A stretch of 64,000 bases of DNA from a virus, in the IMG/VR virus record IMGVR_UViG_3300042923_000307, positions 1 through 64,000 of that record; one strand, written 5' to 3'. Made by a program: the position numbers and the translations under genes. Below the pieces are notes generated by a model. That model was given only the letters and a program-made list of their open reading frames with translations. It ran no database searches and was not told where the DNA came from. This document shows, in pieces, positions 1-64,000 of the stretch (positions are counted from its first letter, which is position 1; every line of letters begins with the position of its first letter).

Positions 1-1821
1 GTTTTGACCATGGCATAGTTGACAAACTCCATGTTGTGCTCTACACTTCATCGGTGTACGAACATTAATGCTCTTCTTACCTGCTTTAACGTAAGCATCT
101 ATAGTCTTATCTGTTACTAGCCTATTACTGCCCACCTCATATCTGTCTAACAAATCTTTTATGTGGGAGTCATCAATAGGGTATACAATACCTTCTTTCG
201 TACCACAATCGTGCTCTGTAACAACAACATCTAGTACGTTACCAACTACCTCTTTAGCTAAAGCACCACCTGGCGCAACAGAGAGTTTAGCACCTACTGT
301 ACCTTTACGTGTACCGTATGAAGATACCCAGTACTCTGCAGGAGATAGGCCCTCGTTATAGGACTTCTTAATGGCAATAGGTATAACTCTGTCTCTTGGG
401 TCAGCTACAATAGTAGGCGATGCAATAATCTGCATTACCTGGCTCTCAGAACCTTTTGAACCTGTGTAGGCCCATTGGTTAAAAGCATTATCTTTAGCTC
501 CAGCTGTTAGCTTTTGATTAAATGCTTGCGCACCTCTAAGAAGCTCTACCTTATGGTTATACTTATCAGCATCAGACATTCTGCTCTTATCTATCTCAGC
601 AATCTTCTTGTCAACTACTGCGAAGTTTGCATCTCTAGCCCTCTTGAGTTCAACAAGGTCAAAGTCGCTAGCCTTGAAGGATGAGCCCATTTTATAAGAG
701 TATAGAGCTCCTAGCTCTTTAATCTCATCTGCTACACTTGTGTATATTCCTGGGGTAGACTTACCTATCTTACCAAGTACTTGAGCTATTACCTTCTTAT
801 TCCACTCACCTGAATATACTCGGAACTTCTCAGGTATAACATCGTTTACTAACGCTAAACCTGCTGTAGTTGTATTACCGTGTACTACTACAGGGTCATT
901 AGGTTTAATCATGTCGTGCTCTATATCATCCCTAAGCTTTTTCATGTCGGTTACGTTTATAGCCTTTTTCTTAGAGGGCCTAGAGCACTCATACATACCA
1001 AACACAGATTCCTGTTGTGGAAGCATAAGTGGGTCACCAGTACGAGGTGAAAATAGGTTCTTAGATGGTAGCATCTTTTCTAATGCCTCAAGTCTGGCCT
1101 CCTCACTTACAGGTACGTGAACTTGCATAGTGTCGTATACCAGTATATTGTTTCCTATAAATAACGGAAACTCTGGCACGGTAAAGTCATACGTTACTTC
1201 CTCACGCTCGACCTTCTCTACACTTACAACCTCTGACCATGTATAAGGTAGTCTTCGATAAACGTTTGACTTACGAGCTTCAGTTCTAGGTACGAGCTTA
1301 TTATCTTCAGGTACTAATCCTACGTCGTAAGGGTATGCCTTAACATACTCTTCCGTATAGTCGTAGTTTATACCTAAACGTGAAAGTAACAGGCCCATAA
1401 GAACCTTGTCGTGCTCGTCTTCAAATTTATACTCCCACTCTAATCTATCCATACCGCAGAATATGTACACATAAATTAAATCAATTGGAAGTGATAGCAT
1501 ATAATCCTTTGGTTTAAAAACACCATCATCGAGTATGTCTTCTGTGAGCCGTTCTACATCCCCGTCTTTTAGGCCACCTTCGTAGTCTATACTAGACATT
1601 ATAGGTAAAAAGCTACCCATAGAGTCTGCTGGCGGTATAGGCTTAAAGAAATTATCATCGCCAACGGTTGCCAACGAGTGGTCGTCGGTAACAGTTATAC
1701 TATGCCCAGACTTAGTTGTTATAGTGTACATGTCCCCATGCTCAGTATGTACTGTTCTCTCGGTAAACTCGAGAAATCTATTGCTATTGGAGACAGGGCT
1801 ATATGTTAGTACCTTTCCCAT
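1..1821 (-). CDS. RNA polymerase beta' C-terminal part with N-terminal C-intein (partial)
   Basis: This gene runs off the left edge. Its first 230 residues are a C-terminal intein fragment, and the extein resumes at TMQVHVPVSEEA, which aligns with QMAVHVPLS directly after the catalytic NADFDGD of bacterial beta'. Further on are recognisable beta' blocks: a trigger-loop/bridge region (AIKKSYNEGLSPAEYWVSSY, GTRKGTVGAKLSVAPGG, VVTEHDCGT) and the zinc-cluster cysteines CRAQHGVCQLC near the edge. The start ATG at 1821 follows GGAGGA by six bases and a TAGGTATAATA promoter. The matching N-terminal half lies on the other strand at 22016-26143. Trans-splicing would join them into one beta-beta' chain. 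Homology is clear; splicing is inferred. Confidence 0.93.
   Translation of the reverse strand, partial: MGKVLTYSPVSNSNRFLEFTERTVHTEHGDMYTITTKSGHSITVTDDHSLATVGDDNFFKPIPPADSMGSFLPIMSSIDYEGGLKDGDVERLTEDILDDGVFKPKDYMLSLPIDLIYVYIFCGMDRLEWEYKFEDEHDKVLMGLLLSRLGINYDYTEEYVKAYPYDVGLVPEDNKLVPRTEARKSNVYRRLPYTWSEVVSVEKVEREEVTYDFTVPEFPLFIGNNILVYDTMQVHVPVSEEARLEALEKMLPSKNLFSPRTGDPLMLPQQESVFGMYECSRPSKKKAINVTDMKKLRDDIEHDMIKPNDPVVVHGNTTTAGLALVNDVIPEKFRVYSGEWNKKVIAQVLGKIGKSTPGIYTSVADEIKELGALYSYKMGSSFKASDFDLVELKRARDANFAVVDKKIAEIDKSRMSDADKYNHKVELLRGAQAFNQKLTAGAKDNAFNQWAYTGSKGSESQVMQIIASPTIVADPRDRVIPIAIKKSYNEGLSPAEYWVSSYGTRKGTVGAKLSVAPGGALAKEVVGNVLDVVVTEHDCGTKEGIVYPIDDSHIKDLLDRYEVGSNRLVTDKTIDAYVKAGKKSINVRTPMKCRAQHGVCQLCHGQN
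1132..1821 (-). other. C-intein fragment of a split intein (230 residues)
   Basis: Residues 1-230 of the gene carry intein block B (TVTDDHS, the TxxH motif, about residues 44-50) and blocks F/G (TYDFTVPEFPLFIGNNILVYD, ending at residue 230) followed by Thr +1. About 100 extra residues lie between the blocks; I see no clear LAGLIDADG motif there, so they may be a relic endonuclease or a linker. The terminal residue is Asp, where most inteins have Asn. The very long C part and the 26-residue N part make this an atypical split near the intein N terminus. Confidence 0.88.
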
Positions 1822-1855
1822 GTATGCTCCTCCATTTCTTATTTTAGTTCTACTA

Positions 1856-1868
1856 ACTATTATACCTA
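1856..1868 (-). promoter_or_regulatory. class B promoter (TAGGTATAATA)
   Basis: On the minus strand the sequence reads TAGGTATAATAGT about 35 bases ahead of the beta' C-part start. The same core stands before six other mostly structural transcription units in the window. Confidence 0.7.
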
Positions 1869-1875
1869 TGCTGAA

Positions 1876-1915
1876 CCAAAAACGCATCCTAATTGTGGTA
1901 TAAGTATATTGTAGA
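1876..1915 (+). promoter_or_regulatory. class A promoter
   Basis: The element is CCAAAAACGCAT, an 8-base spacer, TGGTATAAG (1896-1904) and GTAGA. The TGGTATAA part resembles an extended -10. It stands back to back with the class B promoter of the beta' C-part. Confidence 0.75.
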
Positions 1916-1949
1916 GGAAATTTATTATACGGGAGGTGTGAGCTATATA

Positions 1950-2339
1950 ATGATTCGTCTCGGATGTACGCCCATTAATAAGCATTTATTTAGTCTCTTT
2001 GTTTTAGGCTTTAGCAATCTTGACAATAGTCGAACAGTACATCTGGATACAGGAGTCTATGTGTGTTCCTCTTTGAAGATATTTTTAGTCGATAATAATG
2101 ATGAAAGGTTCGACTTTAAGTATACTAGGAAAGGCACTGGTTTTTTCACTTCTAGTAAGAACGGAAAGTATGCATTGGAGTTAACGTCCGATATGACACT
2201 GAAAGAAACTTCGGAGGAAACGCCCTACTTCATAGAAGTATTTAGTAGAGGTAGTTATCAAAAAGCAAAGGTGGTTTTACTAGATGGTCAATCAACACGA
2301 GGCCCTGTTAGCCCAAGTAATGCCCTGGTGGAAATCTAG
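1950..2339 (+). CDS. hypothetical protein, 129 aa
   Basis: This is the first gene after a class A promoter. I chose ATG 1950, downstream of GGGAGG at 1931-1936; an in-frame GTG at 1938 is too close to that site. The protein has a hydrophobic stretch (HLFSLFVLGF) near the start and a beta-rich polar body (FKYTRKGTGFFTS, KAKVVLLDGQ). I do not recognise a family. The open frame, promoter and ribosome site support a real gene, but the long spacing of the ribosome site keeps confidence moderate. Confidence 0.6.
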   Translation: MIRLGCTPINKHLFSLFVLGFSNLDNSRTVHLDTGVYVCSSLKIFLVDNNDERFDFKYTRKGTGFFTSSKNGKYALELTSDMTLKETSEETPYFIEVFSRGSYQKAKVVLLDGQSTRGPVSPSNALVEI

Positions 2340-2340
2340 A

Positions 2341-2391
2341 GGCTGGAATCCTCGTACACTAGAGAGGAAGAGTACGAATGAACTCCTAGCC
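2341..2391 (+). promoter_or_regulatory. nested intergenic RNA hairpin
   Basis: GGCT at 2341-2344 pairs with AGCC at 2388-2391, and inside it TCGTAC (2352-2357) pairs with GTACGA (2372-2377). No T-tract follows, so it looks like an RNA processing or stability element rather than a terminator. Confidence 0.5.
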
Positions 2392-2449
2392 CTTAGAAGT
2401 AAAATGCTTTACAGCAAAAACTAAAAATAAAAAAATGGAGGAATTTAAA

Positions 2450-2677
2450 ATGAAAAGAGTAAGCTTACAAGTAGAGGTAAAAAACGCAGTTCAATTCAAT
2501 AGTGCTAAAGAGGTAGAATTGGTTCGCGCGGGTTTAGAGGCTCGTATCAGAGCTATTAAAATTGAATTAGAAAAACCATTGGCTGCTGGTGTTGCTAAAG
2601 TTCTTAGAGACGAAATGTACCAATCCCAACAACTACACGATATATTCGTGGATGTAAAAAGAGGGTTTCAAAAATAG
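2450..2677 (+). CDS. small hypothetical protein, 75 aa
   Basis: ATG 2450 follows TGGAGGAA with good spacing; the earlier ATG at 2435 overlaps that ribosome site and is unlikely. The product is helical and charged (KEVELVRAGLEARIRAIKIELEK) with no membrane segment and no recognised domain. It lies between two class A promoters, the second of which overlaps its 3' end, just upstream of the ubiquitin-like cassette. Confidence 0.7.
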   Translation: MKRVSLQVEVKNAVQFNSAKEVELVRAGLEARIRAIKIELEKPLAAGVAKVLRDEMYQSQQLHDIFVDVKRGFQK

Positions 2678-2709
2678 GATAGTTGTTGTGGTATAAGTAT
2701 ATTGTAGAG
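2669..2709 (+). promoter_or_regulatory. class A promoter of the PRTRC cassette
   Basis: CAAAAATAGGAT, 8 bases, TGGTATAAG (2689-2697), then TTGTAGA. A leader of about 185 bases follows. It contains a small hairpin (GTGGG, CAAC loop, CCCAC) just before the ribosome site of the next gene, and a possible 20-codon GTG-initiated frame from 2746 whose AGGAGG-like site is too close to trust. Confidence 0.8.
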
Positions 2710-2896
2710 AGGTTTAATACTCGATACTTTATTAAGTTAGGGAGGTGACGAAAAGGTCTGCTATTGGGTTTTTCTTAGTCTTTCTTTTTCGCCTTGGTTT
2801 TGGATAGAGGACTCAGCCAAAGGCCGTTGTCATCTCTAATTTTAGTAAAAAGCGCATAGCGCAAGTGGGCAACCCCCACAGAAGGAGGATACACAT

Positions 2897-3613
2897 ATGA
2901 CTAACACTGCACAAAAGATTGCCGAGTACAACGGAACTCAATTCCCTTTCCCAGCTGGTACTACTGCCCCAGTAATGCTTAACACCTTGAAAGCAATGTA
3001 CCCTGAATTGGAAACTGGTGGATACCGTGAAGAATCCGATAAGACTGTGTTCTTCGTTGTTGCTCAAAACAAATCTTTGGCTCAGAAAATCGCTGAGTAC
3101 AACGGAACTCAATTCCCTTTCCCAGAAGGTACTTCTGCCCCTGTTATGTTAAGTACTTTGAAAGCAATGTACCCTGAATTGGAAACTGGCGGCTACCGTG
3201 AAGAATCCGATAAGACTGTGTTCTTCGTAGTTGCACAAAACAAATCCATGGCTGCTGGCGACCAAAAGATTGCTGAGTACAATGGTACTCAATTTCCCTT
3301 CCCAGCTGGTACTTCTGCTCCTGTAATGTTAAACACTCTTAAAGCTATGTACCCTGAATTGGAAGCTGGCGGATACCGTGAAGAAGCAACTAAGACTGTA
3401 TTCTTCGTAGTAGCACAAAACAAATCATTCGCTGGTGGAGCTTCCATCATTGCTGAGTACAACGGTACTCAATTCCCCTTCCCTGCTGGAACTACTGCTC
3501 CAGTAATGCTGAATACTTTGAAAGCTATGTACCCTGAATTGGAAGCTGGCGGATACCGTGAAGAAGCAAATAAAACCGTGTTCTTCGTAGTAGCACAAAA
3601 CAAATCTAAATAA
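2897..3613 (+). CDS. four-repeat PRTRC_C (ubiquitin-like) protein, 238 aa
   Basis: The protein is four near-identical copies of one domain of about 54 residues, starting at residues 7, 64, 124 and 184, joined by linkers of 3-6 residues (LAQ, MAAGDQ, FAGGAS). Each copy matches PRTRC system protein C: YNGTQFPFP, then TLKAMYPEL, then KTVFFVVAQNKS. PRTRC cassettes on plasmids carry one copy next to B, A (JAB) and ThiF genes, as here. A beta-grasp, ubiquitin-like role is inferred from the JAB and E1-like partners. There is no terminal Gly-Gly; Gly pairs occur in the last linker. It has a strong GGAGGA site and mostly preferred codons, which suggests abundant expression. Confidence 0.88.
   Translation: MTNTAQKIAEYNGTQFPFPAGTTAPVMLNTLKAMYPELETGGYREESDKTVFFVVAQNKSLAQKIAEYNGTQFPFPEGTSAPVMLSTLKAMYPELETGGYREESDKTVFFVVAQNKSMAAGDQKIAEYNGTQFPFPAGTSAPVMLNTLKAMYPELEAGGYREEATKTVFFVVAQNKSFAGGASIIAEYNGTQFPFPAGTTAPVMLNTLKAMYPELEAGGYREEANKTVFFVVAQNKSK
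2915..3610 (+). repeat. four tandem PRTRC_C coding repeats
   Basis: The units begin at about 2915, 3086, 3266 and 3446 with spacings of 171, 180 and 180 bases. They are nearly identical as protein but differ at many third codon positions, so the copies are not a fresh duplication and have been kept alike at the protein level. Confidence 0.9.
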
Positions 3614-3626
3614 TTAAAATAAAAAA

Positions 3627-3666
3627 GCAAATGGGAGGGGAGGAGTCTCCTCTCTCGCTTTTTTTT
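3627..3666 (+). terminator. terminator or attenuator after the Ubl gene
   Basis: A GGGGAGGA/TCCTCTCT hairpin is followed by eight T. The next gene's ribosome site begins right after the T-tract, so partial read-through would give much Ubl protein and less of the downstream enzymes. Confidence 0.7.
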
Positions 3667-3678
3667 AGGAGGTTCAAC

Positions 3679-3933
3679 ATGCCAAGTCTTATTGAACTAA
3701 TAGAGGAGATAAACGAATCATCAGTATTTGGAGCAGCAGCGGATACTGTGTACGAGTCCATTAAAAATGCTACATCTGTACAAGAACTTTTACAAATAAA
3801 TATTGATTCACCAGCAGTTATAATCCGTAGCGTAAGAGATACTCTAGCTAGACAATCTACACGTAGAGCTGGGGAGCTTTGCCGCTTAATATCTGCTATA
3901 CCATCTGTAGCTGTACAGGAAGACTTTATATGA
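3679..3933 (+). CDS. hypothetical protein in PRTRC cassette, 84 aa
   Basis: ATG 3679 follows TAGGAGG; the open frame extends upstream through the terminator but without a ribosome site. The product is helical (IELIEEINESS, IIRSVRDTLARQSTRRAGELCRLI) and resembles no family I know. It sits between the Ubl polyprotein and the rest of the cassette, so it may be a cassette-specific partner. That role is inferred from position only. Confidence 0.7.
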   Translation: MPSLIELIEEINESSVFGAAADTVYESIKNATSVQELLQINIDSPAVIIRSVRDTLARQSTRRAGELCRLISAIPSVAVQEDFI

Positions 3934-3946
3934 GGAGGTGTGAAAA

Positions 3947-4942
3947 TTGGCTGAGGTTATGACAGCGGAAGGTGCTAACGACCTTATTGATAAACTTGAA
4001 GTGTACCAAGCAATAAAATATATACAGGAAAAAGGTATTTTAAATAGGTCTGTAGGAGCATCCTTAAGTGATGAACCTGCTATTGTTATTCGTAAATGTA
4101 TTAAAGCACTAGCTAAGCATCTGTTCCCTACTTGTGAACTTAGAATGATTAGTCGTGGTGTACAAGTAACACTAAACCCGCAGCACAGTAAAATGCTGGG
4201 CCTTGTAACAGATTATAACCTGACTGAAACAAGGAATTGTTTAGAACACATACCAGAGTTAAGAACAGTACTCCATACTCTTAACCAGTCAGTAGGCTCT
4301 ATAAGCGGTGTAATAACTACTGAGGTTGTTTCTCGTGGAACTATGATGCTTACTATAAAAGCTGGAATGGAGTCTCTTCGTACTAGAAGAAGTGCTATGT
4401 TCGATTATCTGTACATGATGGTAGAGGGTATGGAGCAGCTGAAAAGTAACTTAGATGCTGTATCATTGGCTATACCAGACGTAGAGGCTGCAGCAGCTCA
4501 AGGTTTAGCTCTTAAACGTGAGGCTGAGCGTCTTAGAGACTTAGAGATAAGCCGTGAAGTAGACGATGTTCTATCGCGTCTAACAGGCGTAACTTATGGT
4601 CAAGGTATTATCTCAGAAGCGAGTCAAGCTGTAGTAGAAGTTGCTACAACAGACACAGGACTATTTATGGAGCCCCAAATACATGCGGCAAACCACGATG
4701 ATGACGATGATGATGATGACGATGATGATGATGTTTTAGACTTTACAGATAGAGCAGGAACTCGGGAAATACGAGATGATGTTGTTGACGTAGTTGACGA
4801 TGATGACGTTTTAGATACTGTTGAGTCAGAAACTACTGCGGGTATCAGACTTCAACGTCAAAGACAAGCAAATACTCGTATGGCTAACGCCGAAGAAATG
4901 GCTAGACTAAATGAAATTATGAGGAGGCAGGGTTTAATATGA
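3947..4942 (+). CDS. hypothetical protein with poly-Asp tract, 331 aa
   Basis: I use TTG 3947, eight bases after GAGGAGG; ATG 3959 is the alternative. The N-terminal two thirds is helical with no known motif. A run of 12 Asp lies near residue 251-262 and a second acidic patch (DDVVDVVDDDDVLD) follows, then a basic C-terminal helix. Its last codons overlap the PRTRC_B start by four bases, so it is translationally coupled to the cassette. Its role there is unknown. Confidence 0.75.
   Translation: MAEVMTAEGANDLIDKLEVYQAIKYIQEKGILNRSVGASLSDEPAIVIRKCIKALAKHLFPTCELRMISRGVQVTLNPQHSKMLGLVTDYNLTETRNCLEHIPELRTVLHTLNQSVGSISGVITTEVVSRGTMMLTIKAGMESLRTRRSAMFDYLYMMVEGMEQLKSNLDAVSLAIPDVEAAAAQGLALKREAERLRDLEISREVDDVLSRLTGVTYGQGIISEASQAVVEVATTDTGLFMEPQIHAANHDDDDDDDDDDDDVLDFTDRAGTREIRDDVVDVVDDDDVLDTVESETTAGIRLQRQRQANTRMANAEEMARLNEIMRRQGLI
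4697..4732 (+). repeat. GAT/GAC microsatellite coding 12 Asp
   Basis: Twelve consecutive Asp codons, ten GAT and two GAC, lie in frame in the unknown cassette protein. The near-pure trinucleotide run could vary in length by slippage. Confidence 0.9.
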
Positions 4943-5652
4943 GTTCCGATAAAATTACAGCAGTAATAGAAAATGGAATAGCCAATGTAAGCTATGAGGC
5001 TAACAATAGAAAGAAATCAAAGACAATTCCAACAGAGGCCCTATGCAAGGCAATACTATCTGGTATGAACACAGGCCGTCAGGTAAACCTTAGTCCGTTG
5101 GGTCTTAGACTTCACGGACGTTCAGGCGACAAGGTAATCGTAGGGTACGAGTTCCCTGAACGCGTAGCTAACATGCCGTTCACAGATGATGACGGTAAAA
5201 AGATTAGCTTTGATTCGGTATGGCCTTGGGGTCTTACGTTCATTGAGTTTAGTGATACTCCAGAAGGACTACAATGGTCTACGTTCTATCAGTTTGGTCT
5301 AAAAGGTCCTATTACATCATTGGATACTATGATGAGTCAATGGCCTGGTTCTAACGTATTTGGAGGTCACAACTGCTGCATAGGTGAGATTAAAGTACCA
5401 AAGATTCCGTCTATTGAGCAAACTGGTGGACTTCCTTTTATATTCTATAATGGTATTAGTAATAGAGACTTATCTGAAAAACGGTTTACACCTTTCGTAC
5501 CAGAAGGTACTAAGAGTAAGATTACAAGACCACTTGAACTTTACAGGTATCTAACTGTAAAAAGCGGTGAACAACCTAAACCATTCCCGTATGATATTAT
5601 GATAAATGCCAAAACAATTCGTTCATTCTTAACAGAAAAGGGGTATATGTAA
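4939..5652 (+). CDS. PRTRC system protein B-like, 237 aa
   Basis: The start overlaps the upstream stop (ATGA-type coupling) and follows GAGGAGGCAGG. The length and the mid-protein motifs (LSPLGLRLHGRSGDKVIVGYE, GHNCCIGEIKVP) fit PRTRC protein B, a family of unknown biochemistry found in plasmid PRTRC cassettes. It lies directly before the JAMM protein, as B usually neighbours A and ThiF. The assignment is from recall of the family pattern, supported by the neighbours on both sides. Confidence 0.7.
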   Translation: MSSDKITAVIENGIANVSYEANNRKKSKTIPTEALCKAILSGMNTGRQVNLSPLGLRLHGRSGDKVIVGYEFPERVANMPFTDDDGKKISFDSVWPWGLTFIEFSDTPEGLQWSTFYQFGLKGPITSLDTMMSQWPGSNVFGGHNCCIGEIKVPKIPSIEQTGGLPFIFYNGISNRDLSEKRFTPFVPEGTKSKITRPLELYRYLTVKSGEQPKPFPYDIMINAKTIRSFLTEKGYM

Positions 5653-5653
5653 T

Positions 5654-6889
5654 ATGAGCAACTTATTTGAACTTAACCGTCAGGCTTATGGAAATGTTTC
5701 TAATGTAGGTACTGTAGTAGCAGGTGTGGCTGCACCTGTAACACCAGTAGTACCAGCTCCATCCGAAGAGGAATTACTGGAGCTAATTGCACCAAGTATC
5801 TATTCGTACCATACCAAATATGCTGATGGGGTAGAGGCCAGTGATAAAGCTCAGCAAATCTTTATGGCATATAATGGTATATTCGTACGTCGTACTGAGA
5901 AGTTTAATGATAACGTAATCTCCGTAATAAGCGAAGTTAAGAAAGTTCCTGGTCTGCGTAGTGTGAAAGAGGGCATACTTGTAGACCTACAGAGCAAAGT
6001 TCCATTCGCTATATTTGAGGAGTTAGTTGCTAACTATCGTGCTGTATACAGACGGGATAGTACGGAGTCTTCTGCACAGGTTTATCGTTTAAAAGAGGTA
6101 GATGATAGATGGCCTGGTAAAGAAGTAGGAGACTATGTGGTTTACTATCCTAAACAAAAGAACTCGGGTGCTAATACAAACTATTCAGAAGATGCGGATG
6201 CTGTAATCAATATCCGTCAGAAACATACTATTGTTATGGAGTCACATGCGCACGCTAATTTTAGTGCTTTCTTTAGTGGTGGGGATGATAACAACGAAAA
6301 AGCACCTCTGTCTTATTGTGTAATTGGTCATGTAAACTCTGATAAAGTAAGCTTTGCTGGTCGTGTTAAGCTTCTGGGAATGCAGAAACTTATGAACGTT
6401 GAAGAGCTGTTTGATGTACCTGAAGGTAAAGGTGATGTTCTTACAGTAGCTAATCTTAGTTTACCAGAGCCAAGCCCTGTAATGTTAGCTAATGCTACAC
6501 ATGCTAGTGGCGGTGTTAAAACAGCTGCACAGATTGCAGAGGAACGTCAAAAACAAGGTATCGTTGTTCCGCATAAAACTTGGGCCGCAGGTGCTCCCGC
6601 ATACAATGGTGGTTATACCAGGAATAATTATGGTACTCATTATAGCGGTGCTGACTACAGAGACTATGGGTATAGAGACTATGATACGCAAGATTATGGT
6701 AAGTATAGAAGCAATAAACACAGCGTACATAAAGCTGACCGTAGAGCTGCTAAAGCTCTTAAGAAACTTGATGTAGAGTGGATTGCTGATAACCTTGATG
6801 ATACAAGAGCTCTTGTTTTACTGGAACTCTTAACCGAAAGAATCGAAGCTAAGACCGCAATGAAAACAGAATTAAAGGGGGATAAATAA
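5654..6889 (+). CDS. PRTRC system protein A-like JAMM/JAB peptidase, 411 aa
   Basis: A complete JAMM metal site is visible: His198-x-His200, then seven residues, Ser208-x-x-Asp211 (SHAHANFSAFFSGGDD). JAB proteins of this type are zinc isopeptidases that cut ubiquitin-like proteins from partners or precursors. The C-terminal region, about residues 310-350, is Tyr/Gly/Asp-rich low complexity (GADYRDYGYRDYDTQDYG), then a charged helix. The gene sits between PRTRC_B and the ThiF-like gene and overlaps the latter by one base. Likely substrates are the four-copy PRTRC_C protein or its conjugates; that is inference. Confidence 0.82.
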   Translation: MSNLFELNRQAYGNVSNVGTVVAGVAAPVTPVVPAPSEEELLELIAPSIYSYHTKYADGVEASDKAQQIFMAYNGIFVRRTEKFNDNVISVISEVKKVPGLRSVKEGILVDLQSKVPFAIFEELVANYRAVYRRDSTESSAQVYRLKEVDDRWPGKEVGDYVVYYPKQKNSGANTNYSEDADAVINIRQKHTIVMESHAHANFSAFFSGGDDNNEKAPLSYCVIGHVNSDKVSFAGRVKLLGMQKLMNVEELFDVPEGKGDVLTVANLSLPEPSPVMLANATHASGGVKTAAQIAEERQKQGIVVPHKTWAAGAPAYNGGYTRNNYGTHYSGADYRDYGYRDYDTQDYGKYRSNKHSVHKADRRAAKALKKLDVEWIADNLDDTRALVLLELLTERIEAKTAMKTELKGDK

Positions 6890-7794
6890 TGTCTAACGCA
6901 ACTACAACCGTGTCTCCATTTCCAAGCCTTCAACAACATATTCCAATCGTGCAGGATGGTATTAATATAATTCAAATTGGTATGGGTGGCACAGGCTGCC
7001 CTGTAGCCATGAACATACTTAAACTAATTGGTGGTATGGAAAAAGACCTACAGACTCGTATTCGTTATATTGGTATTGATGGCGACGTGTTTGAAGAAAA
7101 GAACTTGGGACGACAACTGTGTATCCGTCCTGATATGGGTAAAAATAAAGCACAAGTAATTGTAAGCAGATATGCTAATGCATTTGGTGTTAGCGATAAC
7201 TGCGCGTCTTACTCAGATGAATATATCAAAAGTCCAGCAGACGTTCTTAAGTATATGAATGTTGCTTACACAAATATTGTAATTGATAACCTGGACAAAA
7301 ATCGCCCTAGAGTATGGTTACATGAGGCTGTTAAACAATTCGTATCTAGCTACAAAATTGCGTATGTGTATGAGATTTCTACAGGTAATGGTGAGTGGTC
7401 AGGTCAAGTAGCTATGGGTTGTACACACAAAGTTAATAGTACAATTATCAGACACGAACCTGGTAGAACAGCTATGGATTCTCCATACTACTTCTCAATT
7501 CCTTCCCCATTTGTAGTTCATCCTTCTCTTCTGGATACGACAGTGGATGACCGTGAAGAAGCGCTAAGTTGTGCTGACAGAGCTGCTGCTAACGTACAAA
7601 CTCTAGTAGCTAACAATATGGCTGCTACACTATGCTTTAACTATGTAAATGCTATATTCGCACAATTCATAGCACAAGTTAATGGTAAAGACGATGTTCC
7701 TCAAACCATTGGGACTGTACGTTTTAATGCTAAGAACAATGGTTTTCAAACGGAGCAACTTACGGATACTTATCTCGCGAGGGAGGTACTATAA
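6889..7794 (+). CDS. ThiF/E1-like adenylyltransferase (PRTRC ThiF), 301 aa
   Basis: A Rossmann nucleotide-binding motif GMGGTG lies near residues 31-36, followed by the acidic RYIGIDGDVFEEKNLGRQ block (Asp, then Asn-x-x-Arg-Gln) and the KNKAQV lysine region, all typical of the ThiF/MoeB/E1 superfamily, which adenylates the C terminus of ubiquitin-like proteins. No MoeB-type CxxC zinc pairs are seen. It is one-base coupled to the JAMM gene before it and to the unknown gene after it, matching PRTRC cassettes in which ThiF, A, B and C cluster. Confidence 0.88.
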   Translation: MSNATTTVSPFPSLQQHIPIVQDGINIIQIGMGGTGCPVAMNILKLIGGMEKDLQTRIRYIGIDGDVFEEKNLGRQLCIRPDMGKNKAQVIVSRYANAFGVSDNCASYSDEYIKSPADVLKYMNVAYTNIVIDNLDKNRPRVWLHEAVKQFVSSYKIAYVYEISTGNGEWSGQVAMGCTHKVNSTIIRHEPGRTAMDSPYYFSIPSPFVVHPSLLDTTVDDREEALSCADRAAANVQTLVANNMAATLCFNYVNAIFAQFIAQVNGKDDVPQTIGTVRFNAKNNGFQTEQLTDTYLAREVL

Positions 7795-8465
7795 TGCTTA
7801 ATAATTCAGCACGTTCAAATCCAGGTTATAGTGGTATAGCCACAAATGGTGGTTACGCGTTAATAAGCTCTTACACTGGTTCTAATAATGGGAGAGAGAT
7901 GGGGCGTATGATTGCGCTCTCTCTCGGTGCTCCAGTACAGTTTCTTTCTAGCTCCAACAGGTTGAGCTCTCATACATTCGCAGCAATGTTGTATATGTAC
8001 GAAGTCGAGTACCTTGGTAGGGATGGGCAAGCTAGCGTATGGGGTCAGGAATATACGGACGTAGCACGTAGGGAGCGTGTTCCTAAGTACATGAATGACG
8101 ATGTATCAAGCACTGATGTACTATGCTTAGCTTTTAACGCACTACGTAGCAATGACTCTAATGAAGGGTACTTCATATTCAATAGACTTATACAGAAATT
8201 TACAAATATTAATGCTGATGAGTTTGGGGGGTACATGACGTATCTTATTAAGAACGACGGTGTAAGAGTACCAGCGTTTATTAGATTTCTAAAGGAATGT
8301 GACTCAGGTTCTTTAATCAAAGCTGTTATGGATGCTATAAATGAAGAAAAGACTAACTCTCGTATTAGAGCAGCTCTTACTAGACTTAGAGATAGTGAAG
8401 AGTTTGCCGCTGTTTCCCAGCAAGTTACGTCTAAGATTTTAGCAGCATCCCAAAATCATCAGTAG
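7794..8465 (+). CDS. hypothetical protein ending the PRTRC cassette, 223 aa
   Basis: The start overlaps the ThiF stop by one base (TAATG), so it is almost certainly co-translated with it. The protein is soluble and helical with no motif I recognise (VEYLGRDGQASVWGQEY, FIRFLKECDSGSLIKAVMDA). I see no E2-type catalytic cysteine context. Its tight coupling makes it a candidate extra component, perhaps standing in for other PRTRC proteins. It is followed by the noncoding palindrome region. Confidence 0.75.
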   Translation: MLNNSARSNPGYSGIATNGGYALISSYTGSNNGREMGRMIALSLGAPVQFLSSSNRLSSHTFAAMLYMYEVEYLGRDGQASVWGQEYTDVARRERVPKYMNDDVSSTDVLCLAFNALRSNDSNEGYFIFNRLIQKFTNINADEFGGYMTYLIKNDGVRVPAFIRFLKECDSGSLIKAVMDAINEEKTNSRIRAALTRLRDSEEFAAVSQQVTSKILAASQNHQ

Positions 8466-8473
8466 GTGTGTAT

Positions 8474-8794
8474 GGTTACACTTTTAGTACTCTTTCTACA
8501 CTGTTTCTACACTATAGTGTAGAAGAAATAGTTACACTGGTTGTGGCAGTTAATGCCTCATTCTACACTTCTACACTTTTTTAAAAAGGAGAACCCTATA
8601 TAGGGTATTCATTTATAGTTTCATATGCATAATATACCATATTAAAAACTACGGATAAAATGCCTCATATGTGACTATCGTTTTTAAAAAAGTGTATCTG
8701 TGTAGAAAGGGTATTAAAGTCCTTATACTAGTGCTATTATTTCTTCTACACTATAGTGTAGAAATGGTGTAGAAAGGTGTAGAAAAGTGTAACC
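8474..8794. repeat. 321-bp imperfect palindrome of TCTACAC iterons (candidate origin or partition site)
   Basis: The 475 bases from 8466 to 8940 hold no gene. Within them GGTTACAC at 8474 mirrors GTGTAACC ending at 8794. Two perfect 20-bp palindromes TTCTACACTATAGTGTAGAA lie at 8505-8524 and 8744-8763, and CACTTTTTTAAAAA (8574-8587) mirrors TTTTTAAAAAAGTG (8681-8694). All three pairs share the same centre at 8634, so the arms match without net insertions. Left-arm half-sites read CTACAC and right-arm ones GTGTAG. An inner CCCTATATAGGG palindrome is at 8594-8605. Such iterated operators suit a replication origin, partition site or master operator. Confidence 0.8.
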
Positions 8795-8940
8795 TTTAAA
8801 AATAGCCCAAATTGGATATGTTCCAGTTGGTTAACTATTTTTTTAATTTAGGCTTATTTTACACAATTTACAGATAACTTTGACAATTCATCAAAAAGCG
8901 TTACTGCTAATGTATAAAAATACAAAGGAGATGCATATTT

Positions 8941-9504
8941 ATGAATAGTACGTTAGTCGTACTAATTGGGCCTAGTGGTGTGGGTAAAACTACGTTAGAA
9001 AAAGCTGCTGTTGAGAAGGGTGTAGCAACGTATAGGGTACGTTCAGTCACAGACAGGTCTCCAGGTAAAGGTGAAACAGAGGCTGATTACCTATTCGTTA
9101 ATAAGGGCGAGTTTGACCCTGGTGCTTGTATAGAGCACATTGAGTACGCAGGTAACAATTATGGTATACTTAAAGAAGAATTAGGTACAGCACTTGCTAC
9201 TGATAGGCCAATACTGTGCGCTGATATTCATGGTGCTAGGCAGTTAAAGAGGTATACGAAAGGGGAAGGTGTCGTACTTTTAGTATTCGTAGACGCTTCT
9301 GACGAGCAGCTTAGAGCACGCTTAGAGGCAAGAGGCAGAGGTTCTGTAGAAGAACGCATGGCTCGTGTATCTGTGGACAGGGAAGCTATACCTGAGTGCA
9401 ACGTATGCATAACTAATAATGATGGTAATATTAACGAGTCACTAGAATCCCTAAGAAAAGTATATGAAATGGGGGAAGCGCTATGCCGACTAAAGAGGAC
9501 GTAG
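8941..9504 (+). CDS. gmk: guanylate kinase, 187 aa
   Basis: The P-loop GPSGVGKTT is at residues 10-18, followed by a YRVRSVTDR block and by ADYLFVNKGEF and EYAGNNYGI, which match the GMP-binding region of guanylate kinases (usual EYAGNYYGT). It converts GMP to GDP for nucleotide supply. The length is near the family norm of about 190-205. AAGGAGAT precedes the ATG. It is the first gene after the palindrome region and overlaps the RNase H gene by 22 bases. Confidence 0.88.
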   Translation: MNSTLVVLIGPSGVGKTTLEKAAVEKGVATYRVRSVTDRSPGKGETEADYLFVNKGEFDPGACIEHIEYAGNNYGILKEELGTALATDRPILCADIHGARQLKRYTKGEGVVLLVFVDASDEQLRARLEARGRGSVEERMARVSVDREAIPECNVCITNNDGNINESLESLRKVYEMGEALCRLKRT

Positions 9505-9938
9505 AAAGTTTCAGTACAACAGCGACAATGCTACCTACACATGATGCTTTAGGAAATCCGTTTGTACATATGGCTAGTGACGGTGCATGTACATCTAACG
9601 GTGATGGTGGTTGTGCGTGGTTCGATGGTACTAACTATCATAAGTTAAAATGCAAAGTAAAGTCTACTAATAATAAGGAAGAGTATAAAGGTTTAATACA
9701 TCTATTACAAACTCTTATAGCAAATAAATTTGATGGTCGTGCATTGATAATGATGGATAGCCAACTAGTTGTTAATCAAATGAATGGCAGCTACTCTGTT
9801 AAGAACGAGGGTTTAAAACCTTTATATGCTAAGGCTGCGTCATTAGCGTCCGTGTTGGACGTCGAGATAATCTGGGTTCCAAGAACACACCCTATAATGG
9901 GTAAAGTCGATAAATTAGCTAAGGAGGCTGCGAGATGA
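9483..9938 (+). CDS. ribonuclease HI-like protein, 151 aa
   Basis: The RNase H pattern is present: ASDGACTSNGDGGCAW with the first Asp, NNKEEYKGLIHLL with Glu, ALIMMDSQLVVNQM with the second Asp, and WVPRTHPIMGKVDKLAKEA with His and the last Asp. It should cleave RNA in RNA-DNA hybrids, for example replication primers. It starts inside the guanylate kinase end after GGGGGAAG. Close genes gmk and rnh suggest a nucleotide and replication operon. Confidence 0.88.
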   Translation: MPTKEDVESFSTTATMLPTHDALGNPFVHMASDGACTSNGDGGCAWFDGTNYHKLKCKVKSTNNKEEYKGLIHLLQTLIANKFDGRALIMMDSQLVVNQMNGSYSVKNEGLKPLYAKAASLASVLDVEIIWVPRTHPIMGKVDKLAKEAAR

Positions 9939-10549
9939 TTGAATCTATACTTTTAGGTATATTAATAGTATTACTATTGGGTCTTGTGTTGTGGGTAAAG
10001 GAGATTGCAGGTATTGTAAAGGCTGTAGTACCAAGAGGTTATTCGGCTACCGATGTTATTAAATACAAGTGTAGTGTATGCGGAGGGTTGCACACTAACA
10101 AAGAATACTCAGGTGTTATGATAGACTTAGACCTAACTGGTGCTGACGCTAGAAAATGCATTATATGCGGCACTATTAACATAGGTAATAGAGAGTTTCT
10201 ACACTATATTAATGGGTTTAATAATATTGACTGGGTAGAGGGTATAATACTAAACAAAGCTACAGCCCTTATTTCCGATGCTAATGTTAAATACGCTCTA
10301 GACGATGCTACGCTACATTCTATGTTCCAATGGCTAGCTATTCTTAAGGGTGAAACACTAGACCAATACTCCGACTCTGTAGTAAAAAGAGCAAAGTTAG
10401 TAAGTGATAGTTGTATATCTTCTAGAATAGAATACACAGTCGCGCAGGATTTCAGTGATACATTTCTCAAGGATGTCAAATCTAGAAGAGATATATTCTA
10501 CAGTAAACATAAAGAGATAATGGCAGAGATTAATGGCTCTGAGGGTTGA
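9935..10549 (+). CDS. membrane-anchored zinc-ribbon protein, 204 aa
   Basis: An N-terminal membrane helix (ESILLGILIVLLLGLVLWV) is followed by two CxxC knuckles (CSVCGG near residue 46 and CIICGT near residue 72), which look like one zinc ribbon. The rest is soluble and unrecognised. ATGA overlap couples it to the RNase H gene and a terminator follows at once. Confidence 0.75.
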   Translation: MIESILLGILIVLLLGLVLWVKEIAGIVKAVVPRGYSATDVIKYKCSVCGGLHTNKEYSGVMIDLDLTGADARKCIICGTINIGNREFLHYINGFNNIDWVEGIILNKATALISDANVKYALDDATLHSMFQWLAILKGETLDQYSDSVVKRAKLVSDSCISSRIEYTVAQDFSDTFLKDVKSRRDIFYSKHKEIMAEINGSEG

Positions 10550-10572
10550 GGCTAGTGCCTCTCCCTTTTTTT
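10543..10572 (+). terminator. intrinsic terminator
   Basis: GGG-TT-GAGGC, TAGT loop, GCCTC-T-CCC, then seven T. The stem overlaps the stop codon region of the preceding gene. Confidence 0.85.
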
Positions 10573-10605
10573 AGACTAATTATGGTATAAGAAATTCGAG
10601 TAGGG
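10563..10605 (+). promoter_or_regulatory. variant class A promoter
   Basis: TGGTATAAG at 10583-10591 is followed by a divergent GAGTAGGG tail. The T-tract of the terminator occupies the place of the usual A-rich upstream box. Confidence 0.55.
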
Positions 10606-10636
10606 AGTATTATGAAAATATTTGGAGGTATACATA

Positions 10637-10903
10637 ATGATTAAAGTTGTTTCTGTTAAGAGTGCTGCTATTGGAAAGTTTGACTCTATGCATTACAATG
10701 CTACTGAAAGAGGTCTCGTAGGTGTTACTAGTTCGGGAGCTGGTGTAAATGTCTTGAAATGTAAGCTACCAGATGCTCAATCAATAATTCAGGGTATACA
10801 TAATCAGATTGGTAAACGTGAAGGTATAATAGACCTCGATACAATGTCTGCTCCAGCACCAGTACCACAGCCTGCACCTACTACTATGCAAAATAAAATA
10901 TAA
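10637..10903 (+). CDS. small hypothetical protein with Pro-rich tail, 88 aa
   Basis: ATG 10637 follows TTGGAGGTA. The body is polar (KVVSVKSAAIGKFDSMHYN) and the tail is proline-rich (SAPAPVPQPAPTT). No family recognised. It is the last plus-strand gene before a converging minus-strand operon. Confidence 0.7.
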   Translation: MIKVVSVKSAAIGKFDSMHYNATERGLVGVTSSGAGVNVLKCKLPDAQSIIQGIHNQIGKREGIIDLDTMSAPAPVPQPAPTTMQNKI

Positions 10904-10909
10904 AAAGTC

Positions 10910-10960
10910 CACTCCATAGGAGTGAACGAAAAAAGAGAGGTTCCATGTCCTCTCTCTTTA
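10910..10960. terminator. bidirectional terminator pair
   Basis: CACTCC/GGAGTG (10910-10924) and a second stem AAAGAGAGG/CCTCTCTCTTT (10931-10960) separate converging units. The second, flanked by A and T tracts, can serve both strands. Confidence 0.8.
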
Positions 10961-10974
10961 CATTGAAATATTTT

Positions 10975-11532
10975 TTACCACTGATATAGCTCGTAAGCTA
11001 CGCGACCAACTATTTGCTTGTCTTTATACTTTTGACCAACCTGTACTATGAGCTTATCATTACGTATGTGAATACCAAATGAACCATCACTATTTACATC
11101 CGTGTAGACGCCTATACCATGTTTCTTTTCCATATGTATACCATAGTAGTATAGGTCTGTCTTATCAGGCTCAGTAGCGCTTGGTTTTTCTTCCTTAATT
11201 ACAACGTCAGCCTTATCATTCTTAGCAACCTGTTTTATAACCTTATCTGCTTCTTCCTTATTAGACACTGTGGCTTTGAAATCGGGTTTTGACGTAGACA
11301 CTTGTTTGCCTATTTTGTCAGCTATAGCCCCAGCTTGCTGGTTACTTGTTTTAAATCCTGCTGAGTCTAAGGCGGCCTTTACGTTAGGAACGTCAACCTT
11401 TTCTACTGCTACTATATCAGGTGTACCTGCATTTCGGTAACATGATACAAAAGATATGGATATGAGTATAACCACACCTATAATCAGTATTACTTCCCAG
11501 TGGTCTAATATGAATCGTTTTAGCTTTTCCAC
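10975..11532 (-). CDS. membrane-anchored protein of the lysis module, 185 aa
   Basis: GTG 11532 follows GAGGAG. One N-terminal membrane segment (VILIIGVVILISISFVSCY) is followed by a long polar Lys/Glu/Asp-rich region and a beta-rich end (SFGIHIRNDKLIVQVGQ). It lies directly after the endolysin in the lysis operon. It could be a spanin-like or regulatory lysis protein, but a spanin is not expected in a Gram-positive host; function unknown. Confidence 0.75.
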   Translation of the reverse strand: MEKLKRFILDHWEVILIIGVVILISISFVSCYRNAGTPDIVAVEKVDVPNVKAALDSAGFKTSNQQAGAIADKIGKQVSTSKPDFKATVSNKEEADKVIKQVAKNDKADVVIKEEKPSATEPDKTDLYYYGIHMEKKHGIGVYTDVNSDGSFGIHIRNDKLIVQVGQKYKDKQIVGRVAYELYQW

Positions 11533-11555
11533 TAAAATCAGCTCCTCACGCGCTA

Positions 11556-12038
11556 CTAAAGCAGCGCTGTTACTCTTTCACGGAGCTCCCCTAGACGATT
11601 GTACATGTTGTCGCCAGGGCAGTCTGTGCTATTTTTATCCCTGTGACCTACTATTGTTTCTTCATCGGATGGCAGGTCGTATATTTCGCAAAGGTCAGCT
11701 ATTAGGTTAGCCAGCGATTCCATCTGAGCTTCCTCAGGTTCGTAGTTAGCGAAGTCGCCTACTACATTAATACCAATACTTTCACGGTTGAAACCGTAAC
11801 AGTGGGAGCCTAGTGTAGTTCTAGGTCTACCGCGTTCTATGCTGCCATCCTTACGTATAACGTAATGGTAGCCACAACCACTCCAACCATTGGCTAAGTG
11901 CCACTTGTGTATCTCAGCGGCGGATACATCACGGTTAATATCTCCTACATGATGTACTACAAAGAAATTAGTCTCTGGTCTATAAGATAGTTCGTTTACA
12001 AAATCAAGGTCTGTCTCAACTATCGACACTCTGCCCAT
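11556..12038 (-). CDS. endolysin: N-acetylmuramoyl-L-alanine amidase (Amidase_2/PGRP), 160 aa
   Basis: The zinc-amidase pattern is visible: FFVVHHVGD with the first His, GYHYVIRKDGSIERGRP, SIGINVVGDF, and GHRDKNSTDCPG with the last His and Cys. It cuts the lactyl-Ala bond of peptidoglycan for host lysis. There is no wall-binding domain, so it is a catalytic domain only. I use ATG 12038 after AGGAG; the frame is open further upstream inside the previous gene, which it overlaps by 23 bases. Confidence 0.9.
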   Translation of the reverse strand: MGRVSIVETDLDFVNELSYRPETNFFVVHHVGDINRDVSAAEIHKWHLANGWSGCGYHYVIRKDGSIERGRPRTTLGSHCYGFNRESIGINVVGDFANYEPEEAQMESLANLIADLCEIYDLPSDEETIVGHRDKNSTDCPGDNMYNRLGELRERVTALL

Positions 12039-12219
12039 TTTTAAGCTCACACTCCTTTTTTTTATAGCAGCACCTGCATACGTTTCTAGCCTCTGCGTAT
12101 ATAGCACATTGAGCTGCGCTTATTATGCCCTTAGCTTTGTACTCTAATTCCTCGGGGCTATTACGAAGGCAAGGCGCATACGTCTTGAGTAACTTAAGCA
12201 GTGACTCCTTTCGTATCAT
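12016..12219 (-). CDS. small Cys-containing protein, 67 aa
   Basis: ATG 12219 follows GAGGTGA. The product is basic with a CRCCYKKKEC cluster near its end, possibly metal-binding. Its 3' end overlaps the endolysin start. Family not recognised; the ribosome site and operon position support translation. Confidence 0.65.
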   Translation of the reverse strand: MIRKESLLKLLKTYAPCLRNSPEELEYKAKGIISAAQCAIYAEARNVCRCCYKKKECELKNGQSVDS

Positions 12220-12222
12220 GCT

Positions 12223-12477
12223 TTAGGCTTCACCTCTATTGGTCGGTTTACCCTTAATGGGCATTTCACCGTCCATAGAATTAAACTTAGAATCTATAGC
12301 GTGCTCCGCAAGTAGTGCTCCCCTTATTGTTAGATACATGTTCTGTAGCTGTACCAAGTCAAAGTTAGTTTTCTTCAGGGCGTTAGACGTCCAAGCCAGC
12401 AAAAACAGTACGAGGAATAAGGGGCTAACCCAATCGCGTGCTATATACGCCATAAACTTTTGGTATACTGAAACCAT
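12223..12477 (-). CDS. candidate holin, 84 aa
   Basis: ATG 12477 follows TAGGTGAT. One clear membrane segment (VSPLFLVLFLLAWTSNAL) lies near residues 18-35, with a charged C-terminal tail (KGKPTNRGEA). The size, single helix and place just upstream of the endolysin fit a small holin or anti-holin. No family match can be claimed. Confidence 0.6.
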   Translation of the reverse strand: MVSVYQKFMAYIARDWVSPLFLVLFLLAWTSNALKKTNFDLVQLQNMYLTIRGALLAEHAIDSKFNSMDGEMPIKGKPTNRGEA

Positions 12478-12486
12478 TGATATCAC

Positions 12487-12996
12487 CTACTTTGAGAATA
12501 TATGTAGAATAAGCTCTTTTGCTGCGGCTAACAGGGCTGCGATTAGACCGCGCATGAGCCATTTATTCTGCTCTTTTATCTCCTTTATCTCTTTATCACA
12601 ATCTGACCTTACGTCTGCGATGTCCTTATGGAATGCTAGAATAGTAGCGTCAAATATATCTTTAGATATTTGTTTGTCACTTTGGTCTTCTAGTTTTTTC
12701 ATAACATTTTCACACAGTACTTTAACATCATTGCTTTGCTGTTTAAGCGACACAAGAGTGCTGTCAAACAACTCTCTTGATACATAATTCGTTTCTAGTC
12801 TATCAATTAAACGTTCCATAGACATACACATTTTGTTTACGTTTTCCTTAATAAACTGTATCTCTTGAGGCATACCAACAATAGTATGCTCAATCTTATC
12901 GATACGCTTCTGTGCATCTACTATGGCCTGCTGATGGGCTATATAATGTGTATTGCACGCGTCTGTTCTAGTATGTTCCATAGTGTACACCGCCAT
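12487..12996 (-). CDS. XhlA-like coiled-coil membrane protein, 169 aa
   Basis: A long coiled coil (QKRIDKIEHTIVG, INKMCMSMERLIDRLE type heptads) is followed by a C-terminal membrane helix (NKWLMRGLIAALLAAAKELI). This layout is that of haemolysin XhlA-like holin partners, though it is longer than the usual 90 or so residues. The start could be ATG 12996 or ATG 12981; neither has a strong ribosome site. It precedes the candidate holin and endolysin. Confidence 0.7.
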   Translation of the reverse strand: MAVYTMEHTRTDACNTHYIAHQQAIVDAQKRIDKIEHTIVGMPQEIQFIKENVNKMCMSMERLIDRLETNYVSRELFDSTLVSLKQQSNDVKVLCENVMKKLEDQSDKQISKDIFDATILAFHKDIADVRSDCDKEIKEIKEQNKWLMRGLIAALLAAAKELILHIFSK

Positions 12997-13019
12997 TTAA
13001 TTATTTGTACGAGAGATAA

Positions 13020-13430
13020 TTAGCGTACATCTCTCAATATGGTATCAACTATTGACGATATACACTCAGGTGCCTTTGGCAGCGCTAAGCCGTCAGTATA
13101 ATTTTGGGAGTAATCACGAAGCTCTGCCCACCAGGCTACTACAGCAGCGTAATCTGATTCTGGCATTTTCTGTGAGTCTGTTCCTGTAATCTGTCTTTGG
13201 AATATCCACTGTGTTTCATCTAGAAGAGTGTCTCTTAGTTCTAACTGCGTGTCCTTTAAATATACTACAGGCTTAGTACTAATAACAACACCATCAGCAA
13301 GACCTATGTATCTTACATCAATAACCTCGTTAGACTGTATAGCTACGCATTCTTGCAGCTTAATGTCGTCTGCATCAGGCTCATGGTCACATATTGAAAC
13401 ACACTTATTATTTTTAAATACGTACCACAT
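13020..13430 (-). CDS. tail-fibre-associated protein, 136 aa
   Basis: AGGAGTG precedes ATG 13430. The N-terminal part (WYVFKNNKCVSICDHEP) and the middle (ETQWIFQRQITGTD, YAAVVAWWAELRDYSQNY) resemble small proteins coded after tail fibres that act as fibre chaperones or tail components. It directly follows the tail-collar gene. The assignment rests on position and general look. Confidence 0.6.
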   Translation of the reverse strand: MWYVFKNNKCVSICDHEPDADDIKLQECVAIQSNEVIDVRYIGLADGVVISTKPVVYLKDTQLELRDTLLDETQWIFQRQITGTDSQKMPESDYAAVVAWWAELRDYSQNYTDGLALPKAPECISSIVDTILRDVR

Positions 13431-13431
13431 A

Positions 13432-14454
13432 CTACTTCACTCCTATAATAATGTAGTTAGCCCAACCGCCGCCATTTGAACTATCATAACACGTAACTAC
13501 CCTATTCTCATCAGCCCAAGTATGCTCATGAGTGTACTTACCAGAGTCTAAGTCTCTTAAACTTATCATCCACTTACATTGTTCCTGTGTGTAACCAGCA
13601 GGAAGAGGTATAATTCCTTTATTGAATACAGCCCCAGTAAGAATGGATACGTTTGCACTACCAACCTCTATTTCGTGTGTAAGGTCTGCCCGTAGGTCAT
13701 TTATCATCTTTATTATGTCGCTAGCGTGGTAGCTATCAAGAGTATCTGCATCGCGGTCAATACCATCATCTATATTAACATACGAGCTACCCGTAGTACG
13801 CATTATAAAGCACATAGCATAATAAGGAGGCATGTTATTATGTGCTTGATTTCCTCCAGCAGACTCAGTAGGTGATTTGAACCAGAAGTTCTCTGGTCTA
13901 CCCGCATTACCGCTAGCCATGTATCCTTGTACTACACCGCCTATTTGTCCACTCTCGTTATAAACCTGCCAGTTTGTACCATGAACATGTGATGGCATCT
14001 CGGCAGGTGTAAGTGTGTGTTGCTCCTCACCACCGCTTGCCCCTACATTGTACTTACTACCAGCGCCTACTACGAACTTATCTCTAAGGTCAGGTGTACC
14101 GTTAGTTCCGTCGCATAATGCGAATCCTATCGGAATCATTGCTACGCTACCAGACCACATTAGTATAGCACCACGTGGAACAGTGTCAACCATAGTCCAT
14201 AGCTCATCTATGTTTTCTTCTATACCAGCAAGCTGCGCTATATGACTAGGGTCCATAAAACCAGCTTTAATAGTGTCTACTACCTTATGGTGGTCAGAAC
14301 CATAGTTACCTATATGCGCATCCGCATCGTTTACTAGCCGTTGAATCTTATCCCTTACCTCAGCCATATGCGCAGCCTTAGGTTTAGTTTGGTCAGCAGT
14401 TAATACTGGGTCAGTAAAAGTTTGTGGTCCTGTTATACTTCTAACTAGAGCCAT
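13432..14454 (-). CDS. phage tail-collar domain protein, 340 aa
   Basis: The central region has the tail-collar signature: PRGAILMWSGSVAMIPIGFA, LCDGTNGTPDLRDKFVVGAG, then PSHVHG and NNMPPYYAMCFIMRT. Such domains occur in short tail fibres and receptor-binding proteins. The N-terminal 80 residues are helical and may attach to the baseplate or another fibre; the C-terminal part is a beta-rich tip (ADENRVVTCYDSSNGGGW). AAAGGAGG precedes the ATG. Confidence 0.88.
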   Translation of the reverse strand: MALVRSITGPQTFTDPVLTADQTKPKAAHMAEVRDKIQRLVNDADAHIGNYGSDHHKVVDTIKAGFMDPSHIAQLAGIEENIDELWTMVDTVPRGAILMWSGSVAMIPIGFALCDGTNGTPDLRDKFVVGAGSKYNVGASGGEEQHTLTPAEMPSHVHGTNWQVYNESGQIGGVVQGYMASGNAGRPENFWFKSPTESAGGNQAHNNMPPYYAMCFIMRTTGSSYVNIDDGIDRDADTLDSYHASDIIKMINDLRADLTHEIEVGSANVSILTGAVFNKGIIPLPAGYTQEQCKWMISLRDLDSGKYTHEHTWADENRVVTCYDSSNGGGWANYIIIGVK

Positions 14455-14465
14455 AATTACCTCCT

Positions 14466-16379
14466 TTAAGCATATACAGAATGACTTATCGTAGAGTCAT
14501 CCGTATACAGTGTTCCTTCACCGTGCTCGAATTTTAGTTTAGTCCATGTAGCTCTAGTACTATTAAAACCACCTTCTATATACATGTATGCAATAGCAGT
14601 AGTTGCTCCTGCAGGCGGTTGTGTTACTATTTCATAGTATGAGCTTGTGTATCCTTGTGTAGCCTTCTCTATAACAGTGCTACCTACTTGAGTACTACCT
14701 GAATTAAAGAATTTTACAGCTATACCGAAGTTACCAGTAGTACTCGGTATAGCTTCCATAATTGCTCTATACGTATATGTCTCCGTATCCACTACAGTTA
14801 TAGCTTCTGAGCCTATAAACGTATCAGCAGGGCACACCCCACCAAACCATAGAAAACCAGAACCGATTGTAGCGTCCTTAGTTACATTTATAAATTTGCT
14901 ACTAGGTATAGGACCCCAATGGTTTAGACCTAACTTACCGCATGGGTTAACAATAAGGTTTACCCCAGTACTATCTAAGTAGTTACGCAGTGCTTCTAAG
15001 TCTATACCATTATAAGCACCTAATGTAAAAGGTTTTTTAGACAAAGCTATGACTATAAGTTCTAGGTCATTTAACCATTCTTCGTCGCATCTTACCTCAG
15101 TAATGTAAGAGTTGAGAGGCTCCATCCAACTTTCAGAACCGAATATAACGTTAAACATATGTGGTAACTCAAAAGGGTTAACATCTATTTCCGATTTAAG
15201 AACAGAAAGGCTATCGTCAACTGTAGCAAAAGCTATACGTACTTTATCAACGTGCTCTACATAAGCTATACGAAGTACACAAGGTACATACGTAGACAAG
15301 CTAGACTGTGGTAGGGTAATAGATGGGCCATATGTTGTTACACCATTATTTTTTAGCATAACTTTAAAAATAGGGTTAGCAGTATCTTCTGAGCTATGCA
15401 ATACGCCTAAGCTAACAGTAGAATCCTCTGACGTAATAAATAGAGGTCCTGAGTTCCCTACGTGTGATGCTAGGCCATTAGCGCTAACTTTCATCCAGAA
15501 TATAGCAGATATTTCCTTGTTACGTGAAGTCACTACTCTGGAGTATCTAGCTACGTTAGCCTCACGGGATGTATTAACCCATGAGTGCGCTATTTTACCT
15601 TTCTCTAACATAAGGTTCTTAAAAGTAACAGATACTTTAGAGTAGGTAAGACTATAATTTATGTAGATAGTTAGGTAAGCTGTGGTAGCACCCGTTGGCG
15701 GTACTACGCCCTCAAGATAGAGTCTACCAGAGTAACCATTAGAATTAGTACTAATAGTCTTAGTATCAAGAACTACGTTTGATGCGTTCTTAAACGTTAT
15801 AGAACAACCTATAGTTACTCCTAGTCTCTCCAAGTTATCATCTGTAAGACACTGTACACTAAACGATAAAGGTGCCCCATCTTGTAGTGTAACAGATGGT
15901 GTAACGGCGTGTACTATACCCGAAACTATATCACCTTTAATGTCTTTGTTTGTTATAGTCATACCCTTACGGTTAAATACCGTAGTATGTTGCGTACCAT
16001 TGTCCTTTGCTAAGGTTGATGGCATCGTAAGCTCTGAGTTAAAAGTTGGAATAGACGCGAATAGGTTAGCAGACGCACTCTGTACGAAAGCAGAACCTAG
16101 CATAAAATTATCCTTTATAAACACTGACGATAGTTCAGAGTTCAGTATCGGCTCTGCACCACCTACTACATCTTCTCCATCATCACAGTGTACAAGGAAT
16201 GTAGTTGACTCTAGTATTGTAGGTGATATAATACGAGCAGCGTACTGTAGCGCATAATCCGTTCGCGCATCTGCGTCCATACACGCTAGAAGTGGCCTAT
16301 TAAGAACACTAGGCGTAGGTATCTCACCATGGTTTATTTTACTATTTACAAAGTCTATCTGGCTAAATGCCTGAGTCAC
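14466..16379 (-). CDS. large tail-fibre or receptor-binding protein, 637 aa
   Basis: GTG 16379 follows GAGGTG. The protein is Ser/Thr-rich and beta-dominated, with jelly-roll-like stretches (VTFKNLMLEKGKIAHSWVNTS, ISAIFWMKVSANGL) repeated near the C-terminal end (TKLKFEHGEGTLY), suggesting two carbohydrate-binding-like modules. It lies between the collagen-like fibre and the collar protein in the fibre operon. The exact family is not identified. Confidence 0.75.
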   Translation of the reverse strand: MTQAFSQIDFVNSKINHGEIPTPSVLNRPLLACMDADARTDYALQYAARIISPTILESTTFLVHCDDGEDVVGGAEPILNSELSSVFIKDNFMLGSAFVQSASANLFASIPTFNSELTMPSTLAKDNGTQHTTVFNRKGMTITNKDIKGDIVSGIVHAVTPSVTLQDGAPLSFSVQCLTDDNLERLGVTIGCSITFKNASNVVLDTKTISTNSNGYSGRLYLEGVVPPTGATTAYLTIYINYSLTYSKVSVTFKNLMLEKGKIAHSWVNTSREANVARYSRVVTSRNKEISAIFWMKVSANGLASHVGNSGPLFITSEDSTVSLGVLHSSEDTANPIFKVMLKNNGVTTYGPSITLPQSSLSTYVPCVLRIAYVEHVDKVRIAFATVDDSLSVLKSEIDVNPFELPHMFNVIFGSESWMEPLNSYITEVRCDEEWLNDLELIVIALSKKPFTLGAYNGIDLEALRNYLDSTGVNLIVNPCGKLGLNHWGPIPSSKFINVTKDATIGSGFLWFGGVCPADTFIGSEAITVVDTETYTYRAIMEAIPSTTGNFGIAVKFFNSGSTQVGSTVIEKATQGYTSSYYEIVTQPPAGATTAIAYMYIEGGFNSTRATWTKLKFEHGEGTLYTDDSTISHSVYA

Positions 16380-16421
16380 ATCTTTTGCACCTCACAATAA
16401 TAAAGAGTAGTTATTCTACTC

Positions 16422-16434
16422 CCTATTATACCTA
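16422..16434 (-). promoter_or_regulatory. class B promoter
   Basis: TAGGTATAATAGG on the minus strand, about 45 bases ahead of the 637-aa fibre gene and just beyond the stop of the 718-aa fibre gene. Confidence 0.7.
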
Positions 16435-16439
16435 ATTTA

Positions 16440-18596
16440 TTATACTATTTCATTATAATGCGCCGTTAGTCTAATAGTCGAAGAAGCAGCTGATGTATTT
16501 GACGCGCTTATAACTCTTGTGGATTCGTTTATAGTAATACCAATGCTATCTGAGATATGTGTACCGTTTACCCACATAGCTGAAGCAACTATGGTGTTTA
16601 AGTCCGCGTTAGATGGAAGAGTTAAACTTAGCGTACTTCCAGTATCTACAGTGCCAGAGTTAGTTATTGTCTTAATAGACCCTGCTGTAATTGTACTTAC
16701 GGAACCTTCTAGGGCTGTTAAACGTGTTCCGTGACCAGTAATAGAACCTTCTGCTGTTGTTAAACGTGTTCCGTGACCAGTAATAGAACCTTCTGCTGTT
16801 GTTAGGCGAGTACCCAAATTATTAATTTGAGGTTGAGTAACAGCTTCAGAGGCAACTACAGCTTTATCGGTGTACTCTGTAGTAGCTATATTAGTTGAGT
16901 TATCTTTAGGAGTGGCTGTATTTGTTTTTGTTGGGAGCATAGTCCTCACAGTGTTTCTCATATCTACGACAGATACTATCCCTGTGCTGTCCGTCACAAC
17001 TTTGTGCAGACGTATACAATCTTCACTTACGGCAGGAGCAGCGGCCCCATTAGGAACACTTCTAAGTACAATTTCCCCGTCAACAGTAACGTCCTCATAT
17101 AAATCAGCAGATGTAAGTGGGGTACATGTCCATGAGTCACTCGCACTGTACGCCATAGTCTCAGAACTTATAAAGTAAACTGTAAGACCATCAATAACAG
17201 GGTGCTCTGACGAGAATACTCCGTCTTCTTGAACAACTCCATTCTTACTTAACGTGTACGTAAAATCTGATGCTCCAGGTTCTGAGTCAGGAGAATTTAC
17301 TACAATGGTATAAACATCAGAAGGCAATCCCGTAAACTCACCTAGGAAGTAAGGGTATCGTGCAGCGGGTGTTGCGCCTATACCTGTAACATTTAGGCTC
17401 TTATACGTAAGCAGCATATTATCAGATGTTTGGTCAAGACTGATAGTTTTTTCACCAAAGTATATAACACCCTCTTCCTTCTCAGCTTCAAATGACTTAG
17501 GTGAGGGGACAGCTAGAGTTAGGCCGCTTCCAACAAAACTTTCATAGAAATGTCGGTACATCATAGCACCTTCACTGGCGTTAGCATTAATACCTTGAGG
17601 GCCTTGCGCGCCTTTTACACCCTGGATACCTTGTATACCCTGAATACCCTGAGGTCCTTGTGGTCCTATAGCACCCTGTGGTCCTACTGGTCCTCTCTCT
17701 CCTACTGGTCCTATGGGTCCAATTGGCCCCTGCATAAGAGATAGCCCGTCTATATCACCAGTTACGTGTCTGTGCCCTGTGTTAGACTTGTCATTTAATG
17801 CTGTGCCTAAACCATTAATTTCAGGTACATCGTGTCCATGAGGTTTAGGTGTTCTAGAGTCTGATAGCCTAGCGTCGCTATTAGTTACGAACTTATTTGT
17901 AGCACCAGGATTGCCGTTAGTTCCTGCTAAAGCTGCAGCCATACTCTCAGACAGAGACGAACCAGACGCAATATTAAGCTCTATTTTACCATTAACAATA
18001 GTTGGGTAAACATTACCAGAAGATAATATCTCAATAACGCCACCCCATGTTGAGGGGCTCACAGAGTTAGCTCCAACCTTAATACTGCCTATTGGCTTAA
18101 TTGTGTCACTCATAAAGTCTAGCTTTTTTTTATCGTTAGAGTCGAATAACCCTGACTTTATTGCTGTGGCTAAACCTGGCTTACCATCTATGTTGTTCCA
18201 ATTAACCTGGGAACCACCTGCTGTCTTAAGTTCGTCTTTAGTATAAACATTTCCATCCAATGTATTAGCTAGCTGAATAAGTTTATTAATTACCTCAGCA
18301 TCAACCCTAGACGCTATTGGTACGTACGTAATTGATACCACAGCGTTGGACTTTGATACATTGAATGTTACCAGACCTTTAGCATTTACGTAATCGTATT
18401 GGTCTCTCCATTCTATTAGTACCTCGTTTACTCCTGGAGAACCAGATGTTATAACGTTATAACCGCCAGCTACTACAAGGGTATCCTTTTTAGGTATGTA
18501 AGTTAAGTACTGACTACCAGTAGAGTCCAACGTTAAAGACTCTGTAAGGGTCGCAGTCCTAGTTGGGTCTATATTATAAAGCATTGGTAGATTCAC
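16440..18596 (-). CDS. collagen-like tail-fibre protein, 718 aa
   Basis: GTG 18596 follows AAAGGTGG. After a 290-residue baseplate-like N part comes a Gly-X-Y run ([19 protein letters not shown] and [18 protein letters not shown]), about residues 286-337, which should form a trimeric collagen-like shaft. The C part contains repeated [14 protein letters not shown] units, likely a coiled coil, and a beta-rich tip. This design is common in phage fibres for Gram-positive hosts. It heads the fibre and lysis operon. Confidence 0.87.
16717..16800 (-). repeat. 42-bp tandem direct repeat in fibre gene
   Basis: Two nearly identical 42-bp units start at 16717 and 16759 and code [14 protein letters not shown]. 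Such repeats can change the fibre length by recombination. Confidence 0.85.
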
Positions 18597-18628
18597 ATTA
18601 TCCCCACCTTTAATTCTTTTAACTATTT

Positions 18629-18641
18629 TATATTATACCTA
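18629..18641 (-). promoter_or_regulatory. class B promoter (fibre operon)
   Basis: TAGGTATAATATA on the minus strand, facing away from the class B promoter at 18659 with 17 bases between, so one small region drives fibre genes leftward and portal/RNA polymerase genes rightward. Confidence 0.75.
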
Positions 18642-18658
18642 GACGTTTACCGTTTATA

Positions 18659-18671
18659 TAGGTATAATAGT
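18659..18671 (+). promoter_or_regulatory. class B promoter (portal-RNA polymerase operon)
   Basis: TAGGTATAATAGT lies about 35 bases before the first gene of the 18705-26143 operon, with GGAGG in between. Confidence 0.75.
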
Positions 18672-18704
18672 AAGTAGATAATTCTTTTGGAGGTTGAGAT
18701 ACAT

Positions 18705-19496
18705 ATGAACAACAAACTTATAGACATCACTAATGACGCAGGTTTTGAATTGCTTGTTAATATGGTTAAAGAAGGTAGTTTAGACCGAATCAGCGATAAA
18801 ACAGATATCGATATGTTAATTCAGAAACAGGCTTATGCTGAGGACGGAACTTTCGCAGATATTAAAGGAAGAATGTTTTCTATTGCTAGTCCTGTAGAGA
18901 CATATCTATCCGCTAGGTACGCTGAGAAGTGTGCTAGTGATATGTCAGAGGATGTTATAGAACGTATTAATGAGGCTTGCGATATATTCAGTATCGATAT
19001 TAAAGTTGAGAAGGTAGCCAAAGTGTTGGTACCACAAGAACAATTCGCTGTAGACACAGAAGATGTTTATAGTGAGAAGTACGCTGGTTGCTCTGACTAT
19101 GGTACTGAGTTTGAGAACTCTTTAGCGGCTCGTATTATGAACATACCTGAGCACCAAGAAGATTACGAGCAACTAGCTAAAATAGCAGGTGAAGTACCCG
19201 CTGACGTAATGGTCAATATACTAAGAGAAGTTGATTCTTTCACAGGTGCAGACCTTCCTTGGGTTGCTAGTCGTGTAGGAACACCTGAGTATGCTGTGTA
19301 TGAAAAGAAAGCATCAGCTATTACAGTTGACCTTGGTAAAAAGACAGTAGCTTTCGAAAAAGTAGCTGAGTTGGAAGAAACACTTAACGATATGGGAATA
19401 GACATTGATTTTGATGCTAACGACGCATACACTACTAAGTTAGCACTAGAACGACTACCTATTCAAATACGAAGAGCTATAGCCGATTTAATTTAA
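18705..19496 (+). CDS. hypothetical late-operon protein, 263 aa
   Basis: ATG 18705 follows TTGGAGG. The protein is acidic and helical (DMSEDVIERINEACDIFSID, VAELEETLNDMGIDIDFDAN) with no motif I can name. It opens the late operon that carries the portal, so a head- or virion-associated role is plausible, but position is the only evidence. Confidence 0.75.
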   Translation: MNNKLIDITNDAGFELLVNMVKEGSLDRISDKTDIDMLIQKQAYAEDGTFADIKGRMFSIASPVETYLSARYAEKCASDMSEDVIERINEACDIFSIDIKVEKVAKVLVPQEQFAVDTEDVYSEKYAGCSDYGTEFENSLAARIMNIPEHQEDYEQLAKIAGEVPADVMVNILREVDSFTGADLPWVASRVGTPEYAVYEKKASAITVDLGKKTVAFEKVAELEETLNDMGIDIDFDANDAYTTKLALERLPIQIRRAIADLI

Positions 19497-19508
19497 GGAG
19501 TGACTAAT

Positions 19509-20000
19509 ATGCGCGGTATGAAGGTTATTGAATTTTACCTGTCAGCAAAAGCAAAGCATCCCGACATAGATGATTGGTTGGCTGAAAGCGTAGTAGCAGA
19601 GTATGGCTACGATAGCCTAGATGCTATACAAGCTATTAGAGCATGCTTTGTTACAGACTTACCCTGGGAAGAGTTTAGGGTATTTGAAAAGGTAGTTCTA
19701 GTACTTAACGATAGACTTGTATTCGGCGAAATAGTACAAGACTTAGATATAAAAGAAATAGCATATGCGGTTAGCATTCTAAAAGGAATGTTCCCTGAGA
19801 ATATGTTTAACGACGAGATATCTAAGTATATAGCCATAGAGGCAACACAGGAAGGTTTTATAGTACTCCCTGAGGAGCTAGAGTTCGCACAGAGGTTCAT
19901 ACCAGTTAGTTACCTAACTAGAGAGCAGGAACAGGTTCAAATGGCATACCTACAAGAGGTTGCGGACTACAAGAAAATGGCAGATGGGAGTGACTTTTAA
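19509..20000 (+). CDS. hypothetical late-operon protein, 163 aa
   Basis: ATG 19509 is eight bases after AAGGAG; an in-frame GTG at 19500 overlaps the ribosome site. The protein is helical and acidic (LVFGEIVQDLDIKEIAYAVS) and unrecognised. Its stop overlaps the portal start by one base, so it is translated with the portal. Confidence 0.75.
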   Translation: MRGMKVIEFYLSAKAKHPDIDDWLAESVVAEYGYDSLDAIQAIRACFVTDLPWEEFRVFEKVVLVLNDRLVFGEIVQDLDIKEIAYAVSILKGMFPENMFNDEISKYIAIEATQEGFIVLPEELEFAQRFIPVSYLTREQEQVQMAYLQEVADYKKMADGSDF

Positions 20001-21706
20001 TGAGTCTTTACATGGATAGCTCTGGGTACGTAGATGGAGGCACTATACTTAACGATAGGCAGTTTTCCAATCTTATGGACGGTAGGTGGAGGTCAATATA
20101 CCCTGCTCCGTTCTTCGACCCTATAGCAATGCAAACAATAGCTGACCCTAAGGTTCTTATTCAGTGGAGTAGATTCTTCTACGACTGGCACCCAATAGTG
20201 CACGCAGCTATAAATAAAATGGTATCCTACCCTATTACGGACTTCGTATTTGACACTAAGGACGATAAAATACGTAAGAACTATGAGATGGTGTTCCAAA
20301 CACTAAACGTAAGAAGTCTTATGATAAAGGCGGGCTTAGACTACTTCATATGCGGTAATGCTTATATATCATTTATAATGCCTTTTAAGCGTATGTTTAA
20401 ATGCCCATCCTGCGGTTACACATCATCAGCGGAGACATCAACTATAAAAGCTAGCATGTCTAAGCTTACGATGGTTTGTAACAAATGCAATGAGTCTGTA
20501 GAACCTCAAGTAGAGGACGCAAACACTCAAGATGTACGCGACATGAAGGCTGTTCTTTGGAATCCTATGAACATGCAGATAGACTACGATGAGGTTCTGG
20601 ATAACTACGATTACTTCTATAGTCTACCTAACTATGTTAAGAGTGGTATACTAAAAGGTGAGAAAAAGTATATAGCAAAGTATCCAATGTACTTTATTAA
20701 AGCAGCACATGAGAAGAAACTTATACGTTTTTATTCTGACAAGTTGTTACACATTAGACGGGAAACACACTCTGCTACGTACCATAAAGGTCTAGGTCAA
20801 CCATTAACAACGGCTGTACTCAAACCGCTTTTCCATTTACTAGTACTTATGAGAGCTCAGGACGCCTTGGCTATAGACCAAATATTGCCATGGACTATTA
20901 TGTCGCCTGCACCTAATGCTGGCACAGACCCTGCTGGAGACATGGACTTAGGTGGTTGGAAAGACCAGGTTAAGAAGGAGTACGAGGAGTGGAAAAAGAA
21001 TCCTCTTCGTAAAAGCTTCATGCCCGTACCTATCAATGCCCAAATGATTGGTGCCCAAGGTAAAGCGCTTATGCTTACACCAGAAATTGATGCCATTACA
21101 AACCAGATACTAGCAGGTATGGGTGTACCTAATGAGTTCGTATATGGTGGTTTACAATGGAGTGGCGCTAGTGTATCATTAAGAATGCTTGAGAACCAAT
21201 TCATAAACTACCGTACAATGATGCAGCGCATGCTTGACTGGATAGTAGAACAGATAGCGACATACTTCGGTTACCCGCCTATAACAGTGAAAATGCAGAA
21301 CTTCAAAATGGCTGATGATATCGCTCAGAAACAGCTTATCATAGGTCTAGCTCAGACCCAAGATATATCTAAACAGTCTATGCTTCTTGAAGTTATGCCT
21401 GACTTAGATTACTCACTAGAGCGTGACAAAATTAAGGAAGAGCAAATAGAAGCACTTAAAATGCAAGCTGATATACAGCGCGCTCAGATGGCAGGAGGCT
21501 TATCTCCTAATCCTATGACTGCTATCGGTGGAATGCAACCACAAATGGGTGGTATGCAGCAGATGGGCGGTCAACCAGGACAACAGCCAGGCCAACAAAT
21601 AGGTGGACCACAGGAAGCTGCACCACCTACAGGAGGGCCAGCAGTAGCCCCAGCGTTGCCCGAGCAGAAACCTCCGAGAGCACAAGGCGCTAATCAGCAA
21701 ATCTAG
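20000..21706 (+). CDS. portal protein, 568 aa
   Basis: The N-terminal part fits a myovirus portal (WSRFFYDWHPIVHAAINKMV, then YPITDFVFD), and the core has PLFHLLVLMRAQDALAIDQI and the GMGVPNEFVYGG segment found in many portals. Two CxxC pairs (CPSC near 135 and CNKC near 160) form a zinc-ribbon-like insertion. The C-terminal 60 residues are Gln/Gly/Pro-rich (GGMQQMGGQPGQQPGQQ). The portal is the ring through which DNA is packed. Terminase lies 9 kb downstream, so head genes are dispersed. Confidence 0.82.
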   Translation: MSLYMDSSGYVDGGTILNDRQFSNLMDGRWRSIYPAPFFDPIAMQTIADPKVLIQWSRFFYDWHPIVHAAINKMVSYPITDFVFDTKDDKIRKNYEMVFQTLNVRSLMIKAGLDYFICGNAYISFIMPFKRMFKCPSCGYTSSAETSTIKASMSKLTMVCNKCNESVEPQVEDANTQDVRDMKAVLWNPMNMQIDYDEVLDNYDYFYSLPNYVKSGILKGEKKYIAKYPMYFIKAAHEKKLIRFYSDKLLHIRRETHSATYHKGLGQPLTTAVLKPLFHLLVLMRAQDALAIDQILPWTIMSPAPNAGTDPAGDMDLGGWKDQVKKEYEEWKKNPLRKSFMPVPINAQMIGAQGKALMLTPEIDAITNQILAGMGVPNEFVYGGLQWSGASVSLRMLENQFINYRTMMQRMLDWIVEQIATYFGYPPITVKMQNFKMADDIAQKQLIIGLAQTQDISKQSMLLEVMPDLDYSLERDKIKEEQIEALKMQADIQRAQMAGGLSPNPMTAIGGMQPQMGGMQQMGGQPGQQPGQQIGGPQEAAPPTGGPAVAPALPEQKPPRAQGANQQI

Positions 21707-21717
21707 GAGGACACAAC

Positions 21718-22011
21718 ATGAATACAGAAATAAGGGATACACTAGATAAATTAGCTTGGTTAGAACTTTATACACCTCTCGATGGTACAACTAAGCGTCT
21801 AGCCGAGAAATTGATAAGACGTACTGTGCGTCATCAGGTTGCACCAAAGGATAATGCCAAGTCTAATCCACTAATTAATACACCGCGTACCACTCCTCCT
21901 ATTAAAATGCCTGAGTTTAGTCAACATAAACCCCATGAGGCTGGAGTACCTGCGGCACAAAGTTTTGAACATAAGGTAGCATCGTATAAAGCTACATACG
22001 AAAGGAGCTAA
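21718..22011 (+). CDS. small hypothetical protein, 97 aa
   Basis: CTAGGAGG precedes the ATG. The first 40 residues are helical and basic (KRLAEKLIRRTVRH); the rest is Pro-rich and probably disordered. It sits between the portal and the polymerase gene. Function unknown. Confidence 0.7.
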   Translation: MNTEIRDTLDKLAWLELYTPLDGTTKRLAEKLIRRTVRHQVAPKDNAKSNPLINTPRTTPPIKMPEFSQHKPHEAGVPAAQSFEHKVASYKATYERS

Positions 22012-22015
22012 CACC

Positions 22016-25000
22016 ATGTATCTTGATATGCACGAGAAGTGGGACGTTATCAAAAGACACGTAACAGATGGTATACGGTCACTATTCCCTATAGAAGTTC
22101 CAAAAGGTAGAGTAGAGCTTATAAGCGTTGAAATGAAAGAGCCTGAAAACCTCGTATCAAGTCAGCGTGAAGCTTTGATAAAGGGCGGTAGTTTAACCGC
22201 CTCTGTTTATGGTACGTTCAGGTTAACTGACGGTCACGGAGGTACAGTTGATACTGCTAAGATAAAAATACTTGATTTACCTCTGATAACACACCGAGGA
22301 ACATTCGTAGTTCAGGGTAAGGACTATAGTGTATTCAATCAGATGCGTTTGCGCCCAGGAGTTTACACTACGAAGTCAGAGGAATCTGGTGACGTAACAT
22401 CACGTTTCAACTTAGGTAAAGGTCTAGGTTTCAAAATAGAACTTAGCCCTAATGAGGGTATATTTTACGTACGTTTTGATAAGTCTAAAGCTAGTACAAG
22501 TAGCCCTAAGATTCCGTTGTATTCACTAGTTCGCGTATTAGGAGCCGCTGACTCAGACATTAAAGCTAGATGGGGAGAACGAATCTATAATGCTAACCAC
22601 GATAAGTCTCACATAATAGAAGACGCACGTAAAATAGTTGACTTAACAGTATACGGGGCTAAGCGTACAGGTAATGATGTTGAGGACATACGTAACTATT
22701 TCAATGATACACAGCTTAACGGCGATACAACTAAAGTAACGCTAGGTAGCTCTTACGACAGGGTACAGGCTGGCGCATTACTTGATGCTACGGCTAAGAT
22801 GGTACATGTTTATAGTGGCGCTGAACATGAAGACGATATGGATAGCTTGCTGTTCAAGGAAATCTTATCTGTTGAAGACCACCTTATGCTACGTATACAG
22901 AAAGGTATTAAAGACACAGGTGTACTTACTAAGATTAAACGTAAGATAGGTGAGGAAAAAGAGCTTCGTAAGATTATCCCTACGAATATGCTTACCAAAC
23001 TGATTGAAACGTTCTATACTACGTCGTCTCTTGCGTCACCACAAACAGAGATTAACCCTATCGAGATTCTGGAAACAAACCATAAGATTACCGCTATGGG
23101 TGAAGGTGGTATTAAGAGTGAGCACGGTATACCTATGTCTGCCCGTAACTTACATCCATCGCACTTTGGATTCTTAGACCCTGTTCGTACAACAGAGTCA
23201 ACTCGAGTTGGTGTCGACTTACGTACGACACATAACTCAGAGGTAAAAAACCGAAACATATACACCACTTTCATAGACCGTAAAGGTGCCAAAGTATCAC
23301 TAAGACCTATTGACTTGAGTGGCAAAACGATAGGGTTCCCTGGTCAAGAAGGTCATAAGATAGTAAGAGTCTTGCTTAACGGTGAAATGAAAGAGGTTCC
23401 AGCAGCGTCGGTAGACTATTGGATGGAGAAGTCCAAGGATATGTTTACGTACACCTCTAACCTAGTTCCATTTCTACACAACGACCAAGGTAACCGTGTA
23501 ACTATGGCTTCACGTATGGTTACGCAAGCAGTTCCTCTGGTACATAGAGAGGCCCCACTGGTTCAGGTTGAAGACGAGAGTGAGCACGGAACATTCCAGA
23601 AAAGATTAGGTACAGAGTTCTTCTCACCTAAAGCACCAGAAGATGGTACGGTTAACGAGATAGGTGAAGGCTTCATTCGTATAAATAATAGAAAAGTAGA
23701 CCTTTATCATAACTTCCCACTTAACGAAAAGACATACATTCACATGACACCTTTGTTTAAAGTAGGAGACAAAGTAAAGAAAGGACAAATAGTAGCTGAA
23801 TCCAACTTCACTAAAGACGGAACACTAGCTATTGGTACTAACCTCCGTACAGCTTACATAGGGTATAAAGGTTGGAATCATGAGGATGGTATGGTAATTA
23901 GTCAACACGCAGCTACTAAGTTAACATCTCAGCATATGTACGTTAAGGAAGTTGAGAAGAGTGACGACGTAACTGTAGACAAAAACCGTCTAATCAAGTT
24001 CTTCCCATCCAAGATAACAGCAGAACAAATGCGTAAACTGGATGATGAAGGTGTAGCTCAGAAGGGTCAGACAATACACAAGGGTGACTATGTAATCGCA
24101 GCTTTAGCTAAGCGTGACCTTACAAACTCTGACATGATGTTATCCAAACTACGCGGAGCATTAGCTAACCCCTATAAAGACGTATCGGAAGTTTGGGACC
24201 ATGATAGACCAGGGACTGTAACAGACGTTATACGTAATGGTAACTTAGTCAGAGTAATACTTACCACAGAAGATGAAACTCGTGTAGGTGATAAACTTAC
24301 AGGTGTTCACGGTAATAAAGGTACAGTAACACTTATACTACCTAACCACGAAATGCCTAAGGATAAAGACGGAAAACATATTGACATGCTATGGAATACA
24401 GCTGGGGTTATATCCCGTGTTAATCCTGGTCAGCTTTATGAAGCTATGGCAGGTAAGATTGCTGCTAAGACAGGTTCTCCTTATATTGTTAAAAATTTCT
24501 CCCCTGAGGATAGTAGTCGTAAAGTTATTAATGAGCTTAAAGCCCACGGTTTAAAACCAGAAGAGGACCTATACGACGCTAAAACAGGACGCCATTTAGG
24601 TGAGGTATTCGTCGGAAATCCACACGTTCTTAAGTTACATAAGCAAACAGAGGGTAACTTCGCTGCTCGTTTCACTAAGAACTACGACGTTAACTTGCAG
24701 CCTGCTAAAGGCGGTGAGGAAGGTTCTAAAGCTATAGGTCTACAAGATGTGTATGCTTTACTAGGACACAACGCTAGAGCAAACCTACACGAAATGGGAG
24801 CATACAAGTCTCAACGTAATGAGGAGTTCTGGGATTCGGTACGTATAGGGTTACCAATACCACCAGCAAAAGAACCGTTTGCGTTTGAGAAGTTTAAATC
24901 GTTAATTGGTGCTGCTGGTATCCACGTTAACAAAGGTAAAGACGCGTATACTATAGCTCCTATGAGCGACAAGCACATAGTACACCAATCTGCTGGTGAA

Positions 25001-26143
25001 ATAAAGTCTAGCGCTTTATTAGCTAGTAGCATGAACTCTGTAAAAGTTGAACCAGGTGGTCTATTCGATGAGTCTGTAACAGGTGGTTTAAAAGGTAAAA
25101 ATTGGGCTCATATGGAACTATCTGAGCACATTATAAACCCACTATTTGGTAACGTAGTAAAGACTATGCTTGGTGGTACAGACCCTTATGAAATGAAACC
25201 ATCAGATGTAAAGGCACAACTAGCTAAAATAGATGTTGATAAACGTATAGCTGAAATTCGCTCAGCTCTTGGTAGTACTAAAGGTAGTCCTCGAGATAAA
25301 CTACTTAAAGAGCTACGGTACTTAATGGCAGCTAAGAAACTAGGTATGCACCCAAAAGACTACGTACTGTCTAAGTTCCCAATACTACCACCACAATTCA
25401 GACCTGTTTACCCATCACAGTCAGGCGGTGTGCCGATGGTATCCGATATTAACTATCTATACCGTGATATGATGAACGTAAACAATGAATTGTCTAAACT
25501 TAAAGACTTCCCAGAGACTGACCCTACAAAGCTTAAGCTACGTAAAGACTTACAGCAGGCCGCAGGTGCTATCGTAGGCGTAATGAAACCTGTTAATAAG
25601 AAGAGCGAGAAGCAAGACCTTCAAGGTGTTGTACCACTCTTAACAGGAGGTAAACTTGATGGAGGCGGTACTTCAAAAGAGAGCTTCTTCCACCGTAAGT
25701 TAATGAAGCGTAACCAGGATTTAACAGGTCGTGGTACGATTCTACCAGACCCTAGTTTGCACGTTGACTACGCTAAGATACCTATAGACATGGCGCACCA
25801 GTTATTCAAACCATTCGTAATTAATAACTTGGTTAAAAAGGGCCTAACACCTATCCAGGCAGCTAAAGACGTAGCCGACAGAACACACATAGCATCTAGG
25901 GCGTTAGAGGAAGAGATGGAACGCAGACCAATACTATTAAACCGTGCCCCAACTCTTCACAAGTACAACATGATGGCATTTAAACCTGTAGCCGTAGAAG
26001 GCAAGTCTATATTCATACCACCTCTAATTATCAAAGGGTTCAACGCCGACTTTGATGGTGATAGTGTCGCAGGTGATACGTACGTTATTGTACAAGACAC
26101 TGACGGAACAGTACGCTTGGTGAAAATAAAAGACGTTGAATAG
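22016..26143 (+). CDS. RNA polymerase beta-beta' fusion, N-terminal part, ending in N-intein, 1375 aa
   Basis: One polypeptide covers beta and the first part of beta'. Beta blocks include VVQGKDYSVFNQMRLRPGVY, GYKGWNHEDGMVISQ near residue 620, and RVGDKLTGVHGNKGTV near 760. Beta' blocks begin near residue 1030 (WAHMELSEHI), then LPPQFRPVYPSQSGG, LNRAPTLHKYNMMAFKP, and the Mg-binding NADFDGD at 1343-1349. There the extein stops: the last 26 residues are an N-intein. Beta-beta' fusion is known in some bacteria, and phages carry divergent multisubunit polymerases, but alone this chain lacks the trigger loop and bridge helix. The start follows AAGGAGC, two genes after the portal. Confidence 0.95.
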   Translation: MYLDMHEKWDVIKRHVTDGIRSLFPIEVPKGRVELISVEMKEPENLVSSQREALIKGGSLTASVYGTFRLTDGHGGTVDTAKIKILDLPLITHRGTFVVQGKDYSVFNQMRLRPGVYTTKSEESGDVTSRFNLGKGLGFKIELSPNEGIFYVRFDKSKASTSSPKIPLYSLVRVLGAADSDIKARWGERIYNANHDKSHIIEDARKIVDLTVYGAKRTGNDVEDIRNYFNDTQLNGDTTKVTLGSSYDRVQAGALLDATAKMVHVYSGAEHEDDMDSLLFKEILSVEDHLMLRIQKGIKDTGVLTKIKRKIGEEKELRKIIPTNMLTKLIETFYTTSSLASPQTEINPIEILETNHKITAMGEGGIKSEHGIPMSARNLHPSHFGFLDPVRTTESTRVGVDLRTTHNSEVKNRNIYTTFIDRKGAKVSLRPIDLSGKTIGFPGQEGHKIVRVLLNGEMKEVPAASVDYWMEKSKDMFTYTSNLVPFLHNDQGNRVTMASRMVTQAVPLVHREAPLVQVEDESEHGTFQKRLGTEFFSPKAPEDGTVNEIGEGFIRINNRKVDLYHNFPLNEKTYIHMTPLFKVGDKVKKGQIVAESNFTKDGTLAIGTNLRTAYIGYKGWNHEDGMVISQHAATKLTSQHMYVKEVEKSDDVTVDKNRLIKFFPSKITAEQMRKLDDEGVAQKGQTIHKGDYVIAALAKRDLTNSDMMLSKLRGALANPYKDVSEVWDHDRPGTVTDVIRNGNLVRVILTTEDETRVGDKLTGVHGNKGTVTLILPNHEMPKDKDGKHIDMLWNTAGVISRVNPGQLYEAMAGKIAAKTGSPYIVKNFSPEDSSRKVINELKAHGLKPEEDLYDAKTGRHLGEVFVGNPHVLKLHKQTEGNFAARFTKNYDVNLQPAKGGEEGSKAIGLQDVYALLGHNARANLHEMGAYKSQRNEEFWDSVRIGLPIPPAKEPFAFEKFKSLIGAAGIHVNKGKDAYTIAPMSDKHIVHQSAGEIKSSALLASSMNSVKVEPGGLFDESVTGGLKGKNWAHMELSEHIINPLFGNVVKTMLGGTDPYEMKPSDVKAQLAKIDVDKRIAEIRSALGSTKGSPRDKLLKELRYLMAAKKLGMHPKDYVLSKFPILPPQFRPVYPSQSGGVPMVSDINYLYRDMMNVNNELSKLKDFPETDPTKLKLRKDLQQAAGAIVGVMKPVNKKSEKQDLQGVVPLLTGGKLDGGGTSKESFFHRKLMKRNQDLTGRGTILPDPSLHVDYAKIPIDMAHQLFKPFVINNLVKKGLTPIQAAKDVADRTHIASRALEEEMERRPILLNRAPTLHKYNMMAFKPVAVEGKSIFIPPLIIKGFNADFDGDSVAGDTYVIVQDTDGTVRLVKIKDVE
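26063..26143 (+). other. N-intein fragment of a split intein (26 residues)
   Basis: Directly after NADFDGD, the sequence SVAGDTYVIVQDTDG matches intein block A, with Ser as first nucleophile and the GDT core. It ends 26 residues later at a TAG followed by a terminator, so the short piece is by design rather than a cloning or reading error. Joined with the 230-residue C part at 1132-1821 it gives a complete intein with blocks A, B, F and G. Confidence 0.88.
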
Positions 26144-26144
26144 G

Positions 26145-26168
26145 GAGCCGAAAGGCTCTCTTTTCTTT
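26145..26168 (+). terminator. intrinsic terminator with GAAA loop
   Basis: GAGCC, GAAA, GGCTC then TTTTCTTT right after the RNA polymerase stop codon. It ends the class B portal-polymerase operon. Confidence 0.85.
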
Positions 26169-26170
26169 AT

Positions 26171-26210
26171 CGAAAATAGACCCATAATTGTGGTATACGT
26201 ATTGTGTAGA
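26171..26210 (+). promoter_or_regulatory. class A promoter
   Basis: CGAAAATAGACC, 8 bases, TGGTATACG (26191-26199), then GTGTAGA. It starts the cluster of small membrane proteins. Confidence 0.78.
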
Positions 26211-26245
26211 CGGTTATTAATATTAAATATTTGGGGGAATTAATA

Positions 26246-26410
26246 ATGGGAGCATTTATAGCATGTGCGATTACTGGTGTAATAGGTTTTGGGGCAGGAG
26301 CTCTAGTAGGGGCAGCTGTAATAATTAATATGCCTCTTGAACAGATAGCAGCAATGAAAGAGGAAATTAACCAAAGAGCGTCCAGAAGACAGTGGCAGAA
26401 TAACGCGTAG
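26246..26410 (+). CDS. small membrane protein, 54 aa
   Basis: GGGGGAA precedes ATG 26246. Residues 2-30 form a Gly/Ala-rich membrane helix (AITGVIGFGAGALVGAAVII) and the remainder is a charged tail (EEINQRASRRQWQ). A second class A promoter follows, so it forms its own transcription unit or can be read through. Confidence 0.75.
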   Translation: MGAFIACAITGVIGFGAGALVGAAVIINMPLEQIAAMKEEINQRASRRQWQNNA

Positions 26411-26417
26411 ATTTAAT

Positions 26418-26457
26418 CAGAAATAACTAAAGAATTGTGGTATACGTATTGTGTAGA
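26418..26457 (+). promoter_or_regulatory. class A promoter
   Basis: CAGAAATAACTA, 8 bases, TGGTATACG (26438-26446), then GTGTAGA. Confidence 0.75.
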
Positions 26458-26493
26458 CAAGTATTATAATAAAATTAATTGGAGGTAATTATA

Positions 26494-26745
26494 GTGGAAC
26501 AACAAGTAATTGATGCGGTTGCTGATAAAGGTATTTTAAACATGGAGAACGGTATTAAAGTATTCGCAGCTGTTGGTGCATTAGCTATAGGCGTAGTTAC
26601 GTACAGAGCATTCAGGAACGTATGTAACAAACAAAAACAAAAACAAAAAGAAAATACTGTACGTAAAGATAGTGGTAAAACTACAGTTAAAGAAACTATC
26701 GATGTAGAGGCTGAAGTTGTAGTAGAGTCCGATAAGGTATCGTAG
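26494..26745 (+). CDS. small membrane protein of the NGIK family, 83 aa
   Basis: GTG 26494 is placed after TTGGAGGTAA. The order is a short amphipathic start (EQQVIDAVADKGIL), an ENGIKVFAAVGALAIGVV membrane helix, a basic Lys/Gln run and an acidic Val-rich tail. The same order recurs in the genes at 26857, 27178 and 28827, so this is a paralogous family. Function unknown. Confidence 0.75.
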   Translation: MEQQVIDAVADKGILNMENGIKVFAAVGALAIGVVTYRAFRNVCNKQKQKQKENTVRKDSGKTTVKETIDVEAEVVVESDKVS

Positions 26746-26752
26746 GTGGGAA

Positions 26753-26802
26753 TTAGCTCTCTATAGAGTTTATGGAGAATCATAGATTCTATAGAGGGCT
26801 AA
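26753..26802 (+). promoter_or_regulatory. 15-bp intergenic hairpin
   Basis: TTAGCTCTCTATAGA (26753-26767) pairs with TCTATAGAGGGCTAA (26788-26802) with one G-U pair. No T-tract follows. It may stabilise mRNA ends or be a processing site in the operon. Confidence 0.65.
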
Positions 26803-26856
26803 TCTACTTGATGTCCTAGATATATTAAAATAATAAAAATAATGGAGGAATTTATA

Positions 26857-27123
26857 ATGAATGAACAAGTACTTAATGTGGTGGAAAACGCAGCGGATGT
26901 GGTTGAAAAACAGGGTTTACTAACTAAGGAAAATGGTATTAAAGCACTAGCTGTAATAGGAGCAGCAACAGTTGTATATGGCGGTTACAAGGTACTAATG
27001 TTTGGTATTAATAAAGTAAGAAAACCAAAGGCAACAGAGACTGTTAAAGAAACAACTCAAACTACAGAAACAAAGCAAACTACAGAAGAAGTAGTTGAAG
27101 AAGTAAAAGTAGAAAGTAAGTAA
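26857..27123 (+). CDS. small membrane protein of the NGIK family, 88 aa
   Basis: ATG 26857 follows TGGAGGAA. It begins NEQVLNVVENAADVVEKQG, then ENGIKALAVIGAATVVYGGY as the membrane helix, then a Lys/Thr/Glu-rich tail (ETTQTTETKQTTEEVVEEV). It is clearly related to the protein coded just upstream. Confidence 0.78.
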   Translation: MNEQVLNVVENAADVVEKQGLLTKENGIKALAVIGAATVVYGGYKVLMFGINKVRKPKATETVKETTQTTETKQTTEEVVEEVKVESK

Positions 27124-27177
27124 TCCATAGGATTAGGGTGGCGAGGTGCTGCCCTTTAAATTTAAGGAGGTACTGAT

Positions 27178-27489
27178 ATGAATGTTAGTGCTGAGGTTGC
27201 CCAGAAAGTTCAAGAGATAATGAGCAGCAGGGAGTTTATAGACAACGCGGTACTGAGTGCTGTAGAAAGTGAAAAATTTCTGGATGCTGTAAAGAACGTA
27301 ATGACCGACGCAATGGACGGTCAGGATGTTGTCGTAGTTATAAATGAAGCTGCGGAACCTGCAAATCGCGGTGGTAGTATAGTAACAGTAGAGAATGGTG
27401 TTAAGCTCTTAGCAGTCGTTGGTGTTGCTGCTACTGTGTACGTAGGTTTTAACTACGGTGCTAAAATGGTAGATAAATTTAGAAAATAG
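27178..27489 (+). CDS. small membrane protein of the NGIK family, 103 aa
   Basis: TTAAGGAGG precedes the ATG. About 60 soluble residues come first (AEVAQKVQEIMSSREFID), then VENGVKLLAVVGVAATVYVG as a membrane helix close to the C terminus. The ENG(I/V)K-hydrophobic block links it to the two genes before it, with the soluble part moved to the N side. Confidence 0.78.
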   Translation: MNVSAEVAQKVQEIMSSREFIDNAVLSAVESEKFLDAVKNVMTDAMDGQDVVVVINEAAEPANRGGSIVTVENGVKLLAVVGVAATVYVGFNYGAKMVDKFRK

Positions 27490-27502
27490 GGGGGTATGTA
27501 CT

Positions 27503-27643
27503 ATGTCGGAGAAGAAGAGTGGTGATGAAGAGCGTCAACGTAAAATAGATGGCGCAGTAGCCCTGATTGCAATACGTCACGCGCAGATGGTTGCAGAGGA
27601 GAAGTACCTTACAGCTAAACGTAGCGGCAAATGGTATAAGTAA
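27503..27643 (+). CDS. small basic protein, 46 aa
   Basis: ATG 27503 comes after a GGGGGGT site; another ATG at 27496 opens only a very short frame. The product is highly charged (EKKSGDEERQRKIDG) with a helical centre (AVALIAIRHAQMVAEEK). No family. The 120 bases that follow hold a GTAGGAGGAGAG ribosome-like site with no clear start. Confidence 0.6.
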   Translation: MSEKKSGDEERQRKIDGAVALIAIRHAQMVAEEKYLTAKRSGKWYK

Positions 27644-27762
27644 TAAGTAGGAGGAGAGTTTAGCACACCTAGTAAAAGTCTAACTGCAGCGTTTAACTAT
27701 CATAGTTATAGATGTTGTAAGGTCGAAAGACTACATTTGCAGGAATGGGAGAGATTGTACAA

Positions 27763-27888
27763 ATGAATACTGGTGATTTAATTGGTGTAGCGGTTTTGTT
27801 CGCTGGTGCAGCAATCGTGGCTATTGTAGTAGATAAACGCAAAGAAATTATACGTAAACAGAAAGAGGCACGACATACTAACGATTAA
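27763..27888 (+). CDS. single-helix membrane peptide, 41 aa
   Basis: ATG 27763 (or in-frame ATG 27745) after AATGGGAG. The membrane helix DLIGVAVLFAGAAIVAIVV is followed by a very basic tail (DKRKEIIRKQKEARH). Such a peptide could bind lipid or nucleic acid at the membrane. Function unknown. Confidence 0.65.
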   Translation: MNTGDLIGVAVLFAGAAIVAIVVDKRKEIIRKQKEARHTND

Positions 27889-27904
27889 AAGGAATGGAAG
27901 GTAG

Positions 27905-28465
27905 ATGAAAATGGATTCAAACATACGCACCATCACCGCAGAAGACTTGGAGTCTGTCGTACAAGGCATAAACTACGCGGTTGTCAAACAGTCGAAGAGT
28001 CTCAGCGGTGATATCAATTTGTTCGTCAAAATAGACGGCAAAGAGATAACAGCAGATACCGAGTCCGCCTGGACTGTAAGTCAATACCGTGACATACATA
28101 AAGGGATGCCAAATGCGATACTATATGACTGCGGTAAGGACGGGGTAGAATTAGTTGTGAAGTATCCGAATGGTTTCGGGCTTAGTGCTATAAGTACACC
28201 GCGTATCAAAGGTGGTAGGGGTTGTATAGAGGTAGCTATTAAATGTGGGAAGATGGTTACTTATGGAACACCCGTAGCGGATGATTTCCTAGAAGATATA
28301 ACAGTAGATGAATTAGTCGTAATTATGAACCATGTATCTCATATAGACCCCTCAGGTATGGAATACGTGGCGGACTTTGTACCAGAAGAACGTTATAAAA
28401 ATAAGAGCGTACTGCGGGAGGTATTTAAATGGTACAAGGTGGGGAAGAACTTCATGCTAAAGTAG
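27905..28465 (+). CDS. hypothetical protein, 186 aa
   Basis: It follows GGAATGGAAGG. The protein is soluble and beta-rich (GDINLFVKIDGKEIT, GRGCIEVAIKCGKMVTYG) with no motif I recognise. It is the largest member of this small-gene operon. Its end overlaps the next gene by 37 bases in another frame. Confidence 0.72.
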   Translation: MKMDSNIRTITAEDLESVVQGINYAVVKQSKSLSGDINLFVKIDGKEITADTESAWTVSQYRDIHKGMPNAILYDCGKDGVELVVKYPNGFGLSAISTPRIKGGRGCIEVAIKCGKMVTYGTPVADDFLEDITVDELVVIMNHVSHIDPSGMEYVADFVPEERYKNKSVLREVFKWYKVGKNFMLK

Positions 28466-28662
28466 ACACAAAGCCAGAGAACACGAACATAAAGGCTGAG
28501 GATATTGCTGTTGCGGCGATATTCTCCGCGTTAGGGGCCGCTGCACCAGAGATTGTAAAAGACCCAACTGCCAGGTGGGTTTGCTGTTTAGGTATAGGAT
28601 TATGCGTAGGTATTTACGGAACAAATATGGCTGTAGAGTTTAAAAATAGGGAGGAAAAATGA
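28429..28662 (+). CDS. small membrane protein, 77 aa
   Basis: ATG 28429 follows GGGAGG inside the preceding gene. The C-terminal half has hydrophobic segments (AVAAIFSALGAAAPEIV and WVCCLGIGLCVGIYG). Stop and next start overlap (AATGATGG). Confidence 0.72.
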   Translation: MVQGGEELHAKVDTKPENTNIKAEDIAVAAIFSALGAAAPEIVKDPTARWVCCLGIGLCVGIYGTNMAVEFKNREEK

Positions 28663-28826
28663 TGGACGCGATTATAGAAAGTGCCAACAAGATTATAGCT
28701 GATAAGGGTATAGAACGAACAGTTCGGGTTCTAGCCATTGTAGGTGTCTACACAACAGGTAAGCTGGTTGTTAAGGGTGGTCGTAAAGTACTTTCGATTA
28801 TAAGAGAAAATAAGGGGGAAAAATAA
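28659..28826 (+). CDS. small amphipathic protein, 55 aa
   Basis: Two ATG codons at 28659 and 28662 follow GGGAGG. The sequence IIADKGIERTVRVLAIVGVY then VVKGGRKVLSII resembles a degenerate member of the neighbouring NGIK membrane family. The stop overlaps nothing; the next ATG is immediately adjacent. Confidence 0.68.
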   Translation: MMDAIIESANKIIADKGIERTVRVLAIVGVYTTGKLVVKGGRKVLSIIRENKGEK

Positions 28827-29108
28827 ATGGAACAACAAGTGGTTGAAGCGGTTGTAGACGCCGTTGAAAAGAAAGGCTTCACTGGTGTAGAGTTAGGGTT
28901 CGCAGCTGTAGGGGTTGCAGCCGTTGGTATAGGTATGTATAACATTATCAGTGCTGTTCGGAGTAACGTAAAAGACGTAAAGAACCTTGGCGCTGACTTC
29001 GTAGCGGGTATGGAGGACCTCGAAAAAGACCCTAAATTCAAGAAGGTCCGTGAGACATTCGCTAAAGAAACTGTAGATAAGAAGATGGAATCGAAGGAGG
29101 CATGCTAA
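28827..29108 (+). CDS. small membrane protein of the NGIK family, 93 aa
   Basis: It begins EQQVVEAVVDAVEKKG, almost the same as the gene at 26494 (EQQVIDAVADKG), followed by a membrane helix (ELGFAAVGVAAVGIGMYNI) and a long charged C part (GMEDLEKDPKFKKVRETF). AAGGGGGAA precedes the ATG. Confidence 0.78.
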   Translation: MEQQVVEAVVDAVEKKGFTGVELGFAAVGVAAVGIGMYNIISAVRSNVKDVKNLGADFVAGMEDLEKDPKFKKVRETFAKETVDKKMESKEAC

Positions 29109-29109
29109 C

Positions 29110-29529
29110 ATGGTTATCGGTTATGCAACACTTATCGGCGTTGGTGTACTGGGTATGGCGATTGAAGGCACCATCGGCGGTATTAGCCCTAAGAGGAAGA
29201 GGAAAAGCTCTCTAGGTGAGATACTCGTACGTGTAGTAAAGGAGACTGTTAATGACGCATACGAGGAGATAATCAGGAAAGAAGCTATAAACGCTGAAAA
29301 TGATAAGACAACCTCTAAAGATGAAACAGTTAAAAAGGTAGAGGACATTATAGAAGACGCTGTAAAGGCTAATAAGGAAGATGAAGTTAGCTCAGCTAAA
29401 AGCACTGTAGTTGTTGAGCCTGATAATGTTATAATAATGCCGAATGATAGCCCAGATGTAGCGGACGCTAAAGTGGAGGCTAAAAAAGAAAAAGAACAAG
29501 AGGTAAAAACAACAATAATTAGAAAGTAG
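29110..29529 (+). CDS. membrane protein with long charged tail, 139 aa
   Basis: The ATG follows GAAGGAGG. A single N-terminal helix (ATLIGVGVLGMAIEGTIGG) is followed by PKRKRK and an extended Lys/Glu/Asp-rich tail that is probably disordered. It fits the pattern of membrane-anchored charged tails in this operon. No function can be assigned. Confidence 0.75.
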   Translation: MVIGYATLIGVGVLGMAIEGTIGGISPKRKRKSSLGEILVRVVKETVNDAYEEIIRKEAINAENDKTTSKDETVKKVEDIIEDAVKANKEDEVSSAKSTVVVEPDNVIIMPNDSPDVADAKVEAKKEKEQEVKTTIIRK

Positions 29530-29537
29530 GTGTCGGT

Positions 29538-29780
29538 ATGAGAATCGTTAGTGTTAGGTCTATGAATCAAGGTGAAAGCTTCGCATGTATTGTTAAAGTA
29601 ATCGATGACTTCAGGGCCTATGTTGAAGCTAACGAGGACAATGTCGATTGCAAAAAATCACATGTCGAAACTACGGAGGATAAGGTCAAGTGCCTTCGTA
29701 ATACTAGCCTTATTACAAGGAAGTACTTCTTCCGCTTGTATACTATGATGGCTAAGCAAGGGGTGAATCAATGTGCATAA
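29538..29780 (+). CDS. small hypothetical protein, 80 aa
   Basis: TAGGTGTCGGT precedes the ATG. The product is soluble (MRIVSVRSMNQGESFACIV) and its opening resembles the start of the gene at 10637 (MIKVVSVKSAAIG), hinting at distant kinship. Overlaps the next start by eight bases. Confidence 0.68.
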   Translation: MRIVSVRSMNQGESFACIVKVIDDFRAYVEANEDNVDCKKSHVETTEDKVKCLRNTSLITRKYFFRLYTMMAKQGVNQCA

Positions 29781-29985
29781 AGTCACATTCTCGTATAATA
29801 AAATAAAGCAGAGTTTCAAGGTAAACTCACACAACCATCATACTCAGGTTTTGATACCTGGACTAGAGGTTGATGAGATTCAGGTCACAAGCCCTCGACC
29901 ATTCTCTGTTGAGGTAGTACATAATATTGGCAACCCTATGCCATCCACAATTAAGTCGAAACCGATAGGGCGTAAACCAGAGTAG
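29773..29985 (+). CDS. small hypothetical protein, 70 aa
   Basis: I use GTG 29773 after AAGGGGTGA; the ATG one base before it opens only an 11-codon frame. The protein is basic and beta-rich (HKVTFSYNKIKQSFKVNSHN). It ends the small-gene operon just before a terminator. Confidence 0.62.
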   Translation: MHKVTFSYNKIKQSFKVNSHNHHTQVLIPGLEVDEIQVTSPRPFSVEVVHNIGNPMPSTIKSKPIGRKPE

Positions 29986-30000
29986 ATTGGTATAGTACAA

Positions 30001-30024
30001 GCCTCTGAGCGAGAGGCTTTTCTT
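30001..30024 (+). terminator. intrinsic terminator
   Basis: GCCTCT, GAGCG loop, AGAGGC, then TTTTCTTT, ending the small membrane-protein operon. Confidence 0.83.
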
Positions 30025-30047
30025 TAATTATATAGTTGGAGGAACTT

Positions 30048-30650
30048 ATGGATATAAATAGTTTTAAAGTTGTAGATAAGTATGACGTAAATGATAGAGA
30101 GACACAGAGAATAGACACACCGAATGGGATACATGTTATTGTCAGTATGGGTGCTACGTATGAAAGGCGAAGTATAAGACTAGTGCGTATGTCTGAACCA
30201 ACAGTGGTGTGCGACCCACGTACGCTACTATCTCCTAGACGTATGGCTCACATGAATAACCAATTATACCGTGGTAATTTTATGGGACCAGAGTCATTCT
30301 ATCTACATATGTCATCGAACCGCATGTACCCTTTATATCTCATAATAAAGTATGCTGGAGTACCCGACGAACCAGATGTAGATGCTTACCCACACTCAAT
30401 TCTTGACACTTTTGTGGTAAGTAACATCGAGGAATGGTACCACTTACGTAATTGGATGTGGCAACAAGCTAGAGATAGCGGCAGTAATTTAAGCTCTATA
30501 TCATGGATAGATAGGTTAAACCATAATAAATCATATCCCCTAGTGGTACGATTTTTCGTCGATGCGGATGATGGTTGGGATATCGATTTTCAACATCTTA
30601 CAAAGGAAATGATGCTAGATATAGCAAGGCAGATACGGCGCTTAATATAG
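30048..30650 (+). CDS. hypothetical protein, 200 aa
   Basis: ATG 30048 follows TTGGAGGAA. The protein is soluble with conserved-looking aromatic stretches (EEWYHLRNWMWQQARDSGSN, HSILDTFVVSNIEEW). I do not recognise it. It stands alone between two terminators just before terminase. Confidence 0.72.
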   Translation: MDINSFKVVDKYDVNDRETQRIDTPNGIHVIVSMGATYERRSIRLVRMSEPTVVCDPRTLLSPRRMAHMNNQLYRGNFMGPESFYLHMSSNRMYPLYLIIKYAGVPDEPDVDAYPHSILDTFVVSNIEEWYHLRNWMWQQARDSGSNLSSISWIDRLNHNKSYPLVVRFFVDADDGWDIDFQHLTKEMMLDIARQIRRLI

Positions 30651-30664
30651 CGCCATTTTTTTTA
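30637..30664 (+). terminator. intrinsic terminator overlapping the stop codon
   Basis: GGCGC, TTAATATA, GCGCC then A and eight T; the stem includes the end of the coding region. Confidence 0.82.
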
Positions 30665-30683
30665 GTATCGATTCTTACACACG

Positions 30684-30696
30684 TAGGTATAATATT
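30684..30696 (+). promoter_or_regulatory. class B promoter of terminase
   Basis: TAGGTATAATATT lies about 20 bases before the terminase start, so the leader is short. Confidence 0.72.
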
Positions 30697-30716
30697 ACGT
30701 GTTAGGAGTTGATACT

Positions 30717-32363
30717 ATGTTAATTGCACCACCTAAGAAAAAAACGGTGAGCATTACTAGGGCTGATTACGCACAGAGCATACTATGGCTAGATGGTAAA
30801 CCATTTAGTGTAGCTGCTGTGCCATACATGATACCAATTATTAATTGTGATACAGAGAAGACTATCTTAATGACAGGTCGTCAGGTAGGTAAGTCCACAA
30901 CGTTGTCCGCTACAATACTAACCGAGCAGACAGCTATACCACATTATCGTACATTATACGTAGCACCTCGTGGTGACCAGGTGTCACAGTTCTCAGGTGA
31001 CCGTTTAGCCCATATGATTACCCACTCACCTATGATTCAGAAGTATTACGTTAGTAGTAAAGTAGTACAGCAGTCACACGCCAAAGGGTTTACAAATGGT
31101 AGCATGACATTCCTACGCTCTTGTTACCACACAGCGGATGGTATCCGTGGTATATCAGCTAACAGCATATTCATCGATGAGGTTCAAGATATTATACTTG
31201 ATAACATACCAGTTATTGAAGAGTGTGCTGCCCGTAAAAACCCTAAGCGTATGATATTCTGTGGAACACCTAAGACATTTGATAATGCTATACAAAAGTT
31301 ATGGGAGCAGTCAACACAGCATTACTGGGCGTTAAAATGTACGCACTGTGGTTTCTGGAATGTTCCTATACAGTTTGAAAACCTAAGTAAAGAGTTTTTA
31401 TGCTGCTCTAAATGTAAAGGTCAGTTAAACGCTGTAGAAGGAGAATACGTTGCTAAACACCCTGACCGTGATTTCGTAGGATTCCATATATCACAGGCTA
31501 TGGTTGCGGGCGTACCAGGAACTAATGTACCGTGGAGCAGGTTATATGAAAAAGTAGAGAACCCATTGTACGGTATTGGTAAGATGTACAATGAGTGCTT
31601 AGGATTCTCTTACGACAGTGGTAGTAAATTACTTACAGAGTCGGATATTCGTAAGTGCTGTGACCCTGATATGAATGTTCTTACTACGGATAGAAGAGCA
31701 GAGTGGGGTATGCAGTCTGTGTGCGCTGGTGTTGACTGGGGTGTACTAGGCGGTAACACACATACTGTTGTTACTATTGGGGGCATAGACAAGGATTTAA
31801 AACTTCGTGTTATATACTCGCAAAAATTCCCCGTTGACCAAAACCCTACAGAACAGGTAGATGAAATAGCTGGTATAATAAATAAAGCTGGCGTTTCCGT
31901 TGTAGCAGCTGACCGTGGAGGGGGTGTTTACGCAAACGCCTTTCTCAGAAAGAAGCTAGCGTATGCATCCCTACATGAAATAGAGTATAAAGCCAAGGTA
32001 AACGCTGGTATGCAGTACAACGCACAAGCAAGGTCGTGGATGACAGACCGTACTAGAGCTATGGCTGGTGTTATAATTGATATTAAGAGTGAGCGTATGG
32101 CGCTACCACGTTTTGAGGTAATGTCCGCGAATGATTTTAATACAGATTTGCTAACGCTATCATGTGAGTACAATGAACGTATACGCGCTTTCCAAATTAT
32201 ACGCGACATAAATACCCCAGATGATTTCGCCCATACACTCGTTTATCTCCGTATAGCAGCTAAATGTATAGCTCCATCCCCACGGGCAATAGTGCACGAA
32301 TTAGAGGAGTTTATGCCACCACCAGGAATGTTAATAGAGGACGACAATATGCCACCCTACTAG
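30717..32363 (+). CDS. terminase large subunit, 548 aa
   Basis: ATG 30717 follows TTAGGAG. The ATPase part has Walker A TGRQVGKST (about residues 52-60) and Walker B FIDEVQD (about 152). A Cys4 zinc module (CTHCGFW and CSKCKG) lies in the middle. The RNase H-like nuclease has its first Asp in CAGVDWGVLGG and another acidic block VVAADRGGG. The enzyme cuts concatemers and pumps DNA through the portal. No small subunit was recognised next to it. It is separated from the portal by 9 kb. Confidence 0.92.
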   Translation: MLIAPPKKKTVSITRADYAQSILWLDGKPFSVAAVPYMIPIINCDTEKTILMTGRQVGKSTTLSATILTEQTAIPHYRTLYVAPRGDQVSQFSGDRLAHMITHSPMIQKYYVSSKVVQQSHAKGFTNGSMTFLRSCYHTADGIRGISANSIFIDEVQDIILDNIPVIEECAARKNPKRMIFCGTPKTFDNAIQKLWEQSTQHYWALKCTHCGFWNVPIQFENLSKEFLCCSKCKGQLNAVEGEYVAKHPDRDFVGFHISQAMVAGVPGTNVPWSRLYEKVENPLYGIGKMYNECLGFSYDSGSKLLTESDIRKCCDPDMNVLTTDRRAEWGMQSVCAGVDWGVLGGNTHTVVTIGGIDKDLKLRVIYSQKFPVDQNPTEQVDEIAGIINKAGVSVVAADRGGGVYANAFLRKKLAYASLHEIEYKAKVNAGMQYNAQARSWMTDRTRAMAGVIIDIKSERMALPRFEVMSANDFNTDLLTLSCEYNERIRAFQIIRDINTPDDFAHTLVYLRIAAKCIAPSPRAIVHELEEFMPPPGMLIEDDNMPPY

Positions 32364-32376
32364 GGTGGTCTTTTTT
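32352..32376 (+). terminator. intrinsic terminator
   Basis: CCACCC, TACTA, GGGTGG then TCTTTTTTG; the stem overlaps the end of terminase. Confidence 0.8.
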
Positions 32377-32403
32377 GTTATAAGTACTATGATGGAGGTG
32401 TTT

Positions 32404-32733
32404 ATGGTGGAAACTCTTGTTATTAAAAACACAATACGCGGAGGTAAAAACATTGAGCACTTTGGTGATATTATAGTACTTGGTGATGTTTACCCAGGCA
32501 CAGAGGTACGTGCTGGCGGTAATATCGTAGTTATGGGTTGTGCTCAAGGTACCCTAATAGCAGGAACAGTAACAGGTGATGCAGCGATTATCACCGTTGG
32601 AAGGTTCCAGTGTCCTCATATAAAGATAGGTAAATTCTCAGCAAGGCAAGAGACAATCAACCCTAGGGGCGCAGAGTACCTAGCCGTTGAGAAAGGTCAA
32701 CTAATATCTAAAGTTATAAAAACCCAAAGTTAA
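32404..32733 (+). CDS. minC: MinC C-terminal-domain protein, 109 aa
   Basis: The whole protein matches the beta-helix C-terminal domain of the division inhibitor MinC: IRGGKNIEHFGDIIVLGDV, YPGTEVRAGGNIVVMG, then GTLIAGTVTGD and IKIGKFSA. In cells this domain dimerises, binds MinD through an RSGQ-like motif (here RGGK) and touches the FtsZ tail. The N-terminal FtsZ-inhibiting domain of full MinC (about 220 aa) is missing. ATG 32404 follows ATGGAGGTG. It sits 15 bases before MinD, as in bacterial minCD, but in a phage genome behind terminase. Confidence 0.87.
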   Translation: MVETLVIKNTIRGGKNIEHFGDIIVLGDVYPGTEVRAGGNIVVMGCAQGTLIAGTVTGDAAIITVGRFQCPHIKIGKFSARQETINPRGAEYLAVEKGQLISKVIKTQS

Positions 32734-32748
32734 TAGGAGGTTAGAGGG

Positions 32749-33537
32749 ATGGGAGAGGCAATAGTAGTAACGAGTGGTAAAGGCGGGGTGGGTAAAACTA
32801 CAACAACCGCAAACCTCGGTGTAGCCCTGGCAGCAATGAATAAAAGGGTCGCACTGGTAGACACAGACATCGGGTTACGCAATTTGGACATAGTTCTTGG
32901 GTTAGAGAACAGAATAGTATTTGACCTAGTAAACGTTGCGCGACAGGAATGCGACGTACGTACTGCATTAATTAAGGACAAGCGTTACCCTAATCTACAG
33001 TTGTTGGCGGCAAGCCAGTCTAGAGACAAAGAAGATGTAAAACCCTACGATGTGCAGTTAGTCATTCAGGAACTGGTTAAAGACTTCGACTATGTACTTG
33101 TGGACTGCCCCGCTGGAGTTGATAGGGGATTCCGTAATGCTACCGCAGGTGTTACATCGGCGTTAGTTATAACTACCCCTGAGATACCATCAGTGCGCGA
33201 CGCTGATAGGGCGATAGCTATGCTTGAGGACTTACATATAAAGCCTAGAATTATTGTAAATAAGATAAGACCTAGTATGGTTAAGTCTGGTGATATGTTA
33301 GAACTAAATGGTATAATGGATATATTGATGGCAGAGCTTATAGGATTGATACCTGACGATGATGCTATTATAGCGTCTACTAATAAAATGGCCCCAAGTG
33401 TAGCTCGTGTACCTGGCTCAAACGCAGCTGTAGCGTATAGAAACATAGCTAGAAGAGTTACAGGGGAACAAGTACCCTTTATGGAAATTAAGCCTCTTCC
33501 ACTCTTCGAACGTCTTAGACGGGCGGTCAGTGGTTAA
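32749..33537 (+). CDS. minD: MinD septum-site ATPase, 262 aa
   Basis: The deviant Walker A GKGGVGKTTTTANLG lies at residues 10-24, followed by VALVDTDIGLRNLDIVLGLE, which is the MinD rather than ParA signature, then YVLVDCPAGVDRGF and TTPEIPSVRDADR. The last residues (PLFERLRRAVSG) can form the amphipathic membrane-targeting helix of MinD. The length is the family's normal 260-270. With the MinC-like protein it could build a membrane-bound division inhibitor, or the pair may position phage structures. AGGAGG precedes the ATG. Confidence 0.93.
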   Translation: MGEAIVVTSGKGGVGKTTTTANLGVALAAMNKRVALVDTDIGLRNLDIVLGLENRIVFDLVNVARQECDVRTALIKDKRYPNLQLLAASQSRDKEDVKPYDVQLVIQELVKDFDYVLVDCPAGVDRGFRNATAGVTSALVITTPEIPSVRDADRAIAMLEDLHIKPRIIVNKIRPSMVKSGDMLELNGIMDILMAELIGLIPDDDAIIASTNKMAPSVARVPGSNAAVAYRNIARRVTGEQVPFMEIKPLPLFERLRRAVSG

Positions 33538-33540
33538 TTT

Positions 33541-33562
33541 GGGACGTAAAGTCCCGCTTTTT
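33541..33562 (+). terminator. intrinsic terminator
   Basis: GGGAC, GTAAA, GTCCC then GCTTTTT right after minD. Confidence 0.82.
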
Positions 33563-33564
33563 AT

Positions 33565-33604
33565 CAAAAATTGACCAATAAATTTGGTATATGTATAGTG
33601 TAGG
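33565..33604 (+). promoter_or_regulatory. class A promoter
   Basis: CAAAAATTGACC, 8 bases, TGGTATATG (33585-33593), then GTGTAGG. Confidence 0.75.
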
Positions 33605-33662
33605 AAGATATTATTATAGTTTCTTAACCATATTAATATAATATAAACTGGAGGAATTTGAA

Positions 33663-34013
33663 ATGAGAGAAGATAGAAGAGACGGGTTCAGAGTAACATA
33701 TGAAGGTATTGAAGTAGAGGTTATAGTTAGTGCTAGAGTTGAGAGAGTTGTTAGAGAATATAACATGATTATGTCTAATGTATATGCATCTGTTGTTTCA
33801 GCCTTAGACTATGTATTGGATTACAAAAACGAAACTGTATTCGCAGTGGTTGACTTAGGTTTGGAGTACACAGTAATAGCCGCTATCCACACAGAAGGTG
33901 TAAATGTATTCATAGACATAATTGAAATAATTGATAATACGAATGTATTCGTACGAAATGGTCTGGAGATAGTACGTGTGGGAGAAAAGCTACTTAATAA
34001 AAATAAGGATTAG
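33663..34013 (+). CDS. hypothetical protein, 116 aa
   Basis: CTGGAGGAA precedes the ATG. The protein is soluble, rich in Val, Glu and Tyr (GIEVEVIVSARVERVVREYN, VFVRNGLEIVRVGEKLL). No family recognised. First of a two-gene unit ending at 34252. Confidence 0.72.
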   Translation: MREDRRDGFRVTYEGIEVEVIVSARVERVVREYNMIMSNVYASVVSALDYVLDYKNETVFAVVDLGLEYTVIAAIHTEGVNVFIDIIEIIDNTNVFVRNGLEIVRVGEKLLNKNKD

Positions 34014-34027
34014 TAGGAGGAATTAAT

Positions 34028-34252
34028 GTGAATTTTGAAATAAGTCGGTTATCTTGTGAGGAGCCACCAGTACCAGAAGCATTAAAAGTTGAGTGTGATA
34101 CAAAGACAGATGGTTATTATTACAGTATTCAGTTTCATACGATAGAGGAGCTAACAGACCTTACACGTAAGCTTGGGTTATGTATATGTATAACAGACGT
34201 ACAAAGTGACACAGGTCTACACGAAATACAAATAATGGACGGTTTCTACTAA
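34028..34252 (+). CDS. small hypothetical protein, 74 aa
   Basis: GTG 34028 follows TAGGAGGAATTAAT; the ATG two bases earlier reads straight into a stop. The product is acidic and soluble (YYYSIQFHTIEELTDLTRKL). No family recognised; a terminator follows. Confidence 0.68.
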   Translation: MNFEISRLSCEEPPVPEALKVECDTKTDGYYYSIQFHTIEELTDLTRKLGLCICITDVQSDTGLHEIQIMDGFY

Positions 34253-34259
34253 AATACGA

Positions 34260-34282
34260 GGAGGCTACACCCTCCTTTTTTT
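34260..34282 (+). terminator. intrinsic terminator
   Basis: GGAGG, CTACAC, CCTCC then seven T, immediately before a class A promoter whose upstream box is replaced by this T-tract. Confidence 0.85.
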
Positions 34283-34314
34283 ACACTCATTTTGTGGTAT
34301 AAGTATATTGTAGG
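34275..34314 (+). promoter_or_regulatory. class A promoter (RT operon)
   Basis: TGGTATAAG at 34295-34303 followed by TATATTGTAGG. It should drive the genes leading to the reverse transcriptase. Confidence 0.75.
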
Positions 34315-34343
34315 ATAGTTTTATTTTATAGTACAAGGAGCCG

Positions 34344-34523
34344 ATTGAGGGCGGCTACTCGGGAAGTGCCCGTACAGCCAATACTTTTTATTGGGCTGGT
34401 GTTACTATAAAGAATGGCATTCTATTCGCATTAATTTCCATACCAAGTTTCCTGTGCCTATCAGTACACAAAGTTGTAGAGACAGGAGCTTCACTACTCA
34501 AAGGGATGAGGGGAGGTAAGTAG
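34344..34523 (+). CDS. possible membrane peptide with non-standard start, 59 aa
   Basis: An open frame from ATT 34344, just after AAGGAG, codes a protein with ITIKNGILFALISIPSFLCLSV-like content, recalling the NGIK membrane proteins. ATT is a rare start. The alternative TTG at 34346 gives a different 21-residue hydrophobic frame. The last bases fall in a GAGGGGAGG/CCTCCCTC hairpin at 34508-34530. Low confidence. Confidence 0.3.
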   Translation: MEGGYSGSARTANTFYWAGVTIKNGILFALISIPSFLCLSVHKVVETGASLLKGMRGGK

Positions 34524-34558
34524 CCTCCCTCGTCTACTATCAAAAGGAGGATGACTTC

Positions 34559-35155
34559 ATGCTTTGTATTAACCTAACCAGTATCAGAGACAACAAGCCT
34601 ATAATACTAAATAATAAGCTGGCGGCCCACAGATTATACTTAGGCAGCAGTGACGTACCTAGTTTCCCGAATAGACTAGTTTTTAGCGTCACAGCAGATG
34701 AATTAGCACGACTATCTGCACAACTACAAGAACTTGAGGTAGACTGGGTAACAGAGGAACTAGCAGCACTGGAAAGAGTACCAGTGTTTTTGGTTATTCC
34801 CTTTGCACTACGAGTTCAAGAAGAGGCGTTTACTAGCTTCCGTGAGAGGTCTTCAGCGGTGACAGAATCACAGCTAAACCTAAACCTAGGCCAACCTTCA
34901 ATATTTATAAGGGGCTCACAATTCCCCATAATATGCACAGCGTGCGAACGGCAAGAGGAGTTAAAAGGTAGAAGATGCCCAGATTATGTAGAGGATAATT
35001 ATGGGTGCTTCAAGACATCGAGGTTCGCGCTAGACGCTATGGACACATTCTACTTAACAGAGAAAGGGGAGCTAGTTTATAATGCTACATCAATCAGTGC
35101 ACCACCAGAACAACAAGTGGAAAGTGACGCAAGTACCGCAACCATCGTCGCCTAA
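34559..35155 (+). CDS. hypothetical protein, 198 aa
   Basis: AAAGGAGGA precedes the ATG. The protein is soluble with helices (ADELARLSAQLQELEVDW) and a Cys-containing part (ICTACERQEELKGRRCPDY, GCFKTSRFALDAMDTFYLT) that could bind metal. It overlaps the RT gene by 74 bases, so the two are tightly linked. Not recognised. Confidence 0.72.
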   Translation: MLCINLTSIRDNKPIILNNKLAAHRLYLGSSDVPSFPNRLVFSVTADELARLSAQLQELEVDWVTEELAALERVPVFLVIPFALRVQEEAFTSFRERSSAVTESQLNLNLGQPSIFIRGSQFPIICTACERQEELKGRRCPDYVEDNYGCFKTSRFALDAMDTFYLTEKGELVYNATSISAPPEQQVESDASTATIVA

Positions 35156-36296
35156 TCATGACCTACCCGTACTATTAGACGAGTATAACCTATGCAACCT
35201 ATTGGGGTACAATGGTAAGTATCCTTGGTACGTAGTGCACAATGCGGCAGAGTGCTACCAAACATTCTGGATAGACAAAGATACAAAATGCGTAGTAAGC
35301 GAGTACAATGAGGACCTTAACTTACGAGAAATATCAGCCCCTAATGGTTCATTAAAAACACTGCAAGGAAGACTAGCGGGTCTTGTGCTAAGTAAGCTTC
35401 CTAAGCACGATTGTAACTACGCCTATATGTCAGGAAGAAATGTACGTCAGGCCGCTGATACTCAGGTAGACGGTGATGTATTAATTCGTATAGACCTAAA
35501 GGATTTCTTTACACATCACTACGAACCTTATGTTCGTGCTAAACTTCATGAGCTTACTGGGTATAGTAAAGAGATGTGCTGGTTTATTACTAAGTTATGC
35601 TCACTCAGAGGCAGCCTACCACAAGGCGCTGTTACGTCTCCTGTTCTGTCTGTTGTTCTAAATTACGATATGGATGTTAGAATATCTGATATTGCAGCAG
35701 CACACAATTTAGTGTATACTAGATATGCGGACGATTTATGCTTTAGTGGTTCCGATAGAAACGATGCGCACCTTCACTCTTTTATCAACGAAGTATCACA
35801 TGCAGTACACCCGTTCCGTGTAAACTGGAAGAAAGTTGATATTATGCGGAATAGTGCTAGAAGCTTCGTTTGCGGTATTGAAGTACGCGGAGTTACCCCT
35901 GAAATGGAGTTTAACCTTATTGAGGAAAATGGTTTTAAGGTTAAACGCACAGCATCAAAACTTATGTACACTACATCTAAGCCAGTTGCGGATGATGTGA
36001 TAACTTCCATATCTAACAGTATATTAAGCACCAATGCTAATGTAACAGTACGACCCAAGAGGTTTTATATGCAGAGTATTAAGCGTATGCTTGGTATGCA
36101 TTTAACTGACGGTATAAACTACCCTCGTGATAAGTATAAGAAGATGCGTGTAGAGGCAATGTTAGTATCCAAAGGAGCAACAAACGTAAATGTTGCACGG
36201 TTTAAAGGTCGGCTAGCATTTATGCGACTAGTAGACCCTGATAAGGCAAATAAGATTGATGAAATAATTAATAAACACAGGAGGGTGGCCCAATGA
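35082..36296 (+). CDS. retron-type reverse transcriptase, 404 aa
   Basis: RT motifs are in order: RNVRQAADTQVDGD, VLIRIDLKDFF (first Asp), GSLPQGAVTSPVLS near residue 178, the catalytic RYADDLCFSG (YADD at 215-218), then a region-Y-like NSARSFVCGIEVRG. The LPQG motif and the short length without a maturase domain favour retron-like RTs over diversity-generating ones, which have an SQ motif. Start ATG 35082 follows AAAGGGGAGC inside the preceding gene. A giant structured RNA lies 540 bases downstream. Which RNA it copies is unknown. Confidence 0.88.
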   Translation: MLHQSVHHQNNKWKVTQVPQPSSPNHDLPVLLDEYNLCNLLGYNGKYPWYVVHNAAECYQTFWIDKDTKCVVSEYNEDLNLREISAPNGSLKTLQGRLAGLVLSKLPKHDCNYAYMSGRNVRQAADTQVDGDVLIRIDLKDFFTHHYEPYVRAKLHELTGYSKEMCWFITKLCSLRGSLPQGAVTSPVLSVVLNYDMDVRISDIAAAHNLVYTRYADDLCFSGSDRNDAHLHSFINEVSHAVHPFRVNWKKVDIMRNSARSFVCGIEVRGVTPEMEFNLIEENGFKVKRTASKLMYTTSKPVADDVITSISNSILSTNANVTVRPKRFYMQSIKRMLGMHLTDGINYPRDKYKKMRVEAMLVSKGATNVNVARFKGRLAFMRLVDPDKANKIDEIINKHRRVAQ

Positions 36297-36799
36297 GTGT
36301 AGTTCAACTTGACCCAACGTTATTCGCTGATACAATACTCGAACTAATAGACGACCCACGATATGATAAGGTATTAGTGACTGGTATTAGTGGCGTGGAC
36401 AAAATGGCAATATATGCTACGATACTGGAGTCTTTAGACGGTACAGGTCTTCGTTACGGATATATGATTAACGAGAACATTGTTATTATGAGCGCTGACG
36501 ATATTAAGGATTACTTAGAGGAGTTAACAACAACTCTAATTGAGGACCAAGGATTAGAAGGCGAAGAGTCTGTAGCTTACAATCCTGATGCTGAGGCTAC
36601 GCTTAGTTACTACTACGAAGGTTATGGTGACCCATTCGGAACTGTGGAGGACGAGAGTGAGGCGTTTAACAATGCAGGAGGTGCTGACGATGATACTCAC
36701 ACTATCCTATCAGACTTCCTACAGTCGGCGCTAGAGGATAGTATTATCGTTATAACTGGGGGCTACAGGGAAATCAGCGCAAACTGCGTAATGTTATAA
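36293..36799 (+). CDS. acidic hypothetical protein downstream of RT, 168 aa
   Basis: Its ATG overlaps the RT stop (ATGA) after GGAGGG, so it is co-translated with RT. The protein is very acidic (DYLEELTTTLIEDQGLEGEE, YEGYGDPFGTVEDESEAF) with an N-terminal block KVLVTGISGVDKMA. No family recognised. Retron operons often carry an effector gene, so this is a candidate partner; that is inference. Confidence 0.72.
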   Translation: MSVVQLDPTLFADTILELIDDPRYDKVLVTGISGVDKMAIYATILESLDGTGLRYGYMINENIVIMSADDIKDYLEELTTTLIEDQGLEGEESVAYNPDAEATLSYYYEGYGDPFGTVEDESEAFNNAGGADDDTHTILSDFLQSALEDSIIVITGGYREISANCVML

Positions 36800-36802
36800 A
36801 TT

Positions 36803-36842
36803 CAAAAATAGGCCCTTGTTGTTGGTATAAGTATATTGTAGA
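36803..36842 (+). promoter_or_regulatory. class A promoter of the giant RNA
   Basis: CAAAAATAGGCC, 8 bases, TGGTATAAG (36823-36831), TATATTGTAGA. It is one of the best matches to the consensus and reads into a gene-free stretch of about 1.27 kb. Confidence 0.82.
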
Positions 36843-38115
36843 GGAGTTTAACACTCTACTCGCATATCTAGGCAGGTTATGACGGGGACTTCTTCGTCTA
36901 ATAATTCTCTCCTATCGGAGCTCCAGATGACGTCGTCATCGGGAAGCCTTCAGTGCACGCGTCTGCAGCTGCGGCCGCCCCGCGAGCACGGCACATGTCT
37001 AGCTTGATATGCAGGAAACGGAATCGTAGTAAACTTGTTGGAGATTTCTTCAACGCTACGTTGTAGCGACTTAGTCACGTAAGTCCGCATCCATAACTGG
37101 GTTGTCTTCCAGACGCTTCCCAGTTCTGAGCGTCGTACTTACTTAGACAAATCGCTGCTAGCTCAACCGCAGCGCCTTGATGGCACTGCTCACGAGACAA
37201 GTGGACTTCCGTTTCCACTCTAATTAGGTTATAAGCAGCACACGTTGGCGATGATTTCATCGCAACCTCAGCAATGAGGCTGCCGTTCACGTGAACCGAA
37301 CAATCCGCGATGCTCCGCACGCGTATCCGTTCTCGTCACGTACACACCGCCCTCACCTGGTCCCCAGGATGAGATGGAATGTAGTCGAGTGCTTAACCTA
37401 GTTGAAATCATCTGGTGTAGAGTTCTACACTAACGACCACTGGTCGTTGCATGACCTGATGAGCTCAGGAGAGACTCATCTCGAGCATGCCGTCGGGCCC
37501 TTGAGCCCGCAGGCGCTAGTAAGAACTTGGTAAGCAAAGTTCCCGTAGTTCCGTATTAAGAACAAGATGGCGGTGACTTCACTGCTACCCATTTATTGGG
37601 CCGTAGAGGGAGGCCCTACTAATTGTCTGCTGGTCCTGGAGGAGTAATAACGGTGTCAATAACTGCAGTGTTAATGGTATTGAATTATCTGATTTCCCAA
37701 AACACTGAAAACATCTCTTCAGGTCTCCAGCTCTCAAGCCCAGCTTGAGAACCAGAGACGAGTTAAATGCGGAACGGTACAAGCCCGATACAGAGAGCAC
37801 CTAAGATAGTATACAATGACGATGATTTCGTCGTCCATATTTATTTCCCCTAGGTATTATTTCTGCACTTCGTTCGAATTAATACCCTGAGGATTACGAG
37901 TTCCATAGTCAAGTATCTTAGGTGCTTAAAGTGTCAAAGAGAGAAAAAGGGGAGAAGCACAGAACACATTGGCGATGATTTCATCGCTTAAAATATATTA
38001 CCAGCGGGCCATACACAGATGTGACTTCGTCAACATCCGTTACTGGACCTGCGGTATGACATCCGCCGCAGCTGCGCCTGCGAGCAGTGATGAGTGTTCT
38101 TCTCTCCTTTTTTTT
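36843..38115 (+). ncRNA. candidate giant structured noncoding RNA, about 1.27 kb
   Basis: The stretch has no credible gene, is visibly richer in G+C than its surroundings, begins at a class A promoter and ends in a helix plus eight T. It is packed with hairpins: 37054-37068, 37096-37124 (two nested stems), 37153-37174, 37248-37263, 37266-37279 (CCTCA, GCAA tetraloop, TGAGG), 37356-37368, 37415-37430, 37432-37448, 37570-37585, 37723-37759 and 38018-38037. Long-range helices include 37796-37808 with 37914-37926 (13 perfect pairs) and 37952-37967 with 38094-38104. The design recalls ornate large phage RNAs such as GOLLD and ROOL, but I cannot match it to any of them. Confidence 0.8.
38094..38115 (+). 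terminator. end of the giant RNA
   Basis: GTGTTC (38094-38099) and TTCTC (38100-38104) pair back to GAACAC (37962-37967) and GAGAA (37952-37956), and eight T follow. The terminator stem therefore also closes the last RNA domain. Confidence 0.65.
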
Positions 38116-38138
38116 AATTTTAGCGAGGAGGGATAAGT

Positions 38139-38231
38139 ATGTTAAGATTCTTAATTTTATGCGCAACAGTTTATACTTTGATAAGCATAACAGGAAGCAT
38201 ATGGTGGATTTTATTATTTATACTGTTGTAG
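38139..38231 (+). CDS. membrane peptide, 30 aa
   Basis: GCGAGGAGGG precedes ATG 38139. The product is almost wholly hydrophobic (FLILCATVYTLISITGSIWW). Too short for family search by eye; the strong ribosome site and position before the phosphoesterase support translation. Confidence 0.6.
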   Translation: MLRFLILCATVYTLISITGSIWWILLFILL

Positions 38232-38241
38232 GAGGTTAATC

Positions 38242-38856
38242 ATGAAATGGTGGGCATCAACAGACTGGCACAGAGACCATGCTAATATAGTACTACCTAC
38301 GTTTGAAGGAAGACCTGAAAACCACTCAGAGTTGCTGCTAGAGAGACACAACGAATTAATGAGTGACGAAGATGGGCTACTATGCCTAGGTGACGTAATA
38401 TTTGGCATGCAGAAGAATAACCTACATGAGTACCTAAATCAGTTCAGGTGTAGGTTAAAAGTATTAGTTAGAGGAAATCACGATAAGAAGCCTACTAAGT
38501 GGTACTTAGACCAAGGTTTTGATATGGTGTGTGACCAAATAGTTTTAAAAGGCATCCTATTCTCACACCACCCAGCCATGCTTGGTAGTGACCACGTACT
38601 TAACGTACACGGGCATGAGCATAGAGGTCTTCATCGTGACGACGAAAAGTTCTGGTTTCCTAGAACAGAAAGACACATACTACTATCCGCTGAGTATGCC
38701 GACTATTATCCTGTCTCCATAGGAGACCTGAAGAATGGTCGATACACGGTGGGTGGTAAGGTTTATTTTAAAAAGGGGTGTTCAAATGGATATGAAGCAC
38801 GTGATAGACACCTTGCCGAGGAAAGTAGCACTAATGGTAACGGTGGGCAGTCATAA
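38242..38856 (+). CDS. calcineurin-like metallophosphoesterase, 204 aa
   Basis: The metal-binding motifs are complete: STDWHRDH (DxH) at the start, CLGDVIF (GD), VRGNHDKKP (GNHD), LFSHHPA and NVHGHEHRG (GHxH). Such small phage and bacterial enzymes hydrolyse phosphodiesters or phosphomonoesters; the substrate cannot be told. TAGGAGG precedes the ATG. It overlaps the nucleotidyltransferase gene by 71 bases. Confidence 0.9.
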   Translation: MKWWASTDWHRDHANIVLPTFEGRPENHSELLLERHNELMSDEDGLLCLGDVIFGMQKNNLHEYLNQFRCRLKVLVRGNHDKKPTKWYLDQGFDMVCDQIVLKGILFSHHPAMLGSDHVLNVHGHEHRGLHRDDEKFWFPRTERHILLSAEYADYYPVSIGDLKNGRYTVGGKVYFKKGCSNGYEARDRHLAEESSTNGNGGQS

Positions 38857-39553
38857 CTATCTCTTAGCAGACGAGACGTCAGACATAGATAAAAAGTTAT
38901 TTGTGCTACCTGAGTTCGATGATTTGTATAACATGGAATTATTTTCAATGCCTGATGTTATTACACCAACGGTTGACTATGCTGTTAACGACATACGTAA
39001 ACTACCTAAGCTTCTATGGGGCTCTAATATAGCTTACATTGAAGTCCTATTCTCTAACGATGTGTGCAGCCCATACTATGGCGTAATGCCTGATGAGCTT
39101 AACAAATTATTTGGAGTTAGGAATCGTATAGCACGTATGAATCTTTTTAAGATGTTCGAGTCTTGTATGGGTGGTCAGTACCAACGTATGTGTAACCTAA
39201 AGAAGGGTACAGCTAATACCCAGCACTTAATAGAGAAATTTGGGTATTGCACTAAACAGGCGTGCCATGCGTACCGTAATATTGATGTACTCATAAGATA
39301 CGCAGAAAACGGCTTCAAAGATTTTGGTAAAGCTATACGTTACGATATACCTGGTGAGTCTAAAATCATAATGGATATTAAACAGGGTAGGGTAGCAGAG
39401 CAGGACTTCCATGATTTGATGGATGATAAACGAGTACAGGCAATGAAACTTCGTGATGAGTATAAATCGAAACCCATAGATGAAGAGTGTCTATCCATAA
39501 TAAATGGTCTAATTAAGTCTTTAGTAAAAGAACACATAGTAGGAGGTTATTAA
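38786..39553 (+). CDS. DNA polymerase beta-like nucleotidyltransferase, 255 aa
   Basis: ATG 38786 follows AAGGGGTG within the phosphoesterase gene. The nucleotidyltransferase signature TVGSHNYLLADETSDIDKKL (GS, then SDxD) is near the start and a helical C-terminal domain follows. This is the family of phage and bacterial proteins often called predicted nucleotidyltransferases (YcgL-type), which may modify RNA or nucleotides. The phosphoesterase overlap suggests that the two enzymes act together, perhaps in RNA end repair. Confidence 0.8.
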   Translation: MDMKHVIDTLPRKVALMVTVGSHNYLLADETSDIDKKLFVLPEFDDLYNMELFSMPDVITPTVDYAVNDIRKLPKLLWGSNIAYIEVLFSNDVCSPYYGVMPDELNKLFGVRNRIARMNLFKMFESCMGGQYQRMCNLKKGTANTQHLIEKFGYCTKQACHAYRNIDVLIRYAENGFKDFGKAIRYDIPGESKIIMDIKQGRVAEQDFHDLMDDKRVQAMKLRDEYKSKPIDEECLSIINGLIKSLVKEHIVGGY

Positions 39554-39554
39554 A

Positions 39555-39986
39555 ATGTTAGAATTATTAAAAGCGGATAAGTTAGCAGCATTTAAGGCAA
39601 AGGATAAGGTAAAGACGTTACTTCTAAGCACGTTGATTGGTGACTTAGAAAAGATAAGTAAGGATAAAGGTAACAACGTAGTAGATAATACTCGTGTTAT
39701 TAACCTTATAGGTAAGTTCGTTAAAGGCGCTAACGAAGTGCTTAAGTACGCAGAAGCAGGTACAGCTCAGTACGAGAAGGCTAAGGCAGAGATTGAAATA
39801 CTTAGTGCGTACTTACCGAAGGTACTTACTCGTGAAGAGACTAAGGCAGCGATTACTAACGCTATGGTAGCTATTGTTGTTGAGGCCAATATGAAAAATA
39901 TCATGAAGTACCTCAAGGAAGAGTACGGCAACAGGTTGGACGGTAAACTGGCAAGTGGTATGATTAAAGAAGCGCTAGGAGGTTAG
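39555..39986 (+). CDS. yqeY: YqeY/GatB C-terminal-like protein, 143 aa
   Basis: The full length matches YqeY: ADKLAAFKAKDKVKTLLLST at the start, then YLPKVLTREETKAAI and EYGNRLDGKLASGMIKEAL. The fold is shared with the tRNA-binding tail of GatB amidotransferase. Its cellular job is unclear; binding to tRNA or aminoacyl-tRNA enzymes is a reasonable guess. Phage copies are seen occasionally. TAGGAGG precedes the ATG. Confidence 0.85.
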   Translation: MLELLKADKLAAFKAKDKVKTLLLSTLIGDLEKISKDKGNNVVDNTRVINLIGKFVKGANEVLKYAEAGTAQYEKAKAEIEILSAYLPKVLTREETKAAITNAMVAIVVEANMKNIMKYLKEEYGNRLDGKLASGMIKEALGG

Positions 39987-39989
39987 TAC

Positions 39990-40334
39990 ATGCCTGCCTT
40001 AGTATTCCTTTTAATAGTAATAGGCATTTTCTTCTGGGCAGAAGATGAGGTTAAGAACTCAGGATACGCACCCGTGTCTCAGTCTAGCTACAGCTCTAGC
40101 TGGGTACATGTAGACGGCGTTAAGGTACTCGATAAAGTAGAAGAGACCAGACGCCAAGGAAAGTTTAGGTCACAATACTACTTACTAAAGATAGAGAAGA
40201 ACGGTGAGAGTATTATGGTGGTCGTAAAGGATAGAAGTGTATGGTCATCTATGCAGGTAGGAACAACGCTAGACTTAGACTATAATATGAAAGACATGAG
40301 TCTAGGGGCGTTTACCTATACTAACTTTAAGTAG
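39990..40334 (+). CDS. membrane-anchored small protein, 114 aa
   Basis: An N-terminal helix (ALVFLLIVIGIFFWAED) anchors a beta-rich domain that ends in a segment with TLDLDYNMKDMSLGAF. The same ending (VLDVDYNTGDLTLGSL) occurs in the gene at 41524, which also has a leading membrane helix, so these are paralogues. Function unknown. Confidence 0.78.
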   Translation: MPALVFLLIVIGIFFWAEDEVKNSGYAPVSQSSYSSSWVHVDGVKVLDKVEETRRQGKFRSQYYLLKIEKNGESIMVVVKDRSVWSSMQVGTTLDLDYNMKDMSLGAFTYTNFK

Positions 40335-40344
40335 GTGATTAAGT

Positions 40345-40563
40345 ATGGATGGTAGCCACAACGGTAGAACATACACGCTCGATAAAATGACACCTATTAT
40401 GCCAAAGAGAGTTAAGGTTAAGCCTGAGTGGGCAATGGGTTTAAGCTGGTATGAAGGATATGGTAGTGTTAAGAGACAGATGAATAAGCACGCATACAAA
40501 AAGAAGCAGCGTGCATGGAATAAAAGGGTAACGGATAATGGTCTAAAGGAGGTGTTAGATTGA
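40345..40563 (+). CDS. small basic protein, 72 aa
   Basis: A weak TAGGTGATT site precedes the ATG. The protein is strongly basic (KRQMNKHAYKKKQRAWNKRV), with PEWAMGLSWYEGYGS in the middle. It may bind nucleic acid. Not recognised; its end overlaps the next start. Confidence 0.65.
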   Translation: MDGSHNGRTYTLDKMTPIMPKRVKVKPEWAMGLSWYEGYGSVKRQMNKHAYKKKQRAWNKRVTDNGLKEVLD

Positions 40564-40973
40564 GAGCATTAATAGTGTACAAGACAGTAGCACCTGTATC
40601 AGATATTCCTGTAATATTTAGTACGGGTGGTTATACGCTTGTGTCTGAGGACGGCAGGGAGTTTGTTCTAGACTTTACAGAGTCAGCAACGTCTTGTACA
40701 AAGGACACATACGGACATTACGTATTTGAGTCTGTGCAGAAGTTTCTAGACACTGAGTACATAGATACCTCTAACGGTGATGTTATTAAGTCGGAGGAGC
40801 TTACGATAGACTTCTTATCTAAGTGCAAGCTAGTAGAATCACATTATGAATGCTTCGCAGACGATGCGGAGAGTATCCATATCCCATTAATCGTTGAGGA
40901 CTTCTTTGTATACAATTGGGAAGTACCTGATAGCCAGGTAAAAATTAGTCTTGAAGGGTTCGTAAATCAATAA
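40560..40973 (+). CDS. hypothetical protein, 137 aa
   Basis: TTG 40560 overlaps the upstream stop and follows AAAGGAGGTG. The protein is soluble and acidic (SESATSCTKDT-like region, ECFADDAESIHIPLIVEDFF). No family recognised. Confidence 0.65.
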   Translation: MRALIVYKTVAPVSDIPVIFSTGGYTLVSEDGREFVLDFTESATSCTKDTYGHYVFESVQKFLDTEYIDTSNGDVIKSEELTIDFLSKCKLVESHYECFADDAESIHIPLIVEDFFVYNWEVPDSQVKISLEGFVNQ

Positions 40974-40992
40974 GTATAGTAGGAGGTAAAAC

Positions 40993-41256
40993 ATGTGCGC
41001 GACTAAAATTGTTAACATTACTGATATTGCTATCTTAGTTAGTGACAGGTTATTTGTTAAAATAGTAAATGGGGAAGAGATTGATGTAAAGGCTGAGGAG
41101 CTAGCAGTGGGTGATGCGTTCGCAGTATATAGCGGCCCTGATAAATTGGTAAAATGTCATTGGGACTCCATATTCGAATTTGTATGTAACGGTAGTGTAT
41201 TTAAGAATGAGGAAGACGTAGCTTACATTCCGTGCAAGGTGGTAGAACTTGAGTGA
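40993..41256 (+). CDS. small hypothetical protein, 87 aa
   Basis: TAGGAGG precedes the ATG. The sequence (VNGEEIDVKAEELAVGDAFA) suggests a small beta-rich domain. Its stop overlaps the DUF4326 gene start. Confidence 0.68.
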   Translation: MCATKIVNITDIAILVSDRLFVKIVNGEEIDVKAEELAVGDAFAVYSGPDKLVKCHWDSIFEFVCNGSVFKNEEDVAYIPCKVVELE

Positions 41257-41534
41257 GAGTTGTACATTGTAAGAAAGAGCCGTTCGATATTTACATTGGG
41301 CGGCCTTCTTTCTGGGGTAACCCATACTCACACAAAGAGGGCACAGCCGCAAAGTACAAGGTCGACACAGTCGAGGAAGCTGTAGATATGTTTGAAAAGT
41401 ATATCCGTGGTAACGCTAAAATGCTTAAGATGTTAAAAGGGTTAAAGGGTAAGACTCTCGGGTGCTGGTGCTCTAAAGGGCCTTGTCATGGTCACGTAAT
41501 TATTAAAATGGTGGAGGAGCTATATGGTAAATAG
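41253..41534 (+). CDS. DUF4326 protein, 93 aa
   Basis: GTG 41253 overlaps the upstream stop. The pattern is that of DUF4326: VHCKKEPFDIYIGRPSFWGN (the YIGRP..WGNP block) at the start and LGCWCSKGPCHGHVIIKM at the end. The family occurs widely in phages and may be a small nucleotide-metabolism or metal-binding protein; its biochemistry is not known to me. Confidence 0.85.
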   Translation: MRVVHCKKEPFDIYIGRPSFWGNPYSHKEGTAAKYKVDTVEEAVDMFEKYIRGNAKMLKMLKGLKGKTLGCWCSKGPCHGHVIIKMVEELYGK

Positions 41535-41883
41535 AGGAAGAGTATTATTTTTCTGTGTAGCTGGTATGATAGCAACCCTTATTATAGTATTCGTATTTGG
41601 GGTGCTAGTACCTTTAGGAGAAGAAGGTAAAAAGAATAAAGCTAATACAGATTCAGCTGTGTGGGCTCGAGCTAAGGGCTTACGTGTGGTAGAAAAGTCA
41701 GTAGTAGTATCACCACCATCGCAGTATCCACAGTACTTAGTAACCTTTTCTGTGGGTGAGGCCAGGTACACGTTTAGGGCTACTAATAAAGCTGTATGGA
41801 TGGCAATAACAGAGGGTGCAGTACTAGACGTTGATTACAATACGGGTGACTTAACACTTGGTTCATTAAGGATATCAGAGTAG
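41524..41883 (+). CDS. membrane-anchored small protein, 119 aa
   Basis: A leader helix (VLFFCVAGMIATLIIVFVFG) is followed by a beta-rich domain. The C-terminal 45 residues are like those of the gene at 39990, marking a duplicated pair. Coupled to the preceding gene by an 11-base overlap; GGAGG precedes the ATG. Confidence 0.78.
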   Translation: MVNRGRVLFFCVAGMIATLIIVFVFGVLVPLGEEGKKNKANTDSAVWARAKGLRVVEKSVVVSPPSQYPQYLVTFSVGEARYTFRATNKAVWMAITEGAVLDVDYNTGDLTLGSLRISE

Positions 41884-41894
41884 GAGGTTTAGAT

Positions 41895-42278
41895 ATGAGT
41901 AACAAATTTATAAATGCTCAGTATTCAACAAATAATGTGGATGTAGGTGTATACACAATTAAGACAGACGAAAAAGTAGCTGCGAGACCAGTAGTGGCAC
42001 TAATGATACCTAGAATGGAAGGTAATTATAATAAAGGTTTATTTGAGTGCGCAGTAAACACTCTGTCAGACGCAGCCTCTGCCTTACGATATAACAAAAA
42101 GGGTTACGAGTCTAACCAGACGGAGCATGGTATAGACGAGGACCTTCAACGTATTGTTAAGACTATGACTGCGACATTACAATACATTGTTAACTCTACT
42201 TCATGGCGTACAGGTGAGTACCACGTTTTTGATAGAGCTGAAATTGAAAATAGACTTAGGGGGTTGTCACATGGATAA
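41895..42278 (+). CDS. hypothetical protein, 127 aa
   Basis: TAGGAGG precedes the ATG. Soluble, mixed composition (VGVYTIKTDEKVAARPVVAL, LFECAVNTLSDAASALRYN). Not recognised. The last eight bases overlap the NMN adenylyltransferase gene, so it heads the NAD-salvage run. Confidence 0.7.
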   Translation: MSNKFINAQYSTNNVDVGVYTIKTDEKVAARPVVALMIPRMEGNYNKGLFECAVNTLSDAASALRYNKKGYESNQTEHGIDEDLQRIVKTMTATLQYIVNSTSWRTGEYHVFDRAEIENRLRGLSHG

Positions 42279-43362
42279 CGTAACTACTGATGAAACCGCA
42301 TATGTAGATAAGAAGTACAAGTGGGCTGTTTATATGGGGAGGTTTCAACCATTCCATGATGGTCATATGAATGTACTCAATGAGGCATTTAAGGTAGCAG
42401 AAAAGGTTATACTTCTTATAGGTGGACAAGATAAGGCACGGCAGGTTAAGAACCCTTGGACTTACTTCGAAAGAATGACTATGGTACTAAACTCCGTTCC
42501 GTACGAATATACAGAAAACTTATTCGTAGCAGGAATACACGACCATCCGTATAGTGATACAGATTGGGCGTCGGAGGTTAGGTCTATAGTCAAGTACAAC
42601 ACAGAAGAAGAAGACTCTATAGCTCTTGTCGGTCATCAAAAGGATGCTAGCTCATACTACCTAGGGTTGTTTCCTGACTGGGAATACGTAGAAGTTGGTA
42701 ACTACAAGAATATTGATGCTACAACTATTCGCGATATATACTTTAATCATGGTCATGTAAATATGGTAACATGCGTACCTAACGGAACAGCGGCTATAAT
42801 GACTAGGTTCTTAAGCACTTCGACTTATTCACACCTAGTAGAGGAGTTTAAGTTCTTAAAGCAGCATAAGGCTGCGTGGTCAGGTACGCCATTTCCTAAT
42901 GTGTTCGTAACAGTAGATATCGCTGCTATATGCGACGATAGAATACTGCTTATTAAACGTGGTGGTCAACCTGGTAAAGGGTTAACGGCTCTACCTGGTG
43001 GTTATATAGATGTAAACGAACGTATCGTAGAATCAGCTCGTAGGGAGTTAGAAGAAGAAACTACAATGCACTTCTCACCTGGAGCATTCGAACAACATTG
43101 TATAGCTAACAAGGTGTTTGACCACCCACAGCGTTCTCAGATTGGTAGAGGTATAACACATCTATTTGTGCTTGACCTTGACGACACATCTGCTAACTTA
43201 TACGCAACAGCAGCTGACGATGCAGCTAGTCTATCATGGATACCACTATACGAATTGGAGCAGAGACGCTCCCTATTCAGTGGCGACCACTACTACATGG
43301 CACTATACGCTAAAGAGCAGTACTACAAGAATAAAGTCAAGGAGGCTACAATATGCGATTAG
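42271..43362 (+). CDS. nadM: NMN adenylyltransferase-Nudix fusion, 363 aa
   Basis: ATG 42271 follows TAGGGGG. The N-terminal half has the nucleotidyltransferase motif YMGRFQPFHDGHMNV and the later INIDATTIRD-type ISSTxxR region (NIDATTIRDIYF), as in NadM. The C-terminal half has a full Nudix box (GGYIDVNERIVE then RRELEEET). Such fusions make NAD from NMN and ATP and clear ADP-ribose or related compounds. With the nicotinamide phosphoribosyltransferase downstream it forms a two-step NAD salvage route. Confidence 0.92.
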   Translation: MDNVTTDETAYVDKKYKWAVYMGRFQPFHDGHMNVLNEAFKVAEKVILLIGGQDKARQVKNPWTYFERMTMVLNSVPYEYTENLFVAGIHDHPYSDTDWASEVRSIVKYNTEEEDSIALVGHQKDASSYYLGLFPDWEYVEVGNYKNIDATTIRDIYFNHGHVNMVTCVPNGTAAIMTRFLSTSTYSHLVEEFKFLKQHKAAWSGTPFPNVFVTVDIAAICDDRILLIKRGGQPGKGLTALPGGYIDVNERIVESARRELEEETTMHFSPGAFEQHCIANKVFDHPQRSQIGRGITHLFVLDLDDTSANLYATAADDAASLSWIPLYELEQRRSLFSGDHYYMALYAKEQYYKNKVKEATICD

Positions 43363-43682
43363 AGGTAATGACGTCACTTATTAACCAAATAATGGATATG
43401 GACAACAGAAGTATAGAGCAGCGTGTGATTAAGACTGGTGAGGAATATGGTGAAATGTGCGAAGCTGTATGCTCTGCGACTGGTGCCATAGGTTGTGGTT
43501 ATAAGGGAAAGACAATGGACGATGTAGTAGAGGAATCATGGGATACAATAATCTGCGCATTATCTGTAGCTTTACAGGCTAAACCTGATATGACTCCTAA
43601 AGAACATAAGGAAGTTTTCATGCGTAAGTTAATTAAATGGGAACAAAAAGTAAAAGAAGGGCAGGCGGTTAATAATGCATAA
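43353..43682 (+). CDS. MazG-like nucleotide pyrophosphohydrolase, 109 aa
   Basis: ATG 43353 follows AAGGAGG inside the previous gene. The MazG metal-binding pattern is visible as KTGEEYGEMCEAV (ExxE) and VVEESWDTIICAL (ExxD). These enzymes hydrolyse nucleoside triphosphates to monophosphates, and phage forms may act on dNTPs or on alarmone levels. It lies between the two NAD-salvage genes. Confidence 0.82.
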   Translation: MRLEVMTSLINQIMDMDNRSIEQRVIKTGEEYGEMCEAVCSATGAIGCGYKGKTMDDVVEESWDTIICALSVALQAKPDMTPKEHKEVFMRKLIKWEQKVKEGQAVNNA

Positions 43683-45072
43683 CTTATTTACAAATCTTAT
43701 TTTGAATACTGATAGTTACAAGGCGAGTCATTACCTACAGTACCCACCTATGGTAAGTGGGTTAATGAGCTACATCGAAGCTAGGGGTAATGGTCAACGT
43801 AAGACGACGTTCTTTGGTTTGCAGATGTTTCTCATTGAATACCTATCTAAACCTATAACTCAGGCTGATATAGATATAGCTGAGCCTATATTCTTAGCGC
43901 ATGGTGAACCTTTTAATCGCGCTGGATGGGAGTATATCCTTAATAAGCACAACGGTTATATGCCTGTACGTATAAAAGCAGTACCAGAAGGACGTAGAGT
44001 ACCTACAGGAAACGTCCTAGTTACTGTTGAGTCCACCGACCCTCACGTATTCTGGGTTGTTAACTACTTAGAGACTGCGCTGCTACGTGCCGTTTGGTAT
44101 CCAACAACTGTGTGCTCTATTAGTCGTGAAATCAAGGACTTGGTATCACAATTCTTACGTGATACATCAGAGAACACGGAGCCTGAAAGCCTGTTTAAGT
44201 TACATGATTTTGGTTCTCGTGGTGTAAGCAGCCGTGAAAGCGCTGGTATTGGGGGTATTTCCCACCTTGTAAACTTCATGGGTACAGACACCATTGAGGG
44301 GATTATTGCGGGTAAGGTATACTACGGATGCGATATGGCTGGGTTCTCAATTCCTGCGGCAGAGCACAGCACAATTACGTCATGGGGTAAATCTCACGAA
44401 GCCGACGCATACCGTAACATGGTTAAGCAGTTCGGTGGAAAAGGTAAACTCGTTGCGGTTGTTAGCGATAGCTACAACATATTCAATGCGTGTGAGCGTA
44501 TTTGGGGAGAAGAGTTGCGCCAAGAAGTTATCGATAGCGGCGCTACTGTTGTAGTTCGTCCAGATTCAGGAGACCCTGTAACTGTTGTCCTTAAATGTAC
44601 TGAAATTCTAGGAGATAAGTTCGGTTATACTACCAATGCTAAAGGTTACAAAGTACTAAAACATGTACGTGTTATCCAAGGTGATGGTATTGACAACCCT
44701 ATGATTTATGACATTCTATCCACGCTTAAACGTAATGGTTGGAGTGCGGAAAACGTAGCATTTGGTATGGGTGGCGCGTTACTACAACACCCTAACCGTG
44801 ATACTTACAGTTTCGCTATGAAATGCTGCGCCATCCGTAAAGATGGTGTTTGGCAGGATGTGTATAAAGACCCCGCTACTGACTCACGTAAGAAGTCCAA
44901 GGCAGGAAGAATTTCGCTGTACGAAGATGTAGATGGAGGTTTACACTCTGAAAAGATTGACACTGTTGAGGCAGTAGACCAGTTAACTGAGGTACTAGTA
45001 CCTGTATTTGAGAACGGTAAAATACTTAAGCTATATACCTTCGATGAGGTACGTAAAAACAGCCAAGCGTAA
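43675..45072 (+). CDS. nadV: nicotinamide phosphoribosyltransferase, 465 aa
   Basis: The protein is full length for the NAMPT/NadV family. Key blocks are LNTDSYKASHYLQYP at the start, FKLHDFGSRGVSS, the AAEHSTITSWG segment with the catalytic-site His region, VSDSYNIFNACE and VVVRPDSGDPV. It joins nicotinamide and PRPP to NMN, which the fusion enzyme coded upstream turns into NAD. It overlaps the MazG-like gene by eight bases. Phages use such pairs to restore NAD removed by host defence; that use here is inferred. Confidence 0.95.
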   Translation: MHNLFTNLILNTDSYKASHYLQYPPMVSGLMSYIEARGNGQRKTTFFGLQMFLIEYLSKPITQADIDIAEPIFLAHGEPFNRAGWEYILNKHNGYMPVRIKAVPEGRRVPTGNVLVTVESTDPHVFWVVNYLETALLRAVWYPTTVCSISREIKDLVSQFLRDTSENTEPESLFKLHDFGSRGVSSRESAGIGGISHLVNFMGTDTIEGIIAGKVYYGCDMAGFSIPAAEHSTITSWGKSHEADAYRNMVKQFGGKGKLVAVVSDSYNIFNACERIWGEELRQEVIDSGATVVVRPDSGDPVTVVLKCTEILGDKFGYTTNAKGYKVLKHVRVIQGDGIDNPMIYDILSTLKRNGWSAENVAFGMGGALLQHPNRDTYSFAMKCCAIRKDGVWQDVYKDPATDSRKKSKAGRISLYEDVDGGLHSEKIDTVEAVDQLTEVLVPVFENGKILKLYTFDEVRKNSQA

Positions 45073-45086
45073 TTTAAACGAACGCT

Positions 45087-45175
45087 AAGGGGTCTAGAAG
45101 AGGACTTATGATTGAGTGTAATAGTTTGTACTAATGTGTTTACTATGTATCAACCACGAGCTTTCTAGACCCCTT
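45087..45175 (+). promoter_or_regulatory. 13-bp long-loop inverted repeat
   Basis: AAGGGGTCTAGAA (45087-45099) pairs exactly with TTCTAGACCCCTT (45163-45175) around a 63-base loop that includes an eight-codon ATG frame. No T-tract follows. It stands between nadV and the next gene and may be a processing site or a regulatory RNA. Confidence 0.65.
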
Positions 45176-45211
45176 AAAATTAAAATTATAAAAATACGGA
45201 GGATGATTTTC

Positions 45212-45730
45212 ATGTCAAACGCAAGCATCGCTAACACAGTAAGGGACGCAATTCACTTAGCCAACGTTAAGAGTAATGAAGCTAGAGCACGTAATTTGGA
45301 TGTAGTAATACGTGCCCAAGGCAGTAGGGTTGTAGCAACCCTTAAAACAAAGTTTGGTATTCCACGTGTAGTAGGTGAGGGTGTAGCCGTTTGCCATTCA
45401 CACGACCAATTCAACTTAAACGTCGGTGAGGCTATTGCTATTCTACGAGCTTTAGGTGAAGAAGTCCCTGAATTTCTCACTAATTCCCCATTAGCTAATG
45501 TTAACAGACCTACTGTGCAGAACACAGCACCAGCATTCGAAGTTAGAGGACCTAAAGTAGGTTTCCCTGGCGATGTAGCACCTGCAGGACTGAGTGGTGC
45601 CACTATGGCTCCTGTTACCAAAGCACAGTTAGACGCAATATTCGATGAGTTTGGTGGAGACGCTGATAAGCTAGCTACCGCATTAATCCACTTGCGCAGG
45701 TACGTTATAGATAACGTAGCATTAAGATAA
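45212..45730 (+). CDS. hypothetical protein, 172 aa
   Basis: ATG 45212 follows ACGGAGGA; the frame is open further upstream through the inverted repeat but lacks a ribosome site. The first 90 residues look folded (VVIRAQGSRVVATLKTKFGI, NLNVGEAIAILRALGEEVP), then comes a Pro-rich linker and a helical end. The pattern of a small N domain on double-psi-like beta strands is not specific enough to name. Confidence 0.72.
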   Translation: MSNASIANTVRDAIHLANVKSNEARARNLDVVIRAQGSRVVATLKTKFGIPRVVGEGVAVCHSHDQFNLNVGEAIAILRALGEEVPEFLTNSPLANVNRPTVQNTAPAFEVRGPKVGFPGDVAPAGLSGATMAPVTKAQLDAIFDEFGGDADKLATALIHLRRYVIDNVALR

Positions 45731-45910
45731 ATGGCAGATATAACGATGTGTTTAGACGCAGAGTGTCCTCAGAAGAAGACTTGCTATAGAGCTAACGCTA
45801 CTATTAATGAGCACATGCAATCCTACTTCTCTGAGAAGGTACGTACAAACGAAGGTTGTAGGCATTACTGGCACGACACGCTTACGTACAAACGTAGTAA
45901 ACGCAAGTAG
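45731..45910 (+). CDS. small Cys-rich protein, 59 aa
   Basis: ATG 45731 lies just after the previous stop. Four Cys and one or two His (MCLDAECPQKKTCYRA and GCRHYWH) suggest a small metal-binding domain, and the C-terminal end is basic. The terminator follows at once. Confidence 0.72.
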   Translation: MADITMCLDAECPQKKTCYRANATINEHMQSYFSEKVRTNEGCRHYWHDTLTYKRSKRK

Positions 45911-45914
45911 CTAA

Positions 45915-45942
45915 GGAGGGTGTAAAAGCCCTCCATTTTTTT
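45915..45942 (+). terminator. intrinsic terminator
   Basis: GGAGGG, TGTAAAAG, CCCTCC then A and seven T. Confidence 0.85.
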
Positions 45943-45973
45943 AGCATAAAACAGTGGTATAAGTATATTAGAG
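45935..45973 (+). promoter_or_regulatory. class A promoter (weak match)
   Basis: TGGTATAAG at 45955-45963 followed by TATATTAGAG. The terminator T-tract takes the place of the upstream A-rich box. Confidence 0.65.
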
Positions 45974-46005
45974 TGATTAATTTAGCAAAGAAAAGAGGTA
46001 ATATT

Positions 46006-46689
46006 TTGAACATCACTGTAAGACACAGAACTAAGGTTGATGTACTAAGGAAACAACCTGAGTCGGTAAGTAGATTCGGAATAGTAGCACAAGAGATTAA
46101 TAGGATTCTGTATCGTCATGGTTACGAGATGATTAGCGCAGTACCAAAAGGCTCACTCGAAATGGATATGGCCTATATAGACATAGACAGTCAAGAGCTG
46201 TTCGACAACCCTGCGGGCTACCCCTTAGAGTTGCAGATGGGATTGTACGAAGTTGACACCCTAGACATCGAAATTGAGGATGACGAGGTCGTACGTTCAG
46301 AGTTTAAGGAGCTAGACATGGATGCTGAGTTCCATTATCAGACATTTGGGTGGGCAGAGGAGCTGTTGGCTATGTGGAGATTAGCTTCTAGGGCGTCTAA
46401 TATATCATTGAAGCAGATACGTATAGCGTTAAACTCCGTAGCGGGTATACATAATTCTGCGCATATACAGTTTATAAAAGATAGTGATACAAACCCTAAA
46501 CTAGAGACGATAATATTGAAGACTGTGGACGGATTCATGTCTGCCTGCGAAGATATGGATGACTTAGGTGTAGACGTGGCTAATGTGCTAATAAATAAGC
46601 CCATACCCAGGTCTAAGTCTACTATCCCAATTTCGTATACTATTAACCCTGGTAAGTACATTAATATGAAAGTTCGTGACATGGGTTAA
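46006..46689 (+). CDS. hypothetical protein, 227 aa
   Basis: I use TTG 46006 after AAGAGGTAA; GTG 45973 would lie at the promoter itself. The protein is soluble, acidic in the middle (DTLDIEIEDDEVVRSEFKEL) and not recognised. It ends the long plus-strand run and meets the baseplate operon head-on. Confidence 0.68.
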   Translation: MNITVRHRTKVDVLRKQPESVSRFGIVAQEINRILYRHGYEMISAVPKGSLEMDMAYIDIDSQELFDNPAGYPLELQMGLYEVDTLDIEIEDDEVVRSEFKELDMDAEFHYQTFGWAEELLAMWRLASRASNISLKQIRIALNSVAGIHNSAHIQFIKDSDTNPKLETIILKTVDGFMSACEDMDDLGVDVANVLINKPIPRSKSTIPISYTINPGKYINMKVRDMG

Positions 46690-46693
46690 CGTA

Positions 46694-46721
46694 AAAAAGA
46701 GAGGACAAGTCGCCTCTCTTT
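46694..46721. terminator. bidirectional terminator
   Basis: AAAGAGAGG, ACAAGTCG, CCTCTCTTT between converging genes, with A and T runs on both sides. Confidence 0.83.
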
Positions 46722-46724
46722 AAT

Positions 46725-47504
46725 CTAACGTATACCAGCAGCTCTTTTGAACTGGTCTATATTTTCATAGACTACTGTACCCCATTGCTCTTTCTTACCA
46801 CACAACTCTATTACAGGACAACCTGTAAACTGAGGTTTGTAACCTCTGTCGGATGCGTAACCACCCCAAGCTAAAAAGCTTCCTGCTTGTACATGGAGCA
46901 TCTCCCTCACCATCCACTTCTTGGTAAAGCGGTTTACACTGGCAACAGGTTCGCGCTCAAAGCCATTTAAGTGTTTGTGTTCGTAGAACATAATATCTAC
47001 GCCCTGTAACCACCCAAACGTTGAGGGCTTCTTAGCGTTATGCATCGTGCCGATTACGTATGTGTTCTTTCTGGCGTTTACTACTGCAGCACCAAATCCT
47101 TGAAAATAAGGCACATCTAGTAAGTCTGCTAGTATCTCTTCTGGTGCCATCTTATTGTCTCTCATGGCCCTTTCGTGTCCGTGGTTACCAGAACGTACAA
47201 ATAGTATCCTATCTTTTATAGGGCGCAATTTGTTTCGTAGTTCTTTTACTTGGTCATACCCATGAGAACCTTCGTCGAATACTGAACTCTTAGTATGTAT
47301 TCCTGAACTTTCAGTGCAATCTCCACCGATTATAACATAGAAGTTAGGTATTCTCTCAATAAGGCTAACTGTATCATTAAATTTACGAGAATGATGATGG
47401 CTAGCTCCTACATGAACGTCTGCTAAGTCTGCTACGTATGCGTAATCTGCGTCTACCCTAATGTCCGTAGTACATGCGTTAAGTTTATGTTCAACTATCT
47501 CCAT
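46725..47504 (-). CDS. metallophosphoesterase, 259 aa
   Basis: Motifs of calcineurin-like enzymes are present: ADLADVHVGA (DxH), IIGGDCTE (GGD), VRSGNHGHE (GNH) and later His in GTMHNAKK and YEHKHLNG. It is distinct from the phosphoesterase at 38242. It lies at the end of the baseplate operon, so it may be carried in the particle or act late. GAGGAAGG precedes the ATG. Confidence 0.85.
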   Translation of the reverse strand: MEIVEHKLNACTTDIRVDADYAYVADLADVHVGASHHHSRKFNDTVSLIERIPNFYVIIGGDCTESSGIHTKSSVFDEGSHGYDQVKELRNKLRPIKDRILFVRSGNHGHERAMRDNKMAPEEILADLLDVPYFQGFGAAVVNARKNTYVIGTMHNAKKPSTFGWLQGVDIMFYEHKHLNGFEREPVASVNRFTKKWMVREMLHVQAGSFLAWGGYASDRGYKPQFTGCPVIELCGKKEQWGTVVYENIDQFKRAAGIR

Positions 47505-47527
47505 TTAGTCACGACCTTCCTCTTTTT

Positions 47528-48028
47528 TTACGGTTGATATCCGATTGTCCAATAGAACTCGAAGTACATCCCTGCTATCTTTGTATATGAACCGATAACT
47601 GTACGCGCTATAGCTACATTATCTCTAGTGTAGAGACACGCTTCTTTGAGCGCTATTCCATCAATGTCTGGTTCAGTTAAATCGTAAAGAACAGCAAACG
47701 TTACCTGCAACCCATCGTTACTGAACGTAGGTGCCGTAGCTATAAGGCGTTGGGAGTTATTTACAGGCGCTATTAATCCTGTGTCGAGTATTGTAGGAGG
47801 TGTGTCGTCCTCTCCAAAACCAATCTGACTTACAAAAGGTAGTGTACTTGGGTCTGTCATTATCCCGCCAAGTAGTTTAACTATCGGCTGCCTAATTTGT
47901 AGCAATATATTATTACGCTCAACCCGTTCACTAACAATATTATGGTTAGAATCTCGTTCTACTATGCGTACAGTACCCTTTAGCTCTACAGGTTTAAGGT
48001 CACTGACACTAGTTATCATGTTAATCAT
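47528..48028 (-). CDS. tail or baseplate protein, 166 aa
   Basis: AGAGGTGA precedes ATG 48028 and a class B promoter lies just upstream. The segment IGFGEDDTPPTILDTGLIAP is a pattern often met in small phage tail and baseplate proteins. The C-terminal half is beta-rich and ends FEFYWTIGYQP. Exact role not known. Confidence 0.65.
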   Translation of the reverse strand: MINMITSVSDLKPVELKGTVRIVERDSNHNIVSERVERNNILLQIRQPIVKLLGGIMTDPSTLPFVSQIGFGEDDTPPTILDTGLIAPVNNSQRLIATAPTFSNDGLQVTFAVLYDLTEPDIDGIALKEACLYTRDNVAIARTVIGSYTKIAGMYFEFYWTIGYQP

Positions 48029-48044
48029 AACGTCACCTCTACTT

Positions 48045-48057
48045 ATTATTATACCTA
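48045..48057 (-). promoter_or_regulatory. class B promoter
   Basis: TAGGTATAATAAT on the minus strand, with TTGACT 16 bases upstream of TATAAT, the one class B site that also has a host-like -35 box. Confidence 0.7.
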
Positions 48058-48086
48058 GTATACATATTTAGTCAAGTGTTTTTTTA

Positions 48087-48503
48087 TTAAACTAGATGTT
48101 TCGCTAACATAGCGCCATTATACAGCATACTTGCTGCGTCACTTGCCTTGTCAACTTTACCAATAACACCTAGAGCCTTGTTGGATGGAGCGTTCTTACC
48201 CAGCACCATATTAGCTCTAGGTGTACCGCGTAGTTTAAGACCTTCTCTTATTCCTCCACCGAACCTCTTAGACAGTGTGTGTGCATCTTTTAAAGCGCTA
48301 AGCCCTTTACCCGCACCACGAAGCATCATGTATTTTCCAGCTAAACCCGCTAGCCCAACTACACCATCAGGAGGTAGGTGCCCAGCTATAGTGGGGAAGT
48401 GCTGTGCTACCATAGGAATTAGGTTCTCTATTAACGCCCTCTTCTCTATGTATCTATCTTCGTATGCTGCATATTTATCAATAAAACCTGTATAGTTATC
48501 CAT
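48087..48503 (-). CDS. structural protein candidate, 138 aa
   Basis: AGGAGG lies 13 bases before ATG 48503. The protein is helical, Gly/Ala/Lys-rich in its second half (GRAGKGLSALKD-like, KLRGTPRANMVLGKN). It sits between baseplate genes. Function unknown. Confidence 0.65.
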   Translation of the reverse strand: MDNYTGFIDKYAAYEDRYIEKRALIENLIPMVAQHFPTIAGHLPPDGVVGLAGLAGKYMMLRGAGKGLSALKDAHTLSKRFGGGIREGLKLRGTPRANMVLGKNAPSNKALGVIGKVDKASDAASMLYNGAMLAKHLV

Positions 48504-48520
48504 GCCTATACCCGAACCTC

Positions 48521-50320
48521 CTATACTCTGATACTTATATCTAAACCTTTAAAAACTGGTGACGTTATGCTCGTGGCTTGCAGTGTAGCCTTGAAATAAA
48601 TGTCCCCAACCAAACCCTGTATTGGTGTAGAAGGTACGTCTATCCAAGTAGCTTTATTGTCGTTGCTATACTGAACAAGCACTGACGTTGTTGACGTTAC
48701 AGCTTTAACTACTCTTACACTTAGCTTCTTAGGTATGCCGCCAACGTTAATAGGTGGACTTACTGACGTACCTGTTGTACCTAGGTTAACAACCAGTCCT
48801 TCTATACCAAGATGTGTAGTTCCAGTATTAGTCCACTCATCTAAGTCCTCATGGGCGATGTTTTGGTCACCGTATACAGACTCCATTCTGTAAGCGCTTA
48901 AGTTTGTATCTTGTGGTATAACGGTTATAACCTCACTATTTACTGGGCGTTTTAAGGTAACCTTAGAGAATAAGTGTTGTACTTGTGGGATACTAGAGTC
49001 ACTAACACGCTTACTTACAAGCGGAATATTAGGTGTCATAGTATTTCTACCGTACCAGTGACTAATATGAGGCTCGACGTAGGAAAGCTGTTTAGGCTCT
49101 GAACTCCAGAACTCCTGAGTTTTAGTGCCCTCATCAAGTACGTGGTAGCGTAAACTTCCTACAAACCAGTCATAATCTGATGTGCCCTCTGGATACACTA
49201 TAGGGTTAACTAGTTCTGGGGCATATAACCAGTGCTCCGACCCAGGAACTTTACGACCACCCCATATGGAGAACGCGGTAAGTCTAATTTTACATACGTC
49301 TATCACTTCAGGCATATCGAAGTCCTGTGCATTGTAAAACATAGATAGTATGTAGTCAGTACGTGTAGATGAACCATCCAGGAGTAGTTCCCATATGTCC
49401 TGATAGAACGTGTACTGTCTCCAGTCTGTCTTATTAAGGTTTATACGGATGTGTGCTATGAAGTACTTTAAGAATGTTTCCATCATAACATCACGGTGTG
49501 AAGGTTGGACAGCACCGTCAACCTTATACTTCTGAAACAAACCTGGTATTCTGTCTAACCACCATGAAGGATTAGTCTTCTCAGTATAAAGCTCTATAGC
49601 GTTTGCGAAAGGGGAGTGCTTTTCGATTGTGTCCCCAACGTTGTAAGCTAGGTTAGCACCGCCTAAGTTGTACCTGTACTGGTCTGTGATTACATCCCCA
49701 CCAGCAGTATTAAGTATAACCTCGTTACCGTACTTAGCAACAGGGTTATTTACCATAACGTTAGCTGCTGATACTATATTATGCAGCGTAGGCCCTCTGT
49801 AGAATAACTCCATAAGAGGAACCATACTATCTCTGTAGCTGAAGCTATCTGTTCGTTCGTACCCGAATGCTGTACCAAAGTCGTCAGCTAGACGAGTACC
49901 AGAGTATAGACCTTTAGACACATACATACTTTCTAACTGGGGATACTTTATAAAACAAAGCTTATGGTTCATTAACCTAAAGTCTACAATATTCTGCAAA
50001 GTTATCGTTGGGTCTACATGTGCATCGTGTAAACAATCAATATACAGCCACTCTGCGTCTACTTCGAATTGGTAAGGATAATCGCTACCAGCTACGTAGG
50101 TATTGGCTAGAAGGTCTATAGGTACCCACGCTACCGTGTTACCTGGGTTGTGCTCTCCTATGTCTACTATGTCATATGACTCTAGTGCCTGATACCCACC
50201 GTTTTTGGCAGCTAGAACACCGTTAGAGTATGAGAACACACTAAGCAGCTCTGGATGCTCATAGAAAACTTTCCAAAAGTCAGGTCGTAGGCTTGTAATC
50301 CAATCACTAAACCTATACAT
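48521..50320 (-). CDS. baseplate protein, 599 aa
   Basis: GAGGTGG precedes the ATG. The first residues (YRFSDWITSLRPDFWKVFYE) suggest a docking helix and the rest is beta-rich, with a C-terminal domain that looks like a carbohydrate- or protein-binding sandwich (VVKAVTSTTSVLVQYSNDNK). It directly follows the J-like gene, the usual place for a wedge or initiator protein. Family not identified. Confidence 0.7.
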   Translation of the reverse strand: MYRFSDWITSLRPDFWKVFYEHPELLSVFSYSNGVLAAKNGGYQALESYDIVDIGEHNPGNTVAWVPIDLLANTYVAGSDYPYQFEVDAEWLYIDCLHDAHVDPTITLQNIVDFRLMNHKLCFIKYPQLESMYVSKGLYSGTRLADDFGTAFGYERTDSFSYRDSMVPLMELFYRGPTLHNIVSAANVMVNNPVAKYGNEVILNTAGGDVITDQYRYNLGGANLAYNVGDTIEKHSPFANAIELYTEKTNPSWWLDRIPGLFQKYKVDGAVQPSHRDVMMETFLKYFIAHIRINLNKTDWRQYTFYQDIWELLLDGSSTRTDYILSMFYNAQDFDMPEVIDVCKIRLTAFSIWGGRKVPGSEHWLYAPELVNPIVYPEGTSDYDWFVGSLRYHVLDEGTKTQEFWSSEPKQLSYVEPHISHWYGRNTMTPNIPLVSKRVSDSSIPQVQHLFSKVTLKRPVNSEVITVIPQDTNLSAYRMESVYGDQNIAHEDLDEWTNTGTTHLGIEGLVVNLGTTGTSVSPPINVGGIPKKLSVRVVKAVTSTTSVLVQYSNDNKATWIDVPSTPIQGLVGDIYFKATLQATSITSPVFKGLDISIRV

Positions 50321-50321
50321 T

Positions 50322-51758
50322 CTAGACCACCTCTACAGTAATAAGGTTGGCGTTAGTGTAAAATACGCAAGTTCTTATAGATATTTGCGTGTCGTCGTCC
50401 ACTAGAAATTTTAAGCCATCAATCTCTGTTGGTTTTAAAACGGAGGATGCAGGAACTCGTACGCCATTTAGGCCAAACTTCTGCATATCAAGGTTCTCTG
50501 ATATGTAGTAACATTCGAGCTCCATAGGTAAGTGTACGATGCTGACACCAGCGTTACGGATGCAGTGGGCTATCTCAGATACTTTAGGTGAGCGACTACC
50601 GTTAAGTTCGGTTATATACTTTACAAAAGCACTCTGCACCGTTGATTTAACACTAGAACCTCGTTTGTCCGTCACCCTTATCTTACCTCTTACCACAAGA
50701 GGCCACATTTGCTTGATTAAGTTATTAGAGTGCAACGCTTCGTGTTCAGTGTGTGTTGCGAAATCATGCATTGGCTGTATGTTTGATGTTAAGCCAAACA
50801 TGTTTGTTTGAGGTGATAGCCCCGCTATAGTCTCATTCATTGAGCCTCTATTGAATATATCAACATCGCCAAAATCTTGAGCGTTCCACTCTGCCATTAG
50901 ACCATTAGGGTCAGTCTCGATACTTTTACCATTAAAGGCATATGGAAAACCAAGTGGTTGATTGTACCCTTGTACTATGCTATAAGGCTCTGCTCTAACG
51001 TAGAAGTCAGACATACCACCCTTATGTATTACCCCTGCACCTGGAAGTTCTATAAGGTCGCGACGCATCTCGGCATCCCTAAGTCCTATAGGTACTACCT
51101 CTTTTACGTTGAAGTTCTCCATAAGAATACCTCTAACGCCTCTATAAGCTGTAAGGTTCTTAAGTGTCATAGAACTTTTAACCCTGTTATAAACGTCAGT
51201 GTTTGATTCTATTACCCCACCATCGGAGCTATCTTGAAGTACAAATGCCTTACTGACGTACACAGCTACAGATTCATCCTCGATGGTTACGAGCTCATTC
51301 ATGTAGGCGTTGTACGCGTTACCTTTAGCAGTTGATGTTATGGTAACGTCAACGTAGTAACCTAGTTCTTCAGAGCCTGGAAGTTCTAGTTTGGAGAAGT
51401 AGTAGTCACTATCTGTAGTATATGTACGTGTATCAGGTAGGGTAATTGACAGACCTTTTGGAATGTAGTAGTCACGTAAAGTGTCGAACACTATTCGGAC
51501 AGTTGCGTGCACGTAGTCCCCTACTTTACGCTCTTCAAAGAACCTGGTTATAAGTCTATCAAGGTCTTCTGAGCGCATGGTCTTATAGTTCTCAAGAACG
51601 TTAGACGATATAAGCTCTGCGTTACCCTCTGCTTGACGAGTCCATAGGAAAGCCATTGGACGAACAACCATCTCGTAGAAAGGTGTACCAGGGCCAACGT
51701 CTAAGTCTGGGTAAGCCTCTGTAAGTATCGACAGTATTTCAGTTTCTTTAGTACTCAT
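50322..51758 (-). CDS. baseplate J-like protein, 478 aa
   Basis: The N-terminal block TEAYPDLDVGPGTPFYEMVV, the middle VTSTAKGNAYNAYMNELVT-type strand pattern and DSSDGGVIESNTDVYNRVKS, in which the usual GG-x-E-x-D/N appears, fit baseplate J (gp6-like wedge) proteins. It forms the wedge ring of contractile tails. TAGGTGAT precedes the ATG. The gp25-like gene lies just before it, as is common. Confidence 0.82.
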   Translation of the reverse strand: MSTKETEILSILTEAYPDLDVGPGTPFYEMVVRPMAFLWTRQAEGNAELISSNVLENYKTMRSEDLDRLITRFFEERKVGDYVHATVRIVFDTLRDYYIPKGLSITLPDTRTYTTDSDYYFSKLELPGSEELGYYVDVTITSTAKGNAYNAYMNELVTIEDESVAVYVSKAFVLQDSSDGGVIESNTDVYNRVKSSMTLKNLTAYRGVRGILMENFNVKEVVPIGLRDAEMRRDLIELPGAGVIHKGGMSDFYVRAEPYSIVQGYNQPLGFPYAFNGKSIETDPNGLMAEWNAQDFGDVDIFNRGSMNETIAGLSPQTNMFGLTSNIQPMHDFATHTEHEALHSNNLIKQMWPLVVRGKIRVTDKRGSSVKSTVQSAFVKYITELNGSRSPKVSEIAHCIRNAGVSIVHLPMELECYYISENLDMQKFGLNGVRVPASSVLKPTEIDGLKFLVDDDTQISIRTCVFYTNANLITVEVV

Positions 51759-51767
51759 TTATATCAC

Positions 51768-52196
51768 CTACACTTCTAACGATAAAGATATGGAATCACC
51801 TTTTAACGGGTAAAACATAATCTCTATAGCGATGTTATTTCTGTTGTTAATGGATATGCTCTTAAGCTCTATTGAATCTATGATGTCTTCCGACTTTAGA
51901 TTAGTATCCTCATTTTGAATTATAAAGAACTGCTTAGTAGCCTCCTTTACCTCATCCCTTATAAACAACTCAACTTCTGCTGTGTTGTACATATTCATCA
52001 GAGGTAGCTGGGCTAAATGTGTGCCGAACCAAGGACGAAGTGTATCTGTACCCTTTGTTGTTAACGCTATAACAGTGTATTTCTGCATAGAGCGTATAGG
52101 CCCTGCGGCCTTAAGATAAGGGTCAGTTTGATACGTAATTCTAACAGTGCCTAATCGGTAGCTTAGTAGTGGTTGCATTAGTACTCCTGTTTTCAT
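51768..52196 (-). CDS. gp25/W-like baseplate protein, 142 aa
   Basis: The size and the central block IALTTKGTDTLRPWFGTHLA match the gp25-like wedge family, where a conserved (T)xxGxRxxxPxFG motif is seen. The C-terminal part is beta-rich (IAIEIMFYPLKGDSISL). The start overlaps the previous stop (GCATGAAA region). Confidence 0.75.
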   Translation of the reverse strand: MKTGVLMQPLLSYRLGTVRITYQTDPYLKAAGPIRSMQKYTVIALTTKGTDTLRPWFGTHLAQLPLMNMYNTAEVELFIRDEVKEATKQFFIIQNEDTNLKSEDIIDSIELKSISINNRNNIAIEIMFYPLKGDSISLSLEV

Positions 52197-53677
52197 GCCT
52201 TACTCATAGCCTCCCCTTTAATCTCCGCTCTCTTTCTTAGTACTTCTGCCTGAGCTTCTGCTCTTTTAAGTTTATCGGCGTGCGTCTGTAGAAGCTGTGT
52301 AGCTGCGAGTTCAACGCCTTTCATATCATTTACGGACTTCTGAAGGGCAGACTTCTTATCAGCCCGTGACATCGACTTTAACATACCCTCCAGACCTGTG
52401 TAGTTTACACCTGCAATAACTTTACTAGGGTCAAGCACATTTATGGATGTTAGCGATACTGACTTAATCTGATTAGCTATACCTTGCATACTGGATACTA
52501 ATGCATTAGGACTTATAGGAAGTAGGTCAACCTTGCTGAGTATTTCCTGTAGACCTGAGTTTATACTAGGTACTTTAGTATCCTGAGCCCTACCTATTAA
52601 TGTGTTTGCCTGTGTTATAACTGAGGGTATTAGCGCTGAACTTACCGCTGTAGGGTCTATAGACTTTATAGGTCTGTACCCTGGTGGGAATATGGAGTAC
52701 TGCTTTAATGGGTCGTCTAAGCTTCCCATAGAACCAGTAGGTGTCAACCACAAAGCTGTAAACTCTACTATAGAGTTACCGTATGTACCTATGTGTACTT
52801 TGCCACCATCTACGTAGTCTATAGTTATTTTATGCCAAGACTGGTCTGTAAAAACATGCTCGGCTATTTTATCGCCAACCCTAACGTAGGCTTTACTTCC
52901 TGTCTTACCAGACTTAGCGCTTATTATTAATATGTATGACTTAGATGTATCCGTTATTGTTACGTCGGTAGACTGTGTATACGGTGCTACTCTACTATCA
53001 TCTACGGTTACGAACCTAAATACCTTTGAGGGGATATTTTCGATAGTCGTATCAATTATAGCGCTTACGTCGCCAACGCTCTTAGTGTCAGTCTGCTCTT
53101 CCCACTTAGATGCGTCGTACATATAAGGGTCAGCTACGAATACGTTGTCGTTGGGTTGCATAACCTTTGTAGGTGGGCCGTAAGCAGCGTTTACTATAGA
53201 CAGGGCAAGTGATTCGAGTTTAGTGTCATTAGCTAGATAGGCAGCATCGGAGCTATTTGTTATGTAACCTAAACCTATTACAATCTCGGTATACTGCGCT
53301 GATATGTTCTTGGTCTGTACTTTATAGCCTAGAGGGTATACAGGAGTTGCGCCCCACTTGGTTAACTCTGAGCTTACTGTAGCTGCTAATGCTGAGTACT
53401 TATCGCACTCAACTGTGTACCCCTTAGGCTCTGAGCTTATGTCCTCTAAGCACTTTATATGGAAAGTTACCGCAGGGGCCATGTAAGTTATAAACTTATC
53501 CAGCTCTATCTGAGTCTTTGCCTCTGATGTAGACCTAGTTAGTTGTACAGACTCACCCTTATCCTGTAAGTACTTACCCAAATAGGACGCAAATTTATAG
53601 TTTACGCCATAGTCACGCAAGCCGTTAGCCTCTATAACTCTTTGATTGCTTCCTCCCATTGGGTTAAGTACTATCAT
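52193..53677 (-). CDS. tail protein with degenerate Amidase_3 domain, 494 aa
   Basis: Residues 1-165 follow the Amidase_3 layout (ILNPMGGSNQRVIEANGLRD, LQDKGESVQLTRST, VTFHIK, IGLGYITNSSDAAYLAN), but the first His of PGHGG is lost (NPMGG), the second ligand Glu is Asp, and the catalytic Glu before GF is Gly. One His remains. It is therefore probably inactive and may bind wall glycans or be purely structural. A beta-sandwich region and a C-terminal helical, coiled-coil part follow (AQAEVLRKRAEIKGEAM). Confidence 0.75.
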   Translation of the reverse strand: MIVLNPMGGSNQRVIEANGLRDYGVNYKFASYLGKYLQDKGESVQLTRSTSEAKTQIELDKFITYMAPAVTFHIKCLEDISSEPKGYTVECDKYSALAATVSSELTKWGATPVYPLGYKVQTKNISAQYTEIVIGLGYITNSSDAAYLANDTKLESLALSIVNAAYGPPTKVMQPNDNVFVADPYMYDASKWEEQTDTKSVGDVSAIIDTTIENIPSKVFRFVTVDDSRVAPYTQSTDVTITDTSKSYILIISAKSGKTGSKAYVRVGDKIAEHVFTDQSWHKITIDYVDGGKVHIGTYGNSIVEFTALWLTPTGSMGSLDDPLKQYSIFPPGYRPIKSIDPTAVSSALIPSVITQANTLIGRAQDTKVPSINSGLQEILSKVDLLPISPNALVSSMQGIANQIKSVSLTSINVLDPSKVIAGVNYTGLEGMLKSMSRADKKSALQKSVNDMKGVELAATQLLQTHADKLKRAEAQAEVLRKRAEIKGEAMSKA

Positions 53678-53683
53678 CGTTAA

Positions 53684-54487
53684 CTACTCCTCTCTTTGTA
53701 GAACATGAAGGGCCTGTTGCACCTTATCTATCGCATTGTTTTTTACCTTGTTGAACTGGTATGGTGTCATACTTAAGTCCCTCATTATCTGCTGTGCCGA
53801 CATCTCGGGTTTATTGTGCGGACCGCGAGGCCCTAATGTATGGTCAACTATGTGTTTCTCATGGTCAGTCATAGAATGGTAAGCGTTTCTAAACGCGGAG
53901 CCAGCTATGTCAGAGTCAACAACTCCAGGGTCATAAACCTGTTTGCTTTCTACTAGCTCCTTGTGGAAACGTTTAGCAGCGTTCTCGACATCATCGACAC
54001 CCCAACCAAGATACTCAGCTATTTCTAGCGATGTAGGCTTTCTACCAAATACCTCTGTAAGATAACTTTCAGCTTCTGTGTGCTTAGCATACTTTAGAGC
54101 TATGTTCTCTGGGAGTCTAATGGCTTGTTGATTCTGAATGTTTAACCTACTAAGCTTTTTGAAGTTATTCATTACATGCGTACTTAGCTTAGCCCCTGCG
54201 TTAGGGTCATAGGTATCAAAAGCTTTTAAAGTCATCTGCTTTAACTGTGCCTCTACTACGCTTTTAGCGTTTACGTTACTGTGAGTAGAAGCATGCCCAG
54301 CTATCATACCCTCAAATCGATGTAGTAAGTCCCACGTAGCCTGCTTGTTACCCGTTTTATGCTGATGCCACAGTGCCATATCTTTATCTTCGTACTCATT
54401 CTTAGGCTTAAGTTTACGCTGCATCTGACGTTTAGCCTGTTCCATTTGTTCTTTTAGATTATTTAAAATTGGTCGGTTGTTTAACAT
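53684..54487 (-). CDS. phage RNA polymerase sigma factor, 267 aa
   Basis: Sigma-70 family regions are recognisable: region 2 (TWDLLHRFEGMIAGHAST, KAFDTYDPNAGAKLSTHVMN), region 3 with IRLPENIALKYAKHTEAES and GRKPTSLEIAEYLG, and region 4 (SMTDHEKHIVDHTLG, then MSAQQIMRDLSMTPYQFNKV). It is the first gene of the baseplate operon behind a class B promoter and is a likely partner of the phage RNA polymerase, or it redirects the host enzyme. The pairing is inferred. Confidence 0.87.
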   Translation of the reverse strand: MLNNRPILNNLKEQMEQAKRQMQRKLKPKNEYEDKDMALWHQHKTGNKQATWDLLHRFEGMIAGHASTHSNVNAKSVVEAQLKQMTLKAFDTYDPNAGAKLSTHVMNNFKKLSRLNIQNQQAIRLPENIALKYAKHTEAESYLTEVFGRKPTSLEIAEYLGWGVDDVENAAKRFHKELVESKQVYDPGVVDSDIAGSAFRNAYHSMTDHEKHIVDHTLGPRGPHNKPEMSAQQIMRDLSMTPYQFNKVKNNAIDKVQQALHVLQREE

Positions 54488-54519
54488 TGTATTTACACCA
54501 CCATATAATTCTCTGTTAC

Positions 54520-54559
54520 TGAATATTATACCTTAAAATTGGTATAAGTATATTGTAGA
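54520..54559 (+). promoter_or_regulatory. class A promoter
   Basis: TGGTATAAG at 54540-54548, then TATATTGTAGAAG. The region is shared with the class B promoter on the other strand, so use of one may affect the other. Confidence 0.75.
54522..54534 (-). promoter_or_regulatory. class B promoter (sigma-baseplate operon)
   Basis: AAGGTATAATATT on the minus strand, about 35 bases before the sigma gene. It overlaps the upstream box of the class A promoter facing the other way. Confidence 0.68.
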
Positions 54560-54594
54560 AGAGTTTTATTTTTAATTTTAGCAAGGAGGTTGTC

Positions 54595-54795
54595 ATGAAA
54601 TACTTTGATTTGTTTTGCAAATGGTTTGCTAGGGCTTATTTTTTATTTATGTTCATAAGCTTACTTATGGTACCCATAACAGTTAACACAGCTCAGATGC
54701 TCCATGAGCTACCGTGGATATCGACAGTGCTTGCGTTAATATGCGCACTAATAGCTACGGTAATTGAAGGCACAGAAGGGGAGCGAACAATATGA
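54595..54795 (+). CDS. two-helix membrane protein, 66 aa
   Basis: CAAGGAGG precedes the ATG. Two membrane segments (YFLFMFISLLMVPITVN and WISTVLALICALIATVI) are separated by a short loop. It heads the nucleotide-metabolism operon. Stop and next start overlap. Confidence 0.75.
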   Translation: MKYFDLFCKWFARAYFLFMFISLLMVPITVNTAQMLHELPWISTVLALICALIATVIEGTEGERTI

Positions 54796-55031
54796 GATTT
54801 GTAAAACCTAGAAAACCTAGAGGTAAAAAAATGGACGGTACCCACGCGTTAGACATGTGTTCATGCTTTGCGTTTCACTGTGACCCTAGTACAATGTCTA
54901 GAGCATTTGAAGCTAAAATACGGAGAAGAAGGTCTGCAGGCTTATGCCCATGTTGCGGCGCACAACCCTGTATATGCAAATCAAGTAGACTATTAAAAGT
55001 TCCAAAAATGGTTATAGGGGGTAAGGTATGA
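54792..55031 (+). CDS. small zinc-binding-like protein, 79 aa
   Basis: The start overlaps the previous gene. It is basic with many Cys and His (MCSCFAFHCD and GLCPCCGAQPCICKS), likely two zinc sites. ATGA overlap couples it to the dCMP deaminase. Confidence 0.75.
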   Translation: MRFVKPRKPRGKKMDGTHALDMCSCFAFHCDPSTMSRAFEAKIRRRRSAGLCPCCGAQPCICKSSRLLKVPKMVIGGKV

Positions 55032-55519
55032 GTGATGTAGCAGCAAAAGACAGAGCACCAGAACAGTTACTGTGGGTGGACGATAAGTGGCACAACTATT
55101 TTTATAGGCTAACTTTAGAGGCGGCATCCATGTCCTCATGCTTGCGTAGAAAGATTGGATGTGTTATAGTTAAACATAACAGGATACTAAGCACAGGGTA
55201 CAATGGTGCACCGTCTAAAGTACCACACTGTGAGGTATGTCCTAGAGCCAACCTTCCATCAGGTGCAAACTTAGAAAAATGTGTAGCTGTACACGCAGAG
55301 CAGAATGCCATGGGATGGGCAACTAGACAAGGTATCGCTTTAGACGGTGCGACAGCTTACGTAACTGTTCAGCCTTGTAGTAGCTGCATGAAGTCCCTAA
55401 TAACTGCAGGAATAGTCAGAGTTATATACATGGGTGGCTACCCAGACGATATGACACTATACCTAGCAGAGCAAGCAGGTGTGGAGATGATTAAATTAGA
55501 AAGGATTGATGGACAGTGA
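55028..55519 (+). CDS. dCMP deaminase, 163 aa
   Basis: The zinc deaminase motifs are CVAVHAEQNAM (HAE) and TVQPCSSCMKSL (PCxxC), with an extra zinc-binding His and Cys stretch (GAPSKVPHCEVCPRA) typical of dCMP deaminases. It makes dUMP for thymidylate synthesis. Length is as expected. No thymidylate synthase is in the window. ATG overlaps the previous stop. Confidence 0.94.
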   Translation: MSDVAAKDRAPEQLLWVDDKWHNYFYRLTLEAASMSSCLRRKIGCVIVKHNRILSTGYNGAPSKVPHCEVCPRANLPSGANLEKCVAVHAEQNAMGWATRQGIALDGATAYVTVQPCSSCMKSLITAGIVRVIYMGGYPDDMTLYLAEQAGVEMIKLERIDGQ

Positions 55520-55689
55520 ATTGGTATGAATTTAAGAAAACGATACTGAGCCCAGAGGAAATAGCTGAAGGTGAGAGGGCGGCAACGGTAATGTCAAAAA
55601 TACTACTAACTAAAGGTAGTCGTAGGCGCAACGCACAGAGAGCGTCAGATATGCTTTTAGTAGGAAGAGTGCTTAGGGAGGGTGTTTAA
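55516..55689 (+). CDS. small hypothetical protein, 57 aa
   Basis: GTG 55516 overlaps the deaminase stop (GTGA). The product (NWYEFKKTILSPEEIAEGE) is soluble and basic at the C-terminal side (TKGSRRRNAQRAS). The next ATG overlaps its stop (TAATG). Not recognised. Confidence 0.65.
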   Translation: MNWYEFKKTILSPEEIAEGERAATVMSKILLTKGSRRRNAQRASDMLLVGRVLREGV

Positions 55690-55928
55690 TGTATAAAGGT
55701 ATATTGTATAAAGGTTCTATTTACTCGGGCGTAGTACTTAGTGACGCTGGTGTTCCCGTATGTAGCTCTTGTAAAGATAAAGAGTCTACAGCAACACGGA
55801 CTATGCACCTTGAGGGTACGGACTGGTACAGCAATGGTTATCAATGTGACTGCGGGAACAGTATCAGTGTAAGCTCTAAACGTAAAGGGTCGTACACAGA
55901 AGAGGACATAAAGGAGGAAAAGTCATGA
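55689..55928 (+). CDS. small zinc-ribbon-like protein, 79 aa
   Basis: Two CxxC/CxC pairs (VCSSCKD near residue 23 and CDCGN near 58) with a beta-rich region between suggest one zinc ribbon. Overlaps the P-loop kinase gene by ATGA. Confidence 0.72.
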   Translation: MYKGILYKGSIYSGVVLSDAGVPVCSSCKDKESTATRTMHLEGTDWYSNGYQCDCGNSISVSSKRKGSYTEEDIKEEKS

Positions 55929-56374
55929 GTAAGTTAGGAGTAATGGTAGGCTTGCCACGCAGCGGCAAGTCGACTAAGTGTATGGCTTTAATGGAACAAG
56001 GCCATGTAATCATAAACCCTGACAGAATGCGCTTGGCTTTACATGGTCAGGCGTATCAACCGTTGGCGGAGCAGCTAGTATGGGCTATAGCTGACTTAAT
56101 GGTACGCACTCTACTTATGCAGGGGCATAATGTTATAGTGGACGCTACGAACATAACACGATACGCTCGCGGTGTTTGGGCAAAGGTTGCTAAGGCTCAC
56201 GGTATAGAGCTAGATATATATTGGGTAACTACCCCTTACGAAGTATGCTTGGAGCGCAACAAAACGTGCTTAACAGGGCGTGTAGATGAAGCGGTAATAA
56301 CCCGTATGCATAGTGGGTTCCAAGAGCCTAACGGCAGTGAGGGAGTAATCCATGCATTTAGGGAGGGCGACTGA
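55925..56374 (+). CDS. P-loop kinase, polynucleotide-kinase-like, 149 aa
   Basis: GLPRSGKST (residues 9-17) is the P-loop; NPDRMRLALHG, VIVDATNITRYARG and a lid (CLTGRVDEAVITRMHSGFQ) follow the AAA_33/PNK-kinase layout. It phosphorylates a nucleic-acid end or a small nucleoside-like substrate; which one is not clear. A nucleotidyltransferase and a phosphoesterase elsewhere in the window could act with it in RNA repair. Confidence 0.85.
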   Translation: MSKLGVMVGLPRSGKSTKCMALMEQGHVIINPDRMRLALHGQAYQPLAEQLVWAIADLMVRTLLMQGHNVIVDATNITRYARGVWAKVAKAHGIELDIYWVTTPYEVCLERNKTCLTGRVDEAVITRMHSGFQEPNGSEGVIHAFREGD

Positions 56375-56376
56375 GT

Positions 56377-56649
56377 ATGGATAGTATTATGCGTATCCCA
56401 TGGAAAATAGAGCAGCATGTGGGTAACCAGGTAATAGTTTCCTACGTAATTAACGGAGTAGACTTGAAAGCGACCTTGACTATTCCAGGGGCAGATGATA
56501 AAATAACAGAAGAGATAGTGCTAATAGCTATTGAAAATCAGATAAGAACGGAGGCTCGTAAGCGTAGATTTGTGGGTCTTTCTGGGGAGTTAATATTAGC
56601 TGCTAATGGAGGTGAAGTTAGTGACACTGGGGAACAAAATCCAGCCTAG
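56377..56649 (+). CDS. small hypothetical protein, 90 aa
   Basis: GGGAGGGCGACTGAGT precedes the ATG. Soluble, helical C part (IENQIRTEARKRRFVGLSG). Overlaps the next gene. Not recognised. Confidence 0.68.
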   Translation: MDSIMRIPWKIEQHVGNQVIVSYVINGVDLKATLTIPGADDKITEEIVLIAIENQIRTEARKRRFVGLSGELILAANGGEVSDTGEQNPA

Positions 56650-56836
56650 AGATTCTATTGCAACATTTGTAAATGTTACAGAAGAGGAAAAGAATTTAGA
56701 AGTTGATACATTCGTAGCTGGTCTAGCTACAAAAAAGTACCACCACATTAGAACTGAGAGCATGGCTATGCCTTCAAACCAATCAGGCGCAGTCATCGTA
56801 ACTCACGTATACTACAGGGAGGTTTTACCAATATGA
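56621..56836 (+). CDS. small hypothetical protein, 71 aa
   Basis: GTG 56621 follows GGAGGTGAAG; the ATG at 56606 is upstream of that site. The frame overlaps the preceding gene by 29 bases. Soluble, (ATFVNVTEEEKNLEVDTFVA). Not recognised. Confidence 0.65.
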   Translation: MTLGNKIQPRDSIATFVNVTEEEKNLEVDTFVAGLATKKYHHIRTESMAMPSNQSGAVIVTHVYYREVLPI

Positions 56837-57135
56837 GTAGGTTTTGGTCATCTTTTAGGCAGCTATTCGGAGTAATATTTGCTGTCGCTTTTGTTTTGTA
56901 TCCGTTCACTACGGCGTTTAATATTTATAGCCGCTACCCAAATGTAGATTGGGTTATGCTGGCTCTTGACGTATACTTTTGGTTAGCTATGTCAGTAGTA
57001 ATTGGGATAGAGATAGGCGTAGACGTAGTACTTAGGCTAACAACGGATAAATATGGTAAGGACTTCTATAGGAAGGTACACTTAAGTGTTTTAGTTTGTA
57101 TAGCATTAGAAATACTATGGTACATTATTAGGTAG
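56833..57135 (+). CDS. three-helix membrane protein, 100 aa
   Basis: The start overlaps the previous stop. Membrane segments are FRQLFGVIFAVAFVLYPFTT, VMLALDVYFWLAMSVVIGI and LSVLVCIALEILWYII. A small integral membrane protein of unknown role. Confidence 0.75.
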   Translation: MSRFWSSFRQLFGVIFAVAFVLYPFTTAFNIYSRYPNVDWVMLALDVYFWLAMSVVIGIEIGVDVVLRLTTDKYGKDFYRKVHLSVLVCIALEILWYIIR

Positions 57136-57151
57136 AGAGGGGTAGGTAAAT

Positions 57152-57838
57152 TTGTTTACTTGGATATCAAAATTATTTAAGGGTCTAAAGAATTGGCTGT
57201 TAGGCACAGATGAGGTGCAATTCGAACGTATATCATATGACAACAGAGGAAAGGCAGAGGCGTGTGCTGAATGCGCCCCAGAGATAAAATCCGTGTGTAC
57301 GGGTAAGTCTGACCTACACGCAGCCCGTATTTTAACGGCGTCTTATAGTAACCCAGCAATAAACGCTATCACTGTACGCGATGCAGAGGCTACTAATAGA
57401 GAATGGCAACGACAGCGTAATGCGGACGCGTTAGATGCGGCAACTATTAATGATATGAGGGTCAAAGCCCTAAGAGCACGAGCTGCACACCATAAGGCGG
57501 TATCCTCGCTGCGTACGCCACCTACAAAGGAGCCCCTACGTACAAGTATAAATACTGCTAGACGTTCTGCCTCAGTTAGCCATTCCGACAACAACAACTA
57601 CCACACCGATTCGGATTTTCTTACAGGTATTATCGTGGGTGCTACGGTAGTACACGGCGTAAACTTTGAATCCAACGAACAATATGGTGGAGGTTCTTGT
57701 TTAGGTGGTGGCTCTAGTAGGAGCTGGGAGGATACTCCCTCAACGTACGAGCCAACTCCAACTACATATGATTCTACCCCATCGTTTACAGATACAAGCA
57801 GCAGTTTCACAGATAGTGGGTCTTTCGGTTGTGACTAG
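57152..57838 (+). CDS. hypothetical protein with Ser/Gly/Thr-rich tail, 228 aa
   Basis: TTG 57152 follows GAGGGGTAGG. The first half is helical and basic (RVKALRARAAHHKAVSSL-like); a short hydrophobic segment (DFLTGIIVGATVVHGV) is followed by a disordered Gly/Ser/Thr/Pro-rich tail ending DSGSFGCD. Such tails are common in phage early proteins of unknown role. Confidence 0.68.
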   Translation: MFTWISKLFKGLKNWLLGTDEVQFERISYDNRGKAEACAECAPEIKSVCTGKSDLHAARILTASYSNPAINAITVRDAEATNREWQRQRNADALDAATINDMRVKALRARAAHHKAVSSLRTPPTKEPLRTSINTARRSASVSHSDNNNYHTDSDFLTGIIVGATVVHGVNFESNEQYGGGSCLGGGSSRSWEDTPSTYEPTPTTYDSTPSFTDTSSSFTDSGSFGCD

Positions 57839-57856
57839 GAGCCATAAGGCTCCTTT
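57838..57856 (+). terminator. intrinsic terminator
   Basis: GGAGCC, ATAA, GGCTCC then TTTA. It follows the stop codon directly. Confidence 0.72.
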
Positions 57857-57886
57857 ATTTTTTGTATAAATAACGGAGGTGTAATA

Positions 57887-58336
57887 ATGGATGAAGTACA
57901 AGAGTATGAGTTCAGAATGCCTATTGGAGACTGGTCGGGTGATGGTCACAGCGTCTGCGACTATTACAGTGCGTACTCAAATCAGCCAGTTGAACAAGTA
58001 CGCGAAGTTCACTTTAAAGCCAAAGAGGTAACAGGTGTAGACATAGAAGAAATATGTAATGAGTACGAAGAATCAATAATAGAACAGGACATCGTTGATA
58101 AGCTTAAAGGTTTAGGCTTCAAGTTTGAAGACTACTTCAGCGAGGTAGATGACGACGAACTACACGCGGACTCCTGGCTAATGGTAAACATATGGGTGTT
58201 CCTGTTAATGAAAACAGACAATACGTTAAAGATTACGATACAAAAAGAAAACAGTATACTTATGCTTCCTTTTTACGGATATGATGAGCATAAACGCCAT
58301 ATGAGTTTCGTAGGTTATGGGGTACTAGGCAATTAA
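57887..58336 (+). CDS. acidic hypothetical protein, 149 aa
   Basis: ACGGAGGTG precedes the ATG. The protein is acidic and soluble (IEEICNEYEESIIEQDIVDK, DYFSEVDDDELHADSWLMVN). Not recognised. Last plus-strand gene before the tail operon. Confidence 0.72.
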   Translation: MDEVQEYEFRMPIGDWSGDGHSVCDYYSAYSNQPVEQVREVHFKAKEVTGVDIEEICNEYEESIIEQDIVDKLKGLGFKFEDYFSEVDDDELHADSWLMVNIWVFLLMKTDNTLKITIQKENSILMLPFYGYDEHKRHMSFVGYGVLGN

Positions 58337-58346
58337 AAATAAGAAA

Positions 58347-58373
58347 GGGAGGCATATAGCCTCTCCTTTTTTT
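58347..58373. terminator. terminator between converging units
   Basis: GAGGC, ATATA, GCCTC then TCC and seven T; A-rich bases on the left side would also serve the minus strand weakly. Confidence 0.8.
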
Positions 58374-60069
58374 AGCGTACATCTGCCTCGTTGAAAGCAA
58401 AGCCGTCCATTATATTACGGGTGTAACCCTTTATCTTTTCCTGTACAGCAGTATCGAAGAAGTCTGCACCTTCTGCGTTCTTAAACCAACGTAGGTTCCT
58501 GTCCTCTACTACGGTAGCACCGTCACACACCATACTTAAGTGCTCCTCCATAGTAGTTATAGGACGCCAAACTTTTTTTAGCATAGAACTCACAGAGTCA
58601 TCGCTTGTTGCGTATGCGGTACGGCAAGCCTGTGCGCCTGACTCATCTATACGACTAACCGCATCACCAAGCATAGCTTTATACGTTGCACTTATGTCAC
58701 TCACGTACTCATTCTCTATAATTGGGAAGGCAGGCGGTCTAGGTTCTGTGCCTATATGTGTACCTGTAAAGCCTACATGTGTCGACCAAGAGCGCTCAGT
58801 TATTTGATGTGTAACGTCTGTTACGTAACCATACACATTTAGAGAAGATGTATCTGAACCCTCTATACTTAAGAACGGAAACCCTGGAACCATGTACGGG
58901 TTGAAGTACGTCTGCATACTGCCATTTCTATTCTCGTACCTATTGCGAAGAAGTGTGTACGACGCTAACTCACTAAGTGTCTGTCCTATACCCTCTGGAT
59001 TAGTATTAGAAGTTAGTATAGTTGACTGTACTGTCTTGCCAGCGGCTGTTGTAGTTGTAGGCTTCTGGTCTGATACTAAAAATAAGTATAAGTCTTCGCC
59101 TTGATTACTACGCAGTATACGTACACCGTTCTTCTTCTCAAACGACGATAGGTTACGCATAGGGTATCTTTTGTTCTCCATAGTACCAAGACCAACTACC
59201 TTCTGTGTCCCATCGTCATTATTGTCTATAAACGCCATAGTTACTAATTGCGACAACGTACCCCCACTCATACCAAATATGTTTGTAACAGGGTCAGATA
59301 TCATTAGTATACGCGTCGGTTCTTGCTTAGGGTTACGGGAGAATCCGAGAGACATCTTCATCGATGGGTACACCATATTACAAGATGGGGGGTCTATGAA
59401 CATAGTTTCAGGTTTAATAACCATTACTTTGTTGTTAGGCAGCGTCGGTATGTAGTACATGTTATGGTAGAACTTGTGCATAAAGTTAGCTAAGTACGAA
59501 TGTAGAGTATACTCCATACCCTGCTCAAAACCCTCTACCATCTGCTTAGTAAACGCCAGGCTCTGTGCAAACTTGGCAAACTTAAGTATACCACGTGGGT
59601 CCTTACTAGACGAACTACCGCTAGTTGAACCAGAAACATTCATGCTTACTTTGCCATCACTGATACTCTGGGCGTTGTTGAGTACTTCGGTCTTATACGC
59701 ACTCCATTGTTCCTCGTTATCCCCGTTGGCGTAACCACCGTACTGCTTTAAAGCGGCCTCAATACTCCCACCGTTAGCTTTAGCCTGCTCTGATAGATAA
59801 TACGTACCAAAGCGTATGTTAAGTTCAGGGTCAAAGGGGCTACCATTAACCCCTATACGTTCTGCCAAGCTATTCCATGTAGGCTCTATTATCTGCATTA
59901 GACCCATGGCGTTAGGAGCGGCCCCTGTGTTAGGGTTACCGCTACTTTCTGTATTTATTACTGAGAGTATGACGTTTTTGTCTACACCGTACATATCACC
60001 GTACTTCTCAGCTAAAGGTTTCCATTGGTATATAGCCTGTGCTATATCTGTTCTAACATTTACAGCCAT
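58372..60069 (-). CDS. tail lysin with lytic transglycosylase domain, 565 aa
   Basis: Residues 10-130 are an SLT domain: VILSVINTESSGNPNTGAAP with the catalytic Glu, AMGLMQIIEPTWNSLAERI, then NIRFGTYYLSEQ and ALKQYGGYANG. It cuts glycan strands during DNA entry. A large beta-rich structural part follows (MVYPSMKMSLGFSRNPKQEP), as in proteins of the tail hub or tube end. GGAGT precedes the ATG. It lies after the M15 peptidase protein. Confidence 0.87.
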   Translation of the reverse strand: MAVNVRTDIAQAIYQWKPLAEKYGDMYGVDKNVILSVINTESSGNPNTGAAPNAMGLMQIIEPTWNSLAERIGVNGSPFDPELNIRFGTYYLSEQAKANGGSIEAALKQYGGYANGDNEEQWSAYKTEVLNNAQSISDGKVSMNVSGSTSGSSSSKDPRGILKFAKFAQSLAFTKQMVEGFEQGMEYTLHSYLANFMHKFYHNMYYIPTLPNNKVMVIKPETMFIDPPSCNMVYPSMKMSLGFSRNPKQEPTRILMISDPVTNIFGMSGGTLSQLVTMAFIDNNDDGTQKVVGLGTMENKRYPMRNLSSFEKKNGVRILRSNQGEDLYLFLVSDQKPTTTTAAGKTVQSTILTSNTNPEGIGQTLSELASYTLLRNRYENRNGSMQTYFNPYMVPGFPFLSIEGSDTSSLNVYGYVTDVTHQITERSWSTHVGFTGTHIGTEPRPPAFPIIENEYVSDISATYKAMLGDAVSRIDESGAQACRTAYATSDDSVSSMLKKVWRPITTMEEHLSMVCDGATVVEDRNLRWFKNAEGADFFDTAVQEKIKGYTRNIMDGFAFNEADVR

Positions 60070-60081
60070 GTTAATACTCCT

Positions 60082-61647
60082 TTACCATCTACGTTCAGGG
60101 CCGACATCAACGTGAACGAACGACTCATCTGAATAATAATGTATACCTCTGAACCCTACTTTAGCAGCGAGGTCGTATAACTGGTCACCCGAAATTACGC
60201 TAGTAGGTACATCCAAGTCAGCCGCCATACCTTTAGTGTGGTAACTCTGGGCTGCTCCACCTATTTCATAGTTGTAAGCCTCTGAACGGAAACCAGAGTT
60301 AATATCGAACTTAACGAATCCACCGTTATAACGTCTAACTTCCTCTGTAAGAGCATCTAACTTATCAAGTAACTCCTGATTCATTCCAGGCCAATCACTT
60401 TCTCTATTAGGGTCTGACGCTGACTGGAATTCTGACTTAGAGTAGTACTTACTAACGTCTGCTGTCGCCGTAGTCTGACCTTCAGATGCTTTACCACTAC
60501 TTGTGTCTGTGCCCGTCTTATACTGTGTATCATATGTAGGAACTGGAGAATCAGCGGTAGCTTTAGATACGCCGTATATGCGCTTTAGTATCTTCCACCC
60601 ATTCTTGTCATTACCTAGTTTATCGTGGTAGTACTTGCCAACCGCTGAGTCCTGTGTACCCTCTAGTATAGCACGCATTAATTGGTATACTATGTCAGCC
60701 ATGGACTCATACCCTTTACCTGCCATAATGTTAGCTATTAACTTAGTGCTTACTTTGTTCTGACCAAATACCATAGGCATAGTAGCGTCTCCTACCATAC
60801 GTGGGTTAGGGTTAAACAGATACTCAGAAGCATCTAGCGTCATTAGCTGCATCAATGTAGTGTATGCTGAGCTGTGTATAGCTGAGATAGACATTGTAGC
60901 CCCATTTGCATCGGTGCTATACTGGAATCCAGACATCTCACCGTCAAACAATAAACGCCATCTGTACTCGTACTTATCGTCGGGTAGCATATCCTGGAAA
61001 AATACGTGAACTTTGGTAGTTTCAGGTAGGTCTCTAATTATGCTGGAAGCTGGCAGTATTATGGTACATGATGGAGGTGAGGCCAACCCATAAGACACTG
61101 TAGCACTGCTATGTGGAACCTGAACACCCTCTAGATACACTTCTACATTTAAATAAAACTCACTTGTGTTATCCGCACTCTCACCAACACCCGTCTGCGA
61201 GTTTTCAGATGGTGCGTCAGCTATACCTGTAGGCTCTGCTATCACTGGCTCCACAGGGGGAGACTGGATATTAGTAGTAGGGTTTATAGCAGGTGTTGTA
61301 ACAGTATTTTCAGGTACAGTTGTGTCCCTAGTATCGTTGTTACTGGCGTCGGCTTGCGCTCTTATTACTACAGTACCGCTTGAGCTACTATCACCTTTTT
61401 TTACAGTTATCTCAGGTATACCGTAGTTTATACATGTGTCCCTTACCCACCATATAGAGTTAAGTATTGAGCTAGAATCGTCAGATATTGTCATCTGTAG
61501 GTCGCCGTCTGATACGGATACTGATATCTTATCCTCCATGCTACCTAGAGAAGCCATCGCCATATTGCAACGGCCCTTCTGCTCTAGTGTTAGCTGTGAG
61601 TCCTTTATTACCTGTTTATACGTCGTAGTCCATGAAGTAGAAGCCAT
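60082..61647 (-). CDS. tail protein with M15-type peptidase domain, 521 aa
   Basis: The C-terminal 110 residues match peptidase M15 (VanY/endolysin type): FDINSGFRSEAYN, SYHTKGMAADLDV (His, six residues, Asp) and YYSDESFVHVDVG (second His). It would cut D-Ala-containing wall peptides. The N-terminal part (residues 1-110, LTLEQKGRCNMAMASLGSME) and middle are structural, with a Thr/Pro/Glu-rich linker. It pairs with the transglycosylase protein to give two wall-cutting activities on one tail. Confidence 0.87.
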   Translation of the reverse strand: MASTSWTTTYKQVIKDSQLTLEQKGRCNMAMASLGSMEDKISVSVSDGDLQMTISDDSSSILNSIWWVRDTCINYGIPEITVKKGDSSSSGTVVIRAQADASNNDTRDTTVPENTVTTPAINPTTNIQSPPVEPVIAEPTGIADAPSENSQTGVGESADNTSEFYLNVEVYLEGVQVPHSSATVSYGLASPPSCTIILPASSIIRDLPETTKVHVFFQDMLPDDKYEYRWRLLFDGEMSGFQYSTDANGATMSISAIHSSAYTTLMQLMTLDASEYLFNPNPRMVGDATMPMVFGQNKVSTKLIANIMAGKGYESMADIVYQLMRAILEGTQDSAVGKYYHDKLGNDKNGWKILKRIYGVSKATADSPVPTYDTQYKTGTDTSSGKASEGQTTATADVSKYYSKSEFQSASDPNRESDWPGMNQELLDKLDALTEEVRRYNGGFVKFDINSGFRSEAYNYEIGGAAQSYHTKGMAADLDVPTSVISGDQLYDLAAKVGFRGIHYYSDESFVHVDVGPERRW

Positions 61648-63320
61648 TAGACACGTACGCCCCCTTTCAACCTAGAACCTAATATACTTGATGTGGTATT
61701 AGTACCAAGCATCTTGTTAACCTGCGCTGTAAGGGCCCGCTGCGCCATATTACCTAGCTTATCTAGCGCTGCTTGCGTGTTAGAACTCTTACTCGCAGTT
61801 ACTGTAGCTTTTGTTTTAGCCGCACCCACTGCTGCTGGGTCTAGAGCCGCTGTCCCTGCTGCTGATACGTTAGCTGTCTTAGTTACTGCCGCAGACGCTG
61901 CTGATGTCTTAGAGTCTAGTGGTACAACGTTAGCTAAGTCTGATGTGCCAACTACGTCTGCTGTTCCTGTAGTACCTTTTGCACCAGAAACTGTGCTATC
62001 AGGAGTGATAGTTACAACTGAGTCTGTCGATGTGCCACTACCTTCAATACCGTAAGCCTTGTTAAACGCTTCGTTACAGACTAACATAGAAAAGTTCATT
62101 GGTATTACCATATCGTTGTCTGACGTTATGCTAGTTCCTATGTTGAGCATGTATCCTGTGTAGTCTGTGAAGTCAGGTAGTACTAGTTTCATACGCACAC
62201 GGTACTTCGCTAGCCTACTCGCTCTTAAGTAGTGCTCATAAGCGTTCATAAACGCATGATACCAGGTAAGCTTCGACTTATCATGGTCACATATCAACAA
62301 CCCTTGAACAGCTAGAACCATAGGTTCCCTACCTGAGAACGTAGCTGCGAAGCTATCTCCAACTGTGGCCTGTATCATACTTCGCTCACTTCTACTCTCT
62401 TGTATTGCTGTTATTATAAATCTATTATAACGTGCTTTTAGTGCGCTGTAAATAGCATCTAAATTTTGTTTATTCTCACCTGATGCTACACCAGACATAA
62501 AGTTACCTGTATCTAGCAGCTTTATATACCCTAATTTGTTATCATCGTCGCTACCATCGGTACGTGTAAAGTTTATTAACCGTGCTGTACCTGAGTAACT
62601 TGATATGTATGCGTCCGTGTTTATTACTTTTTCATCGCCAGCGTTTGAGCCTATACCTGTAGATATACCAAGTGTTTGAGGGTTAAGTGGTTCATCTAGT
62701 GGGCTAGGATTCTCTGCTACAATGTCTTCTTCACCAGAGTTGTACTCAAAACCAACGTCTCGAACACCGCCACCTCTATCCTGCATGTAAGTTCCGTTGC
62801 TCATAGCGTTATTAAGGTACTCAATGCGTGCTCTGTACTCGGTGGTACTGATTATACCATCATTATAAGCCTGCTCCAAGTAAGTCCTGTCGGCGCTATA
62901 TTGCGTTTCAGCATCTTGGCTTACAAGAGCTAAGCCTTTAGTTCTATCAACGTCAGGACCTCTTCCTGATATTCTATCTACTACGTTATTAACTGTTGCA
63001 CTTGCTTCACCAATTGTAGAGTATGAGCTACTGTTAGCCTCCGCAGCGGCAAGCTGACTAGCAGACGCTGTAGCTGATTGAAGCTGAGAGTGCAACTCTT
63101 CTTGCGCAACAGCCTCACTATTCCCACCTGTGTACCCATTTAGTACAGTGGTAGTTGAGCCATCCGCATTACTTGTAGTTGAAATATTAGCGTTTTGTGC
63201 AGCTGCGTCGCGATAAGCCTGTAGCTGTGCCGCTCTAGCCTTTAGAGCCTCCTGTTGTGCTACTGTTAGCTCAGGGTTTTGAGTAGATGTATAGTTATCT
63301 AATACGTCATTTGTAGCCAT
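61647..63320 (-). CDS. tail structural protein, 557 aa
   Basis: TAGGAGG precedes the ATG. The first 200 residues are helical and polar; the middle (RLINFTRTDGSDDDNKLGYI, AVQGLLICDHDKSKLTWYHA) is a folded domain, and the end is Ala/Thr/Ser-rich low complexity. It lies between the tape-measure-side gene and the tail lysins. A tail hub or tube-associated protein is likely, without a family match. Confidence 0.72.
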   Translation of the reverse strand: MATNDVLDNYTSTQNPELTVAQQEALKARAAQLQAYRDAAAQNANISTTSNADGSTTTVLNGYTGGNSEAVAQEELHSQLQSATASASQLAAAEANSSSYSTIGEASATVNNVVDRISGRGPDVDRTKGLALVSQDAETQYSADRTYLEQAYNDGIISTTEYRARIEYLNNAMSNGTYMQDRGGGVRDVGFEYNSGEEDIVAENPSPLDEPLNPQTLGISTGIGSNAGDEKVINTDAYISSYSGTARLINFTRTDGSDDDNKLGYIKLLDTGNFMSGVASGENKQNLDAIYSALKARYNRFIITAIQESRSERSMIQATVGDSFAATFSGREPMVLAVQGLLICDHDKSKLTWYHAFMNAYEHYLRASRLAKYRVRMKLVLPDFTDYTGYMLNIGTSITSDNDMVIPMNFSMLVCNEAFNKAYGIEGSGTSTDSVVTITPDSTVSGAKGTTGTADVVGTSDLANVVPLDSKTSAASAAVTKTANVSAAGTAALDPAAVGAAKTKATVTASKSSNTQAALDKLGNMAQRALTAQVNKMLGTNTTSSILGSRLKGGVRV

Positions 63321-63343
63321 ATACTACCTCCTATTTGAGAAAA

Positions 63344-63363
63344 GGGCAGCTATTACGCCGCCC
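63344..63363 (-). terminator. terminator on minus strand
   Basis: On the minus strand GGGCGGC, GTAATA, GCTGCCC then TTTTCTC, after the partial gene at the right edge. Confidence 0.72.
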
Positions 63364-63371
63364 TACTTTGT

Positions 63372-64000
63372 TTACCACCATGTACTAGGTGACAATAGAC
63401 TAAATGTCTTGGTATTGCTATTACTTTGGTTTACAGGTGATTGTGGTAAGCCACCCATACGCGTCTTCTGGGCTAGTGAATCTATAGGCTTACTGTTCTC
63501 ACCCCGTAGTTTCTCTTCTGCCTTGGCTATATTACCGTCTACCATCATAACACGCATTACACCTTTACCACCGTAGTCTTCAATAGCACTTTCAACTGAG
63601 CCTTTCTTAGGTTTAGTGTCCATCTCTTTCTGCATGGTTTCAAGTGATGTACCTAGTAGCGAATTTCGTATTGAGTCTTTAACGTCTGCGTCTGATACCT
63701 GTTTATCGCCTAGCAAACCAGCGTACTGCTCACGTAAAGAGCGAACGTCTCCACTACGTATTTCTCGCAACTTAGACTGTAACTCTTTACCTTCTTTGCT
63801 ACCACCCTTAGAGCCTTCGATAAACTCAGAGAACTTACCGCTACGTATAGCGTCTGTTATGTCACCACTGCTAGCATCAAAACCCCATATGTCGTTAACA
63901 CCACGTGATACTCTATCTAAACCACCTGAAGTACCTGCTGTCTCAAATAGTGTTGCTAACTTAGTATCTAGGCTACCTTCACCACCAAGGAAACCATCCT
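63372..64000 (-). CDS. tail protein, C-terminal part (partial, runs off right edge)
   Basis: The frame is open from the right edge (DGFLGGEGSLDTKLATLF) through a polar, Gly/Ser/Lys-rich region (EFIEGSKGGSKEGKELQSK) to a stop at 63372; ATG 63770 is internal. The composition and the place just upstream of the tail hub genes suggest the end of a tape-measure protein. That is inference, since most of the gene lies outside the window. Confidence 0.65.
   Translation of the reverse strand, partial: DGFLGGEGSLDTKLATLFETAGTSGGLDRVSRGVNDIWGFDASSGDITDAIRSGKFSEFIEGSKGGSKEGKELQSKLREIRSGDVRSLREQYAGLLGDKQVSDADVKDSIRNSLLGTSLETMQKEMDTKPKKGSVESAIEDYGGKGVMRVMMVDGNIAKAEEKLRGENSKPIDSLAQKTRMGGLPQSPVNQSNSNTKTFSLLSPSTWW

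Follow-up and report, generated by a model that had tools for sequence, protein, structure and literature searches.

The region analyzed here occupies positions 36843-38115 of the window, by which we mean the whole 64,000-nucleotide stretch of viral DNA under study, and lies between a 168-aa open reading frame (ORF) on one side and a metallophosphoesterase gene on the other, all on the plus strand. A first-pass annotation had described it as a gene-free, GC-rich stretch with its own promoter and a terminal T-run, and on each of these points our results agree. ORFs of at least 100 aa are absent, the longest being 81 aa on the minus strand; the forward frames contain 16, 23, and 29 stops, and a coding array was rejected because stops occur in all frames. 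GC content is 47–53%, compared with approximately 41% in the surroundings. The region begins 5 nt past an exact plus-strand copy of GGTATAAGTATATTG at 36824-36838, a motif common to related phages, and ends in eight T residues at 38108-38115 on the same strand. Allowing up to two mismatches, we count eight copies of GGTATAAGTATATTG across the window against an expectation of 0.38, and five of the eight are exact (window positions 1897, 2690, 34296, 36824, and 54541). This excess and the sharing of the motif among related phages indicate that GGTATAAGTATATTG is very probably the promoter for the phage's own RNA polymerase.

Judged from its terminase and its fused RNA polymerase, the phage falls in a little-known lineage together with Salmonella phage Arash (PMC10585845) and Vibrio phages D69, D148, and D181. 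The fused RNA polymerase beta/beta' ORF at 22016-26143 breaks off just past the catalytic NADFDGD (GFNADFDGDSVAGDTYVIV...), at what looks like the start of an intein. The protein encoded elsewhere in the window, at 2897-3613, comprises four repeats that are almost identical (AEYNGTQFPFPAGT...APVMLNTLKAMYPELE...) and matches the CUE domain weakly.

Adjoining the array upstream on the same strand, and overlooked in the first-pass annotation, is a gene for a reverse transcriptase (RT) of 404 aa with a YADD motif (35082-36296, plus strand; the true start may be further downstream). By profile, sequence, and predicted fold this RT is of retron type. Its best RT profiles in PADLOC are retron types (RT_III-A, 1.6e-53), a PDB sequence search returned matches exclusively to retron RTs (Ec86, 4.9e-20), and among NCBIfam models it matched the St85 retron RT at 3.9e-47 and 161 bits, which is below the model cut-off of 235, with scores of 29 bits for Drt2 (cut-off 390), 24 bits for Drt3a (cut-off 200), and 24 for group II intron RTs. 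The structure model is of moderate quality (pLDDT 56 overall, about 77–86 in the best core blocks); the first 18 Foldseek matches to it were all retron RT chains, with low TM-scores, and the RTs of DRT systems were distant structural matches. Retron RTs carry the hallmark motifs NAxxH and VTG, and the positions aligned to them here read QAADT and VCG, neither of which is the hallmark.

The RT gene sits in a small operon downstream of another exact GGTATAAGTATATTG copy (34296-34310, plus strand). A 198-aa ORF (34559-35155, plus strand) without a family match overlaps the RT start, and such an ORF pair occurs in all related phages inspected. The RT stop is overlapped (ATGA) by the 168-aa ORF (36293-36799, plus strand), whose product is very acidic, with 35 D/E against 6 K/R; searches returned no family for it and its AF2 model was uninformative (pLDDT 45). 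This protein is a candidate effector or accessory, and no known retron effector was found near the RT. Right after the upstream promoter lies an 89-nt element, E0 (34324-34412, plus strand), with a 10-bp helix formed by TTTTATAGTA and TACTATAAAG and a GAGC shortly past the first arm; its folding support is weak (z −2.3 for 34311-34558). E0 is possibly a further RT-associated RNA, unlike those of the array, and may even be the RT's real template. The phage also encodes an RNase H (9483-9938; Pfam RNase_H, 1.2e-6), possibly relevant to maturing RT products.

The array itself is strongly structured, as had been proposed. Against dinucleotide shuffles, 36840-37839 folds with z = −6.7, and 600-nt tiles of the plus strand gave z-scores of −4.3, −8.0, and −7.8, compared with −1.3 to +0.4 for eight coding controls outside the array. 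The minus strand scores as well as the plus strand, so energy alone leaves the strand open; it is the promoter, the T-run, and the order of elements within modules that point to the plus strand. Two individual structures from the first-pass annotation, a long-range helix of 13 bp (37796-37808 with 37914-37926) and a GNRA hairpin (GCAA loop, 37266-37279), were found exactly as described, while that account missed that the long-range helices of the region are the closing helices of repeated modules. An Rfam search, which it had advised, produced zero matches for the whole window at the gathering threshold and no meaningful match for the region at E≤10; group I or II intron identity was rejected for lack of an Rfam match. 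Of the proposed giant structured RNA, what stands is that the region is large, strongly structured, apparently transcribed as a unit of its own, and of no Rfam class, while a single ornate fold in the style of GOLLD or ROOL is the poorer reading. The region is a tandem array of six modules, and if these are indeed retron templates, they would be a variant of the retron kind in place of the suggested new RNA class.

The six modules, A to F, of 133–228 nt each, are arranged within 1.27 kb. Each consists, in order, of a 5′ arm (a1), a linker of 9–16 nt containing AG, a hairpin (H1), a variable interior of 58–159 nt, a 3′ motif G(A/U)(C/U)NAG, a gap of 0–8 nt, and a 3′ arm (a2) that pairs with a1 end to end in a helix of 7–16 bp. 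H1 has a stem of 6–8 bp and a 4-nt loop, A(C/U)UU, closed by G-C, and is held 9–16 nt past a1 in all six modules. Of eight occurrences of the 3′ motif in the region, six directly precede an a2 arm, one for each module. Mean pair probabilities in the global fold are 0.87–0.99 for all closing helices except one.

All modules lie on the plus strand. Module A (36862-37012; a1 GCATATC at 36862-36868, H1 with loop ACUU at 36881-36898, GUCUAG at 36997-37002, a2 at 37006-37012) is the weakest, its closing helix being no better than shuffles and replaced in the global fold by long-range pairs. Module B (37014-37216) is closed by 10 bp with a pair probability of 0.98 and a z-score of −6.1, with H1 (AUUU) at 37037-37054 and GACAAG at 37196-37201. 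Module C (37221-37404; 11 bp, pair probability 0.87, z −4.4) has CAGC after a1, H1 (AUUU) at 37248-37263, and GUCGAG at 37384-37389, and shares with module F 24 nt around H1 that are 96% identical. Between C and D lie 143 nt (37405-37547), a spacer or degenerate module with several hairpins (z −2.9), in which neither an H1-type hairpin nor GAYUUC was found. Module D (37548-37775; 10 bp, pair probability 0.97, z −4.7; H1 with loop ACUU at 37568-37587, GACGAG at 37757-37762) has a duplex that, taken alone, does not differ significantly from shuffles (p 0.23). Module E (37795-37927; 14 bp, pair probability 0.99, duplex p 0.001, z −6.9) carries H1 (AUUU) at 37818-37835 and GUCAAG at 37908-37913, and its a1 stops directly 5′ of a G (AUAG). 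Module F (37942-38114; 16 bp, pair probability 0.89, duplex p 0.0045, z −6.5) has CAGA at the inner end of a1, H1 (AUUU) at 37971-37988, and GAUGAG at 38089-38094, and its a2 merges into the terminal T-run. Conservation between the diverged modules is confined to H1, its flank, and the 3′ motif, the H1 loop and 5′ flank being best conserved, a pattern expected if one protein reads all modules.

Several comparisons bear on whether this arrangement exceeds chance. A grammar requiring an H1 tetraloop hairpin of at least 6 bp, a closing helix of at least 7 bp, and a 3′ motif no more than 8 nt from a2 gave 112 matches in 2.97 Mb strand-bases (both strands) of phage DNA, mostly from related phages, or 0.038/kb; with the A(C/U)UU loop added, only 2 matches remained in 2.97 Mb of other phage DNA. 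In the window the grammar found the six modules and two stray matches. Six consecutive non-overlapping modules compare with 0.05 expected, and the nominal Poisson P of 2e-11 is descriptive, the grammar having been derived from the array. Inside the region, 7 of 9 occurrences of GAYTTC stand at the tip of a stem of 6 bp or more, compared with 0 of 25 elsewhere in the window (P 7e-6) and 67 of 2336 in the DNA of related and other phages. Compared with shuffles, the closing helices had a combined P of 2e-5; singly, those of B, C, E, and F passed and those of A and D failed. In comparisons of one module with another, both sides had changed at 11 of 14 stem pairs and 98.8% of cells were still paired, with nothing near that value among sliding partners, but this is a consistency check and not proof, since the helices had been selected in part for their pairing.

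The anatomy of the modules invites comparison with retrons. Retron RNAs have ends complementary over roughly 8–30 nt, one to three msr hairpins of 7–10 bp, and a long msd hairpin; the priming G lies mostly in TAGC, but also in CAGC, CAGA, or GAGC, within or just past the inner end of a1, the RT recognizes a stem of 8–9 bp with a small loop, and the Mx162 transcript is 241 nt (PMC6868368). For our comparison, msr hairpin loops of 3–10 nt were accepted and ACGC was also included in the set for the priming G. The array resembles a retron in having a catalytic YxDD RT beside the RNA, as in the Ec86, Ec67, and St85 and type III-A groups, in complementary module ends of 7–16 bp (weak in A), in a 6–8 bp hairpin with a 4-nt loop shortly past a1 in all six modules, in a G close to the inner end of a1, and in module lengths of 133–228 nt. 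The tetranucleotides at the priming position are CAGG, TAGT, CAGC, AAGA, TAGT, and CAGA in A through F, exact to consensus in C and F but outside it in A, B, D, and E, with triplets that vary (AGG, AGT, AGC, AGA) where a strict AGC might be looked for. The msd-type single long hairpin is clear only in B, whose interior forms a long imperfect hairpin; C, D, and F are branched and E is short. The array differs from a retron in having six tandem templates rather than one, in lying downstream of the RT under its own phage promoter, in an RT without exact NAxxH and VTG and with no known effector nearby, and in being carried by a phage genome of the Arash-like lineage. To our knowledge, each known retron has a single template RNA for its RT, and the open-licence literature searched yielded no account of a tandem array of templates in a retron. 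The nearest precedent known to us is the repetitive msDNA-like sequences of Nannocystis exedens, which, to go by titles from Lampson and Rice in 1997 (cited in PMC6868368), are reportedly repeated, probably retrotransposed partial msDNA copies in the chromosome. As far as those titles reveal, the likeness is in several msDNA-related copies per genome and the difference is that the present array comprises six diverged, complete-looking modules in one tandem transcription unit.

Related phages provide context for the RT more than for the array. A scan of IMG/VR with RNA polymerase profiles yielded 41 further loci of the lineage, and 15 of the 30 Arash-lineage records searched (loci L063–L077) encode a retron-type RT; among the lineage RTs inspected, a small ORF overlaps the RT start and VCG replaces VTG in most. 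The closest RT, 39% identical, is in genome G023 (L098/L063), where an element of 85 nt lies upstream of the RT operon, in the place corresponding to that of E0; it has a closing helix of 9 bp, a GAGC, and a hairpin of 8 bp capped by the tetraloop AAGC. This element is a candidate compact retron RNA. The array was not found in this closest relative, whose RT could have the 85-nt element as its template, and for that reason the array may be an addition to the RT or unrelated to it. A stretch of 2.35 kb in the same relative (L063, 13181-15534), poor in ORFs, was considered as a second array and rejected, being composed of small ORFs and probable intron remnants. The terminase gene of this phage is split and lies near an ORF for an HNH-type endonuclease (L063, 10277-13180), which suggests an intron. 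In loci L065–L070, two features stand just before the small-gene and RT pair, approximately 300–350 nt upstream of the small gene: a short ORF encoding a hydrophobic or amphipathic peptide (MGKFLKKLVMVVRVVKIVLRIV...) and a GGTAGAAACTACC-type hairpin whose changes are compensated between phages.

Searches for a homologue of the array found none. Negative results were obtained by blastn against 50,697 phage records, by single-sequence scans of IMG/VR with the RT and TerL (no match), and with an exact 19-mer of H1, while a degenerate 18-mer gave 51 stretches with a single match each and no array. Hairpin clusters and the grammar revealed no second array in the RT neighborhoods of the 41-locus set or in near-complete sequences of four records, and there was no module in the remaining 5.7 kb of the virus record. 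RT-subfamily scans recovered from IMG/VR only the G023 relative, and from genomes ordinary distant RTs. The lineage promoter 18-mer (GGTATAAGTATATTG with TAG) is present in several lineage contigs, once in a contig of 335 kb, and a search with it located related contigs, none with an array. With no homologue found, support for the array is confined to comparison between the modules of one genome.

The explanation that we favor, and hold to be somewhat more probable than all others together, makes the six units retron-like template RNAs (msr-msd modules) that form a polycistronic array and belong to a phage-encoded retron. The phage polymerase would transcribe approximately 1.27 kb, starting at the 36824 promoter and stopping at the 38108 T-run, and each module would fold independently, with a1 paired to a2 and H1 held at its set distance past a1. 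A single RT, encoded upstream, would recognize H1 of every module; by analogy with retron chemistry, the G close to the inner end of a1 would prime synthesis, and copying would begin at or near the G(A/U)(C/U)NAG beside a2. That one RT could serve six templates is suggested by the elements conserved between diverged modules, which are those an RT would need. Up to six different RNA-linked single-stranded DNAs could result, and the phage RNase H could mature them, such an activity being needed for maturation. Chances appear evenly balanced that this is a multiplex retron in the full sense, one RT copying six templates from one transcript into distinct msDNAs that act as phage decoys or sensors against host defences or other phages. 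Purpose is the least certain step; the products might be DNA or RNA decoys or sensors directed at host defences or rival phages, possibly partnered by the acidic 168-aa protein. Close to the array, at 42187-45072, an adenylyltransferase-NUDIX protein is encoded beside a nicotinamide phosphoribosyltransferase (Pfam), an NAD-salvage pair. Phages use such genes against NAD-depleting defences, and their proximity makes counter-defence decoys plausible, if still a tentative and rather doubtful assignment. Defence against other phages, with the acidic protein as effector, is about as likely, or only slightly less so.

Alternatively, module duplication could have built an RNA of structural or regulatory function, comparable to GOLLD, ROOL, or OLE, that is unrelated to the RT and possibly multimerizes. 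Very strong folding over the full length, an own promoter, and long-range pairing of module A with the spacer, at probabilities of 0.8–0.9, would all fit such an RNA, and large phage RNAs exist, GOLLD and ROOL among them, often near tRNA islands (PMC12286853). Yet there is no match to an Rfam covariance model, no tRNA was found anywhere in the window, and the modular layout of a1/a2, H1, and 3′ motif beside a retron RT is foreign to those classes, for which reasons we consider this origin distinctly unlikely. The conservation of the H1 loop and 5′ flank above all else could instead reflect a sponge, in which six H1 copies titrate out an RNA-binding protein from host or phage, or an RNA-protein pair in which the RNA is the antitoxin and the adjoining 168-aa ORF could supply the partner. 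A CsrA-type sponge was rejected, there being no GGA loops by eye. More generally, a sponge or antitoxin would make the closing helices, 3′ motif, and long variable interiors superfluous, would have units of 133–228 nt that far exceed known tandem RNA antitoxin repeats, and would leave the RT neighbor unexplained, and it seems quite improbable.

An RT with an adjacent structured RNA as template is also the arrangement of DRT2 and DRT9, and the whole region might be a single long template copied end to end, as in those systems, in place of separate msDNAs. DRT RTs do appear among the distant structural matches, but by score and fold the RT here groups with retron RTs, being far closer to St85 than to Drt2, and the RNA is a series of modules each with its own closing helix, as in a retron template; end-to-end copying is accordingly the least credible of the alternatives, and in our view highly improbable.

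If the favored reading of a phage-encoded retron with six templates is true, the array would be a natural demonstration of how one retron RT tolerates divergent templates, and a ready-made scaffold for multiplex DNA production in cells. In the conflict over defence, it would also place retrons among the means of the phage. A caution follows, namely that a long structured RNA region in a phage may turn out to be a series of RT templates and not a new class of ornate RNA.
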